53,108 nt of DNA from a virus. The notes under the pieces were generated by a model. That model was not told the origin of the DNA. It worked only from the letters and a program-made list of their open reading frames with translations, and did no database searches. The stretch covers positions 1-53,108 of IMG/VR virus record IMGVR_UViG_3300023178_000064. One strand, 5' to 3'. Made by a program: the position numbers and the translations under genes. Numbering within the stretch: the first letter of the stretch is position 1; every line of letters begins with the position of its first letter. This document shows, piece after piece, positions 1-53,108 of the stretch.

Positions 1-459
1 GAATGGATAGTTTGTATGCACAGGCTGTAAAGTATTGTAATTTGCACTGTGGCTTATAATAATAGTAGGCGTTAAAGGAAAACATAGCCCGCCTGTTGCA
101 GCTAAAGGAGACAGTAGTTTAGCATCTTTTACATTTGGAGAAGTTGGCATTGATAGTTTTACACGCCAATCAGCATCTTTTGCTGTAGCAGAAAAACTTT
201 TACTAACATTTGATTCTACACGACCTGTCTCAGCTGACGGTAAATTTATACTTCTTATAAGTTTGTTAAATCCAGTAGCGCCAAAGGCAAACGATGCTGC
301 ATCTTTAATTGCATTATCAATGAATCCTACACCTGTGTTGAGTTTATCTCCAATAAAGTTTTGTACTGACGCTTCTGCATCATTTTGTAGTTGAGTCAGG
401 GCTCTATTAGCCTGTGTCCTGACCGCTCTGCCTATACTGTCAAAGGGATTAGTTGCCAT
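1..459 (-). CDS. Virion structural protein, N-terminal part (runs off the window)
   Basis: The open frame starts at the ATG complementary to 457-459 and runs 153 codons to the edge of the window, so the C terminus is missing. An AGGAG ribosome-binding site lies 7 nt upstream on the minus strand. The N terminus (MATNPFDSIGRAVRTQANRA) is followed by a predicted helical stretch. Residues from about 105 onward read WRVKLSMPT and then PLTPTIIISHSANY, a pattern I associate with uncharacterised virion proteins of marine T4-like phages. No enzymatic motif is visible. It is transcribed divergently from gp55. The assignment as structural rests on this resemblance and on the phage context. The exact role (tail, baseplate or neck) is unknown. 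Confidence 0.6.
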   Translation of the reverse strand, partial: MATNPFDSIGRAVRTQANRALTQLQNDAEASVQNFIGDKLNTGVGFIDNAIKDAASFAFGATGFNKLIRSINLPSAETGRVESNVSKSFSATAKDADWRVKLSMPTSPNVKDAKLLSPLAATGGLCFPLTPTIIISHSANYNTLQPVHTNYPF

Positions 460-485
460 TCAGTTCTCCTATATGTATTATTTAG

Positions 486-514
486 TTGACATAATTAAGT
501 ATGTAGTTTATAAT
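486..514 (+). promoter_or_regulatory. Consensus sigma70 promoter ahead of gp55
   Basis: TTGACA (486-491) and TATAAT (509-514) are separated by exactly 17 bp, a perfect match to the bacterial housekeeping promoter. It lies 26 bp upstream of the gp55 start, so the late sigma factor would be made by unmodified host RNA polymerase early in infection. Confidence 0.85.
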
Positions 515-539
515 ATGACTATTAAACTTGGAGAAACAT

Positions 540-1400
540 GTGCGATCTAGAAATTATTTAAACAACAAGGATATCTTATCAGAAATCCACAAATCAAAGA
601 ATACGTTTAATAGCTATATAGACCCAGAATACCATCAGTACGATATTATTCTTACAGATATAGAAAAGGTAAACAGATTAACTATTGCAGAAGCAAAAAG
701 AAACAAAGCAAAGCGTCTAAGCAATGCAGACTACGAAACCCGCAAAATGGCCGGTGAAAAGGTAAAACAAGCAGATTGCGAAGTTGACTGGAAAAAGATT
801 ACAAAAGAAGAACTAATCTTCCGTATTATGACATTTGATCATATTCCAGATGAACCTGGAAGAAAGAAAAATCCTAAAACTATAGCAGATCACAAGGTAA
901 AATTAAATTTTCCTCCATTTCAACACTATAAATTTAACGAAAATGATGAACTAGTGTGTGTAGGCAAAAGTCATTGGCAAGGCGGCATGGAAAACGGACA
1001 TTTTGATCATAAACACGGTAAAGCAACTAACAAACTAGCAACTATGTGGTTAAAATTAGTTGATAGGTATGCAACTAGAGGTAACGTTAGAGGTTATACT
1101 TACAACGACGAAATGAAGGGGCAAGCAATACTACAACTAGCACAGATAGGACTACAGTTCGATGAATCTAAAAGTAATAATCCTTTTGCTTACTATACCG
1201 CTGCTGTTACTAATTCATTTGTTCGTGTCATTAATATAGAAAAACGTAATCAAAATATTAGAGACGATATTTTAGAGATGAACGACTTAAACCCATCATA
1301 CACACGACAAGCACAAGGTGAATGGGAAGCCGCTGTAAAAAGAAATGAAGAACTAAAAACTTCAATTTTCCAAGAAAGAAAAGTGGTTGACAAAGATTAA
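540..1400 (+). CDS. 55: gp55-like sigma factor for late transcription
   Basis: This is the phage-encoded alternative sigma factor. In T4, gp55 binds host RNA polymerase and, with the sliding clamp gp45 and gp33, directs it to late promoters. The N terminus (RNYLNNKDIL) resembles the T4 gp55 start. The C-terminal third carries the conserved sigma-region-2-like segment NPFAYYTAAVTNSFVRVINI followed by a basic stretch. At about 286 aa it is longer than T4 gp55 (about 185 aa), with an insertion around residues 40-170. I choose the GTG at 540 because GGAG at 530-533 is spaced 6 nt from it. An in-frame TTG at 528 has no such site. Its product explains the TATAAATA-like boxes found across the window. 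Confidence 0.85.
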   Translation: MRSRNYLNNKDILSEIHKSKNTFNSYIDPEYHQYDIILTDIEKVNRLTIAEAKRNKAKRLSNADYETRKMAGEKVKQADCEVDWKKITKEELIFRIMTFDHIPDEPGRKKNPKTIADHKVKLNFPPFQHYKFNENDELVCVGKSHWQGGMENGHFDHKHGKATNKLATMWLKLVDRYATRGNVRGYTYNDEMKGQAILQLAQIGLQFDESKSNNPFAYYTAAVTNSFVRVINIEKRNQNIRDDILEMNDLNPSYTRQAQGEWEAAVKRNEELKTSIFQERKVVDKD

Positions 1401-1415
1401 CTTTTGTTATATTAT
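1387..1415 (+). promoter_or_regulatory. Sigma70-type promoter for gp47/gp46
   Basis: TTGACA (1387-1392) overlaps the end of gp55, and TATTAT (1410-1415) follows after 17 bp. TATATT at 1408 is an alternative -10. It lies 28 bp upstream of the gp47 start, so the recombination genes have their own early promoter. Confidence 0.7.
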
Positions 1416-1443
1416 AAACTAAAAGCCTTACGGAGGACTCAGT

Positions 1444-1734
1444 TTGTTTAAAAAAGCCGCTGTGTTTACTGATATACACTTTGGTCTAAAAAGTAACAGT
1501 CGCGTTCACAATGACGATTGCGAAGAATTTATAGATTGGTATATCAAAACAGCAAAAGAAAACGGATGTGAAACTGGTATTTTCTGTGGAGATTGGCATC
1601 ACAATCGAAACAGTCTTAACCTCACGACCATGGATGCTACTATTAGAAGTATGGAAAAACTTGGTAAAGCATTTGACAAGTTTATATTCTTCGATGGCAA
1701 CCATGATTTGTACTACAAAGATAAAGAGATGTAA
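1444..1734 (+). CDS. 47: gp47 recombination endonuclease, N-terminal part (frameshifted)
   Basis: This is the first third of the Mre11/SbcD-type nuclease subunit, which works with gp46 in recombination-dependent replication and DNA end processing. Metallophosphoesterase motifs are visible: FTDIHFG (residues 8-14), FCGDWHHN (about 47-54) and FDGNHDLYY (about 83-91). The start is TTG at 1444, with GGAGG at 1432-1436 spaced 7 nt away. The frame ends at a TAA at 1732, just after KDKEM. Adding one A to the AAA at 1723-1725 restores KDKRDVNSTAF and joins it to the downstream part. The restored protein would be about 340 aa, the same size as T4 gp47 (about 339 aa). No slippery heptamer is present, so a point deletion or a consensus error is likelier than programmed frameshifting. 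Confidence 0.85.
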   Translation: MFKKAAVFTDIHFGLKSNSRVHNDDCEEFIDWYIKTAKENGCETGIFCGDWHHNRNSLNLTTMDATIRSMEKLGKAFDKFIFFDGNHDLYYKDKEM

Positions 1735-2465
1735 ACTCTACAGCGTTTGCAAAACACATACCAGGAATTACATTTATCGATGAATTAACTGTAGAAGACG
1801 ATGTTGCTATTGTCCCATGGCTTGTAGCAGACGAATGGAAAAAAATACAAAAATGTAAGGCAAAATACATGTTTGGACATTTTGAACTTCCAAGTTTTTA
1901 CATGAATGCTATGGTTAAAATGCCTGATCACGGTGGTGACTTAAACAAAGAACACTTTGCTAATCAAGACTATGTCTTTAGTGGACATTTTCATAAGCGT
2001 CAAAATCAAGGCAAAATACATTATATCGGTAATGCTTTCCCTCACAACTATGCAGATGCATGGGATGACGAACGTGGTATGATGATTCTTGACAAAGAAA
2101 ACAACAAAGAACCAGAGTACATCAATTGGCCGGATTGTCCTAAGTATAGAACTGTTAAACTTTCTAAACTAATCGACGAACAAGACACACTTATAAAAAG
2201 CAAAATGTACCTGCGAGTAGAACTTGACATTGATATCAGTTATGAAGAAGCAAGTTTTATAAAAGAAACATTTATCAATCAGTATAACTGTAGAGAAATT
2301 ACACTTATACCTAAATCACATATTGAAGAAATTAGCACAGACTTAGACATTAGTTCATTTGTTAGTGTTGATCAAATCGTTGCAAGTGAGATATCTGAAC
2401 TAGACACAGACTCATTTGATAAGAAAAAACTTTTGGAGATATACAACGGATTAACGCATGATTAA
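1728..2465 (+). CDS. 47: gp47 recombination endonuclease, C-terminal part (frameshifted)
   Basis: This is the remainder of gp47 in another frame, open from the frameshift near 1725 to TAA at 2465. The first internal ATG is at 1869. It carries the remaining metallophosphoesterase motifs: VAIVPWL, FGHFELP and the metal-binding FSGHFHKRQ, which resembles the GHxH motif of Mre11 nucleases. The capping C-terminal domain follows. The stop overlaps the gp46 start, as expected for a translationally coupled nuclease/ATPase pair. On its own this part lacks the first metal ligands and could not be active, so function depends on whether the frameshift is real. Confidence 0.85.
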   Translation, partial: DVNSTAFAKHIPGITFIDELTVEDDVAIVPWLVADEWKKIQKCKAKYMFGHFELPSFYMNAMVKMPDHGGDLNKEHFANQDYVFSGHFHKRQNQGKIHYIGNAFPHNYADAWDDERGMMILDKENNKEPEYINWPDCPKYRTVKLSKLIDEQDTLIKSKMYLRVELDIDISYEEASFIKETFINQYNCREITLIPKSHIEEISTDLDISSFVSVDQIVASEISELDTDSFDKKKLLEIYNGLTHD

Positions 2466-4230
2466 AATTAAGGACCTAACCGTTAAAAATTTTATGAGTG
2501 TTGGCAACCAAACACAAGCGGTTGACTTTGATAAACAACAACTCACACTAGTACTAGGCGAAAACTTAGATCAAGGAGGTGACGATTCTGGCTCCCGTAA
2601 TGGTACTGGTAAAACAACTATAATTAATGCGTTAAGTTATGCTCTTTACGGCAACGCTCTTACGAACATAAGAAAAAACAATTTAATTAACAAGACTAAT
2701 TCTAAAGGAATGTTAGTTACACTTGCTTTTGAAAAAGACAGTGTTCAGTACCGAATTGAGAGAGGTAGATCGCCAAATGTTTTAAAGTTCTATGTCAACA
2801 ACGAAGAGCAAGTTGACATAGACGAATCTCAAGGTGATAGTCGTAAAACACAGGAATCGATTGATTCTTTATTAGGTATGAGTCACGACATGTTCAAACA
2901 TGTTGTAGCACTTAACACTTATACAGAACCGTTCTTAAGCATGCGAACAAACGATCAACGTGCTATTATAGAACAGTTACTCGGAATAACTATACTTTCT
3001 GAAAAAGCAGATCTTTTAAAAGAAGAAGTACGAAAATCTAAAGACGAACTTACGCAAGAAACTATGCGTATTGATGCAATACAATCTGCTAATTCTAAAA
3101 TTGACGAAACTATAGAAGGTCTTAAAAGCAAGCAAAAAGCATGGCTTTCAAAACGCACTACAGATGTTGTAAAGCTAAAGGAATCTATCGAAGAACTTGA
3201 ACACCTTGATATTGATGCAGAACTCGAATCGCACGAAAAACTAGCAAACTGGACTGAGCTAAACAATGCTATTTTGGCTCTTAATAAAGAAAAAAGCACA
3301 CTCGAGACAGCACAGTTACGTGCCAGTAAGTCTGTTAAAAAAGTCGAAAAAGACATCTTAGAACTAGATAGTGCTACTTGTTATACATGCGGACAGTCTT
3401 TACATGCAGACAAAAAAGCAGAAATTTTAGATAAAAAATCTAAAGAATTAGTTGATGCAGACGCATATCTTACAGAAATTACAGACAAACTAAACAGTGT
3501 TGAAAAAGAGCTCGGCGATATAGGTGATATCAACGGACGTCCGAACACGTACTACGAAACGTCTAAAGAAGCATATGATCATAGAAACAATGTAGACACT
3601 TTAAAAAATGCTTACGAAAACAGAAAAGATGAAGTTGACCCGTATCAGGAACAGATTGACGATCTTGAAGCTAGTGCAAAACAAGATATTGATTGGTCAA
3701 CAGTTAACGATATAACATCTACAAAAGAGCACCAAGAATTCTTGTTAAAACTTCTAACAAACAAAGACAGTTTTATACGTAAAAAAATTATCGATCAAAA
3801 TCTAGCATATCTAAACAATAGATTAACATACTATCTAGATAAACTAGGTTTGCCGCACACCGTAACATTCTTAAATGACCTTTCTGTTGAAATTACACAG
3901 TTAGGTCAAGACTTAGACTTTGATAATCTATCACGTGGTGAACGTAATAGACTTATACTAGGACTAAGTTTTGCCTTCCGTGACGTTTGGGAAAGTTTAT
4001 ATCAAAATGTTAACTTACTATTCATTGACGAACTTATAGACAGCGGTATGGATTCCAACGGTGTTGAAAACAGTCTTGCTGTACTTAAGAAAATGGGCAG
4101 AGAAAGAGAAAAAAATATCTACTTAATCAGTCATAAAGATGAACTTATTGGCAGAGTTAACAACGTTCTTAAAGTTGTAAAAGAAAATGGATTTACCAGT
4201 TACGAAAACGATATTGATGTAGTTGAATAA
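2458..4230 (+). CDS. 46: gp46 recombination endonuclease subunit, SbcC/Rad50-like ATPase
   Basis: This is the SMC-type ATPase partner of gp47, 590 aa (T4 gp46 is about 560 aa). Walker A is GSRNGTGKT (residues 45-53). A coiled-coil arm surrounds the zinc hook CYTC (308-311). The ABC signature is LSRGE (491-495), and Walker B is FIDE (522-525). Two such ATPase heads with two gp47 subunits form the Mre11-Rad50-like complex that resects DNA ends. The ATG lies inside the last codons of gp47 (8-nt overlap). All motifs needed for activity are present, unlike the broken gp47 reading frame beside it. Confidence 0.95.
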   Translation: MIKIKDLTVKNFMSVGNQTQAVDFDKQQLTLVLGENLDQGGDDSGSRNGTGKTTIINALSYALYGNALTNIRKNNLINKTNSKGMLVTLAFEKDSVQYRIERGRSPNVLKFYVNNEEQVDIDESQGDSRKTQESIDSLLGMSHDMFKHVVALNTYTEPFLSMRTNDQRAIIEQLLGITILSEKADLLKEEVRKSKDELTQETMRIDAIQSANSKIDETIEGLKSKQKAWLSKRTTDVVKLKESIEELEHLDIDAELESHEKLANWTELNNAILALNKEKSTLETAQLRASKSVKKVEKDILELDSATCYTCGQSLHADKKAEILDKKSKELVDADAYLTEITDKLNSVEKELGDIGDINGRPNTYYETSKEAYDHRNNVDTLKNAYENRKDEVDPYQEQIDDLEASAKQDIDWSTVNDITSTKEHQEFLLKLLTNKDSFIRKKIIDQNLAYLNNRLTYYLDKLGLPHTVTFLNDLSVEITQLGQDLDFDNLSRGERNRLILGLSFAFRDVWESLYQNVNLLFIDELIDSGMDSNGVENSLAVLKKMGREREKNIYLISHKDELIGRVNNVLKVVKENGFTSYENDIDVVE

Positions 4231-4439
4231 TGGATGATACTCACGATAAACTTGTAAAAGCATATTTAGAATATTTTGAAGAGAACGAAAAATTTGAATC
4301 TCGTAATTCTGTGCGAACACACGGAAGTGCAAGACGTGCATTACGTAACATACGTACACTTGCAAAATTACGCATGGATGAAATACACGAAAAACACTTA
4401 AACAAGGAAAAAAGTCAAAACGAACCTAGCGACGATTAA
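4230..4439 (+). CDS. Small conserved hypothetical protein
   Basis: This 69-aa protein starts on the last base of the gp46 stop codon (TAATG arrangement), so it is probably translationally coupled. It is predicted to be helical, with an acidic N terminus (YLEYFEENEKFE), a basic middle (RRALRNIRTLAKLR) and a charged tail. I recall similar small proteins at this position in marine T4-like phages, but no function is known to me. The basic amphipathic helix would suit a DNA- or protein-binding accessory, but that is only inference. Confidence 0.75.
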   Translation: MDDTHDKLVKAYLEYFEENEKFESRNSVRTHGSARRALRNIRTLAKLRMDEIHEKHLNKEKSQNEPSDD

Positions 4440-4458
4440 ATGCTAGGTAAGTACCTAC

Positions 4459-4908
4459 ATGGAGTGGACTTATAAAGGCAAAAAAATTGAAACCATACCA
4501 GAAGAATTTGAAGGCTTCGTATATCTAATAACGAATAAAAAAACAGGGCAAAAATATATAGGCAAAAAACTAGCAAAGTTTAAAACTACAAAGCCACCTC
4601 TTAAAGGCAAAAAGAATAAACGTAGAGGCTATAAAGAAAGCGACTGGAAAACCTATTGGGGTAGTTCTGATAGATTAAATGCAGACGTTAAAGCACTAGG
4701 CGAAAAAAACTTTACAAGAGAAATATTATACCTATGCAGAGGCAGGGGCGAAATGTCCTACATTGAGGCAAGAGAGCAATTTGACCGCCGTGTATTAGAG
4801 AGCGACGAGTATTACAATGGAATTATTAATGTTAGAGTTGGCGGTTCCGATAAATTGCGCAAGGCTTTGCTAGAACACACCATTAAGGCAAAACAATCCA
4901 ACACCTAA
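4459..4908 (+). CDS. GIY-YIG family endonuclease-like protein
   Basis: This 149-aa protein has GFVYLITN at residues 19-26 and KYIGKK at 32-37. These correspond to the two strands of the GIY-YIG nuclease fold, with the first motif diverged from GIY to FVY. A basic linker (GKKNKRRGYK), then WKTYWGSS, and later EAREQ complete a compact catalytic domain. There is no obvious C-terminal DNA-binding domain of the kind seen in Seg homing enzymes. It follows the recombination operon and immediately precedes the structured non-coding stretch. A mobile homing nuclease or a resident nuclease used in DNA processing are both possible. Fold assignment is fairly secure, biological role is not. Confidence 0.7.
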   Translation: MEWTYKGKKIETIPEEFEGFVYLITNKKTGQKYIGKKLAKFKTTKPPLKGKKNKRRGYKESDWKTYWGSSDRLNADVKALGEKNFTREILYLCRGRGEMSYIEAREQFDRRVLESDEYYNGIINVRVGGSDKLRKALLEHTIKAKQSNT

Positions 4909-5225
4909 GGTTAGCGGGCCAGTTTAGAAATACCGCTGTGGAAAAAGCATCCGTATAGGAGCACACGTAACACGTTGAGCGGCGTTCGGTAGTAGAGCGT
5001 TTGATTGGCGTAGGTTGATTGTTGGCAATCGAAACACCGCACATTGTACATAAAAACCGTATGCACTAGGAACGAAGCAACGGGTAAAAATATAGTGTAT
5101 TAGCTATAATTTAGAAATTATTGCTTATAAGCTATATTTTGATGTCGACGTAGGTTGGGAAAGGTCAGAGCCCATTGTACAGCGGATAAACACCTACTTC
5201 CAAGTCTCGGCTGGAGCGGACTCAC
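4909..5225 (+). ncRNA. Candidate structured RNA or leader, unassigned
   Basis: No convincing protein is encoded here. Predicted pairings on the plus strand include AGCGG (4913-4917) with CCGCT (4933-4937), GATTG (5017-5021) with CAATC (5026-5030) around a TTGG loop, and GTAGGT (5150-5155) with ACCTAC (5192-5197). The last encloses GGG (5157-5159) pairing with CCC (5171-5173). I looked for tRNA T-arms, tmRNA ends and glutamine-riboswitch signatures and found none. No terminator is evident at its 3' end, so it may be a long leader of downstream genes. Strand and boundaries are inferred. Confidence 0.4.
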
Positions 5226-5453
5226 ATGAAGCACCTTGAGATTAGATGGAACCGTAACAGGTTCCGTCTGACTGAAACAATCTACATGAAACTTAAACAT
5301 TATCACTACGTGATAATGAGTTCCATATATAATTCACTTCTATCATACATAATTAAATACGAAGTAAACAGTTTGAGCGATAGCGAAAACTTGTTTCGTG
5401 AAACGAAACACATAAATATATTAAGTATAATAAGGATGTTTTCATGCGAGTAA
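5226..5453 (+). CDS. Possible small basic protein
   Basis: This 75-codon frame starts with ATG after GGAG at 5213-5216 (9-nt spacing). The first 32 residues are strikingly basic and aromatic (MKHLEIRWNRNRFRLTETIY). The remainder is less protein-like and runs 10 nt into the next gene. Two perfect or near-perfect hairpins lie inside the frame, which argues equally for an RNA element. I do not recognise a family. It could be a real short peptide downstream of a regulatory leader, or chance. Confidence 0.3.
   Translation: MKHLEIRWNRNRFRLTETIYMKLKHYHYVIMSSIYNSLLSYIIKYEVNSLSDSENLFRETKHINILSIIRMFSCE
5242..5410 (+). other. Three successive strong hairpins in the leader of the 5444 gene
   Basis: Hairpin 1 has a 12-bp stem with two G-U pairs, arms 5242-5253 and 5260-5271, loop GTAACA. 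Hairpin 2 has a 9-bp perfect stem, arms 5298-5306 and 5310-5318, loop TAC. Hairpin 3 has an 8-bp perfect stem, arms 5392-5399 and 5403-5410, loop GAA. None is followed by a T run, so they do not look like intrinsic terminators. RNA stabilisers or processing sites are plausible. Confidence 0.55.
5411..5418 (+). promoter_or_regulatory. T4-like late promoter box CATAAATA
   Basis: CATAAATA differs from the T4 late consensus TATAAATA at one base. It sits directly after hairpin 3 and 26 bp upstream of the ATG at 5444. The gp55 gene upstream supplies the cognate sigma factor. Confidence 0.5.
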
Positions 5454-6211
5454 CTGATGTAATTTTTAAAGAAGATAAAGAAGCTGATCCAAAAATAGTG
5501 GCAAAATTTGCTGATATTAGTGATAGCCAAAGATCTTATTACATATATCAATGGGCTAAAGAAAAAGGCATTGATTCTGATGACGCAATGCAACTAGCAG
5601 GTTATAAGCGTGGTAGTTATATGGGTGCTGGTTCTTATATGTGGGACTATGATCCTCCAAATGAAAGCATTGAAGAAGCACCTGTTGGAATGATGAAAAA
5701 AGCAGGACAAGCTGTTGGTGCTAAAGTTCTTAGCAAAATTGGCATGAAAGGTAAAGCAGGTAACCTTGCTGGTAAAGCTGATTTATCTGATACCGCAAAT
5801 AATCTTTATAATGAATTTAGAAAGTTTCTTGGCACACAAGGAAAAGATGTAAAAACAGCAACTGGTGAAGAGCTTGCTGGATTTTTAAAATCTAAAGGTG
5901 CTAACGTTCCTAATATTCCTACAGGAGTAGTTACTAAACAACAGATTAATGCCGCTATTATGCAAGCGGCTAAAGACGCTATGCTTGGTAAGGCTGGCGT
6001 ACAAAAACCTGCGCCCGCATCTAGCGGTGCGCCGCAAGCGGCTGGAGGGCCTGCACCTGTTGATGCAAATAAAGATGGCAAGGATGATAAAACTGGTAAG
6101 CCTATGCCAAAACAAGCAAAGCAGGCACAACCTAAGATTTCACCAGAATTAATGAAAAAAATTAAAGCACTTAATCCGCAACAGAAAAAAGAATTGGCAA
6201 GTATATTATGA
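5444..6211 (+). CDS. Unrecognised protein, possibly virion-associated
   Basis: The product is 255 aa, with AAGGA 7 nt before the ATG. The N-terminal domain (residues 1-85) is acidic and aromatic and ends in the repeat-like YMGAGSYMWDYD. The middle (90-190) is Ala/Gly/Lys-rich and helical. A Pro/Ala-rich linker (APASSGAPQAAGGPAPV) leads to DANKDGKDDKTGKP, which resembles a calcium-binding loop. A short helical tail, MKKIKALNPQQKKELASIL, closes the protein. It overlaps the next gene by 4 nt. The late box ahead and the low-complexity composition suggest an internal or virion protein. I do not recognise a family. Confidence 0.6.
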   Translation: MRVTDVIFKEDKEADPKIVAKFADISDSQRSYYIYQWAKEKGIDSDDAMQLAGYKRGSYMGAGSYMWDYDPPNESIEEAPVGMMKKAGQAVGAKVLSKIGMKGKAGNLAGKADLSDTANNLYNEFRKFLGTQGKDVKTATGEELAGFLKSKGANVPNIPTGVVTKQQINAAIMQAAKDAMLGKAGVQKPAPASSGAPQAAGGPAPVDANKDGKDDKTGKPMPKQAKQAQPKISPELMKKIKALNPQQKKELASIL

Positions 6212-7983
6212 AACTAACAGAAGTAGAATCATTTGCACCTAACACACAAAAAATATTGCTAGAAGGTTGGCAAGACTTAACTGAATCTCAAAAAATTGAA
6301 TTAAATCGTTGGGAAAAAGAATTACATCCTTTGCTAGAACAGTATGTGAAAGTTTGTGAAGCAACACTTACTCCGGATCAAGTAAAAAATATTTTTAGAA
6401 GTGCAGAAGAAGTTGCTATGGCAGGTGGCAAGAATAGATCACTTGCTGGCAAAGCTGCAGACGTTGCAAAATTACCAGTTGATCTTGCAAAGAAAGTTGA
6501 TCAAAAAATTAACCAACTTGGCAAAATGGTTCAAAATGCAGGACCTGTACAAAATGCTGATGCAAAATTTGAAAAATTAAAAGCAGATATTAAATCAAAA
6601 AATAGCGACAGTAAAATTGTAAAAGGCATAGAAGCTGTTAGTAACTGGGCAAAAGAAAATCCAGGTAAAGCAACACTAGGTGTTGCTATTTTAACAACAG
6701 TAGCGGCTTTTGCAGGAGGACCTGCAGGCGGTGCCGCAGCAGGTTTAATTTTACGTTCAACAAAAGACTTACTCCAAGGTTCTAAACTTTCAAGTGCTGT
6801 TGGCAAATCTCTTAAAACAGCGGCATATGGTGCTCTTGCTGGTGCAGCCTTTAGATATATTGAAGATGCTGTTTGGGAAAACATTGCAACAGCAGGTGAC
6901 GAACAGTTAGCAGGCATGGCTGATAGTTTTGATAAAGCAAATTTAGAATCAGCACAAGAAGCTATCTTTGCAGATAAAGGATTTACTCCTGATGTACTAG
7001 AAGGTTCAACTAAACTTACAATGAGTGGTAATATAAACAATTTTTATTACAACTATGATACAGTATTAACTCCAGAACAAATAAGTGATTTTGAAGGTTT
7101 TCAACTTTCATTACAAGACGCAGGAAACTTTACTCCTGAATATTATCAAGAAGCTGCAAAGTTTCATGACTTTATGCTAGGAGTGCAAGAACAAAACAAA
7201 GAACTTACAGCTCTCTGGGAAGCACTTGGAAATATTCCAGAACAAGAATGGTCACCAGAACAAGTACAGCAATGGTCAGCTGCAAGTGACAATTTAGACA
7301 AACTTTTAAACACAATTGAAGCATCGGGCGAAGGAGCAGCGGCTGCTGTAACTGGTGCTATGACCGCTGTTGATAGTAAAGTAACAGATGCTCAAAAAGC
7401 AAAACCAATTCCATCAAGTGAGAAAAAACAATTAGAATTAGATCTAAAAGGCGGTAGTACAGCAACACCAGTAGATAAAAACTTTGATAAAAGTCAAAAA
7501 CTAAGTGACTTTGGTCCTGTAGGAGACAAAGCAGAATCAATTGACATGGAAGAACGTTTTGCATTATTCCTTGCAGAAGCAGATCCTGCTCAAGGAGAAC
7601 TTCCACTAAACAACCCAAACACAATGGGTGCAAAATTTAAAAGAGGTATCGGCAAAGCTGCAGGTGCTGTTGGCGGCGCAATAAAACAAAAAGCCAAAGA
7701 CATTGGCAATGTAGTTACAGCAAATAAATTATTTAAAAAATGGAAAGCCGCAGGCGAACCTTTAGATACAGGATCTATTATGAATATCCTACAAGATGTA
7801 GGAATGTCAAATGATCAAATTGCACAAATTGGACAGTCTTCAAATGTAGAACTTAAACCTGAAACAGTTCCACAACAACAGCCTAAAAGTCAACAACCAA
7901 TGATCGACTTAAAGGCTCTTGCAAATGAAATTAAGAAAGCAGGCGTAGCTGCGCAAGTAAAACAACTTTTATTAAAAGTTTAA
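6208..7983 (+). CDS. Unrecognised large protein with membrane-like segment, possibly virion-associated
   Basis: The product is 591 aa, with its ATG overlapping the stop of the gene at 5444. Around residues 150-185 lies a hydrophobic Ala/Gly segment (ATLGVAILTTVAAFAGGPAG) that could enter a membrane. Acidic helical regions follow, then a linker with KAKPIPSSEKKQLELDLKGG and a second basic Ala/Gly segment near 475-500. The layout resembles phage internal or ejected proteins with membrane-active segments, but this is inference. No enzymatic motif was seen. The gene ends in a 4-nt convergent overlap with the minus-strand gene at 7980. It probably functions with the preceding protein, since the two share composition and translational coupling. 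Confidence 0.6.
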   Translation: MKLTEVESFAPNTQKILLEGWQDLTESQKIELNRWEKELHPLLEQYVKVCEATLTPDQVKNIFRSAEEVAMAGGKNRSLAGKAADVAKLPVDLAKKVDQKINQLGKMVQNAGPVQNADAKFEKLKADIKSKNSDSKIVKGIEAVSNWAKENPGKATLGVAILTTVAAFAGGPAGGAAAGLILRSTKDLLQGSKLSSAVGKSLKTAAYGALAGAAFRYIEDAVWENIATAGDEQLAGMADSFDKANLESAQEAIFADKGFTPDVLEGSTKLTMSGNINNFYYNYDTVLTPEQISDFEGFQLSLQDAGNFTPEYYQEAAKFHDFMLGVQEQNKELTALWEALGNIPEQEWSPEQVQQWSAASDNLDKLLNTIEASGEGAAAAVTGAMTAVDSKVTDAQKAKPIPSSEKKQLELDLKGGSTATPVDKNFDKSQKLSDFGPVGDKAESIDMEERFALFLAEADPAQGELPLNNPNTMGAKFKRGIGKAAGAVGGAIKQKAKDIGNVVTANKLFKKWKAAGEPLDTGSIMNILQDVGMSNDQIAQIGQSSNVELKPETVPQQQPKSQQPMIDLKALANEIKKAGVAAQVKQLLLKV

Positions 7984-8135
7984 AAATAAGGCAATCCGCT
8001 TTTCTTAGTAGTTTCTAGATTTTCTTTTACAATATCGCTGATAATTTCTCTATCTTCAGGAGGAAGCTCCCACGCTTCATCGATGCTCATACTACCACGC
8101 ATGTACCATGCTAGTTTGAACAGATTGTAACGCAT
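7980..8135 (-). CDS. Small conserved protein downstream of gp26
   Basis: This 51-aa protein starts at the ATG complementary to 8133-8135 and begins MRYNLFKLAWYMRGSMSIDE. It ends KENLETTKKSGLPYF. I recall very similar short proteins next to gp26 in marine T4-like phages, where they are usually left unnamed; a baseplate-assembly role would fit. The frame stays open upstream to about 8215, coding for LPLKQILHEVDILEKEV, but the only other usual start is GTG at 8144. AAGGA follows the gp26 stop with no standard start at a suitable distance, so the true N terminus may be longer and use a rare start. It converges with and overlaps the gene ending at 7983. Confidence 0.65.
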   Translation of the reverse strand: MRYNLFKLAWYMRGSMSIDEAWELPPEDREIISDIVKENLETTKKSGLPYF

Positions 8136-8203
8136 TTGCTTCACTTCTTTTTCTAGGATATCAACTTCGTGAAGAATTTGCTTTAGAGGTAAGGCTAATA
8201 TCC

Positions 8204-9058
8204 TTATACGAAAAAACTTGATTGATCAAAGGTTACAGGAACTTCATACGTTGCCGGAACACCTTTCTCTAGTTCTTCAGGAGTAGCATCTACTATTAAA
8301 GGCTTAACTTGGAACTTAGATCTTTCTTGTTCAACGTGATCACTAACTTTTTCAAACAACGTCTTATCAGAATTTTGTATAAATTCACGAATAAACTCTT
8401 TATCTGAAACTGTTTCGTCTTCAACTTGAATTTCTGCAATAGACTTTTCAAGTGTAAGCATAGTTAGGTCTGTTAACTTTTTAAAACTTTCATTAAAAGT
8501 AGAAAGTTTATCACCTTCGCTAATATTACTGTCATTTAGAACTTTAAATATTCTTTGTTCTTCAAAAGTTTTACGACTTGTTTCTGTAAACTCTGCATAT
8601 GATAAAGGACGTAGTAACACTTTCATGCCATTTACTTCAACTTCTCTATTGTAGTTTACATTTGAAAATTGATCTAGCATCACTCTAAGATCTAAATCAA
8701 AATCTTTTTCTTCACCAATAACTGGAACTTTAATTGACACTTCCATTTTTTCGCCATATGTTGCAATTCGTATTGCAATAAGGCAAGCATCAAGATCCAT
8801 CGCTGGCATATCCCACGGATTTTTTATCGCAGGTATACAACTTTTAATAACTTCAACAGTTGCTTCACCGTTAAGCAATGCATCTGGAGTTTTAATCATA
8901 ATTTCATCCCTAGCCGTCATTGGAAATACTGGATACTCGCCGCTTTCAGATACTTCAAGACTTCCCGCAGGGTAAAATTGGCCGCCACTAGGTAACGTTA
9001 GATAAATCTTAGGTTGCCTAAAATATTTCTGTAACGGATTTGTTTTTTTGTTTTCCAT
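8204..9058 (-). CDS. 26: gp26-like baseplate hub protein
   Basis: The 284-aa product matches the T4 baseplate gp26 family as seen in marine T4-like phages. Near the N terminus is YLTLPSGGQFYPAG (about residues 19-32), then FPMTARDEI, ALLNGEATVEVIKSCIPAI and MDLDACLIAIRIATYG, all typical of this family. The protein takes part in building the central baseplate hub at the base of the tail. The ribosome-binding site GGAG lies 5 nt before the ATG on the minus strand, and a perfect TATAAATA late box lies about 44 bp upstream. It is transcribed opposite to its neighbours together with the small gene at 7980. Confidence 0.8.
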   Translation of the reverse strand: MENKKTNPLQKYFRQPKIYLTLPSGGQFYPAGSLEVSESGEYPVFPMTARDEIMIKTPDALLNGEATVEVIKSCIPAIKNPWDMPAMDLDACLIAIRIATYGEKMEVSIKVPVIGEEKDFDLDLRVMLDQFSNVNYNREVEVNGMKVLLRPLSYAEFTETSRKTFEEQRIFKVLNDSNISEGDKLSTFNESFKKLTDLTMLTLEKSIAEIQVEDETVSDKEFIREFIQNSDKTLFEKVSDHVEQERSKFQVKPLIVDATPEELEKGVPATYEVPVTFDQSSFFV

Positions 9059-9101
9059 ATTTTCTCCTGGCTAAATACTATGTAAATGTATATACCATAT
9101 T

Positions 9102-9109
9102 TATTTATA
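9102..9109 (-). promoter_or_regulatory. T4-like late promoter TATAAATA for gp26
   Basis: The plus strand reads TATTTATA at 9102-9109, so the minus strand carries the exact T4 late consensus TATAAATA. It lies about 44 bp upstream of the gp26 start in the 78-bp divergent gap. A weaker GCTAAATA on the plus strand at 9070-9077 could serve the gene at 9137. Confidence 0.65.
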
Positions 9110-9136
9110 TACGTACTTAACTGGATCTAAAAATAA

Positions 9137-11821
9137 GTGGCTGACGAAATTAAAATTGAAAATGTAGGTGGCGAAAGCGGTGTTGCAAGTGAAGTAACAC
9201 TAGCTCGACTAGTCACGGCCATGGAAAAAATGGCCAAAGCAAATGGCGGCGACGGCCAAGGCCAAGCGGCTAAAACACAAAAAGCCTACAATGACGCACA
9301 AAAAGAAGGTATTAAAGTATCTACAAAACATAGAGATGCTGTAAAAGATAATACCGACGCTGTACAAGAAAATACCAAATATCTAAATCTAATGGGAGGC
9401 GGGTTAATGCGCCTCGCTATGAATGGTATTGGTGCAGCTGTTGGATCACTTAAAGGTTTTGCAGAAGAGCTTTTACACGGAGGAGATACACTTAGTAGTT
9501 TTGCACAGCATGTTCCTATAGTTGGAAGTGCATTGACTATGTTTACCGGAATAATTGATAACAGTTATTCTAATTTTAAAATGATGGCTGCAAGTGGTGC
9601 AGACTTTGGATACAGTTTAGCAGATCTAAGGCAGACCGCAGCTGATGCACGTTTACCACTAGAAGAATTTTCTTCAATGGTAGCCAACAACAGCAAAATG
9701 TTAGCCGCATTTGGTGGTAATGTTACACAAGGTGCAAGACAAGTTGCACAAATGACTGACAATTTAGGTGGTGAAACACTAGTTCAACTACAAGCAATGG
9801 GCTTGTCAATGGAACAGATAAACGAACAAATGAGTTTATCTGCTTATTTAAACAGGGCAGGATCGAGAGCAGAAGTTCAAGATAGAGCCGCTCAAGCAGA
9901 AGCAGCGGCCAGTTTAACCAAAAACATGTTAACACTTTCAAAGTTAACAGGCGAAGATATTAAAACACAGCAAGATAAAATTGCACAAGCCCAAATGGAC
10001 CTGGCTTTCCAAATGGAACTTGCAAGAATGGACAAAGATGAGCGTGATAAAATGAATGCTCTTATGACAGATGCTATGGCACAAGGAGGCCAAGTTGCTG
10101 TTGATGCTCTAAAAGCTGAATTTTTAGGAATGCCGCCAATAACAAGAGATTTACAATTATATAATGCAACACAATCTGAGTCTGCGGCAATATTAAGAAA
10201 TCAATTAGGACAAGCACTAGACGAAAGTGTAACTTTAGAACAGTTTAGGTCAACGCAAGGCGACAGAATAGCCGACTATTTAGAATCACAAGTAAGAAGT
10301 GCAGGAAACTTAGAAAATCTATTACAAGCTGCGGCCGCAGGTGCTGAAGGTGTACCTAGTGAAATAGCAAACTTGTTTTCTGGTAACCAAGAACTACTAT
10401 CAAGGTATTTTCGAGACACAGGTGAAGGACTTATCTTTGCAAGAGATGCATTCATGGAAGATTACGAAGCTGGAAGAGTTACCCCACCTGATGACGGTGA
10501 ACTAAATGCAATGGGTGAATTCTTAACAGCGGTCGGCGAAGCTAAAAAAGCTCTCATGGAAAACTTTATTAATCCGTTAGTAAGTGTTCTTACTCCAGTA
10601 TTAAACGAATTTACTTCTTGGTTCCAAGGTTTTGTAGGAGAAGAAGGTGAAGGATCAAAATTCCAAACGGCTTTAACAACATTTAAAGAATTTTTAGTAG
10701 GAACAGACGGATCAGGCGGTGCCGCAGGCGCTGTTAAAGACTTTCTTGAGGCATTTGCTGAAGATCCAAAGCAAGCAATAGCGGATGCATTTGCAGATAT
10801 AAGTGCTGCACTAAGTCCACATCTTGAAGCACTAGGAACTACGCTAATGAACGGTGTATTCACAGCAATTAAAGATGGATTCACAGCACTGTTTTCAGAT
10901 CCGCTAGTAATAGCAGGGTTAGTAGCCGCTATAACCGGACTTTTTGGCGCAAGAGCGGTAGTAAGTGCATTGGCTGCAGGTGCAACTAGTCTTGCTGGAA
11001 GACTAATGCCAGGCCGCACCCCTACTACTGGTACTGGTACCAGTGCGGCAGGAACAACAGGAAGAATGGGTGCCGCTAAAGGTATACTTAGAAGGCTTGG
11101 TCCGTTAGGTTTATTATTAGGTGCATACGAAATTGGTAGTACTCTAACCGACGATACACTTACAAGAGAAGAAAAACAACAAAGTGTAGCAGAAACAGGC
11201 GGCGGCATGGCAGGTGCAGCGGCAGGTGCAGCGGCAGGTGCGTTAGCAGGTTCAGTAGTTCCAATAGTAGGTACAGCAATTGGTGGTTTATTAGGCGGCG
11301 CACTAGGTTGGTGGGGCGGTTCAGCAGCTGGCGGTGCAATAAACGAGTCATTGACAGCAGATGGTGCTACTCCGGAACAGGCCCAAGTTGCTGAACAATT
11401 AGGAATTTCAGAGGACGCTGTTGCGAATTTAGAGAAACTAAGTGGCATCGGTGCAGGCATGGAGAGAGTTGCAGGAGCATTTGAGAGAATCAATGCTTTA
11501 GAAAACTTCAAAGATAATATAGAAGTTTTTGAAAATGGACTTGACACAACAGCACTTTCACAGTATAATAGAAATATGCAAGAACTAGCAAGAGCTCTTG
11601 AAGACATGAATGACGCATTAGCAGAAACTAACAGCGGCGGCTTGTTTGGTGGAGGATCTGGAGTAGCAGCGGCTGATGTAATTAAGAACATGGGTTCAGG
11701 AATGGGCGAAGAAGTAGCAAATCAGTTAAATACTAGACTAGAAACAATGAATACATTACTATCTGAAATAAGAGACATAAACAGACAGCATAGAAATCTA
11801 ACAAGAGAGATGGTTGACTAA
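9137..11821 (+). CDS. Probable tail tape-measure or tail-internal protein
   Basis: The product is 894 aa, starting with GTG at 9137 (MADEIKIENV); the ribosome-binding site is weak. Long helical stretches fill residues 150-450. A hydrophobic segment lies near 90-140 (LMRLAMNGIGAAVGSL), and a stronger Ala/Gly-rich region at about 580-720 contains repeated GAAAGAAAGAL. A coiled-coil tail ends NTLLSEIRDINRQHRNLTREM. Length, helix content and membrane-like patches match tape-measure proteins, which set tail length and help DNA entry. It lies between gp26 and portal gp20. T4 gp29 fills this role in T4, but I see no specific gp29 motif, so this is inference from architecture. Confidence 0.6.
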   Translation: MADEIKIENVGGESGVASEVTLARLVTAMEKMAKANGGDGQGQAAKTQKAYNDAQKEGIKVSTKHRDAVKDNTDAVQENTKYLNLMGGGLMRLAMNGIGAAVGSLKGFAEELLHGGDTLSSFAQHVPIVGSALTMFTGIIDNSYSNFKMMAASGADFGYSLADLRQTAADARLPLEEFSSMVANNSKMLAAFGGNVTQGARQVAQMTDNLGGETLVQLQAMGLSMEQINEQMSLSAYLNRAGSRAEVQDRAAQAEAAASLTKNMLTLSKLTGEDIKTQQDKIAQAQMDLAFQMELARMDKDERDKMNALMTDAMAQGGQVAVDALKAEFLGMPPITRDLQLYNATQSESAAILRNQLGQALDESVTLEQFRSTQGDRIADYLESQVRSAGNLENLLQAAAAGAEGVPSEIANLFSGNQELLSRYFRDTGEGLIFARDAFMEDYEAGRVTPPDDGELNAMGEFLTAVGEAKKALMENFINPLVSVLTPVLNEFTSWFQGFVGEEGEGSKFQTALTTFKEFLVGTDGSGGAAGAVKDFLEAFAEDPKQAIADAFADISAALSPHLEALGTTLMNGVFTAIKDGFTALFSDPLVIAGLVAAITGLFGARAVVSALAAGATSLAGRLMPGRTPTTGTGTSAAGTTGRMGAAKGILRRLGPLGLLLGAYEIGSTLTDDTLTREEKQQSVAETGGGMAGAAAGAAAGALAGSVVPIVGTAIGGLLGGALGWWGGSAAGGAINESLTADGATPEQAQVAEQLGISEDAVANLEKLSGIGAGMERVAGAFERINALENFKDNIEVFENGLDTTALSQYNRNMQELARALEDMNDALAETNSGGLFGGGSGVAAADVIKNMGSGMGEEVANQLNTRLETMNTLLSEIRDINRQHRNLTREMVD

Positions 11822-11830
11822 AGGATAACA

Positions 11831-13579
11831 ATGAGCTGGAAGAAATATTTTACACCTGTACCAACAGGAAACAATGCAGACGGAAGTTACAGTCCTTTTG
11901 CTGGTTTAAATAGCGGATTACAGCCAGGTCCGGCGGCTAGAAACTATAACTCACACTTACCTGATGTATATGTTGGTAGTCCTAATCGTGTTGAACGTTA
12001 TGGTCAATACAACACAATGGACAGTGATTCGGAAGTCAATGCTGCACTAGACATTCTCGCTGAGTTTTGTACTCAAAAGAACGATCAAAACAATACAAAT
12101 TTCTCTTTTGAGTTTAAAAATAAAGCAACAAATACAGAAATAACAATTTTACAAAAATATTTACAACAATGGTGTAAACTAAACAAGTTTGAAACACGTA
12201 TGTTTAGATTAATACGTAACGCTTTCAAATACGGCGATCAAATTTTTGTTAGAGATCCAGAAACTGCCAAACTTTTCCATGTTGATGCGGCCAACTTAAC
12301 AAAAATTATTGTTAATGAGTCAGAAGGTAAAACACCAGAGCAATATGTTATAAAAGACTTTAATCTAAATTTTAAAGATCTTGTAGCAACAACACCACAT
12401 CAAACAAATGGCCAAGTAAACAATGGCGGAATGGGTAGTCATCAAAGTGCAAGTGCTGGTAAAGGTTACATAGGAAGCCAATCTGCAAGTCAAGCAGGTA
12501 CTAGATGGAGCAGAGAAGAAGCAGAAATTGCTGTTGATGCTAAACATGTAGTTCATTTAAGTATGAGTGAAGGTTTAGACAACAATTATCCATTTGGTAA
12601 TTCTTTGCTAGAAACTATTTTTAAAGTTTATAAGCAAAAAGAACTACTTGAAGATGCAATTATTATATACAGAGTACAACGTGCTCCAGAAAGGCGTGTA
12701 TTTTATGTTGATGTAGGTAACATGCCTAGTCACTTAGCAATGCAATTCGTAGAAAGAGTTAAAACCGAGATCCACCAGAGACGTATTCCAAGCCAAACAG
12801 GCGGGGGTACGAATGTTATAGACAGTAGTTACAACCCGTTAAGCATAAATGAAGATTATTTCTTTCCGCAAACAGCAGAAGGTAGAGGATCTAAAGTAGA
12901 AACGTTGCCTGGTGGTACTAATTTAGGTGAAATTGACGATTTACGTTACTTTACTAATAAGCTCGTGCGTGGTTTACGTATTCCGTCCTCATATTTGCCC
13001 ACAGGTGCTGAAGATGCAAGTAGTCAGTACAACGATGGAAGAGTAGGAACAGCGTATATACAAGAATTAAGATTCAATACATATTGCGAACGCCTGCAAA
13101 ACATGCTAATCGAAGAATTTGATCAAGAATTTAAAAAATACTTGTTAGAAAAAGGTGTAAATGTTGATACTTCAATGTTTGATCTTAAATTTCAACCTCC
13201 ACAGAACTTTGCAGCATACAGACAAAGCGAAGTTGACAATGCTAGAGTACCTACATACACACAAATGAGTGCAATACCATATATTTCTAATAGATTTGCA
13301 CTAAAAAGGTTCTTAGGCATGACAGAAGAAGAAATTGCAGAGAATGAACGTTTATGGCGTGAAGAAAATGACGAAAATCTTGAAACTCCAGCAACAGATG
13401 CCGCAGGAGAAATGCGTAGTGGTGGTATTTCAGGAGCAGGAATAGATGCAGATATGGGCGGAATGGAAGATGTAGACGCATCTGTCCCATCAGAAGACGG
13501 TGGAGAAGGAACTCCTCCAGAAACTACAACAGGCCAAGAGCTAGGCGCTAGTCCGGCAACTACAGACCAAACGGTATAA
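11831..13579 (+). CDS. 20: gp20 portal vertex protein
   Basis: The product is 582 aa. It forms the dodecameric portal at one capsid vertex, through which DNA is packaged and to which the tail attaches. Recognisable portal segments include DSEVNAALDILAEFCTQKN (about residues 65-83), FKYGDQIFVRDPET, DAIIIYRVQRAPERRVFYVD and LRYFTNKLVRGLRIPSSYLP, all characteristic of T4-like gp20. The acidic, Gly/Thr-rich C terminus is variable in this family. The ATG at 11831 follows AGGAT 7 nt upstream. Length is close to T4 gp20 (about 524 aa) plus a longer tail. It opens the head-gene cassette. Confidence 0.95.
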   Translation: MSWKKYFTPVPTGNNADGSYSPFAGLNSGLQPGPAARNYNSHLPDVYVGSPNRVERYGQYNTMDSDSEVNAALDILAEFCTQKNDQNNTNFSFEFKNKATNTEITILQKYLQQWCKLNKFETRMFRLIRNAFKYGDQIFVRDPETAKLFHVDAANLTKIIVNESEGKTPEQYVIKDFNLNFKDLVATTPHQTNGQVNNGGMGSHQSASAGKGYIGSQSASQAGTRWSREEAEIAVDAKHVVHLSMSEGLDNNYPFGNSLLETIFKVYKQKELLEDAIIIYRVQRAPERRVFYVDVGNMPSHLAMQFVERVKTEIHQRRIPSQTGGGTNVIDSSYNPLSINEDYFFPQTAEGRGSKVETLPGGTNLGEIDDLRYFTNKLVRGLRIPSSYLPTGAEDASSQYNDGRVGTAYIQELRFNTYCERLQNMLIEEFDQEFKKYLLEKGVNVDTSMFDLKFQPPQNFAAYRQSEVDNARVPTYTQMSAIPYISNRFALKRFLGMTEEEIAENERLWREENDENLETPATDAAGEMRSGGISGAGIDADMGGMEDVDASVPSEDGGEGTPPETTTGQELGASPATTDQTV

Positions 13580-13582
13580 ATA
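13575..13582 (+). promoter_or_regulatory. T4-like late promoter TATAAATA at the end of gp20
   Basis: An exact TATAAATA overlaps the gp20 stop codon. The predicted transcript would begin at or just after the ATG at 13587, so it suits the genes from 13838 onward better than the one at 13587. Confidence 0.5.
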
Positions 13583-13586
13583 CAAT

Positions 13587-13838
13587 ATGATACTTAGAGA
13601 ATTATTTTATTTTGATAGAGAAACTATTGAGCCCGTAGAAGACAAGAGCTACGAGCCGCAACACGACGATTCACCTGTAAAAGCAACTGATACAAGGCAA
13701 ACTAGATTAACGCTCGGTCAAATTAATAGAATTCGTAAAGCGTCTGAGTTACATCAAGAAGAAGTAGACAACGAATTAGACTTTATTAGACAGATGTACG
13801 GAATAGCAGCACAAGCGGAGGCCGGCGGTGCTGTTTAA
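13587..13838 (+). CDS. Small conserved head-cassette protein
   Basis: The product is 83 aa and begins MILRELFYFDRE. A disordered acidic segment follows, then a predicted helix RLTLGQINRIRKASELHQEE. It sits directly after gp20 and overlaps the next gene by one base (TAATG). Its position is that of small T4 head-core genes, but the sequence does not clearly match gp67 or gp68, and a better gp67 candidate lies at 14661. No good ribosome-binding site precedes it; only TATAAATACAAT is present, so translation may depend on read-through from gp20. Confidence 0.7.
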   Translation: MILRELFYFDRETIEPVEDKSYEPQHDDSPVKATDTRQTRLTLGQINRIRKASELHQEEVDNELDFIRQMYGIAAQAEAGGAV

Positions 13839-14551
13839 TGGCAAAAATAGATAAGACTCTTTATACAAAAGAGGAATGGCGGATTATTAAAAACCGCCGC
13901 AGACTAGAAAAAGAACTCCAAAAACAAAAACAACGTATTGCTGAAACAAAGCATTCAGCGAAAACTAGCATTGCCTTTGTCTTAGGCAACGGTGTTAGCA
14001 GAAAGTCGATATTACCAGAGGATTTACAAAAGCATGGCCGAGTTTATGGTTGTAATGCTTTGTACAGGACCTTTTCTCCTGACTATTTAATTGCTGTAGA
14101 CGTTAAAATGATACTAGAAATATCACGTAGTGGGTATCAAAATACAAATCAAGTATGGACAAATCATAATAAAGCATATTCAGAAATTAAAAACATTAAT
14201 TATTTTCAACCAAGTAAAGGCTGGAGTAGTGGTCCAACAGCATTATGGCTAGCAGCTGAACACGAATACGAAGATATTTACATATTAGGGTTTGACTTCC
14301 AAGGATTAGATAACGGATCTAAATTTAATAACCTATACGCCGATACAAAAAACTATAAAAAAAGCAATGAAGCCGCAACATTTTACGGTAATTGGCTACG
14401 ACAAACCAAACAAGTTATAAGAGATAACAAAAAAACAAACTTTCATAGAGTTATAGCACCAGATAATTATCAGCCTATAGAACTAAATAATTTTGATAAC
14501 TTTAGTACAATAGAGCTTGGAGATTTTAAAAAAATCTTCAATTTTTCCTAA
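13838..14551 (+). CDS. Sialyltransferase (GT42)/DUF115-like Rossmann protein in the head cassette
   Basis: The product is 237 aa. After a basic coiled-coil N terminus (residues 10-40) comes FVLGNGVSRKSI (47-58) and VYGCNALYRTF (69-79), then PDYLIAVD. The C-terminal half has WSSGPTALWLAAEHEYEDIY followed by ILGFDFQG. This series (GNGxSxxxI, then a C/RCN strand, then SG...A...ALGYxxIYLxGxDF) is what I recall from Campylobacter-type Cst sialyltransferases and from DUF115/MptE-like proteins. Those enzymes use CMP-sugars or pterin substrates. No substrate can be assigned here. The position between gp20 and the core protein suggests a link to the capsid, for instance capsid glycosylation, but this is inference. 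Confidence 0.6.
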   Translation: MAKIDKTLYTKEEWRIIKNRRRLEKELQKQKQRIAETKHSAKTSIAFVLGNGVSRKSILPEDLQKHGRVYGCNALYRTFSPDYLIAVDVKMILEISRSGYQNTNQVWTNHNKAYSEIKNINYFQPSKGWSSGPTALWLAAEHEYEDIYILGFDFQGLDNGSKFNNLYADTKNYKKSNEAATFYGNWLRQTKQVIRDNKKTNFHRVIAPDNYQPIELNNFDNFSTIELGDFKKIFNFS

Positions 14552-14660
14552 CATATGCAAAAAAGGCCTCTTTTGAGCCTATATCTACGCATATTTCCCC
14601 CATTTTGTTAAAAAATAGTGACAGCCTTACCATAGGTATAACTTTTATAGGAGAACAAAA

Positions 14661-15641
14661 ATGGCAGATAAAAACAAGTTCGAAGAAATGCTCGAGCGTC
14701 TTGTTAATGAAGACAAAGCTGGTGCAGAAGAACTATTCCACGAAATTGTTGTAGAGAAGTCAAGAGACATCTATGCAAACTTAATTGAACAAGATTTAGA
14801 AATCGAAGAAGAAGACAAAGAAGTCGAAGAAACTACTGACGAAGAAGTAGATGAAGCTACTGACGAAGAAGTAGATGAAGCATCTGATGAAGAAGTAGAT
14901 GAGTCAAGCGACGAAGAAGTTGACGAAAACTTTGATTTAGACGAATTTGAAGTCGAAGGTGAGCCTGAAATGGGCGGAGATCCAGTAGACGACATGATGG
15001 GTGACATCGAAGCAGGCGACGACGAAGAAGGCGACGAAGAAGGTGAAGAAGATGAAGACCTTGAAGATCGCGTAGTTGACCTTGAAGATGCACTAGACGA
15101 CCTAAAAGCTGAATTTGAAAAAATGATGGGCGACGAAGGCGAAGGCGACGAAGCTGGTGAAGAAGAGCCAGAAGAAGCATTTGCATTTGAAGCAACTGAC
15201 GAAGAAGTAGACGAAGCTGCTGACGAAGAAGTAGACGAAGCATCTGATGAAGAAGTTGACGAAGCTGATGAAAAAGAAGTAGAAGAGTCTAAGTCTGCAA
15301 AATCAGAAAGAGAACAAATGCGCGAGTACGTTGACAAAGTAGCAGGCGGACACGGCGCAGAAAAGAAAAGCTCAGGCGACAATGGCGACAACACAAAGTC
15401 ACCAGTAGCAGGAGCAAATGACATGGGTGGCACTTCAGCTAACATCGCTAAAGGCGGAGAAGCAGGAAGCGGCGACCATGCTGGTCTAGGTGATTTAAAC
15501 GCAAAAGACCAAGATGGCGGAAACATCAATGTACCAGGCGGTAAAGCGTCTAAAGCTGGCAAAAGCGAGCCAGGACACGGTGCAGAGAAAAAAGGTAAGC
15601 CAGAAAACGCTGATAACAAATCATCTGTAGTCGGCAAGTAA
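14661..15641 (+). CDS. 67: gp67-like acidic prohead core protein
   Basis: The product is 326 aa and extremely acidic. The first 45 residues, with AGAEELFHEIVVEKSRDIYA, resemble the N terminus of T4 prohead core protein gp67, and the order (portal, core, protease, scaffold, capsid) is that of T4. After this come two blocks of an eight-residue repeat of the form DEEVDEA(T/S), at about residues 57-92 and 181-210. A Glu/Asp-rich coil lies between them, and a Gly/Lys/Ser-rich tail with two copies of GHGAEKK closes it. T4 gp67 is only about 80 aa, so most of the length here is repeat and tail. It probably helps fill the prohead and is cut by gp21. AGGAG lies 9 nt before the ATG. Confidence 0.65.
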   Translation: MADKNKFEEMLERLVNEDKAGAEELFHEIVVEKSRDIYANLIEQDLEIEEEDKEVEETTDEEVDEATDEEVDEASDEEVDESSDEEVDENFDLDEFEVEGEPEMGGDPVDDMMGDIEAGDDEEGDEEGEEDEDLEDRVVDLEDALDDLKAEFEKMMGDEGEGDEAGEEEPEEAFAFEATDEEVDEAADEEVDEASDEEVDEADEKEVEESKSAKSEREQMREYVDKVAGGHGAEKKSSGDNGDNTKSPVAGANDMGGTSANIAKGGEAGSGDHAGLGDLNAKDQDGGNINVPGGKASKAGKSEPGHGAEKKGKPENADNKSSVVGK

Positions 15642-15654
15642 ATAAGGAAGCTGA

Positions 15655-16281
15655 ATGGGAAACCTACTAAGAGAGCATCTGACATTCGACCAAGCACAAA
15701 TGGTTGTTGAGTCTGCTAACGAAGGAAAGGATCTTTACCTAAAAGGTATTTGCATCCAGGGCGGTGTACGCAATGCAAACCAGCGTGTGTATCCTGTAGA
15801 AGAAATTGGCAGGGCTGTCAAAACTCTCAACGATCAAATTCAAGGAGGATATAGTGTTCTCGGAGAGGTAGATCATCCAGAAGGACTTAACATTAACCTG
15901 GACCGTGTATCACACATGATAACTGAAACATGGATGGACGGACCAAATGGTTACGGTAAACTTAAAATATTACCAACCCCGATGGGGCAACTAGTTAAAA
16001 CAATGCTCGAGAGCGGAGTTAAACTAGGTGTCTCGTCTAGGGGATCTGGTAACGTATCAGAAGACGGAAGCGGTCAAGTTTCCGACTTTGAAATCATAAC
16101 GGTGGACGTTGTTGCACAACCCAGTGCTCCAGGTGCGTACCCTACGCCAATATACGAACACTTGATGAACACCCGCGGAGGGTACCAGGCATTTGAATTA
16201 GCACAGGCAACTAAAGAAGACCAAAAGGCACAGAAATACTTAAAAGAGAGCTTATTAAAAATAATAAGCGGGCTCCGATAA
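15655..16281 (+). CDS. 21: gp21 prohead maturation protease
   Basis: The 208-aa product is the serine protease that degrades the scaffold and trims capsid proteins during head maturation. Family motifs are GEVDHPEGL with the putative catalytic His74, and GVSSRGSG with the putative catalytic Ser at 127/128. The fold is that of herpesvirus-like assemblins. A signature DFEIITVDVVAQPSAPGA follows. The length matches T4 gp21 (about 212 aa). The ATG at 15655 follows AAGGA 6 nt upstream. Its expected substrates gp22, gp23 and the acidic core protein flank it. Confidence 0.95.
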   Translation: MGNLLREHLTFDQAQMVVESANEGKDLYLKGICIQGGVRNANQRVYPVEEIGRAVKTLNDQIQGGYSVLGEVDHPEGLNINLDRVSHMITETWMDGPNGYGKLKILPTPMGQLVKTMLESGVKLGVSSRGSGNVSEDGSGQVSDFEIITVDVVAQPSAPGAYPTPIYEHLMNTRGGYQAFELAQATKEDQKAQKYLKESLLKIISGLR

Positions 16282-16297
16282 ATGAGGAGAAAATAAT

Positions 16298-17392
16298 ATG
16301 TTGGAAGCATTAAAATCACTCTTCGAGAGCACAGCACTTTCTGAAGAAGTAAAAGCAGAAATACAAGAAGCTTGGGAAGCGAAGATCAACGAGAATCGTC
16401 AACAAGTTACAGCTGAACTTCGTGAAGAATTCGCTAAAAAATACGAGCATGATAAATCAACTATGGTTGAAGCAATCGATGCAATGTTGTCTGAAAAGCT
16501 AATTGAAGAAATTTCAGAGTTTGCAGATGATCGTAAACAACTAGCTGAAGCAAAAGCAAAATATGCAATAGCAATGCGCGAAAACGCAGACCTAATGAAG
16601 AATTTTGTTTTAGAGCAGCTACAAAAAGAAGTAAGCGAACTACACGAAGACAAAAAAGCAATGGCTATTAAAGCCGCTCAGTTGGAAGAATTTGTAGTTG
16701 AAGCTCTTTCTAAAGAAATTGCAGAGTTCTATGAAGATAAAAAAGATTTAGCAGAAACGAAAGTACGTTTAGTACGTGAAGCTAAAGAACACTTCAAGAA
16801 GGTTAAATCTAACTTTATTGAAAGAAGTGCTACAGCGGTATCAGAAACAGTTGATAAAGTCCTTAAAGGAGAAATTACTCAACTTAAAGAAGATATTGAA
16901 GAAGCACGAAGAAATGATTTTGGGCGCAAAATATTTGAAGCATTCAGCAATGAGTATTCAAATAGCTACCTAAATGAAAAAAGCGAAAGTGCTAAGTTAC
17001 TAAAAGTTGTTGAGTTGAAAGACAAGCAACTTGCAGAAGCAAAAGCATTTGCTGAAAAAGCAAAGAATATTGCAGAAGCTCAAAAGGCAGAAAACAATAA
17101 ACTTGTAGAATCAGCAAACCGCGAAAAGATCATGCGTGGTCTAATTGCTCCATTGAGCAGAGATCAGCAAGAGATTATGACAGACTTACTGGAATCAGTA
17201 CAAACAGATAGACTTCAAAAATCATTTGACAAGTACTTACCATCAGTTATCGATGGCCAGGCTCCAGCAAAGCGTAAGGCTATATTATCAGAGGCAACAG
17301 AAGTTACAGGCAACAGAAAAGAAAACACGACACATATCAAAGCAGACGAGTCAAAAGTACTTGATATACGCCGTCTAGCTGGAATTAAATAA
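16298..17392 (+). CDS. 22: gp22 prohead scaffolding protein
   Basis: The 364-aa product is almost wholly alpha-helical and rich in Glu, Lys and Ala. It forms the internal scaffold around which gp23 assembles. The N terminus LEALKSLFESTALSEEVKAE is typical, the body is a long charged coiled coil, and the C terminus ends LDIRRLAGIK, a conserved end in marine T4-like scaffolds. Several L-x-E tripeptides could be gp21 cleavage sites. The strong site GAGGAG lies 8 nt before the ATG. It stands between gp21 and gp23 in the canonical order. T4 gp22 is somewhat shorter (about 269 aa). Confidence 0.9.
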   Translation: MLEALKSLFESTALSEEVKAEIQEAWEAKINENRQQVTAELREEFAKKYEHDKSTMVEAIDAMLSEKLIEEISEFADDRKQLAEAKAKYAIAMRENADLMKNFVLEQLQKEVSELHEDKKAMAIKAAQLEEFVVEALSKEIAEFYEDKKDLAETKVRLVREAKEHFKKVKSNFIERSATAVSETVDKVLKGEITQLKEDIEEARRNDFGRKIFEAFSNEYSNSYLNEKSESAKLLKVVELKDKQLAEAKAFAEKAKNIAEAQKAENNKLVESANREKIMRGLIAPLSRDQQEIMTDLLESVQTDRLQKSFDKYLPSVIDGQAPAKRKAILSEATEVTGNRKENTTHIKADESKVLDIRRLAGIK

Positions 17393-17399
17393 GGAGAAA

Positions 17400-18578
17400 A
17401 TGATGTCAGAACTATTAGAAAGTCGCTGGACAGAAACCAAAGACGCTCTTCTTGAAGGCCTGGACGGTAACAAGAAGGCGGTAATGGCTGCCACACTAGA
17501 AAACACTCGTAAGTATTTGTCTGAGAGTGCAACAGCTGGAGCAACATCCGCTGGTAACGTAGCTACACTAAACCGTGTAATCCTACCAGTTATCAGACGT
17601 GTTATGCCAACTGTTATTGCTAACGAGCTAGTTGGTGTTCAACCAATGACTGGCCCAGTTGGCCAAATCCACACTCTACGTGTTCGTTACGCTGAAGCTT
17701 TTGATAGCACAAGCGGAACTGATACTGTAGCAGGTGAAGAGGCACTTAGCCCATTCAAGATTGCGGAAGGATATTCCGGTGCAGCTGACGATAAAGCCGC
17801 TACAACAGCAGCTTTAGAAGGTCAAGCTGGACGTAAATTGTCCATCCAAATCTTAAAGCAAACTGTAGAAGCTAAATCCAGAAAGCTATCAGCTCGTTGG
17901 ACTTTTGAAGCTGCACAGGATGCACAATCAATGCACGGTATTGATGTTGAAGCAGAAATTATGGCTGCATTAGCACAAGAAATTACCGCTGAGATTGACC
18001 AAGAAGTTTTAGCAAGCCTAAACAGCCTAGCTGGTAATGCTGCTGAAACATATGACCAAAGTGCTGTATCAGGTACAGCAACATTCGTTGGTGACGAGCA
18101 TGCTGCATTAGCTGTTCAAATCAACAGAGTTGCAAACTTGATTGCACAGCGTACACGTAGAGGCGCAGGTAACTACGCTGTTGTTAGCCCATTTGCGTTA
18201 ACAATTCTACAAAGTGCTACAACTTCTGCGTTCGCAAGAACAACTGAAGGTACATTCGAAGCACCAACTAACACTAAAATGGTTGGTACATTGAATAACG
18301 CAATGAAAGTGTACGTCAACACATACAGTGCAGACGATGCACCAGTACTTGTTGGTTATAAGGGTTCAAGTGAATCAGACGCACCAGCGTTCTATTGCCC
18401 ATACATTCCACTAATGTCAAGTGGTGTTGTGCTTGATCCAGCAACATTCGAGCCAACTGTGTCATTTATGACCAGATATGGTTACGTTGAGCTATCAAAC
18501 ACAGCTTCATCACTTGGTAACGCAGCAGATTACTTAGGTAAAGTTGCGATTACTAACGGAAGCGTGAGCTTTAGCTAA
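17400..18578 (+). CDS. 23: gp23 major capsid protein
   Basis: The 392-aa product forms the capsid shell with an HK97-like fold. Characteristic segments include NRVILPVIRRVMPTVIANEL, VGVQPMTGPVGQI, RWTFEAAQDAQSMHGID and SFMTRYGYVELS near the C terminus. The N-terminal region before LSE42 is probably the propeptide, since T4 gp21 cuts after hydrophobic-x-Glu and the text continues SATAGATSAGN. Two ATGs (17400 and 17403) are possible after AAGGAG; I give the first. It is shorter than T4 gp23 (about 521 aa), as is usual in marine relatives. A strong terminator follows at 18597. Confidence 0.97.
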   Translation: MMSELLESRWTETKDALLEGLDGNKKAVMAATLENTRKYLSESATAGATSAGNVATLNRVILPVIRRVMPTVIANELVGVQPMTGPVGQIHTLRVRYAEAFDSTSGTDTVAGEEALSPFKIAEGYSGAADDKAATTAALEGQAGRKLSIQILKQTVEAKSRKLSARWTFEAAQDAQSMHGIDVEAEIMAALAQEITAEIDQEVLASLNSLAGNAAETYDQSAVSGTATFVGDEHAALAVQINRVANLIAQRTRRGAGNYAVVSPFALTILQSATTSAFARTTEGTFEAPTNTKMVGTLNNAMKVYVNTYSADDAPVLVGYKGSSESDAPAFYCPYIPLMSSGVVLDPATFEPTVSFMTRYGYVELSNTASSLGNAADYLGKVAITNGSVSFS

Positions 18579-18596
18579 GTTTTACTTAAAACGAGA

Positions 18597-18624
18597 AAAT
18601 AGGGCCTTAGGGCCCTATTTTTTT
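18597..18624 (+). terminator. Intrinsic terminator after gp23 (works in both directions)
   Basis: A perfect 10-bp stem (AAATAGGGCC, 18597-18606; GGCCCTATTT, 18611-18620) with loop TTAG runs into a T tract. On the minus strand the same stem is followed by ATTTTCTCGTTTT, so it can also end the pqqA transcript. Confidence 0.9.
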
Positions 18625-18634
18625 GACTACGGTT

Positions 18635-18706
18635 TTACTTGTTCATTACATACATTGTAACTTCAAAGCCAAAACGCATTTCTGTATAGCTAGGTTTTGT
18701 CCACAT
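18635..18706 (-). CDS. pqqA: PqqA, coenzyme PQQ precursor peptide
   Basis: The 23-codon gene is too short for ordinary gene calling. The product starts MWTKPSYTEMRFGFEV and continues TMYVMNK. It matches the PqqA family over its whole length (typical MWxKPxxxDxRxGFEVTxY). Glu15 and Tyr19 form the E-x3-Y pair that the radical-SAM enzyme PqqE crosslinks, with PqqD as chaperone, before the peptide is trimmed and oxidised to pyrroloquinoline quinone. A strong AAGGAG lies 6 nt before the ATG. It is alone on the minus strand between gp23 and a divergent RNA. No pqqB-E is visible in the window, so PQQ synthesis would need host enzymes. This is seen in sequence plus known family chemistry; expression is untested. 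Confidence 0.9.
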   Translation of the reverse strand: MWTKPSYTEMRFGFEVTMYVMNK

Positions 18707-18721
18707 AACAATCTCCTTTCA

Positions 18722-18749
18722 ATTATTATTTAAACACACTTTTTGACAA
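18722..18749 (-). promoter_or_regulatory. Promoter region of pqqA
   Basis: On the minus strand TTGTCA (18749-18744) and AATAAT (18727-18722) are separated by 16 bp, each one mismatch from the sigma70 consensus. TTTAAATA (18734-18727), one mismatch from the late box TATAAATA, overlaps it. Early or late expression cannot be decided from sequence. Confidence 0.5.
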
Positions 18750-18788
18750 AAATCTTGCAGAAAATCATTAATTTTTCATAAAAAGTGG

Positions 18789-18816
18789 TTGACTTTTATT
18801 TTAAAGATGTTATATT
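18789..18816 (+). promoter_or_regulatory. Sigma70-type promoter of the intergenic RNA
   Basis: TTGACT (18789-18794), a 16-bp spacer and TATATT (18811-18816) predict a start near 18823, exactly where the closing helix of the RNA begins. A second TTGACA at 18743-18748 has only a poor -10. Confidence 0.7.
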
Positions 18817-18822
18817 AATAAC

Positions 18823-19075
18823 ATAAGCAACAAAGACTTAGCTAGTCAATGTTTATAGTGCAAGGAAGAGGCGTTTACCAGAGCGTCGAACTTGACTGTT
18901 TAGGGGTGGTACCCAGGTGTTGTACTGGAAACAGGCAATGTCACATCGCTCTACCGAGCGGAAGCAGGTTGTCGCGGAGATGAAATGGTATTTGGTCCGT
19001 GGCTTGTAGGTGTAACCGAGTCCTACCTATTTTGCTTATTCTTAAAGCCCGCCACTGTGCGGGCTTTCTTCTTAT
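18823..19075 (+). ncRNA. Putative structured small RNA of unknown family
   Basis: The ends pair: ATAAGCAA (18823-18830) with TTGCTTAT (19032-19039). Internal elements include CTG-GAAA-CAG (a GNRA tetraloop hairpin extended by TTG/CAA), GGGT-GGT-ACCC, GCTC-TACC-GAGC nested within CATC/GATG, and GTAGG/CCTAC near the 3' side. It has its own promoter and ends in a strong terminator at 19044-19075, so it is a free-standing transcription unit of about 250 nt. It carries no convincing protein frame and no tRNA T-arm, tmRNA, SRP, 6S or RNase P signature that I can identify. It lies divergent to pqqA. Function is unknown; a link to PQQ control or to host RNA mimicry is only speculation. Confidence 0.65.
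19044..19075 (+). terminator. Intrinsic terminator of the intergenic RNA
   Basis: A perfect 9-bp GC-rich stem (AAAGCCCGC, 19044-19052; GCGGGCTTT, 19059-19067) with loop CACTGT is followed by a T-rich tail CTTCTTATTT. Confidence 0.9.
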
Positions 19076-19077
19076 TT

Positions 19078-19085
19078 GATAAATA
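19078..19085 (+). promoter_or_regulatory. T4-like late promoter box GATAAATA
   Basis: GATAAATA (then C) is one mismatch from TATAAATA and starts right after the RNA terminator. It would transcribe the block beginning at 19181 through a leader of about 90 nt. Confidence 0.6.
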
Positions 19086-19089
19086 CTTG

Positions 19090-19180
19090 TGTCAGATAGT
19101 GTGCCGCAAGGCGGACTTATGCTGTTACCCACAGCGTACCGGATAGAACCCGGATAGGACTACTTTATAGGAGAAAACAA
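19090..19180 (+). other. Leader of the 19181 gene
   Basis: The untranslated leader contains CCGC-AAG-GCGG, GCTGT-TACCC-ACAGC and a CCGG...CCGG pair, then AGGAG 8 nt before the ATG. The hairpins are short; no known riboswitch motif was recognised. Confidence 0.35.
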
Positions 19181-19636
19181 ATGGGAAGACCACTTAATAA
19201 AAGATACTTTGGACCTGCTACAGCAGGTGGCAATGAAATCAAAGTAGATTTCTATGATGGCACATCAGCTGTTCTAGAAGGCTACATTGTAAAACAATTA
19301 GGATCTAAAAAGTTTCGTGTTGCCGCAATTGGCACACCAGGAACTACATACGATCGTTTTTTAACTACAGGAAAATTACCTGCTGCTTTAACAGGCGAAG
19401 AAATGTGCATCAGTGTTAAAGGTGATGACGGTGAAACTTACGGCGTTAGTAAAATTTCAGGACGTAAGGCAACTATCATTGCTCACAGTGCAACAGGTTC
19501 GAATGCATTAAACGGACAATCGATTCCATGGAACTTCACAGTAAGTGCTGTTGACGGTGCTGTACAAGTTGAAGAAGCTGGTGATGATGACGTACTACTT
19601 GGTACTGACGACGACGACTTCACTGAAGACGCATAA
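19181..19636 (+). CDS. Conserved virion protein of marine T4-like phages
   Basis: The 151-aa product begins MGRPLNKRYFGPATAGGNEI, a start I recall from uncharacterised virion proteins downstream of gp23 in cyanophages and related marine phages. The sequence is mostly beta-strand, with a glycine-rich body and a very acidic tail (EEAGDDDVLLGTDDDDFTED). Being directly after the capsid gene and its own late promoter, it could be a capsid decoration or fibre-base protein, but no domain supports a choice. AGGAG precedes the ATG by 8 nt. Confidence 0.65.
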   Translation: MGRPLNKRYFGPATAGGNEIKVDFYDGTSAVLEGYIVKQLGSKKFRVAAIGTPGTTYDRFLTTGKLPAALTGEEMCISVKGDDGETYGVSKISGRKATIIAHSATGSNALNGQSIPWNFTVSAVDGAVQVEEAGDDDVLLGTDDDDFTEDA

Positions 19637-19648
19637 GGATAATAACTT

Positions 19649-20662
19649 ATGGACAAGTATTTAAGAGTAGCTGACGGCAACTACAGAGTAGTTGTTAAAG
19701 AAGGTGGTAGAATTACACTTGATACAGGTACGGAAGTTGGAGATGTTTACATCACCGGCAACCTAGTTGTTGAAGGCACTACTACTACTCTTGATACAGT
19801 CAACACTGTTGTTGAAGACAATATCATTGAACTTAACAAAGGCGAAACCGGAAACGGCATTACTAGAGATGGCGCTTCCGGTATTCGTGTTGATAGGGGT
19901 ACAATACAAGACGCTCAATTCTTATTTGTAGAAAATGTAACTTGGACAGATACAGCTAACGGAGGCACAGTTGATAAAGGTGCTTGGTCATCGAGATACC
20001 CAGGAGGTAGAATCGGAGGCATTGAAACTGTAAGTATTACAACACCGGGCGTAGATTTAAACTTACTTGGTAGATATACATTATCAGGTGTAAGTACAGC
20101 AAACCCCGGAGTTGTTACTGTTACAGGAACAGCAAACTATGAGCAACGAGTTACTGATGACGACCATATACCTAACAAAAAATATGTAGATGATGCTATC
20201 TTTAACTTCTTTGGTACTGTTGTACCTAACAGAGTTCAAGTAGGCGATACTAAGGTACATGTGTATGATGACAGTGTTTCGGGTCCTAGTAGAGCAGAAA
20301 CTGTTGTTGACGGTAACTTAGTTCAAGATGTTAGAGCAACTTGGACTGATACACATGGAATACGTATTGAACAAACTGTTCATGGTACTGAAATTAAAAC
20401 ACTTGGTACAAGTCAAGAAGATTTAATATTAAGTGCAACTGGTACCGGACATGTTGTAGTTGACGACAACTTAAGATTAGGTTATACTCCACACGAAGGT
20501 GTTGACGGAATAACCGATCCAGTAGAACCAGATGACGGAATACTGTTGTATGCTAAACCATCTCAATCAGCAGGCACAGGTATGTATTTCGTAAATGCAC
20601 AAAACCAACGAGATGAAATTATAAGTAGAAATAGAGCACTAGTTTATAGTATGCTCTTTTAA
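19649..20662 (+). CDS. Fibre-like virion structural protein
   Basis: The 337-aa product is beta-rich. GDVYITGNLVVEGTTTTLDT (about residues 28-47) is the repeated beta-strand motif common in phage fibres. NKKYVDDAIFNF (about 175-186) matches the short helical motif frequent in tail-fibre stalks. SQEDLILSATGTGHVVVDDN is a variant of the DLELRASGTG motif reused many times in the giant proteins downstream. This suggests a common origin and a role in the fibre network. AAGGAT precedes the ATG. No enzymatic motif was seen. Confidence 0.7.
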   Translation: MDKYLRVADGNYRVVVKEGGRITLDTGTEVGDVYITGNLVVEGTTTTLDTVNTVVEDNIIELNKGETGNGITRDGASGIRVDRGTIQDAQFLFVENVTWTDTANGGTVDKGAWSSRYPGGRIGGIETVSITTPGVDLNLLGRYTLSGVSTANPGVVTVTGTANYEQRVTDDDHIPNKKYVDDAIFNFFGTVVPNRVQVGDTKVHVYDDSVSGPSRAETVVDGNLVQDVRATWTDTHGIRIEQTVHGTEIKTLGTSQEDLILSATGTGHVVVDDNLRLGYTPHEGVDGITDPVEPDDGILLYAKPSQSAGTGMYFVNAQNQRDEIISRNRALVYSMLF

Positions 20663-20671
20663 GGAAATAAT

Positions 20672-21043
20672 ATGGCAATAGTTAATACAGCAATAATTGA
20701 TCAAGGTGGCGGAGATTATAGACACATTATGTTAACTGTTCCTGCTAATAAGTCATATGCTATTACTAATATTTTAGTTTGCAATACTTATGACCCAAGT
20801 GCGTCTAATCCAGAAAACGAAACTTGTGAATTTGATTTACATTTTGTTCCATCAAACGGATCATACAGTGACACTATTACATCTGTAGTTAGACGCTTGT
20901 CATTACCAGCAGGCGAAACATTTACATTAGATACAGAAAAAATAGTATTAGACGCAGGCGACTCTGTTCAAATTAACGGAGGACCGTCAGCAAGCGGAAC
21001 AGGAAGACTTGCTTGCACAGTTAGTTATTTGGAAATTACATAA
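20672..21043 (+). CDS. Small beta-rich virion protein (family A)
   Basis: The 123-aa product has the pattern ITNILVCN, a run of strands, then LPAGETFTLDTEKIVLDAGD and a last strand ending YLEI. Proteins at 32942 and 46807 share this layout, so three members of one small family sit beside the giant fibres. It may be an adaptor or capping domain. The stop overlaps the next start by one base (TAATG). Ribosome-binding site AAGGA. Function unassigned. Confidence 0.65.
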   Translation: MAIVNTAIIDQGGGDYRHIMLTVPANKSYAITNILVCNTYDPSASNPENETCEFDLHFVPSNGSYSDTITSVVRRLSLPAGETFTLDTEKIVLDAGDSVQINGGPSASGTGRLACTVSYLEIT

Positions 21044-21573
21044 TGAGATTATTGAAGGCACAAAATACAAACCGTAGAACAATTTACGGAAGAGGAGTAC
21101 AGTTTGATGTAGACGATCAAGTCTATATGGAAAGTACTAATAGTATACGTGTGCCCAAAGGTACTACAGCTCAGCGACCAGCAAATCCTGAAGAAGGACA
21201 CTTTAGATATAATACAGATGATACTAGATTTGAAGTGTATGAAAACGGAGCCTGGCGCGGTGTTAGAGCTGTAGCCCCGGTTGGCGTTGGAATAACCCAA
21301 CAGAGCTTAGGTAATGGCGATGCGTCAGAAACAGTATTCGGCCCATTAGCAAGCAACGATCCTGAATATCCGGTTCCAGTAGCCGCACAAAACGTTCTAG
21401 TATTTGTTGAAAACGTGTTTCAAATAAGCACAACAAACTATACATTAGAACAAAGCGTTAGCGGAAGTTTAACAGGCCCTAATGCTCCATACGCTGATGG
21501 TTGGTATCTTAAATTTACATCAGCACCAGACCTTAATAAGCCAGTAACTGTACTACATAACTTCGACAAGTAA
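21043..21573 (+). CDS. Small fibre-associated virion protein with RYN...W module
   Basis: The 176-aa product contains PKGTTAQRPANPEEGHFRYN and then TRFEVYENGAWRG, a module found at many fibre ends in this window. The C-terminal half (VAAQNVLVFVENVFQISTTN, then VLHNFDK) resembles a beta-rich domain often appended to phage tail proteins. It is translationally coupled to the gene before it and precedes the first giant fibre gene. A late-type box lies after its stop. Confidence 0.65.
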   Translation: MRLLKAQNTNRRTIYGRGVQFDVDDQVYMESTNSIRVPKGTTAQRPANPEEGHFRYNTDDTRFEVYENGAWRGVRAVAPVGVGITQQSLGNGDASETVFGPLASNDPEYPVPVAAQNVLVFVENVFQISTTNYTLEQSVSGSLTGPNAPYADGWYLKFTSAPDLNKPVTVLHNFDK

Positions 21574-21576
21574 TCC

Positions 21577-21584
21577 AATAAATA
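21577..21584 (+). promoter_or_regulatory. Possible late promoter box AATAAATA
   Basis: AATAAATAC lies 19 bp before the ATG of the 1846-aa protein, one mismatch from TATAAATA. The short distance leaves a leader of only a few bases plus the AGGAG ribosome-binding site. Confidence 0.4.
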
Positions 21585-21602
21585 CAAGTAGGAGAACTTT
21601 AA

Positions 21603-24600
21603 ATGTCGCAAGTAGGTAGAATCTCAGGACCACTATTATTCGCTAATCTAGAAAGAAACGGCATTGATCTGGCCTTTGAAACAGACTTACTTTACCTTGA
21701 TGTTAATAATGGCAAAATAGGTATAAGAAATAATGCTCCTACTAACGATTTACATGTTTTAGATACTACTAGAACTACTACATTATACGGCGATACACAA
21801 GCAGATATTGCTAATATAAACTTTCAAAACTCAACAATACAGCCTTTTCCGGGACAATTATTTCTTGATGCTAGATATAAGATAACATCTTCAAACGCTA
21901 AAACAGGCGACATTTTTATAGATGATAATTACATATCTACTACAAATAGCAATTCTAATTTAGAACTACGTCCTAACGGAACGGGTCGTGTAGAAGTTTA
22001 CAGCGATCTACATACAGACGGTAATATACATGCAACAGGCAATATCACTCTTGATGGTAACATTATTTTTGGCGACACCGGTGATGATTCAACAGCATTA
22101 AATGATACTGTAACATTTCAAACTGATGTAAACAGTAATATAGATCCTACAGTCACAGAAGTATACGATTTAGGAAAGTATAACAAGCGTTGGTTAGAAT
22201 TGAATACTAGGCTTGTTAATGGTGTTGCTGTTGAATCTAGTAGTTTTATATTAGGCGGAGTTGACCTTAATAATAGACCAGGTAAAACTTATTACGTATC
22301 TAAAAATGGCGACAATGACTACACTGGTACACATGTACAACACCCATTTGAAACTATTGATTATGCTGTAACGCAAGCAACGGCAGGAGATACTATCCAT
22401 GTATTTCCTGGAGAGTACGAAGAATCTACACCAATTGTTGTTCCTGCAGGTGTTACAGTAGTTGGTCACGATTTAAGAAACACAGTTATTACACCGCCAA
22501 GTAGTCAAAGCTCTACAGATATATTTCATCTTAACGGCGAAAGTACCGTAGCAAATTTTACAATTAAAGATTTCTTTTATGACAGTGTAAATGACACAGG
22601 TTATGCTTTTAGATTTGCTCCTAATGCAACAATTACAACACGTAGTCCTTATGTTCAAAACGTTACAGTAAGCACACAAGGTAGCACAACTAGTGCAAGC
22701 GATCCTAGAGGATATGCTAGTGGCGATGCTGGTAAAGGTGCGTTAGTAGACGGAGCAAGTGTATTAGGTACAAGCAATGAAGCAAGCATGTTGTTCCATG
22801 CTGTAACATTTATTACACCAGGTGTAGATGCACTTACAATGACAAATGGTGTTAGGGTAGAGTGGTTAAATTCATTTACATATTTTGCAGACAGAGGTTT
22901 ATATGCTGTTAATGGTGCAACAGGACATTTAAGCACAGACGGAAGTACAATTAAGTACGGTGCAGAACTACGCTCAATTGGTTCAGCAAACGTATACGGT
23001 AACAAAGGCGCTGAAGCAGATGGCGCTGATACATTAATGTATCTTATTCAACACAACTTTGGTTATATAGGATCTGGAAAATTTGTAGACAATGATCCTA
23101 GCAGAGTTATACAGACAAATGAAACTATTGAATTAAACTCGGGTAAAATTTATTACAGTTCTACGGACCATTTAGGAAATTTTAGAGTAGGCGATCAGTT
23201 TTTTGTTGATCTAGAAACTGGTAACAGTACACTAACTATTGACGAATCTACAGTTAATGCATTAGCAGGACTAACTGTTACAACTAACGGAAATATTGCA
23301 ATTATTGATGGCAATAAAGTTCAAAATCAAAATATAAGATTTAGCGGCAACACAATTGAAAGCCTATCAGGCGAAATTAATATTGACAGTCCTGCTAGTA
23401 CCTTTATAAATCTAAACGGCAATACTAACCTTGTAGGTAATTTAGACATTACAGATAACTTTACGTTTGATGGCACACTTTCATTAGCAGGCGATCAACC
23501 TACAGACACAGTAACGTTTAATACAGAATTTAGTCAAGATTTAGAACCCAATCAAGACTTAACTTTTACTTTAGGTAACGAAACAAAAAGGTGGAATTGG
23601 ACTTATGTAAATGATGCAGAAATAGACGGCGTCACTATAGAAACAAATTATATTACTTCAAACGAATCGAATGCAGACTTAGAACTTAGAGCTAGTGGAA
23701 CTGGTAAAGTTAATATTACAGATCAAGTTAATATTAATAATCAACTTACAGCATTAGGAACAAGTACTTTTCAAAATGTTTCACTACAAGTGTTAACAAG
23801 TAATGCAGACTTAGAAGCAACAAACTTTAGTATTAACGATTTTAATATCCAAGGAAATCTTGACATTCAAGGAGAAGCCCAACTAGAGAATATACTAATT
23901 GATGATAATTTTATTACTACTACACAAAGTAATAGCGATTTAGAATTAAGAGCTGCAGGTACAGGCGAAGTTACTACACAAGAATTAGTAAGAGTTAACG
24001 GGTTATTAATTAACGAAAGTACACTACAGACTGGAAATGTAGACATTGCTGGAACTGTGACATTTGGAACTTTAGAAACTGACGAAATAAGAATTAATAA
24101 CAACACAATAGAAGCATTTAACACTAATCAAGACTTAAACTTAGATGCAAACGGTACCGGCGAAGTTCAAATTAACAGTAGTGATGTTATTATTCAAGAA
24201 GACTTAACTGTTAACGGTAACACAACACTACAAGGAACTGATATAACAGGGTCACTTGTTCATTCAGGTAACTTAACCCAAACTGGAAACTATAACATTG
24301 CTGGTGAAATTAGTAACGGCAATATTCTAATTGAAGATAACTTTATTACTACAACAAACAGTAATAGTGATTTAGAACTACGTGCTAGTGGAACCGGCGA
24401 AGTTCTTATACCTAACAATGATGTACAAGTTAATAATAATTTTACTGTAACTGGAGCAAGTGATTTTCAAGATGTAACAGTTAATGGAACATTCCTACCA
24501 GGGTTTTCATATCAAACAGGTGATAGAAGTTTTAATGGTAATCTTACAATATCACAAAATTTAGATGTAACTGGATTTGCACAGTTTGAAGAAATCCTAG

Positions 24601-27143
24601 TTGATGATAATTTTATTACTACGACTACATCGAACACAGATTTAGAACTACGTGCTAGTGGAACTGGCAAAGTTCTTATACCTAACAACAATGTTGTTAT
24701 TAATAATAATTTAACAGTAAATGACGCAAATGTTGTAAATGTTACAGTTGCTCAAGATATACTACTTAATGAAATTGTTATTCCGCCTAGTATTATAGAA
24801 ATAGATGATAATTTTATCAGCACAAAAGTTTCTAATGAAAGTTTAGATTTAAGAGCTAACGGAAGTGGCAACATATTATATGTTGACAACACAACTATTT
24901 CTAACAATTTAAATGTTAATGGCCAAACAAATACTGAAAATATAGAAATTACAGGGACTACAAATATTGTTGGCAATACCAACTTTGCACAAGACTATAA
25001 CTTAACAGGACAATTAACAACAGACAAATTAGTTCTTACTGAAAATTATCAAGACTTTGAACGAGTAGGTATACATGGCAACAAGATTACTTCTCAAGAA
25101 ACTAACACAGACTTAGAATTACGTGCAAGTGGTACAGGCAGGGTAGTAATAGATAATGCAACTTTTGATAGAAATGTTACAGTAAATGATCTAAATGCAA
25201 ATAACATTATTGCTGATCAAAGTTTTGAAGCGGCGTTAATTGATAGTGAAAACATAGAAGCGTTTGGTAATGTTGTAACAACAACTCTTAGCAATAGCGA
25301 TTTAGAATTACGTGCTAATGGCACAGGGCAGGTTATTGTTGATAACGCTAGTTTAAATATATCAAATAATTTTACAGTAAATGATCAAACAGTAATAAAT
25401 GATGATACTACAGTAACAGGATCGTTAAACATAAACGGTGATACTGTTCGTACAGGTAATTCTACGGTTACACTTACAAGCGATTACACAATTAATGGAG
25501 CCTTAACAGTTGATAGAAAAACTGATTTAGGAGACTGGACTATTGACGGAAATGTTTTAGAATATACACAGACAGGTGATGTAGTGCTTGACACCGCAGG
25601 CACAGGTGATGTAGTGTTTACTGATACTGTTGTAAGTAGAGATATGTCAGCAGCAAGTGCGTCATTTGGTAGTCTAAGAATTCTAGATAGTGTTGCATTA
25701 GAAAATATGGTTAGTTCAACTGACATAGAAATATTTGATAACGTAATTACAACAACAAATAGTAATAGTAATTTAGAACTTAGAGCGGCAGGAAATGTTG
25801 AAATTGACAACAACTTTAGTGTTACCGGAACATCTCAAATAGATGGAACTACATCTTTACAAGGTACTGAAATTAATGCTCCTATAACAGTAAATGCAAA
25901 TATTATACAAACTGGTAATAGAGATATTACAGGTGATTATTCTGCTACAAACTTAATTGTTGACAGAAGAACCGATCTCGGAAACTTTACATTCGAAGAT
26001 AGCACAATACTTAATAACAATATCGGAGACATGACTATAACTGGTTCTGGAACTGGAAATGTTGTTATAGAACAAGGTAGAGCAGATAAAAATTTAACAG
26101 CTACAAGTGCAACAAGTAACGGATTTTTTATTGAAAAAGCTGTAGCTGCTAACAAGTTTATAGTTACAGATGATATTGAAATATTTCAAAATGTTATTAC
26201 AACAACAAACAGTAACAGTAATCTAGAATTACGCACAAGCGGCTCAGGAGAAATATATCTAGAAGGTATAAGGGCGTTAGACAGTACATTACAAACGTTT
26301 AGTGGAAATGATCTAACTATAACCAGTAACGAAATATTGTTTGATAGTACTCATAGTATACAGATTCCAATAGGCGATAGCTCACAACGTATTGTAGCAT
26401 CTGTAGCAACAATAGTTCTAGATGGTGGTAACGGTGTAAATGATCCACAGCCTATCACTGTTGATGGTGGTGATGCTGTAACAGTATTTGGTCCAACGGA
26501 TACGTTCTACGACGGTGGAACTTCGCTAGAGCCTAACGGTAACGCCGGCGACATTAGATTTAATACTGATTATGGACTATTTGAAGGATTCAGTCAAGCA
26601 AACCAGTATTTTGGCGGTGTGTTTAGTGAAGACGCACAGACTAATGTTCAAGCACTCAATGACGAAGTTGAATTTAGAGTAGCAGGTACTAAAGTAGGTA
26701 GCGTAGCCTATGACGGTGTTAATATTAGCACATCATTAAAAACAGCAAATATTACTATATCTAATAACATAGTTACATCTGAAAATAATACAGCATTGCA
26801 ATTAGTTCCAAATGGAGCGGGTACTGTTAAGATGTTTGATAATATGTCGTTTGACGACAACAAGATTAAAAATCTTGCAAACGACGATGGTTTACATATT
26901 GTAACTACTGATAACGGATATGTAAAAATTGATACTCAAGTTAGCGGTATAGTATTACCTACCGGTGACAATTCAACTAGAGATGCAACTCCGGTTGTTG
27001 GAGAAATTAGATATAATACAGAAGCACCTGGTGCAGAAATATGGAACGGTACAGAATGGGTATCTGTTGCAGGTGATACTGGTGATGCAGATGCGATAGT
27101 TCTCGGCGAAGCCTTTGACGAATGGACTCTTATACTAGGGTAA
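21603..27143 (+). CDS. Giant fibre protein with beta-helix domain and about 12 repeats
   Basis: The product is 1846 aa. The N-terminal module GRISGPLLFANLERNGIDLA is shared with the protein at 27285 and probably anchors the fibre. Residues about 225-480 form a right-handed beta-helix of the pectate-lyase/DUF1565 type, with YYVSKNGDNDYTGT, PFETIDYAV and GDTIHVFPGEYEE. No catalytic residues can be assigned. The rest is a chain of about 12 copies of a repeat with core DDNFITTTxSNxDLELRASG, spaced by variable strands. The C terminus has the IRYN...W module. It is probably a long trimeric host-contact fibre. AGGAG precedes the ATG. The stop codon lies inside an intrinsic terminator. Confidence 0.85.
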   Translation: MSQVGRISGPLLFANLERNGIDLAFETDLLYLDVNNGKIGIRNNAPTNDLHVLDTTRTTTLYGDTQADIANINFQNSTIQPFPGQLFLDARYKITSSNAKTGDIFIDDNYISTTNSNSNLELRPNGTGRVEVYSDLHTDGNIHATGNITLDGNIIFGDTGDDSTALNDTVTFQTDVNSNIDPTVTEVYDLGKYNKRWLELNTRLVNGVAVESSSFILGGVDLNNRPGKTYYVSKNGDNDYTGTHVQHPFETIDYAVTQATAGDTIHVFPGEYEESTPIVVPAGVTVVGHDLRNTVITPPSSQSSTDIFHLNGESTVANFTIKDFFYDSVNDTGYAFRFAPNATITTRSPYVQNVTVSTQGSTTSASDPRGYASGDAGKGALVDGASVLGTSNEASMLFHAVTFITPGVDALTMTNGVRVEWLNSFTYFADRGLYAVNGATGHLSTDGSTIKYGAELRSIGSANVYGNKGAEADGADTLMYLIQHNFGYIGSGKFVDNDPSRVIQTNETIELNSGKIYYSSTDHLGNFRVGDQFFVDLETGNSTLTIDESTVNALAGLTVTTNGNIAIIDGNKVQNQNIRFSGNTIESLSGEINIDSPASTFINLNGNTNLVGNLDITDNFTFDGTLSLAGDQPTDTVTFNTEFSQDLEPNQDLTFTLGNETKRWNWTYVNDAEIDGVTIETNYITSNESNADLELRASGTGKVNITDQVNINNQLTALGTSTFQNVSLQVLTSNADLEATNFSINDFNIQGNLDIQGEAQLENILIDDNFITTTQSNSDLELRAAGTGEVTTQELVRVNGLLINESTLQTGNVDIAGTVTFGTLETDEIRINNNTIEAFNTNQDLNLDANGTGEVQINSSDVIIQEDLTVNGNTTLQGTDITGSLVHSGNLTQTGNYNIAGEISNGNILIEDNFITTTNSNSDLELRASGTGEVLIPNNDVQVNNNFTVTGASDFQDVTVNGTFLPGFSYQTGDRSFNGNLTISQNLDVTGFAQFEEILVDDNFITTTTSNTDLELRASGTGKVLIPNNNVVINNNLTVNDANVVNVTVAQDILLNEIVIPPSIIEIDDNFISTKVSNESLDLRANGSGNILYVDNTTISNNLNVNGQTNTENIEITGTTNIVGNTNFAQDYNLTGQLTTDKLVLTENYQDFERVGIHGNKITSQETNTDLELRASGTGRVVIDNATFDRNVTVNDLNANNIIADQSFEAALIDSENIEAFGNVVTTTLSNSDLELRANGTGQVIVDNASLNISNNFTVNDQTVINDDTTVTGSLNINGDTVRTGNSTVTLTSDYTINGALTVDRKTDLGDWTIDGNVLEYTQTGDVVLDTAGTGDVVFTDTVVSRDMSAASASFGSLRILDSVALENMVSSTDIEIFDNVITTTNSNSNLELRAAGNVEIDNNFSVTGTSQIDGTTSLQGTEINAPITVNANIIQTGNRDITGDYSATNLIVDRRTDLGNFTFEDSTILNNNIGDMTITGSGTGNVVIEQGRADKNLTATSATSNGFFIEKAVAANKFIVTDDIEIFQNVITTTNSNSNLELRTSGSGEIYLEGIRALDSTLQTFSGNDLTITSNEILFDSTHSIQIPIGDSSQRIVASVATIVLDGGNGVNDPQPITVDGGDAVTVFGPTDTFYDGGTSLEPNGNAGDIRFNTDYGLFEGFSQANQYFGGVFSEDAQTNVQALNDEVEFRVAGTKVGSVAYDGVNISTSLKTANITISNNIVTSENNTALQLVPNGAGTVKMFDNMSFDDNKIKNLANDDGLHIVTTDNGYVKIDTQVSGIVLPTGDNSTRDATPVVGEIRYNTEAPGAEIWNGTEWVSVAGDTGDADAIVLGEAFDEWTLILG
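24342..24397 (+). repeat. 56-bp block identical to 30221-30276
   Basis: This segment of the first repeat fibre, coding for part of an ITTTNSNSDLELRASGTG repeat, is identical over 56 bases to 30221-30276 in the second fibre gene. Flanking sequence is also close, differing mainly at third codon positions. Confidence 0.8.
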
Positions 27144-27156
27144 GTCCACCCTTTTT
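27137..27156 (+). terminator. Intrinsic terminator overlapping the stop of the 1846-aa fibre
   Basis: AGGGT (27137-27141) and ACCCT (27148-27152) form a perfect 5-bp stem with loop AAGTCC, followed by TTTT. The TAA stop codon is within the stem-loop. A late box at 27166 begins the next unit. Confidence 0.65.
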
Positions 27157-27165
27157 CTCTAAAAC

Positions 27166-27173
27166 GATAAATA
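27166..27173 (+). promoter_or_regulatory. T4-like late promoter box GATAAATA
   Basis: CGATAAATAC repeats the form seen at 19078 and follows an intrinsic terminator, marking a new transcription unit for the second giant fibre gene. Confidence 0.6.
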
Positions 27174-27177
27174 CTAT

Positions 27178-27284
27178 TAATGCAGCATAGACCAATGTTG
27201 CAGGGTCAAACTGTGGTTAGCCAGCAAAGAGCGAGAGCTGAAAATTTAGGCTAGAGGGACAGGATCCCCGTGTAAGGAGAAGAG
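27178..27284 (+). other. Structured 5' leader of the second fibre gene
   Basis: The leader holds GCAGCAT-AGACCA-ATGTTGC (7 bp with one G-U), a TAGCC...GGCTA stem enclosing AGC/GCT, and GGG-ACAGGAT-CCC just before AAGGAG. It may control translation or stability. No known riboswitch was recognised. Confidence 0.4.
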
Positions 27285-30092
27285 ATGGCTGTAGGTCGCA
27301 TATCAGGTCCGCTCTTGAAGTCTAATTTGATTCGTAATGGAATCGATTTAGCTTTTGAGACAGACTTATTATATCTAGATGTTAACAATCAGCGAATTGG
27401 TGTTAAAACTAATGCTCCATCACACGACTTACACGTTAACGGCACAACACGTACAACCAACTTAATAGTAGACAATATAGCAGAAATTGCTGATATTACT
27501 ATTTCTGGTAATACTATTCAAAGTGCAAATACTCTTAATCTTCTTACAACTGGCGCCGATAGTGTTGTTTATCAACGTCAACTTGACATTCAAAGCATTT
27601 CAATATTTGACAATGTAATTAATACAAACGATTCTAATGCAAATTTAGAATTACGTCCTAACGGCACAGGCCAAGTAGAAGTTTATTCAAATTTACAAGT
27701 TGAAGGTAATATACATGCAACGGGTAATATTAGTGCTGATGGCAATATTACACTAGGTGATGCAGATACAGATAATGTTACTTTTAACTCCGCTGTTGCA
27801 AGTGATATTATTCCAGATCAAACAGACACTTATAAATTAGGTAACAGTGTTAAAAGATGGGATGATGTCTGGCTACAAAATCTAAACGCAACAACAATTA
27901 ACAGTTCAGATCTTCTTGTTGACGGTATTGACATGACTCTACGTCAAGGTAACATTTATTATGTTGCTGAAAATGGAGATGATACTAGAACAGGAACACA
28001 TCCTCAAGATCCGTTTGCTACAATAGAACAAGCATTAAGTGTAGCAACAACAGGCGATACTGTTTACATTTATCCAGGCGCTTATGAAGAAGTATTTCCT
28101 TTAACTGTTCCAGTAGGAGTAACAGTTAAAGGACACTCATTAAGAAGCGTTACAATAACTCCTACAGCAGGCACGAATACAAATGATGCATTTTTACTAA
28201 ATGGTGAAACTACTGTAGAAGATATTACAATTAAAGACTTTTATAGTCCAGGATTTGCATTTAAATTTGCAAACAATATGACTGTTACAAGCAGAAGTCC
28301 TTACATTAGAAACGTTACAGTTATTACAAAAGGTTCAACACTTACAGCAGAAGATCCAAGAGGATTTAATGCAGGAGACGCAGGTGGCGGCGCATATTTA
28401 GACGGTAGTGTTGTAAATGCAAATTCAAAAGAAGCAAGTTGTTTATTCCATGCTGTTACATTTATAACACCCGGTGTTGACACACTACAAGCAACTAACG
28501 GTGTTAGAGTAGAATGGCTTAACTCATTTACATATTTTGCTAATAGAGGCTTGTATGCGTTTGACGGCACAGCAGGAAAGTATAACGATGGTAAAACGTT
28601 TGTTAGACTAGGCGGCATAAGCGGCGGCACATTCCAAGCAGGCGATACAGTTACATTTACAAGTACAGACAGTTCAACTGTTTTAAATGTAAATGTTGAA
28701 AGTGTAGACAACGATGTACTTGTAATTGACGGCAAAAATATTGACTTTATAGATTTTGATACAACACCGCAAAGTATTTCAAACGGTTCGGGCGTAACAG
28801 CAACAACAATACTTAATCATGATGTAAGAGACTTTGGTGCAGAAATAAGAATGATTGGCTCTGCATCGGTTTACGGTAATTATGGATTATACGGCGACGG
28901 CCCGGGTGTAATTGTTTATGCTATTGGACAAAATCTAGCATACATTGGTAATGGTAAAGAAGTTACTAATGACCCAGGTACTGTATTACAAGATAACGAA
29001 GTTATTGAATTAAATGATGCTAAGATTAGATATAACTCAGTAGACCATAAAGGTGATTTTAGAGTTGGTGACCTATTTTATGTTAACCAAGATGACGGTA
29101 CTGTAAACTTTGTTGCAAATGCACTTAATGTAGATTTAACTTCAGGTGTAACATTTACAAGTGGCGGTAATTCAACTTTTGTAAGCGGTGATAGAATTGA
29201 CACTGGTAACTTAAGAATAAGTGGAAATACTATAGAAAGTTTAAGTGGTAATATAAACATAAGTCCACTTACACAAACATTAAATTTAAACAGCGATGTT
29301 AATGTTGCAGGTAGTTTAGATGTTACTGGTAATGTAACTATTGGTGGCAACATCACAATAGGTGATCAAGCAACTGATACTATACAAATAGTTGCAGGTA
29401 TTGACAGTGACCTAATACCTAATCTAGATACAACATATAATTTAGGTAATCCATCTAAGATGTGGAAATACCTTTATACTAATGGAGCAGATTTTGGCGA
29501 CATTAGAATAACAAATAACTTTATTGAAACAACTGTTTCGAATGCAGATTTAGAATTACGTGCTAGTGGAACAGGTAAGATACTAGTACCAAATTCAAAT
29601 GTTGAAATTACAAATGACTTAATAGTTGGAGGAGATTCTACATTCCAAGACGTTGATATTCTTGGTAACTTGACTATTGGCGGTGATATTACACAAACTG
29701 GTAACCAAACAGTTATTGGTGATGTTGCTGTTGGCGGTAATCTATCAGTAACAGGACAAGCTCAGTTTGAAGAAATACTAATCGACGATAACTTTATTAC
29801 AACTACTAGTTCAAACGCAGACTTAGAACTTAGAGCTAATGGAACTGGTGAAGTATTAATTCCTAATAACACATTTAGAATCAGTAACGATTTAATTGCT
29901 GATTCTGTGCAAGCAAATACACTAGTTGCAACTACAGTAGATGCTACTGATTTTATAAATGGTACAATTAGAATTGATAATAATCACATACAAGTAACTA
30001 CAGCAGACACTGACTTGTTTATTGATGCTGCAGGCACAGGTGATGTAAAAATCAACAGTAGTGATGTTGTTATACAGCAAAATCTACTGTAA
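27285..30092 (+). CDS. Second giant repeat fibre, N-terminal part (frameshifted)
   Basis: The first 935 codons are paralogous to the protein at 21603. They share the anchor GRISGPLLKSNLIRNGIDLA, a pectate-lyase-like beta-helix (YYVAENGDDTRTGTHPQDPF, then GDTVYIYPGAYEE) and then repeats with DDNFITTT cores. The frame ends at a TAA at 30090 in the sequence AATCTACTGTAA. Inserting one A gives AAT CTA ACT GTA, encoding NLTVNG as in the matching repeats, and restores a frame running to 32938. The restored protein would be about 1884 aa, close to the 1846-aa paralogue. AAGGAG precedes the ATG. Confidence 0.85.
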   Translation: MAVGRISGPLLKSNLIRNGIDLAFETDLLYLDVNNQRIGVKTNAPSHDLHVNGTTRTTNLIVDNIAEIADITISGNTIQSANTLNLLTTGADSVVYQRQLDIQSISIFDNVINTNDSNANLELRPNGTGQVEVYSNLQVEGNIHATGNISADGNITLGDADTDNVTFNSAVASDIIPDQTDTYKLGNSVKRWDDVWLQNLNATTINSSDLLVDGIDMTLRQGNIYYVAENGDDTRTGTHPQDPFATIEQALSVATTGDTVYIYPGAYEEVFPLTVPVGVTVKGHSLRSVTITPTAGTNTNDAFLLNGETTVEDITIKDFYSPGFAFKFANNMTVTSRSPYIRNVTVITKGSTLTAEDPRGFNAGDAGGGAYLDGSVVNANSKEASCLFHAVTFITPGVDTLQATNGVRVEWLNSFTYFANRGLYAFDGTAGKYNDGKTFVRLGGISGGTFQAGDTVTFTSTDSSTVLNVNVESVDNDVLVIDGKNIDFIDFDTTPQSISNGSGVTATTILNHDVRDFGAEIRMIGSASVYGNYGLYGDGPGVIVYAIGQNLAYIGNGKEVTNDPGTVLQDNEVIELNDAKIRYNSVDHKGDFRVGDLFYVNQDDGTVNFVANALNVDLTSGVTFTSGGNSTFVSGDRIDTGNLRISGNTIESLSGNINISPLTQTLNLNSDVNVAGSLDVTGNVTIGGNITIGDQATDTIQIVAGIDSDLIPNLDTTYNLGNPSKMWKYLYTNGADFGDIRITNNFIETTVSNADLELRASGTGKILVPNSNVEITNDLIVGGDSTFQDVDILGNLTIGGDITQTGNQTVIGDVAVGGNLSVTGQAQFEEILIDDNFITTTSSNADLELRANGTGEVLIPNNTFRISNDLIADSVQANTLVATTVDATDFINGTIRIDNNHIQVTTADTDLFIDAAGTGDVKINSSDVVIQQNLL

Positions 30093-32938
30093 ATGGAGCA
30101 ACCAGTTTACAGAATACTCAAATTACAGGAACAATAACACATACTGGCGATACTACACAGACTGGTAATTTTAATATTGCTGGTGAAATTAGTAATGGCA
30201 ATATTCTAATAGAAGATAATTTTATTACTACAACAAACAGTAATAGTGATTTAGAACTACGTGCTAGTGGAACCGGTGAAATATTAATTCCAGATAATAA
30301 TGTACAAATTAATAATAACCTGACTGTAAGCGGTACAACTGATCTACAAGATACTACAGTAAATGGTACATTTACACTTACAGGTGATTTAAACCAAACA
30401 GGTGATGCAACTATTACAGGAAGTGTAACAGTTACACAAGATTTAGATGTTTCGGGTGCAGCACAGTTCGAAGAAATATTAATTGACGACAATTTCATTA
30501 CTACAACAACTTCTAATACAAATTTAGAACTACGTGCTAGTGGAACTGGTATTGTTTTAATACCAAATGCAAATGTTGAAATTACAAATGATTTAGATGT
30601 ACAAGGCACACTAACAGTTAATGATATTAACAGTTCAGGAACCATAACAGCAAATAGATTTAGTACTGGTGATATTTTAATTGACGACAACTTTATTACA
30701 ACGACACAGAGTAATAGCAATTTAGAATTACGTGCAAACGGCACTGGCGAAATAATTGTTCCTAATAATGATGTAACATTTCAAAATGCTGTAACTGTTG
30801 AAGGATTAACAACATTATCTGATACAACCGTAAATGGAACATTACAAGTACAAGGAAATGTAACACATACCGGTGATATTCAAGTTATTGGTACAAGCAC
30901 ACTTGACAAGGTTGTTGTAAATCAAACTCTTCAATTAGAAGAAATATTAATTGATGATAATTTTATAACAACAACTAGCTCAAATGCTGATTTAGAATTA
31001 AGTGCAAACGGCACAGGACAAGTTATTGTTCCTAATAATGATGTTGTTATTACAAATGATCTTGATGTTAACGGAACATTTACTGTTAATAACATAAACA
31101 GCTCAGGTACAATTACAGCAAATAGTTATTCAACTGGTGATATTTTAATTGACGATAATTTTATCACTACTACATTAAGTAATAGCGATTTAGAATTACG
31201 AGCTAATGGAACTGGTGAAGTTCTTATTCCTAATAATGACGTACAAATTGATAATAATTTAAATGTTGACGGTAGTGCAACATTATCTAATACAACCATA
31301 AATGGTGCGTTTAATCATACAGGGGATACTGTTCAAGTTGGCGATTACACACAAACAGGTAATGCAAATTATACAGGTAATTTAGTTGTATCAGGTGACT
31401 CTCAATTTGAAAATATTCAAATTACAGGCAATGTTATACAAACTACACTTAGCAATAGTGATTTAGAATTTAAAACATCAGGTACTGGTAGCGTATTAAT
31501 TCCAAGTGCAAACGTAAATGTTACTGGTGATTTAACTGTTGTTGGACAACTCACAGTTGGTGATATTCAAAGCACAGGAACAATTGAAGCAAATAACTTT
31601 ACTACTGGTGATATACTAATTGATGATAATTTTATCACAACTACAACGTCTAACAGCGACCTAGAGCTTAGGGCTAATGGAACTGGCATAGTAGTAGTCC
31701 AGGACAGTTTGCAAGCAACACAAGACCTTACAGTAAGCGGAAACACTACTTTAAACAGTGATGTAACTATTAACGGAGATGTTACACATACAGGTACAAC
31801 AGTACAAACTGGAAACTTTACACAAACTGGTACAACAGATGTTACAGGAAACTTAACTGTAACAGGAGATGCCGATTTTGAAGGTATTAGACTTGCAGGA
31901 AATTCAATAATAGGCACACAATCAAATGCTGATATTGAAATTAAAACATCCGGTACTGGAGATATATTATTTCCAAACAATGACTTACAAGTAACAAATG
32001 ATTTTGTTGTAGGAGGCACACTAACTGTTGGAAACTTAACAGCGACAGGTATTATCGAAGCTGACAGTTTTACAACAGGTGATATATTAATTGATGATAA
32101 CTTTATTACTACAACTTTAAGTAACAGTAATTTAGAACTACGTGCAAATGGCACTGGTGGTATTATTGCAGAAAACTTTACCATCAACGAAAGCACAATA
32201 TCTACAACAACAGATGATATGACAATTAGCCCTGCTACTGGTTATACAAAGTTTGCTGGTACTGGTGCTATAAATGTTCCAGTTGGTACAACATTACAAA
32301 GACCTTCAAGTCCACAAGTAGGACAAATTCGTTATAATCAAGATTTAAGTAGATACGAAGGATATAACGGAACTAATTGGATTATATTACAAGGTGTTGA
32401 AGATTTAGACGGTAACACAAAAGTTACAGCAGAACTTGTTGAAGGCCAAAATGATAATATTATTAGATTCTACACAGATAATACAGTTAGAGCTAATATC
32501 GATTCAAATAGATTCTATGCAGATAGATTTGAAGTAGATGATGTACAAATAGAGCAAAACACAATCAGCACACTTACTACTGATCAAGACTTGGTGTTAA
32601 GTGCCGCAGGTACTGGTAGAGTAGTAATAGAAAACTTTGCCTTCGAAGACAATAGGATTATAAATACAGTATCGAATAGTATTACTCTTTTTGAAAACAC
32701 TAATAACGGATATGTTAAGTTTAGTGGAACAGGTGGACTTGTAATACCAAGTGGTACTAGTGCAGAAAGACCTGCGGTTGCTTATAGAGAAATAGGCATG
32801 GCCAGGTTTAACACTGAAGACGACAGGGTTGAAATATTCGACGGAGTAAACTGGGCCTCTTCAGCTGGTGCAGGATCTGGTATTAATCCATCAGATGCAG
32901 CAGACTTAGCAATTGAAACAGTTTTATACTTAGGATAA
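30089..32938 (+). CDS. Second giant repeat fibre, C-terminal part (frameshifted)
   Basis: This frame is open for 950 codons. It has no ATG, GTG or TTG codon before the TTG at 31709, so a gene caller would see only the last 409 residues. It carries about ten copies of the DDNFITTTxSNxDLELRAxGTG repeat (about 14 in the whole gene), then two end modules: PQVGQIRYNQDLSRYEGYNG, and REIGMARFNTEDDRVEIFDG followed by VNWA. It ends IETVLYLG. It is certainly the continuation of the part starting at 27285, since the repeats continue in register across the break. Confidence 0.85.
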   Translation, partial: VNGATSLQNTQITGTITHTGDTTQTGNFNIAGEISNGNILIEDNFITTTNSNSDLELRASGTGEILIPDNNVQINNNLTVSGTTDLQDTTVNGTFTLTGDLNQTGDATITGSVTVTQDLDVSGAAQFEEILIDDNFITTTTSNTNLELRASGTGIVLIPNANVEITNDLDVQGTLTVNDINSSGTITANRFSTGDILIDDNFITTTQSNSNLELRANGTGEIIVPNNDVTFQNAVTVEGLTTLSDTTVNGTLQVQGNVTHTGDIQVIGTSTLDKVVVNQTLQLEEILIDDNFITTTSSNADLELSANGTGQVIVPNNDVVITNDLDVNGTFTVNNINSSGTITANSYSTGDILIDDNFITTTLSNSDLELRANGTGEVLIPNNDVQIDNNLNVDGSATLSNTTINGAFNHTGDTVQVGDYTQTGNANYTGNLVVSGDSQFENIQITGNVIQTTLSNSDLEFKTSGTGSVLIPSANVNVTGDLTVVGQLTVGDIQSTGTIEANNFTTGDILIDDNFITTTTSNSDLELRANGTGIVVVQDSLQATQDLTVSGNTTLNSDVTINGDVTHTGTTVQTGNFTQTGTTDVTGNLTVTGDADFEGIRLAGNSIIGTQSNADIEIKTSGTGDILFPNNDLQVTNDFVVGGTLTVGNLTATGIIEADSFTTGDILIDDNFITTTLSNSNLELRANGTGGIIAENFTINESTISTTTDDMTISPATGYTKFAGTGAINVPVGTTLQRPSSPQVGQIRYNQDLSRYEGYNGTNWIILQGVEDLDGNTKVTAELVEGQNDNIIRFYTDNTVRANIDSNRFYADRFEVDDVQIEQNTISTLTTDQDLVLSAAGTGRVVIENFAFEDNRIINTVSNSITLFENTNNGYVKFSGTGGLVIPSGTSAERPAVAYREIGMARFNTEDDRVEIFDGVNWASSAGAGSGINPSDAADLAIETVLYLG
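30221..30276 (+). repeat. 56-bp block identical to 24342-24397
   Basis: This is the second copy of the identical block described at 24342, in the frameshifted fibre gene and about 135 bp after the frameshift. It suggests recent recombination or gene conversion between the two fibre genes. Confidence 0.8.
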
Positions 32939-32941
32939 TAA

Positions 32942-33271
32942 ATGGCAACGATATTTAAAAATAAAGTTATTAACAATGTAGGCACACAACCTATAGACAT
33001 TATTGAAACTAACTCGGCAACTAGAGCCACTGTTATCGGGTTAAGTTTAACAAATCTTACTGATAGTTTTGTTTATGTAAGTGTGTTAATGAAAGACGAT
33101 ACAAGTGTAACTGGACATTATATTAAAGATACGTTGCTACCAGCAAATACTAGTTTGCGAGTTGTTGCAACAGGCGAAAAATTAATAGTTGCACCTGATA
33201 ATATTGTCCAAGTAGTAGCAAGTACAGATGATGCTGTAGACGCTATAGCAAGTTATGTGGAGATAGTATAA
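32942..33271 (+). CDS. Small beta-rich virion protein (family A)
   Basis: The 109-aa product begins MATIFKNKVINNVGTQPIDI and has the same strand layout as the proteins at 20672 and 46807: VIGLSLTNLT, then LLPANTSLRVVATGEKLIVA and a final YVEIV. The first 15 residues also resemble the N-terminal module of the distal receptor-binding genes (MAxLKNTxINDxG). It overlaps the next gene by one base. Function unassigned; an adaptor or capping role between fibres is plausible. Confidence 0.65.
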   Translation: MATIFKNKVINNVGTQPIDIIETNSATRATVIGLSLTNLTDSFVYVSVLMKDDTSVTGHYIKDTLLPANTSLRVVATGEKLIVAPDNIVQVVASTDDAVDAIASYVEIV

Positions 33272-33714
33272 TGAGTCATTATATAGGAAGTAATCCAACA
33301 GACGTACAAAACGGATTTATCAAAAGATATTTTTACGGTTTACGTAGGAATGATGATGGTGAATTATTTTTAGTTAGAGTTGATCAACTTGCAGGCGGAG
33401 ACTCAAACAGTGTTACAATTAACGATTTAGGTATATCAGAAGAAAACTTTTTAGATTTTGAAGAAGGTATTGATTACTTAGATGGTATTGATGAAAATAA
33501 AGATATTGTTTATCCTAACTTGCGTTACCCTCAACTACGTTGGGACGGTAGAAGTTTAACATATTATATTGAAGCAGGCACAGGACATTTTGTACAATCA
33601 GTTAGTGAAAAAGTAACATTCGAAGATAATATTAGTTCACCAGCATACGGTGAAGGTGTAGATAATGCGGTATTGCTTCCTGGTGAAACAGGCGGACCAG
33701 GACCAGGATACTAG
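33271..33714 (+). CDS. Unrecognised small virion protein
   Basis: The 147-aa product begins MSHYIGSNPTDVQNGFIKRY, followed by an acidic segment (FEEGIDYLDGIDENKDI) and RYPQLRWDGRSLTYYIEAG. The Gly/Pro-rich tail is GETGGPGPGY. Its start is coupled to the gene before it (TAATG). It lies between two giant fibre genes and is likely a fibre-associated structural protein. I do not recognise a family. Confidence 0.6.
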   Translation: MSHYIGSNPTDVQNGFIKRYFYGLRRNDDGELFLVRVDQLAGGDSNSVTINDLGISEENFLDFEEGIDYLDGIDENKDIVYPNLRYPQLRWDGRSLTYYIEAGTGHFVQSVSEKVTFEDNISSPAYGEGVDNAVLLPGETGGPGPGY

Positions 33715-33724
33715 GGGAAAATAA

Positions 33725-36700
33725 ATGGCAGAATTTAAACTAGAACGTTTTAAGTATACATGGAAAGGTGAATGGATCGCAGCCACAGTATACAAACGTG
33801 ATGACATTGTAAGAGTTGGCGGTAAAACATATGTGTGTTTAGAAGGACATACAGCTGATACTAAATTTAAAACCGACTTACTTGCTACATTGCCTGGAAG
33901 TAATCCACCACAAGCAGCCCCTAAGTGGAGATTAATGACAGATGGTAGATCTTTTAAAGGTGCGTGGGCAACAGCGACTACATATGCAATTAGTGATATT
34001 GTATTAAAAGACGGATCACTTTGGGTATGTCTAAACGAACATGATTCAACAGAATTTTATGTAAACAAAGACGACTGGGCCCTGCTTGCAGAGTCAGTAA
34101 AATATACTACTAATTGGGAAACAGCAACTGATTATGGTACAGGTGCATTAGTAAAATATAATGGCATCGTATACAAGTGTATAGTTCCTCATGTATCGGG
34201 ATTGTTTTTAGAAGATAACTTAGTTACTACACCTTCAAATATTCAAGTTGCTGTAGTAAGAAATGCAGAAGACACAGCAAACATTTATACATTAAATGGT
34301 ATTCCTCAAGCAGAATTAACGTTTGCATTTGGCAAAACATATGTATTTGATCAAAGTGCTCCTCAAGACGGTAGCGATGATACAAATTTATATTTTGGCG
34401 GCGGCTTTGACCAGAACGGCGATCCAGTACAGAATCCACATCCATTATTATTAAGTATTACTGATGATGGGCTTTGGAATAGCGGAGTTCCTTATGCAGA
34501 CGGTGTAACATATTTTCTTAACGGTAACGAAGTTACACAGCAAGTATATGTTTCAAATTTTGCACAAGCAACAACTAGACAGGTAAGATTTACTGTACCA
34601 TATACCGCACCAGAAACACTTTATTACTATTGTAGATATCATGCAGGAATGGGTGCGTCCCTTGCTACTGAAACATCTGCAGATGTTTCATGGGAAGTTT
34701 ACCACAGCGGAATTGAATATGTAGGTGCATGGGCAAGAGACACTCTATATAGAAAAAACGATTTAGTATTATATGGCGGTAGTATATGGAGATGTACAGA
34801 AACACACCAATCTGCTTCTCAAGGATTTTTAGATGGTGACGGCAATCTTGCAGATCAATTAGATACTACTAAATTTGCTATAGAATTACCAGGCTTTCAA
34901 TATGAGTCAGAATGGAGTGACACAGCAGAATATCAAGCAGGCGATGTTGTACGATATGGTGGTTACTTATATTTTGCAACCAAATACAATAGAGATGATC
35001 AACCCGCCCAGTCACAAGACAGTACATCAAGTTGGGTAGAACTTCAATATGGTTACAACTTTAGAGGTGAATGGGTAGACGGCGCAGAATATAATCCAGG
35101 CGACATAGTTCAACGAGGCGGCGAACTATACATGGCTCTAGTTTCTATAGGTAAAGTAGAAGTTGACGGAAGTACATCTGATTATCTGCAAACAGAAAAA
35201 TGGCAATTACTTGTTCCAAGTAAAACTTGGGGCGAAGCATGGATTACAGGACGTACATATTTTGTTGGTGAAGTTGTTTACCACTTTGGTAGTGCTTATG
35301 TTTGTAACGAAGCACACGTTAGTACAAATGATAACTTTCCTGGAGATAACGGTAGCGGATACTTTTATTGGGATACATTAGTTGAAGCAGGACAACCGTC
35401 AGGTTTGTCAGCCCAAGGCGATCTACTAACTTATAATTTAAGTAGAACAAACGTTGGCGACGGTAGTACTATTGGCCCTGCAGGAGTAGCTATAGGCGAA
35501 GAAAGACAACTGTTATCAGTTAACGATGACGACACTGTATTTTGGAAAAATTATCTAAGAACAGCGCAAGAAATTTATGTTGGGCATCATGGCATGGACA
35601 CAGAAGGATATGGACGAGATCCAAATAGACCATTTAGGTCCGTGAGATATGCTTGTGAATTTGTAGAAGAAACATTTCCAGCATTAACACCTGTAAAAAT
35701 TAAAGTTGATACAGGAAGGTACACAGAAATAGGCCCAATTAGCGTACCAGCAGGTACAGCGGTAATGGGCGACGAACTTAGATCTGTAACTATTGTTGCA
35801 AATCCGAGATTAGACGAATATCAAAATGAAACAGAAGAATTTAATGCTGCATGGGATTATGTAACAAGTATTTTACTTAACTTGTTTAGCAATGTTGACG
35901 TTCCACCACTTCCTGGAAATACACTTACACAACCTAAGACTACCTTAACTTTAGGATTAAGTGAAGTTAACTTAGCAATTACTCTTATTGATGTAATTAA
36001 AGATAAAGTTGAATTTAACGCAGAAAGCGGTGCTGTTGATCCTATTATGACAGGAACAAACACCCTTACATCAAACAGTGTTAGACGTCAAACAGCTTCT
36101 AAACTAGAAAGTTTACAAAGTTATCTTTCTCAACAAGTTGAAGCATGGGTGCGTGAAAACTATCCAACTAAACAATTTAGAATGAATAGAATAGCAGAAG
36201 ATTTTATACACTTCTTTAAAGCTATCTGCTATGATTTAAGGTACGAAGGAACTTACAAATCAATACTATCAGCTGAAAGATATGCCAATGCAATTACAGG
36301 TAGTAATCTAAGTGATTTATTTAGAATGAGAGATACAACTGGCTTACGTCAATGTACTGTTGAAGGACTAGATGGAGCACTAAACCCACCAGGTGTTTAC
36401 GACTTATACCAAAGACCAACATCGGGTGCCTTTACAGCACTTGATCCAGGTTGGGGAACAGCAGATGATAGAACATGGATTAAACGTAGATCACCTTACA
36501 TACAAGGTGTAACAACTATTGGTACAGCATGTACAGGTATGCGTGTAGATGGATTATTACATAACGGTGGTAACAAGTCTATGACAGCAAACGACTATAC
36601 ACAAGTGTTAAGTGATGGTATTGGTGCATGGATTTCAGACAATGGTAGAGCAGAGCTTGTGTCAGTGTTTACATACTATAACCAAGTTGGATATTTAGCA

Positions 36701-39700
36701 GAACGTGGAGGAGTTATTCGTGCAACAAACGGTAACAACTCATACGGAAAATACGGTAGTATTGCAGACGGCATTGATCCTAACGAAGTACCTATTACAG
36801 CATCAGTGTTCAACAGAGATAATGAAGCAACGGTAGACGGGGTGTTTGCAGGAGCGTTTGGTGATGAAATCCTAATTTATGAATATGCAAATGCAGGCGA
36901 AAATTATACCACAGCTACAAGCACTATAACAGGTGCAGGAGCAAATGCTGAAGCATTACACGAAGATATTAGACACGGTGCATTATTCCAATCAAGAATT
37001 GTTAATCCTGCAGACAGCGGAGCAATAGGCGGAGTAGGATATACAAATATTCAAAACCAAGCAACTATTGGAGATAGTACAAGTATTACCTTAAACGTCA
37101 ACGAAACAATTACTGAAGAAGAAATTGTAGGACAAGCACTTTATATTATTTCAGGTGATGGTACAGGACAATATGGTTATGTATCTGCCTATAACGAACT
37201 TAATCAAATTGCTTCTATAAACAAAGAAAGCACAGGTCAACCAGGGTGGGATCATTTACTTCCTGGTACTACAATTGAAACAACACTGAGCTCAAATACT
37301 AGATATCAAATTGAACCACGCATAGTATCATCGGCACCGTCATATGCAGCAAACAACTATAACATTGCAAGTGGTAGAGATATTATAGATGTTGCATTTA
37401 GTAATACAACTTTTGAATTTACAGACATTGAAGGACAACCAGGAACAGGTGACGTTATAACGCAAGATGGTCTTGCTCCTGCTAATGCAAGATTTGATAT
37501 TACTAAAAACGGACTTGTCTATGAAGTAACTATTGCAGATGGTGGTTTAGGATACGCTATTGGTGATTCTATTACAATTTTAGGTAGTGTATTAGGCGGC
37601 GATGATGTTACTAATGACTGTCATATTAAAGTGAGTGGTGTAACTGACGATAGTTCAAACTCGATTACAAGTGTAGTTGTAACAGGTACAGGACGTAGTG
37701 GTAAGTTTGTTGCTATCGCAAAACCAAATTTTGTGTTAGAAAGTGATACAGGACAAGGTTGGAATGAAGTATTATTGCCAAACTCTACAGCCATTGATTG
37801 GATCAAAGTAGCTGCAGGTGCAAATAGATTTGTTGCTATTGCTAAAGGTACTGATGAAGCTGCATATAGTTTAGATGGAGTAAATTGGAATTCTGTAACA
37901 TTACCTTTTGTGGAAGATTGGATTGACATTACTTTTGGAGAAGGTAGATTTGTTGTTATTGCTGAAAACTCTACAAATGTTATTCAATCAGCAGATGGTA
38001 TAACATGGACATCTAGTAACATGCCTAACGATGCTGTTGGTGACAGTGCATCAGCAGAATGGCAAGGACTTACATACGGTAAAGGTAAGTTTGTTGCTGT
38101 AGCAGGTAACGACGGTGTAGTAGGTCATAGTACAGATGGAACTACATGGACATTTGATACTGGGTTCCCAGCAACACCTAATTTACAGGTTGCAGGGTTA
38201 GCATACGGTAATAATAGATATCTTGCACTACTAGAAACAGGCGAAACTTACTATAGTTTTGATGGTTCAACTTGGACACAAGGAGCAGATGCTCCAACAC
38301 AGGACGGATCAACAACTATGCGTTGGAATGATATGAAGTTTGCAGAAGGTGTGTTCTTTGCTATATGTGATGCAAACAATCAAATTGTTGGCGGCGATAT
38401 AGACGGTAATAACACAAATTTTGCGGCAACTACTGAAGACGGAATACTGTGGACAGGCAGAACTCTTGCAGCGTCTAAAACTTACTTTGGACTAGGCTTT
38501 GGTGTTGTTAATAACGTAGGTAGTTGGATTATAGGAACTAAAAACACCGCAATAGGAGGCATTGCAAAAGTAGAAACAGGTGCAAAAGTAAAAGTCCGTG
38601 CAAAACTAGGTAGTGGCGGCTTAATACAAACAATAAAGATTCTTGATTGCGGTAGTGGATATTCTCCTCAAAACCCACCAGTATTTACAATTACAGATAA
38701 TGCATACACTGTAGGCATTGGGTGGGAAAATAGAGTAGGTAATGGAGTTCTTGCACAACCAAGTTGGACTAACAGAGGTATTGGTTACAGATCAAGCACT
38801 ACAAGAGTTGATATTACAGGCGATGGCTATGCTGACTTTATACCAGAAACTAACATTATAAAAATTGCAGGTTTACCGAGAGTACCAACTATTGGTAGCC
38901 AGTTGTTGTTCCCTAATATTCCAGACGATACAACAGACAATCCAGACGATCTAAAAAGTTTTAGAGTTGCTGTTGCAACAGATTTAGGTGATGATGGCAC
39001 TGGTAATGGAACAAAACTAGTACAATTCCAAATCAGTCCTAGAATGCGTAACGAATACGATCTAGTTCATAATACAAGTGTAACAATTAACGAAAACTTT
39101 AGCCAATGTAGAATTACAGGACATGACTTCTTAGACATTGGTACTGGTAATTTCTTAGAAACAAATTACCCAGAAATATATGCAGGCGGCAACTACTTTG
39201 TTAGTGCGCCTGAAAATGAAGTATACGAAACCGGAGGCGGACGTATATTCTACGTAAGTACAGACCAAGACGGTAACTTTAGAGCTGGTGAACTATTTTC
39301 AGTACAACAGGCTACTGGTGTTGTGACAATTAGTGCCGAGTTCTTTGATCTAGATGGCCTTAGCGAACTATCACTAGGTGGTGTAAGACTAGGTGGTTCG
39401 GGCGCGGTTGTTAGAGAGTTTAGTACAGACCCAACATTTGCTGAGGATAGTAATAATGTAGTACCAACACAGAGAGCTATTGCAACATTCCTTGCAGATA
39501 GATTAAGCGTTGGCGGTTCAGATCTAGAGTTAAATGCATTCTCAGCGGGACAGATTTATGTAGGAGGACCAGACAATCAATTTGACAACATACAAGATGC
39601 ACAAATATTAGTTGGTGTGCCTGTTAATATGGAAGGTACAGACGCTAACGGCAATCCTGTAGGAATAAGCGGTTCATATGTTGGACAAATGATGTTACTT

Positions 39701-39727
39701 CGTAATTTTGATGATGGTATGAAGTAA
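33725..39727 (+). CDS. Giant tail-fibre-like protein: CBM5/12-like repeats, cupredoxin-like insert, beta-helix
   Basis: The product is 2000 aa. The N-terminal 560 residues hold seven repeats of the form W...Y..GDIVxYGGxxYxCxxxH, similar to CBM5/12 carbohydrate-binding modules. Between repeats 3 and 4 (about 185-320) lies a cupredoxin-like domain with H239, C303, H306 and M309, matching a type-1 copper site. From about 615 a beta-helix begins (YVGHHGMDTEGYGRDPNRPF, then DTGRYTEIGPISVPAGTAV). A propeller-like section near 1330-1600 repeats FVAIA...GxxW. The C-terminal part contains GGRIFYVSTDQDGNFRAGEL. It is a likely host-contact fibre; sugar and metal binding are inferred from motifs only. 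GGGG precedes the ATG. Confidence 0.8.
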   Translation: MAEFKLERFKYTWKGEWIAATVYKRDDIVRVGGKTYVCLEGHTADTKFKTDLLATLPGSNPPQAAPKWRLMTDGRSFKGAWATATTYAISDIVLKDGSLWVCLNEHDSTEFYVNKDDWALLAESVKYTTNWETATDYGTGALVKYNGIVYKCIVPHVSGLFLEDNLVTTPSNIQVAVVRNAEDTANIYTLNGIPQAELTFAFGKTYVFDQSAPQDGSDDTNLYFGGGFDQNGDPVQNPHPLLLSITDDGLWNSGVPYADGVTYFLNGNEVTQQVYVSNFAQATTRQVRFTVPYTAPETLYYYCRYHAGMGASLATETSADVSWEVYHSGIEYVGAWARDTLYRKNDLVLYGGSIWRCTETHQSASQGFLDGDGNLADQLDTTKFAIELPGFQYESEWSDTAEYQAGDVVRYGGYLYFATKYNRDDQPAQSQDSTSSWVELQYGYNFRGEWVDGAEYNPGDIVQRGGELYMALVSIGKVEVDGSTSDYLQTEKWQLLVPSKTWGEAWITGRTYFVGEVVYHFGSAYVCNEAHVSTNDNFPGDNGSGYFYWDTLVEAGQPSGLSAQGDLLTYNLSRTNVGDGSTIGPAGVAIGEERQLLSVNDDDTVFWKNYLRTAQEIYVGHHGMDTEGYGRDPNRPFRSVRYACEFVEETFPALTPVKIKVDTGRYTEIGPISVPAGTAVMGDELRSVTIVANPRLDEYQNETEEFNAAWDYVTSILLNLFSNVDVPPLPGNTLTQPKTTLTLGLSEVNLAITLIDVIKDKVEFNAESGAVDPIMTGTNTLTSNSVRRQTASKLESLQSYLSQQVEAWVRENYPTKQFRMNRIAEDFIHFFKAICYDLRYEGTYKSILSAERYANAITGSNLSDLFRMRDTTGLRQCTVEGLDGALNPPGVYDLYQRPTSGAFTALDPGWGTADDRTWIKRRSPYIQGVTTIGTACTGMRVDGLLHNGGNKSMTANDYTQVLSDGIGAWISDNGRAELVSVFTYYNQVGYLAERGGVIRATNGNNSYGKYGSIADGIDPNEVPITASVFNRDNEATVDGVFAGAFGDEILIYEYANAGENYTTATSTITGAGANAEALHEDIRHGALFQSRIVNPADSGAIGGVGYTNIQNQATIGDSTSITLNVNETITEEEIVGQALYIISGDGTGQYGYVSAYNELNQIASINKESTGQPGWDHLLPGTTIETTLSSNTRYQIEPRIVSSAPSYAANNYNIASGRDIIDVAFSNTTFEFTDIEGQPGTGDVITQDGLAPANARFDITKNGLVYEVTIADGGLGYAIGDSITILGSVLGGDDVTNDCHIKVSGVTDDSSNSITSVVVTGTGRSGKFVAIAKPNFVLESDTGQGWNEVLLPNSTAIDWIKVAAGANRFVAIAKGTDEAAYSLDGVNWNSVTLPFVEDWIDITFGEGRFVVIAENSTNVIQSADGITWTSSNMPNDAVGDSASAEWQGLTYGKGKFVAVAGNDGVVGHSTDGTTWTFDTGFPATPNLQVAGLAYGNNRYLALLETGETYYSFDGSTWTQGADAPTQDGSTTMRWNDMKFAEGVFFAICDANNQIVGGDIDGNNTNFAATTEDGILWTGRTLAASKTYFGLGFGVVNNVGSWIIGTKNTAIGGIAKVETGAKVKVRAKLGSGGLIQTIKILDCGSGYSPQNPPVFTITDNAYTVGIGWENRVGNGVLAQPSWTNRGIGYRSSTTRVDITGDGYADFIPETNIIKIAGLPRVPTIGSQLLFPNIPDDTTDNPDDLKSFRVAVATDLGDDGTGNGTKLVQFQISPRMRNEYDLVHNTSVTINENFSQCRITGHDFLDIGTGNFLETNYPEIYAGGNYFVSAPENEVYETGGGRIFYVSTDQDGNFRAGELFSVQQATGVVTISAEFFDLDGLSELSLGGVRLGGSGAVVREFSTDPTFAEDSNNVVPTQRAIATFLADRLSVGGSDLELNAFSAGQIYVGGPDNQFDNIQDAQILVGVPVNMEGTDANGNPVGISGSYVGQMMLLRNFDDGMK

Positions 39728-39749
39728 TTTTATAGGACAGTAAAAAATG

Positions 39750-39757
39750 TATAAATA
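39750..39757 (+). promoter_or_regulatory. T4-like late promoter TATAAATA
   Basis: An exact TATAAATA (then C) lies 20 bp from the start of the 2337-aa gene's ATG region, followed by a CGGAG ribosome-binding site. Together with 13575 and the minus-strand copy at 9102 it is one of three perfect boxes. Confidence 0.7.
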
Positions 39758-39777
39758 CAATAACGGAGCATTAAAAA

Positions 39778-42700
39778 ATGGCAGAATTTAAACTAGGTAG
39801 AATAAGATTTGTGTGGAAAGACGCATGGTCTTCTGCCACTACATATTACAAAGACGATGTTGTAAGATTCGGAGGTAAGGTATACATTTGTGTGATTGGC
39901 CACACAAGTGCAACTGATTTCTTTACAGATTTTGAAATAGTACCACCTAAATGGAATCTTGTAAGTGACGGTCAAACATGGAAGGGTGAGTGGGCAACAA
40001 GCACCGGATATGTTTACGGAGATATTGTACAATATGGTGCAAGATTATACATTTGTAAAGTTGTTCACACATCACAAGCAACAGTAGCAGCTGGCCTAGA
40101 AGCTGATATTGCTAATTGGGATGTCTATGCTGACGGTTTAGCATGGAAAGGCGACTGGACCGTAGATACAAAGTACCTAATAAATGATCTAGTAAAATAC
40201 GGCGGCCAAACTTATGTGTGTAATACATATCATACATCTGCTGCAACTGAAGCCGACGGGCTAGAAGCAGACCAGGCAAGTTGGGACGTATTTAATGCAG
40301 GTATCGAATACAAAAGTACATGGACATCTGGAACTAGATATAAAGTTAATGACGTAGTTCAGTATGGTGCAGCTCTTTGGATTTGTACTACTGAACATAC
40401 TGGCTCAACATTGTTTAGTACAGATAGTGCAAATTGGGAACAATTTGTTAGAGGATTCCAATTTGAATCAGACTGGGAAGCACTAAGACAATATCAAAAA
40501 GGTGATATTGTTAGATACGGCGGCAACCAATATATTGCACTTACTAACCATAGCGAGAAAAATCCTGTCGTAGAAACTACAGACTGGCAACTATTCTCAC
40601 AAGGTATTAGATTTTTAGGTGACTGGCAAGATGACAGTACACTTCAAGATTATAGAGTAGGAGAAGTTGTTCGATACGGTGGCTACACATATATTTGTAC
40701 AGCAGATCACCAAGATCAAACACCTACTGATACAAACTATTGGCAACGACTAAACACTGGCCTAAGATGGAGAGGTGAGTGGGTAGATGATCAAGAATAT
40801 CTATTAGGTGACGTTGTAAGATTTACAGACAACTCTTACGTTTGTGTTCAAGGACACTTTTCAGAAGGCGACGACTTTTCAACAATACAAACACAGCCCG
40901 GAGGCGGCGGTGCACAGAATTCACGTCCTGATTTAGATACAACAGGTACATACTGGCAAGTATTGTCAATTGGTAATGAAGCAAGTGTACTAACTACAAA
41001 AGGTGATTTAGTTTATTATGCAGCAGGCGGACCAGCAAGATTACCTGTCGGTGCTGAAGGACAATTTTTACAAGTCAGCAACAATCAAACACCTGAATGG
41101 GCTTACATGGGCGTCGCAGACGATGTTTATTATGTAGCAACACACGGCGCAGATACACCTGCTCCTACTAATGGACGTTCAATTGACAAACCGTGGAAAA
41201 CAATAAGATACGCAGCAGAACAAGTAGAAAGAGGAGCAAAGAATCCCCAAGCAAGACGTTTACTAGAACTGAACAGATATTTTATACAAAGAGAAATTGT
41301 AGAATGGACTGACGCTCAAATTACAGGTAACATTTCACCATTCACTACAGGTTTTGATTACGATAGTGCTAAATGCGAAAGAGACATGGGCTATATTATT
41401 GATGCTGTAATATGGGATATTACACACGGCGGAAATGTAAAGTCAAGAGAAGCTGCACTTTCCTATATTAATGATACTGTTGGATCACCATATCTTACAC
41501 AAAAAGCAGAAACTGTAGCAAGTATAAATTATGGCTTAGAAGTTATACAGGCTGTATTGAATCAAGAAGCACCGGCTGTAAATTATCAAGTTAACAACGG
41601 AGATAATTCAACAGCAATAGTTGCACAATACTTTGATGCAAGTCTTTCATCAGAAACTGTATATACTGAAATTTCAAATCTTGTAAAAATTATTACAGAT
41701 GCAATTACAGCAGGTAATGCAGATAATATTCCAGACAGATTAATACGTAACAGTCTTATAAAAGTTGCAACAGGAAAATACTACGAAGTATTGCCTATAA
41801 TTGTACCTGCAGAATGTTGTATAATTGGTGACGAACTACGTTCTACAAACGTATTCCCAAGAAAATCAAACAATTCAACACTTACTTCTGCAGAAGATTA
41901 TTTGTATAGTAACACAGCAATTGAAAGAGTTGAAGCAATTATTGGAGACATTGTAGAAGGTGTAGCTGTAACAGCAACAACAGGAAATACACAAACACAA
42001 AGTACTCTTTATCCTTTAGCAAACAACGAAACAGGGTATGTTAGACAAGCAACTGAACAATTAGCAAGACTTTATAGAAGAAGAACAGACTGGGCTTTAG
42101 GACGCAAAGAAGAAGCAATAGCAACATTTACATTAGCTGACGAAATGGCTGATCCTAATGCAGGCTATGCTAGAAACTTGCTTATTGCTAACAGAGAATT
42201 TTTAAAAGCAGAATTAATTGGCTACATTACAGAAAACTATCCAGACTTAAAATACAGCAGAACAGCATGTAAAAAAGATGTTGGATACCTAATTGATGCT
42301 GTAGCATACGACTTAACATATGGCGGTAACTGGCAAACTGTAAATGCCGGTGAAGCATATTATGTTGGTGCAACTTCGAACTTACCAGCGGCACAGAAAG
42401 CGGCAACACTAGCAGCTTATGGGTACCTAAAAGGTATTATGCAAACTGTAGGTAGAAACATTACTGTTACTCCTGGCACACAGTCTACTGTAGAACAAGT
42501 AGTTGGTGATCCAGGGGATGCTGCAAGCGCAACAACAATAGGCGACTTACTAGACGACTTTATTAATATTGTTGATAACGGTACTGGTAGCGAGACTATA
42601 GTATATCCAAGTATTACTGGTGCTGCGGCAGGTTTACAAACTGACCATTCACTATTAGGGTCAGCGGCTGCTACAATTAAAACAGACACAACAAACTGGA

Positions 42701-45700
42701 TTACAGCAAACTTTCCTAACTTAACATATGATAGTGCAAAATGTGAAAGAGATATTGGTTACTTACTAGATGCGGCAAGATACGATTGGTGTTTAGGTAC
42801 AACATTTGCGTCAACAGTGGCGGCAATTAGTTACTTGAGAAAACCAAGTGCTAAAGTTACAGGCGACCAAAAAGAAGCAACACTTGCAAGTTATGAATAT
42901 GCTAGAAATGCGGCAAGAGCTGAAGTTTCTGAAGCGGCAAGTTTGGCACAAATTAACAACACTTTTGTTACAACAAACGATATTATTTTAGGTGGTAGTA
43001 ACGAAGGTAGTAACCGTGCTGCAGAAGATCAAGACGTTTATGCAGGCATACAGCAACTTGAACTTAACAAAGAGTTTATTGCAAAAGAAGCGGTTGCTTA
43101 TGTTAACGATTATTATGCAGATAGTGTTACAGCAACTACAGCTGCAACAGGCGCACTTACTGTTACAAGTACAGGATGGTTAAGACAAAACAGACCAATT
43201 AAGTTTACTGGAACAGCAATAGGTGGATTAACACTAAATCAAACTTATTATGTTAAAAACATTTTAAGTTCAACAACATTTACTATTAGTTCTACAATAG
43301 GCGGAACAGATGTAACAGTAACTGACGATAGCGGTGCAATGGATGTCGAAAAAGATTACGACTACAACGTAACATTGTGCGAGAGAGATATTAGATCTAT
43401 TGTAGATGGAATGATTTGGGATCTAAAATATGCACCTAATTATAGAAGAACATATACAGGTAATATTAATTTAACAGTACCTGCTACATATGCAACTAGA
43501 TATGCATCAAGATACTATGTTAATAGCGTAATAGGCTCACAAGAAGAAGACTTCTACTATCTACGCAATGGTACAGGAATCAGACTACAAACATTAGAAG
43601 GCCTACAGGGTGATATGACAGCAGAAACAGCCGCTGGTACAAGTCGTGTAACAGCAGGTGCGTATGCGTCACTAGATCCAGGTTGGGGTCCAGATGATGA
43701 TAGATGTTGGATTACGGCACGTTCACCGTATGTACAAAACTGTACAACATTTGGTAATGCCGCAACTGGTCAAAGAATTGACGGTGCATTACACAACGGC
43801 GGTAATGACAGTATTGTTTCAAACGACTTTACACAGGTTATAAGTGATGGTATTGGAGCACACATTTTAAATAATGGTAGAGCAGAACTTGTGTCGGTGT
43901 TTACATATTACTCACACATTGGTTATCTAGCAGAAACAGGCGGACGTATACGTGCAACTAACGGTAACAACTCATATGGTGATTATGGTTCAGTTGCAGA
44001 AGGTGTTGACCCAGATGAAACTCCAACAACTGGTATAGTAGATAACAAGACACAATATAATGCTACAATAGCATCAGCTGTTACAGACCAAGACACTATT
44101 CTAACAGCAGAATTTACACATGCTGGTAATGATTACACAGAAGTAACATTTAATGTGTTTGGTCCAGGTAGTGGCGAATCAGTTATTGGTGATGAATTTA
44201 GAGACGAAGCACTAATACAAGCTCGTGTTATTGACGATCAAGTTGACGGCGATGCAGGTGGTAGTGGATACTTAACAGCAAGTAACACAGCACAGTCAGG
44301 TAACGCAACAAGTATTACACTTTCAGCTACTGACGGTAACTTAAATACTTCTTATCCTGGCATGAAGGTATTGATTGTAGGTGGCGCAGGCGCAGGCTTA
44401 TATGCACTTATTGATACATATGATGCAGGTACAAAAGTTGCTACAGTAATTAAAGAATCAGACGGCACAGCAGGTTGGGATCACTTTGTTCCTGGCACAC
44501 CATTTGTTTCACCAAACGCTTCATCTACATACGAGATTGAGCCAGCGGTATCATTCTCAGCACCTACAAGAAGTACACAGAATGTTGTAATTACTTCAAA
44601 TATTTACGAAGACTTTGGATTCTTTGAAACATCACAACAGGTAAACAACCAAGGTGCTGATACTTATGCAGGAACAGGTAGTAACGCAACTTTTAACATT
44701 GACAGAGTTGGCGCAAAATATTATGTTGCATTAAACAGTGCTGGTAGTGGATATACAAGACTTGAAACTATTACTGTTGCAGGTACATCATTAGGTGGCA
44801 CAAGCCCTGAAAATGATCTAGTTATTACATTAACAAGCATTGGTACTAGCGGAGAAGTTATTGACTTTGATTTCACTGGTATTGGTGCTAAAGGTAAATT
44901 TGTTGCACTAAGTGACGATACTTCAGCAGCCACAAGCGGAGACGTTGCAACTTGGAGTAATGTAACACTTCCACAACAATGCGATAGATTTACAACTGGA
45001 CTACTTAACGATGGTAGTTCTCAATATAAGTCAAGTGCATTTGTTGCTGTTGCAACAGGATCTAGTAATGCTGTACTAAGTGAGGACTTGTCAACATTTA
45101 GTACATCAGCTCTACCAGCAGGATTAGATACTTCAACAGGAGTTGATGTACAATACGGCTATTTAGGTGCTGGATCGAACAGATTTGTAGTTATTGCCCA
45201 AAATGATACTGATATTGCTTATTCAGACAACGCAGGTACATCTTGGACACTATCAAGTGCAGCATTGCCTAATACAGGATTTACAAGTATTACTAATGGT
45301 GCAGGAAAATATGTTGCTGTAAGAACAGGTTCAAACCAAGCAGCATATTCAGTAGACGGCATTACATGGACAGCAAGCACATTACCAGCAAGTTCAAACT
45401 GGAGTAAAGTTGTTTGGGGTAACGGCAGATTTATTGCAATATCAAACAACAGTGTAAACGGTGCATATAGTTTAGATGGTATTACTTGGTATGCATTAAC
45501 CATAGGCACAGAAGGCGCAGCTCTTCCAACAGATATTTGTTACGGACAAGGTATGTTTATGGTAACTAGTGCAGACACAAATAGTGTTTGTTACAGTGAT
45601 TATGGATTAATTTGGTCAAACTTAACTGTTACAGCAAACGTAAGCGGCTACAAACTAGCGGCATTTGGTAACATAAACCAAGAGCCTGCCTGGTTAGCAA

Positions 45701-46791
45701 TAGCAGACGGAACAACTACTCAAGTAGCATCAAACAAACTTGGTGCTAGAGCAAGAGGACGAGTAAACATTGCTAACGAGAAAATATTTGAAGTAAAACT
45801 AGCAGAACCAGGAAGTGGTTATGGTGGTACTCCGCCAACAATTACTATTACTGATCCAAACAACATTGACGATGTTGTATTCCAAAATAGACTCGGAAAT
45901 GGTGCTTTAGGTAATCCTAGTTTTGCAGATAGAGGAACAGGCTTTAGTGCAGCAAGTATGGAAGTTGATGGACAAACATCAAATGGTAATGCAGATTTCT
46001 TACAGAACGGGTCATTTGTTGCTGTTAGACGTTTAACTGAAAGACCAGTAGCAGGATCAAATATTACGTTTGATAGTTTACCAGGACAGTACTTTAAGTT
46101 GGTAACTGTTGTTAGTTTCTTAGGAACTAACCCAGGATCACATACAGCATTCTTACAATTAAGTCCAAGTATGACTATTGCAGATGCACCAGCTGACGGC
46201 GACGGAGTAACTTCAAGAATACGTTATTCACAAGTACGTCTAACAGGACACGATTTCCTAGATGTTGGTACAGGTAGTTTTGCAGAAACAAATTATCCTG
46301 GACTACCATTACAAATACCGGTCCAAGCTCAAGAAACATATGATGTTGACGGAGGACGAGTGTTCTTTACATCAACTGACCAAGATGGTAACTTTAGGGT
46401 TGGTGACCTGTTCCAAATTGAACAGGCAACAGGTGTTGCAAACTTGAATGCTGAAGCATTTAACATTGCAGGTCTACAAGAACTTACACTAGGTGAAGTT
46501 ACACTAGGTGGTAACTCAGCAAGTATTAGCGAATTTAGTACAGACCCATTCTTTACAGCAAACAGCGACAGTGTTGTGCCAACGCAACGTGCTATTAAAG
46601 CATACATTGAAGCACAAATTGGTGGCGGTGGTGCTGCATTGAACGTTAACAGTGTCACAGCTGGTGACATTTTCATAAGCTCAAACATTATAACAACGGT
46701 GTCAGGCGAGTTGATAAATATTACAGCAAACATGAACTTCACTGGTCCAGTTACAGGTTATCCTTTAGCATACCAGTACTTTTTAAGATAA
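39778..46791 (+). CDS. Giant tail-fibre-like protein, paralogue of the 33725 protein
   Basis: At 2337 aa this is the largest protein in the window. Seven CBM5/12-like repeats fill the first 370 residues (FGGKVYICVIGH, YGARLYICKVVH, YGGQTYVCNTYH and so on), here without the cupredoxin insert. A beta-helix start (YYVATHGADTPAPTNGRSID) is interrupted by a helical insertion with four copies of a Cys-containing motif (CERDMGYIIDAVIWD, CKKDVGYLIDAVAYD, CERDIGYLLDAARYD, CERDIRSIVDGMIWD). The helix resumes around DPGWGPDDDRCWITARSPYV. A propeller-like region and the GGRVFFTSTDQDGNFRVGDL end module follow. It is probably a second long fibre or a partner of the 2000-aa protein. Confidence 0.8.
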   Translation: MAEFKLGRIRFVWKDAWSSATTYYKDDVVRFGGKVYICVIGHTSATDFFTDFEIVPPKWNLVSDGQTWKGEWATSTGYVYGDIVQYGARLYICKVVHTSQATVAAGLEADIANWDVYADGLAWKGDWTVDTKYLINDLVKYGGQTYVCNTYHTSAATEADGLEADQASWDVFNAGIEYKSTWTSGTRYKVNDVVQYGAALWICTTEHTGSTLFSTDSANWEQFVRGFQFESDWEALRQYQKGDIVRYGGNQYIALTNHSEKNPVVETTDWQLFSQGIRFLGDWQDDSTLQDYRVGEVVRYGGYTYICTADHQDQTPTDTNYWQRLNTGLRWRGEWVDDQEYLLGDVVRFTDNSYVCVQGHFSEGDDFSTIQTQPGGGGAQNSRPDLDTTGTYWQVLSIGNEASVLTTKGDLVYYAAGGPARLPVGAEGQFLQVSNNQTPEWAYMGVADDVYYVATHGADTPAPTNGRSIDKPWKTIRYAAEQVERGAKNPQARRLLELNRYFIQREIVEWTDAQITGNISPFTTGFDYDSAKCERDMGYIIDAVIWDITHGGNVKSREAALSYINDTVGSPYLTQKAETVASINYGLEVIQAVLNQEAPAVNYQVNNGDNSTAIVAQYFDASLSSETVYTEISNLVKIITDAITAGNADNIPDRLIRNSLIKVATGKYYEVLPIIVPAECCIIGDELRSTNVFPRKSNNSTLTSAEDYLYSNTAIERVEAIIGDIVEGVAVTATTGNTQTQSTLYPLANNETGYVRQATEQLARLYRRRTDWALGRKEEAIATFTLADEMADPNAGYARNLLIANREFLKAELIGYITENYPDLKYSRTACKKDVGYLIDAVAYDLTYGGNWQTVNAGEAYYVGATSNLPAAQKAATLAAYGYLKGIMQTVGRNITVTPGTQSTVEQVVGDPGDAASATTIGDLLDDFINIVDNGTGSETIVYPSITGAAAGLQTDHSLLGSAAATIKTDTTNWITANFPNLTYDSAKCERDIGYLLDAARYDWCLGTTFASTVAAISYLRKPSAKVTGDQKEATLASYEYARNAARAEVSEAASLAQINNTFVTTNDIILGGSNEGSNRAAEDQDVYAGIQQLELNKEFIAKEAVAYVNDYYADSVTATTAATGALTVTSTGWLRQNRPIKFTGTAIGGLTLNQTYYVKNILSSTTFTISSTIGGTDVTVTDDSGAMDVEKDYDYNVTLCERDIRSIVDGMIWDLKYAPNYRRTYTGNINLTVPATYATRYASRYYVNSVIGSQEEDFYYLRNGTGIRLQTLEGLQGDMTAETAAGTSRVTAGAYASLDPGWGPDDDRCWITARSPYVQNCTTFGNAATGQRIDGALHNGGNDSIVSNDFTQVISDGIGAHILNNGRAELVSVFTYYSHIGYLAETGGRIRATNGNNSYGDYGSVAEGVDPDETPTTGIVDNKTQYNATIASAVTDQDTILTAEFTHAGNDYTEVTFNVFGPGSGESVIGDEFRDEALIQARVIDDQVDGDAGGSGYLTASNTAQSGNATSITLSATDGNLNTSYPGMKVLIVGGAGAGLYALIDTYDAGTKVATVIKESDGTAGWDHFVPGTPFVSPNASSTYEIEPAVSFSAPTRSTQNVVITSNIYEDFGFFETSQQVNNQGADTYAGTGSNATFNIDRVGAKYYVALNSAGSGYTRLETITVAGTSLGGTSPENDLVITLTSIGTSGEVIDFDFTGIGAKGKFVALSDDTSAATSGDVATWSNVTLPQQCDRFTTGLLNDGSSQYKSSAFVAVATGSSNAVLSEDLSTFSTSALPAGLDTSTGVDVQYGYLGAGSNRFVVIAQNDTDIAYSDNAGTSWTLSSAALPNTGFTSITNGAGKYVAVRTGSNQAAYSVDGITWTASTLPASSNWSKVVWGNGRFIAISNNSVNGAYSLDGITWYALTIGTEGAALPTDICYGQGMFMVTSADTNSVCYSDYGLIWSNLTVTANVSGYKLAAFGNINQEPAWLAIADGTTTQVASNKLGARARGRVNIANEKIFEVKLAEPGSGYGGTPPTITITDPNNIDDVVFQNRLGNGALGNPSFADRGTGFSAASMEVDGQTSNGNADFLQNGSFVAVRRLTERPVAGSNITFDSLPGQYFKLVTVVSFLGTNPGSHTAFLQLSPSMTIADAPADGDGVTSRIRYSQVRLTGHDFLDVGTGSFAETNYPGLPLQIPVQAQETYDVDGGRVFFTSTDQDGNFRVGDLFQIEQATGVANLNAEAFNIAGLQELTLGEVTLGGNSASISEFSTDPFFTANSDSVVPTQRAIKAYIEAQIGGGGAALNVNSVTAGDIFISSNIITTVSGELINITANMNFTGPVTGYPLAYQYFLR

Positions 46792-46806
46792 TGGAGAAAA
46801 AATAAA

Positions 46807-47127
46807 ATGGCAAACGGAAGATTAGGAGCAGCGGATCTATCAGCAGCCACAAATACAACAGTTTATGAAGTCCCAGCAGACAATTTTGCTGTTGTAACTG
46901 TGAGCATTTGTAATAGAGACGCCGGCAACAGAACAATAAGACTTGCATTAGCAAGTGCAGATACTCCTACAGCAGCAGAATACATAGAGTATGATACTGA
47001 ATTAGTAGGAAATGGTACACTTGAAAGATCAGGTATTGTACTTGATGCAGGTAAAAAACTTGTTGTTTATAGCAACAGTTTAAGCGTTTCGGCTGTAGTT
47101 TACGGTTTAGAAACATCAACACTATAA
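46807..47127 (+). CDS. Small beta-rich virion protein (family A)
   Basis: The 106-aa product reads MANGRLGAADLSAATNTTVY, then FAVVTVSICNRD, ERSGIVLDAGKKLVVYSNSL and a final strand. This is the same fold pattern as the genes at 20672 and 32942. Each member of the family lies next to a giant fibre gene, which suggests a repeated structural unit of one fibre plus one small partner. GGAG precedes the ATG by 11 nt. Function unassigned. Confidence 0.65.
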   Translation: MANGRLGAADLSAATNTTVYEVPADNFAVVTVSICNRDAGNRTIRLALASADTPTAAEYIEYDTELVGNGTLERSGIVLDAGKKLVVYSNSLSVSAVVYGLETSTL

Positions 47128-47139
47128 GAGGAATAAGAC

Positions 47140-48090
47140 ATGCGTAAGATAGGAATAGGAACAGCAGGAGATCCAGTATTAGGTAAGTCACTAATTTTGG
47201 ATAATACTGTAACAACTTTGGACGCTGACGCTGACCTAATACTAGATCCTAACGGCGCAGGTGAAACCAAAGTAAACGGCCATATACAGGTCAATTCAGG
47301 ATCAACACTAAAACTTGGCGATGATGACAACAGTCATTGGGTAGCTTTAAAAAGTCCTGCAAGTGTAACAAGTAACTTGACTTTTAGTTTGCCAACAAGT
47401 TATGGTTCAAATACACAGGTACTTACAACAAACGGCTCAGGTGCATTAAGTTGGACTACTCCGGGTATTAGTGTTACAAATGACGTATCCACAGGTAATA
47501 ATAACAACTACTTGATGTTTACAGCAAGCACAAGTGGAACAATTACAGGCACAAGTGTAAGTGATTCAAAACTTGCATATCAACCTAGCACAGGTAACTT
47601 GTTTGTAGGTATTGTAAGTGGCGGTGAAGGTAACGGTAACAGTTTAACACTTAGAAGTACAAGTGCAGGTACAAAAGGCCAAGTTTATGTTGATGAAGGA
47701 ACAGCAAGTTCTAGCACAACAACTGGAGCATTTAGAGTTGCAGGCGGCGCCGGTATTGGCGGAAACTTATACGTAGGCGGTTCGTTTACAGCAACATCTG
47801 TAACTGAAACATCGAGTATTGCATTAAAGGAAAATGTGCAACCAATTGAAAATGCACTAGAAAGTTTAACAAAACTAGTTGGTGTTGTTTATGATCGTAA
47901 AGACGGCTCAAGTAAAAACGAAGCAGGATTGATTGCAGAAGAAGTAGATAAAGTTTTACCAAACCTAGTATCAAAAGATGCAAACGGAAATGCAGAAAGT
48001 ATTTCATACACAAAAATTAGTGCTTATCTAATTGAAGCAATTAAATCTTTGAAAGAAGAAATAGATAATGTAAAGCAGAAGCTGGGGTAA
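47140..48090 (+). CDS. Tail fibre protein with C-terminal S74 intramolecular chaperone
   Basis: The product is 316 aa. Residues 1-220 form a beta-rich fibre stalk with DADLILDPNGAGETKVNG, a relative of the DLELRASGTG repeat. The C-terminal 95 residues are a Peptidase_S74 domain: SSIALKENVQPIENALESL, then GLIAEEVDKVLPNLV, SYTKISAYLIEAIKSL and a last coiled coil. In this family the domain helps a trimeric beta-helix fold and then cuts itself off, using a Ser-Lys dyad; S and K in SSIALKEN fit. GAGGAA precedes the ATG. It is the first gene of the distal receptor-binding cassette. Confidence 0.85.
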   Translation: MRKIGIGTAGDPVLGKSLILDNTVTTLDADADLILDPNGAGETKVNGHIQVNSGSTLKLGDDDNSHWVALKSPASVTSNLTFSLPTSYGSNTQVLTTNGSGALSWTTPGISVTNDVSTGNNNNYLMFTASTSGTITGTSVSDSKLAYQPSTGNLFVGIVSGGEGNGNSLTLRSTSAGTKGQVYVDEGTASSSTTTGAFRVAGGAGIGGNLYVGGSFTATSVTETSSIALKENVQPIENALESLTKLVGVVYDRKDGSSKNEAGLIAEEVDKVLPNLVSKDANGNAESISYTKISAYLIEAIKSLKEEIDNVKQKLG

Positions 48091-48093
48091 TAA

Positions 48094-48957
48094 ATGGCGA
48101 CACTTAAAAACACTGTCATTAACGATGTTGGAGCCATAACATTACCGAAAGGTACAACGGCACAACGTCCTACAAATCCACCAAACGGTTCTATGAGATA
48201 TAATACTGACTTAGGTTATACAGAAGCGTATTATAACGGATTTTGGTTTGATTTGTCAACTGGCAGGGGCCTCCCTACAAAAACAGAAAACAAGTATATA
48301 TTGTTAGATGCAAGTTTGTCATCAAGTACTAATGGCACAACAGCTGCAGGTTGGACTAATATTGGGTACCAATCGGGTAGAAATTTTGAGTTCTTTGGAT
48401 CTCCTACTTATACAAGTAATGGATTAAACAGTTACTGGAGATTTGACGGTAACCAAATGGCTGTGTGTGAAAACCAATGTAATGACTTACAATACAACAC
48501 TGTAGAATGTGTGTTTAGAAGATTCTCAAACAGTCCAGAAGATATTTTGTATAACAAAGAAAACACATGGGAAGCAAAAACAGATAGTGCTACTTTCCAA
48601 TGGGCCTGGCAAACAACTGATAGAAGTTGGTTTTGGTCAAGTACAGGTGCAATAACAGATAATCAATGGTATCATTCTGTTGTAACTTATGACGGGAACA
48701 GAGTCAGAGCTTATATTAATGGTAGATTAAGACAAGAAGATACAGGAAACTATGAAAATGGAACGTTAATACAAACGCATGCCAGCTATCCTAAAATTAA
48801 TAGTAGAGGCGCCGATCGTACAACGTATTCTAATACAGGTCATCATGAAGTTGCTTATTTTGCTGTTTATGATACACCTCTAAGTGATTCGGAGCAACAT
48901 CATAATTATCAATGTATGGCTGAGCGTTTTAACATACCATATATACCATATAACTAG
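48094..48957 (+). CDS. LamG-like (concanavalin-fold) receptor-binding protein
   Basis: The product is 287 aa. It opens with the shared module MATLKNTVINDVGAITLPKG and an SMRYNTDLGYTEAYYNGFWF unit. Residues about 70-287 form a laminin-G-like beta-sandwich, with YWRFDGNQMAVCE, TVECVFRR and the family hallmark WYHSVVTYDGNRVRAYINGR, ending AYFAVYDTPLSDSEQ. Such domains bind sugars or proteins. Because it sits in a set of genes with the same N terminus but different C-terminal domains, it is likely one of several interchangeable tips. The start lies just 3 bp after the gene before it. Confidence 0.8.
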   Translation: MATLKNTVINDVGAITLPKGTTAQRPTNPPNGSMRYNTDLGYTEAYYNGFWFDLSTGRGLPTKTENKYILLDASLSSSTNGTTAAGWTNIGYQSGRNFEFFGSPTYTSNGLNSYWRFDGNQMAVCENQCNDLQYNTVECVFRRFSNSPEDILYNKENTWEAKTDSATFQWAWQTTDRSWFWSSTGAITDNQWYHSVVTYDGNRVRAYINGRLRQEDTGNYENGTLIQTHASYPKINSRGADRTTYSNTGHHEVAYFAVYDTPLSDSEQHHNYQCMAERFNIPYIPYN

Positions 48958-48968
48958 GAACAAATTAA

Positions 48969-50927
48969 ATGGCTATACTTAAAAGTACAATAATAAACGA
49001 CATAGGTTACTTGAGCTTGCCTGTCGGATCAGAAGCACAAAGATTAGCAACTGTTGCTGGTACATTAGTATACTTTACAAGTGTAGGAAACACAAGTTGG
49101 ACTGTACCGAGCGGTGTTGACAGTGTCGAAGTACTAGTTGTTGGCGGAGGCGGCGGAGGCGGCTCTGATATGGGCGGCGGCGGTGGAGCCGGCGGCGTAG
49201 TTTATGACGGGAATTATCCTACAGTACCTGGACAAAGTATTTCAATTACAATTGGAGGCGGTGGCGCAGGAGCATCAGCAGGTGTTGGTCAAGCAAGAGG
49301 TAGCAACGGCGGAAACTCAGTATTTGGTAGTATTACAGCATATGGTGGAGGCGGAGGCGCAAGTTGTCACGATAGATCAACTTCACCAGCAGGAGACGGC
49401 GCATCAGGTGGAGGCGCATCAGGTGGTGCTGTTCCTCCAAGCGGTGGTGCAAACGGAACAATTAATGATAACGGACTAATTGGTAACGGCGGCTACGGAG
49501 GTGGCTCAAGAGGTAGATCAATTTATCCAGAACAAGGACATGACGGATCGTGGGGATCAGGTTATTGGTATCCAGGCGGCGGAGGCGGCGCTGGAGAACC
49601 TGGAACTTCTTATCCAAGACCACATGGTGGTAGAGGCGCAGAAATTACAATTACCGGCGAACCAATTTTTTGGGGCGGCGGTGGCGGTGGCTCTGGATAC
49701 TCTAACACAGGCGGCGACGGCGGCCTAGGTGGTGGTGGCGGTGGAGCCGTTAACAGTACATATGGTGGTGTAGGTTACAACAACGGAGCCGACGGTGGCG
49801 GAGGTGGCACTAGTACATGGGCTAACACTCCAGGCGGCAATGCAGGCGCAAACACTGGCGGTGGCGGAGGCGGTGGCGCCCACTACAATTCAAATAACTA
49901 CGGTGGTAATGGCGGATCAGGTATTGTTATTGTTAGATATAATACAACTAATCCTACCCAAGAAACAGCACAAGGTGCAATGAGAATCAATACTACCACA
50001 GGTGAAGCAGAATTTTACAGTTCAGATGCTACATGGCAAAGTTTATCTATTCCGTTTAAAGAAAGAACACATATTACAACTAACTATATGTTAGGTGGTT
50101 ATAAATCAAGTAGTGCATGGAATAATGTAAATAGATGTTCTATAGCAACAGACACTACTGTTAATTTAGGTGACAATTCATTAGAAAGAGCATTCAACTA
50201 TCAGTCAGGTGCTTGTAGTAAAAACGTAGCATGGGTGTTTGGTGCAGGTAACGGTCACGCTGTACAATCAAACTATGTTATAGGATTTAACATGCGTACT
50301 GACCAACAGTATACAGGTACATTTGATAGAAACCTAAGTGGTAATAAGTTACAAGACGGCACTATATGGAAAGAACACTATATGGCGTGGGTATCAGGAA
50401 GTGCAGAACTTGACAGATACAACATGCTTACTGAAACACAATCAACTGTAGGCATCGGTGCACCAGGCGGATCAACAGTACAAGCATGGGGCATGAGTTG
50501 GGAAAATGAAGGAATGTTTACTAGAGATAACGATGGTACATTATTCCAATTCACTACAGAAACTTACGGTGCATGGAGCGGTACATTCCCAAGTAATCAT
50601 CACCAACAAAAGTCTATGAATAGTAAATTAAACTATTGTTGGGCAGGTAACGAAGGTGGCTATGCTAGTGGTGTAAACTTCCGAAGAACAAACTGGATTA
50701 CTAGAACTACAGCAAATACATACGCTAAGCCTGTTACCGGCGGTGAAGAAAACTTTACAATGGGACAAGACCATGCTTACCAGTTAGGTTGCTTTAATGG
50801 TGCGCAAAATAATGATAGTTTCCGTTGGAACTATTATACCGAGTCTGGTTTTACAGGAGGAGTTTCTATGCAGCCAAAAGGTAAAGCAGGATCTAGTTCA
50901 GGACTAGGCGCATGGAGAGATAATTAA
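48969..50927 (+). CDS. Polyglycine-rich adhesin with propeller-like C-terminal domain
   Basis: The product is 652 aa. The N-terminal module MAILKSTIINDIGYLSLPVG leads to a strand pair (LVYFTSVGNTSWTVPSGVDS) and a long glycine-rich region (about residues 60-325) with GGGGGGG runs separated by variable loops, ending GNGGSGIVIVRYN. This matches the glycine-rich receptor-recognition domains of phage adhesins, which can form polyglycine-II bundles with loops that contact the host. The remaining 300 residues form a WG-rich, propeller-like domain that is paralogous to the gene at 50927. Probable host-recognition tip. Its stop overlaps the next start. Confidence 0.8.
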   Translation: MAILKSTIINDIGYLSLPVGSEAQRLATVAGTLVYFTSVGNTSWTVPSGVDSVEVLVVGGGGGGGSDMGGGGGAGGVVYDGNYPTVPGQSISITIGGGGAGASAGVGQARGSNGGNSVFGSITAYGGGGGASCHDRSTSPAGDGASGGGASGGAVPPSGGANGTINDNGLIGNGGYGGGSRGRSIYPEQGHDGSWGSGYWYPGGGGGAGEPGTSYPRPHGGRGAEITITGEPIFWGGGGGGSGYSNTGGDGGLGGGGGGAVNSTYGGVGYNNGADGGGGGTSTWANTPGGNAGANTGGGGGGGAHYNSNNYGGNGGSGIVIVRYNTTNPTQETAQGAMRINTTTGEAEFYSSDATWQSLSIPFKERTHITTNYMLGGYKSSSAWNNVNRCSIATDTTVNLGDNSLERAFNYQSGACSKNVAWVFGAGNGHAVQSNYVIGFNMRTDQQYTGTFDRNLSGNKLQDGTIWKEHYMAWVSGSAELDRYNMLTETQSTVGIGAPGGSTVQAWGMSWENEGMFTRDNDGTLFQFTTETYGAWSGTFPSNHHQQKSMNSKLNYCWAGNEGGYASGVNFRRTNWITRTTANTYAKPVTGGEENFTMGQDHAYQLGCFNGAQNNDSFRWNYYTESGFTGGVSMQPKGKAGSSSGLGAWRDN

Positions 50928-51955
50928 TGGCTAATTTAAAAAACACTACAATTAGTGATACTGGTCACTTAACATTACCTGGTGCAGGCGATGGAGTTCA
51001 TGAATCGGGTGATATTAGGTATAACGGTAACTTTGGTAGGATAGAAGTTTTTCATGATAAAGATGGAGGCCAGTGGACTAACATGGCTATTCCTTTCCTA
51101 ACAAGACAAATTATTACTACAGGATATGTTCATGGCGGGTATGCTAGTAGTGTGGTATGGGACGAAACTAACAGAGTCACATTTGCTACAGATACAACTG
51201 TTGACTTAGCAGGTAAACAAGAAAGAGGACACAACTACAAAGACAGCATGCACAACAGTGACTTGTGTTGGACTGTAGGAGGAGCAGCTAATGCTCACTG
51301 TGCAGCAAGTAACGGTATTACTTGCTACAATCATAGAACAGAAAACAATATTACAAGCGGCTACACTAGAACTCATACATGGAGTGCTAATAACATTGGT
51401 ATTATACAGCAAGGTTTAACAACAGCATGGATTACAGGCGGTGGTAGTAGTCAAATTAGACGTTTTAACATGATTACTCAAACCCTTGGCTCACAATATG
51501 GAAACTCAAATACATCAGGCGGTATTTGGGGGATTCAACACGAAAATTACGGTATTTGGTGTACTAATAACCAAGGCTTTAAATGGGCAACAGAAACACC
51601 ATACGGACGTAGTGCTACATCACCACAAGGTGACAAACACCAGCATGCTCTTATGTTTAAGCATGCTAATATGGTTGCTGGACGTGAAGGTAATCCAAGT
51701 TCAAACTGGAGAGAAACAAACTTTTATAGCGATACTACACAGGACGTTATTGGAACAAAAGGTTATTACGGTGGTGAAGAAAACATGGTTGTTGGACAAG
51801 ATTGGGGCTATGCTATTGGCTGGTATCAAGGTTCACACGTTGTAAGTAGTGCTAAATTTACATACACTACTAGACAAAGTATTACAGGCGGAGCAAGCCT
51901 TAATGCTAAAGGAGTTAATGGACAAAGTTCAGCAACGATGTCTTGGAGGGATTAA
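50927..51955 (+). CDS. Propeller-like receptor-binding protein, paralogue of the adhesin C terminus
   Basis: The 342-aa product carries the shared N-terminal module MANLKNTTISDTGHLTLPGA and SGDIRYNGNFGRIEVFHDKD. It then continues with a domain clearly related to residues 365-652 of the protein at 48969. Common landmarks are PFLTRQIITTGYVHGGY, ATDTTVDLAG, GYYGGEENMVVGQDWGYAIG and a last NAKG...W segment. It has no glycine-rich part, so it is like the adhesin with that domain removed. Tandem duplication followed by divergence is likely. The start overlaps the stop of the preceding gene. Confidence 0.75.
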   Translation: MANLKNTTISDTGHLTLPGAGDGVHESGDIRYNGNFGRIEVFHDKDGGQWTNMAIPFLTRQIITTGYVHGGYASSVVWDETNRVTFATDTTVDLAGKQERGHNYKDSMHNSDLCWTVGGAANAHCAASNGITCYNHRTENNITSGYTRTHTWSANNIGIIQQGLTTAWITGGGSSQIRRFNMITQTLGSQYGNSNTSGGIWGIQHENYGIWCTNNQGFKWATETPYGRSATSPQGDKHQHALMFKHANMVAGREGNPSSNWRETNFYSDTTQDVIGTKGYYGGEENMVVGQDWGYAIGWYQGSHVVSSAKFTYTTRQSITGGASLNAKGVNGQSSATMSWRD

Positions 51956-51994
51956 CTTGGTAAATATTCATATATTATTATCAAGGAGTTTAAT

Positions 51995-52864
51995 ATGACA
52001 AATGATGTACAAAATGTCGATCGTCGCAAGCAATATATGTCTGATCATAGATATGAGAGCACTGTTAATACAGATGTTTCAATGCTTAACGAACGCGAAA
52101 AGGGTGCAATTAGTTATGCAATTAACAAAGAATGGACTAACCCTAAGTACAAATTAAGATGGTTTGTAGGTCAAGCTCAAATTACACCATACAGTAAATT
52201 AAGACAATATCTATTAGAAATTAAATCTAAGGAAGAATCAATTGAAAACATCGAATACGAAATTGCAAAGTATGATGTAGAAGTTAGACGTTTTAAACGT
52301 ATGGCTGAAGAAGCTCATGATGAACTAGATAGAGAATTAGCCAGTGTTGAAGCGTGGAATGCAGAACGTAATCATATTATGTCGAAGCGTAGATTGCAAG
52401 ATTGGTATTTAGAAAGACAACACTTACTAGATCTTTTACAAGAGTTTTTAGATAGTGACGAAGCACAACTACCAGATGGTAGTGGTCGTACTTATATGGA
52501 TGTTTTAAATACAGACGAAGAAGATATTTACGAAGCAGAGTATTGGACTAATAGACTAGCTAAACAAGCAGCTACAGATATGATATTCTATGGACGCATT
52601 GGTACAGGTAACATGGATGCTATCCTTAGTGTTGGACCTGAACAACAAGCAGACATACTAGCACTAACAATGAATTATAGTACACAATTACAAAATTACA
52701 ATCTTCAACTACAACAAAAAGCAGAAGAAAATCTTAAATTACAATCAAAGTTTGATAATAAAGAACTACTTGCCCCGCAAGATAAATACGATGTAATAGA
52801 AAATCCAAAACCACAAACTAATGGAGGCTCTGAGGAGACAATAAATGACATATATAATGTTTGA
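51995..52864 (+). CDS. Conserved coiled-coil protein of unknown function
   Basis: The 289-aa product has a central coiled coil at about residues 70-155 (KSKEESIENIEYEIAKYDVE, then RMAEEAHDELDRELASVEAW). A domain rich in Glu and Gln follows, with an amphipathic stretch LALTMNYSTQLQNYNLQLQQ. AAGGAG lies 8 nt before the ATG, and a weak late-type box GTAAATAT lies near 51959. It is downstream of the fibre block and overlaps the next gene by 20 nt. It could be a regulatory or structural accessory of the fibre block. I recognise no known domain. Confidence 0.65.
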   Translation: MTNDVQNVDRRKQYMSDHRYESTVNTDVSMLNEREKGAISYAINKEWTNPKYKLRWFVGQAQITPYSKLRQYLLEIKSKEESIENIEYEIAKYDVEVRRFKRMAEEAHDELDRELASVEAWNAERNHIMSKRRLQDWYLERQHLLDLLQEFLDSDEAQLPDGSGRTYMDVLNTDEEDIYEAEYWTNRLAKQAATDMIFYGRIGTGNMDAILSVGPEQQADILALTMNYSTQLQNYNLQLQQKAEENLKLQSKFDNKELLAPQDKYDVIENPKPQTNGGSEETINDIYNV

Positions 52865-53108
52865 AACAGTGCCTGGTAACGACCCTAGGCTAGTACCAGA
52901 AATTGAAATTATAGGTAGTGACTGGCATTTTAGTTTTGCTAGAATAACTGGCACTCCTATTATTGAATGGTTAAAACCTACTACGATCACAGAAGCAATG
53001 TTTCATGCAAGACATTTTACTAATGCATTAAACGGCGAAGTTGGTATTATGCGAAAAGTAGATAATCCTTCAGATATCATCCAACCAACAAGTGAAGGCG
53101 ACAATGAC
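52845..53108 (+). CDS. Unrecognised protein, N-terminal part (runs off the window)
   Basis: The frame starts at ATG 52845 after a strong GAGGAG (52832-52837, 7-nt spacing) and is open for 88 codons to the end of the window. It reads MTYIMFETVPGNDPRLVPEI, then GSDWHFSFARITGTPIIEWL and ATG-containing MFHARHFTNALNGEVGIM. The first 20 nt overlap the preceding gene in another frame. No domain recognised; the C terminus is missing. Confidence 0.6.
   Translation, partial: MTYIMFETVPGNDPRLVPEIEIIGSDWHFSFARITGTPIIEWLKPTTITEAMFHARHFTNALNGEVGIMRKVDNPSDIIQPTSEGDND

Follow-up and report, generated by a model that had tools for sequence, protein, structure and literature searches.

The manA RNA motif has been a riboswitch candidate, with no known ligand, since 2010; the pseudoknot in the description of that year carries a question mark (Weinberg et al., 2010; PMC2864571). 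The family (RF01745) is typed as Cis-reg in Rfam and has been described in possible 5′ UTRs, a position that is its typical context and lies outside the sequence–structure definition of the family. Of 96 canonical cyanophage copies, 66 lack a terminator and meet an open frame within 100 nt, while a terminator follows 16; the copy in Pelagibacter phage Mosig (L081, 6021–6228; 64 bits) is leader-like, without a terminator and with a rubrerythrin gene beginning just 3′ of it. A leader role is therefore real somewhere in the manA family. A sigma-70 match of at least 10 of 12 positions was found for 82 of 92 canonical copies, with an exact TTGACA in 74. In the cyanophages P-HM1, S-SSM5, and P-RSM4, manA lies directly behind gp23 and has a strong sigma-70 promoter, and in P-HM1 a terminator hairpin stands 3′ of the RNA; in P-SSM2 and P-SSM7, manA is located elsewhere. 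Two annotated hypothetical proteins, PHM1_121 (P-HM1) and SSSM5_127 (S-SSM5), overlap manA almost completely (sites at L321 1167–1343 and L322 1205–1411) and may be spurious open frames rather than proteins. Mosig also encodes a permuted tmRNA (L081, 2587–2925; RF04321, 93.6 bits) a few kb from its manA.

The DNA analyzed here, hereafter the window, is a virus record of 53,108 nucleotides (IMG/VR IMGVR_UViG_3300023178_000064); coordinates refer to its plus strand unless noted. An RNA of the manA family (18823–19041) lies directly downstream of a gp23-type major capsid gene (17400–18578; Pfam Gp23 PF07068, 329 bits). It resembles described manA RNAs (Weinberg et al., 2010) in matching the family at full length, in the order of its helices, in a putative pseudoknot-type loop contact, and in its occurrence in T4-like phages; it differs in scoring below the Rfam cut-off, in having its own promoter and terminator, and in having no gene within its unit. 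Cyanophage copies are much nearer the Rfam consensus (169–186 bits), and the Mosig copy shares ~76% identity with the window RNA across 200 nt. Set against the customary view of manA as a switch before a gene, the stand-alone arrangement is unexpected, and in its sequence context the RNA looks like a gene in its own right.

A second catalogued RNA, the glutamine riboswitch (RF01739), is unrelated in fold and was not found in the window, but in several relatives it occupies this interval next to gp23, lying between gp23 and manA in L019, L030, L037, L038, L053, and L009; RNA elements and small genes therefore seem to concentrate in this region, as in a hotspot.

Assignment to the manA family

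An Rfam scan without curated cut-offs returned an RF01745 match at 18836–19036, covering model positions 1–192 of 192 with 47.4 bits (E 4.3e-11 for 571 bases scanned); against the window's own record the E value was 9.5e-13, and none of 14 control genomes had a match. This full-length match is significant. Its score does not reach the curated cut-off (55.2 bits), and a scan at default cut-offs therefore misses manA: such a scan of the window returned freshwater-2 alone and nothing at the RNA. That silence is what favors the proposal, made in a sequence-only reading of the locus, of a new phage RNA family. The same reading had called for a covariance-model search against Rfam and had named a significant match with an established family as grounds for giving the proposal up; the search returned such a match. 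Together with relatives at the same locus that pass the cut-off, and with an independent model (R1, below), it makes a new family very improbable.

Relatives of the RNA were found behind gp23 and in Mosig. A gp23 protein search retrieved 80 viral contigs, pattern scans of viral contigs led to a sister branch (clade 2) and to the canonical cyanophage type (clade 3), and 186 distinct copies were used. Gp23-adjacent relatives at the same locus, ~80% identical to the window RNA, exceed the RF01745 cut-off; seven relatives lie above it (55.5–79.9 bits), and their close homology to the window RNA therefore makes the latter a sub-threshold homologue rather than a cut-off-passing member. None of the five clade 2 copies tested reaches the cut-off, which thus overlooks one branch of the family; a BLAST search with a clade 2 copy gave no match in the phage collection.

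The covariance model R1 was built from seven close relatives, without the window and L011, a near-twin of the window with 97.6% identity. It recovers the window RNA at 188.5 bits, as well as four sister-branch copies (49–58 bits), L037 (90.4 bits), and the S-SSM5 cyanophage manA (35.2 bits), and five gp23 loci that lack the RNA gave no match. Of the canonical copies in the R1 search, that of S-SSM5 was the one recovered, and the reverse link to the canonical type therefore depends on a single copy. Judged by these sequence and model comparisons, the window RNA is a divergent homologue of manA, a family already catalogued, and what is new would be its organization.

Other sub-threshold Rfam matches nearby (S774, Trp_leader, Leu_leader, RyhB, and others) had E values of 0.25 or worse, fell mostly on the terminator or within the AT-rich flanking sequence, and were attributed to chance. 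ARAGORN found neither a tRNA nor a tmRNA, and the earlier judgment that the RNA is not a tRNA, tmRNA, SRP, 6S, or RNase P RNA was correct. The RNA is not covered by a long open frame on the same strand.

Conserved structure

Single-sequence folding is unremarkable (z −1.0 for the RNA, −1.7 for the RNA with its terminator); folding energy alone is not decisive, and relatives were therefore needed to support the structure. Pair structures were drawn from the window and from L198, and their pairs were tallied on MAFFT alignments that had not been adjusted to these structures. In clade 1, the branch of the window (n = 9), pairing holds in 90.2% of pair cells, and 30 of 75 pairs are changed on both sides, as compared with 36%–47% paired and 6–12 double-change pairs when partners are slid by 1–3 columns. 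In clade 2 (n = 28), 92.3% of cells are paired and 36 of 58 pairs are changed on both sides, against 33%–44% and 8–13 in the slid controls. Covariation scores follow the same pattern (clade 1, 0.339 vs. 0.14 shuffled and at most 0.08 slid; clade 2, 0.439 vs. 0.185 shuffled and at most 0.11 slid); the slid controls retain the relatedness of the sequences, and the shuffles ignore it. The structured RNA of about 250 nt that the sequence-only reading had placed at 18823–19075 is thus confirmed by covariation, not by single-sequence folding; building a model from homologues and checking it for covarying pairs, as that reading had also suggested, revealed abundant covariation in both sets of relatives.

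The outer helix P0 pairs ATAAGCAA (18823–18830) with TTGCTTAT (19032–19039), exact reverse complements that agree with the 8-bp helix described earlier. Its pairs are kept in 6–8 of the nine clade 1 relatives; it is the least tested helix, with no aligned double changes in clade 1 (n = 9), and in Mosig an alternative AAUGC/GCAUU, identified by eye only, takes its place. The 5′-end hairpin P1 (18831–18851) shows double changes in both clades. The closing helix P2 (18855–18858 with 19027–19030) is paired in every cell and hardly varies. P3 (18861–18864 with 18891–18894) is double-changed in clade 1, as is P4 (18870–18876 with 18881–18887), which caps it and is strongly supported in clade 2; P2 and P3 are invariant in clade 2 and therefore provide no covariation test there. 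P5 (18896–18901 with 18962–18967) encloses the hairpins P6 (18903–18914), P7 (18916–18942), and P8 (18947–18960), and all four contain double changes. P7 carries the GAAA tetraloop that had been noted from the letters (CTG-GAAA-CAG at 18925–18934, loop 18928–18931). The P6 loop (GGTA, 18908–18911) contacts the P8 loop (TACC, 18952–18955), with 94%–95% of cells paired and a G-C to A-U exchange between the branches that reflects few independent events; this contact may be the pseudoknot of the 2010 description. In P9 (18971–18978 with 18996–19003), six of eight pairs are double-changed in clade 1; its inner stem P9b (18983–18986 with 18990–18993) is weak, with 52% of cells paired in clade 2. P10 (19006–19010 with 19022–19026) is paired in every cell and contains double changes. 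The consensus manA helices are thus backed by covariation, with P0 and P9b weaker.

These compensatory changes bear on whether the RNA could be a cyanophage-type 5′ leader or stability module whose gene has been lost here, and which now persists as a spacer or a remnant in decay. The downstream neighbors of the copies are highly variable (genes, tRNAs, and terminators), as such a history might leave them; however, compensatory change indicates that both branches are still under selection although the unit contains no gene, and the promoter and terminator are retained in most copies, so that we regard a remnant as improbable.

Transcription signals and neighboring elements

A sigma-70-type promoter (TTGACT and TATATT separated by 16 nt, a TG preceding the −10; 10 of 12 consensus matches) at 18789–18816 places the expected transcription start at ~18823, on the 5′ strand of P0, where it had been predicted. 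Promoters with at least 10 of 12 matches lie directly upstream in 77 of 80 clade 1 and 2 copies (4% of shuffles reach 10), and the spacing between promoter and RNA is identical in 76 of them. The unit ends in an intrinsic terminator (19044–19067) with a 9-bp stem and a T-rich tail; a structured RNA with its own promoter and terminator is thus the part of the sequence-only reading that stands, and the new family gives way to manA. A terminator follows the RNA in 56 of 76 clade 1 and 2 copies versus 2 of 304 shuffled tails, or in 48 of 76 versus 9 of 380 with a stricter detector, and its sequence is very diverse (36 different arms among 48). About a quarter of the clade 1 and 2 copies have no detected terminator; what follows is a tRNA or other RNA-like sequence and, in rare cases, a gene. 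Two unannotated sequences recur just 3′ of the RNA in terminator-less copies, at L097, L161, L167, and L152 and at L086, L124, L150, L158, and L172; one begins ACTTGACAGTAATMGGATTACAGTCAGA, and the other contains GTGCATAGGACAAG within a long inverted repeat. These may be further structured RNAs.

After the terminator, a late-promoter-like motif of the next gene, GATAAATA (19078–19085), precedes the leader RNA freshwater-2; the described late promoter of T4-like cyanophages is NATAAATA (PMC2984593). The motif is not enriched by count within the window (8 found vs. 10.6 expected), and the argument therefore rests on its position in relatives: [GT]ATAAATA occurs within 220 nt downstream in 58 of 76 clade 1 and 2 copies, versus ~3% of shuffles. 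Freshwater-2 (19100–19183; RF02980, 76.6 bits, cut-off 49.9), a catalogued leader RNA, has a 3′ end that coincides exactly with the ATG start codon of the next gene (19181–19636; MGRPLNKRYFG..., no family match), and it precedes this same gene in many relatives. A literature search with limited terms found no paper on freshwater-2.

The same arrangement can be read as a cis-acting transcriptional riboswitch or attenuator, in which the manA core senses a ligand and sets read-through of the terminator into 19181–19636. The candidate status of manA in the motif's published description (PMC2864571), the start of the RNA at a promoter with a terminator directly 3′, and the many canonical copies that are gene leaders all favor this reading; nonetheless, several observations make it unlikely. 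Terminator arms vary freely, and the RNA shows no preference for its native arm over one exchanged with another copy (native pairing stronger in 19 of 48; p 0.30 with the final 80 nt, p 0.60 with the RNA as a whole), so that this test of 48 copies gave no sign of the alternative aptamer–terminator pairing characteristic of riboswitches. P0, with its last base at 19039, does not overlap the terminator, whose first is at 19044, and in the predicted fold of the window the RNA structure and the terminator coexist. In addition, the RNA does not occupy the 5′ UTR position associated with Cis-reg typing, as a terminator, a late motif, and a separate leader precede the next gene.

The association with gp23 extends beyond the window. 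Gp23 lies upstream in 46 of 57 clade 1 and 2 copies that were retrieved by RNA pattern, not via gp23, and among 49 gp23 loci whose downstream sequence extends for 1.5 kb or more, 16 have the RNA. In the window, a gene for the 23-residue pyrroloquinoline quinone precursor peptide PqqA lies on the minus strand at 18635–18706 (TIGR02107, 47 bits, cut-off 20; PF08042, 46 bits), divergent from the RNA. A phage pqqA from Lake Baikal has been described (PMC7678222). Matches between this stretch and methylophage records suggest that the host is a methylotroph; manA goes unmentioned in the methylophage paper PMC9004378.

A putative RNA gene in T4-like phages

With its own promoter and terminator, followed by a late motif and a leader for the next gene, manA thus looks like an independent RNA gene here. 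We consider it probable, with moderate confidence, that a T4-like phage here encodes a divergent manA RNA as a gene of its own, in the interval separating gp23 from the following gene, yielding a stable RNA of ~250 nt. Host RNA polymerase with sigma-70 would transcribe it from ~18823, probably from early infection or by constant synthesis, and the product would be stabilized by P0 at its 5′ end and by the terminator hairpin at its 3′ end. Because no gene follows in its own unit, the RNA might act in trans on a protein, RNA, or small molecule rather than switch the gene behind it, a step we propose with less certainty. Features favoring this stand-alone RNA gene are the host-type promoter, an RNA start within a few bases of that expected, the conserved multi-helix core with its loop–loop contact, and the intrinsic terminator, followed by separate late-promoter and leader elements. 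Weighing against it are the sub-threshold Rfam score of the window copy, the majority of canonical copies and the Mosig copy that lead into genes without a terminator, and the quarter of clade 1 and 2 copies in which no terminator was detected.

More tentatively, and at somewhat less than even probability, the manA of T4-like phages that infect aquatic bacteria may be mainly an old RNA gene, strongly transcribed and acting in trans, that is linked to the region downstream of gp23, the cyanophage leader copies being secondary. If much of the family consists of such stand-alone genes, searches for a ligand that center on the downstream gene would be misdirected, and the question would become which protein or RNA manA binds.
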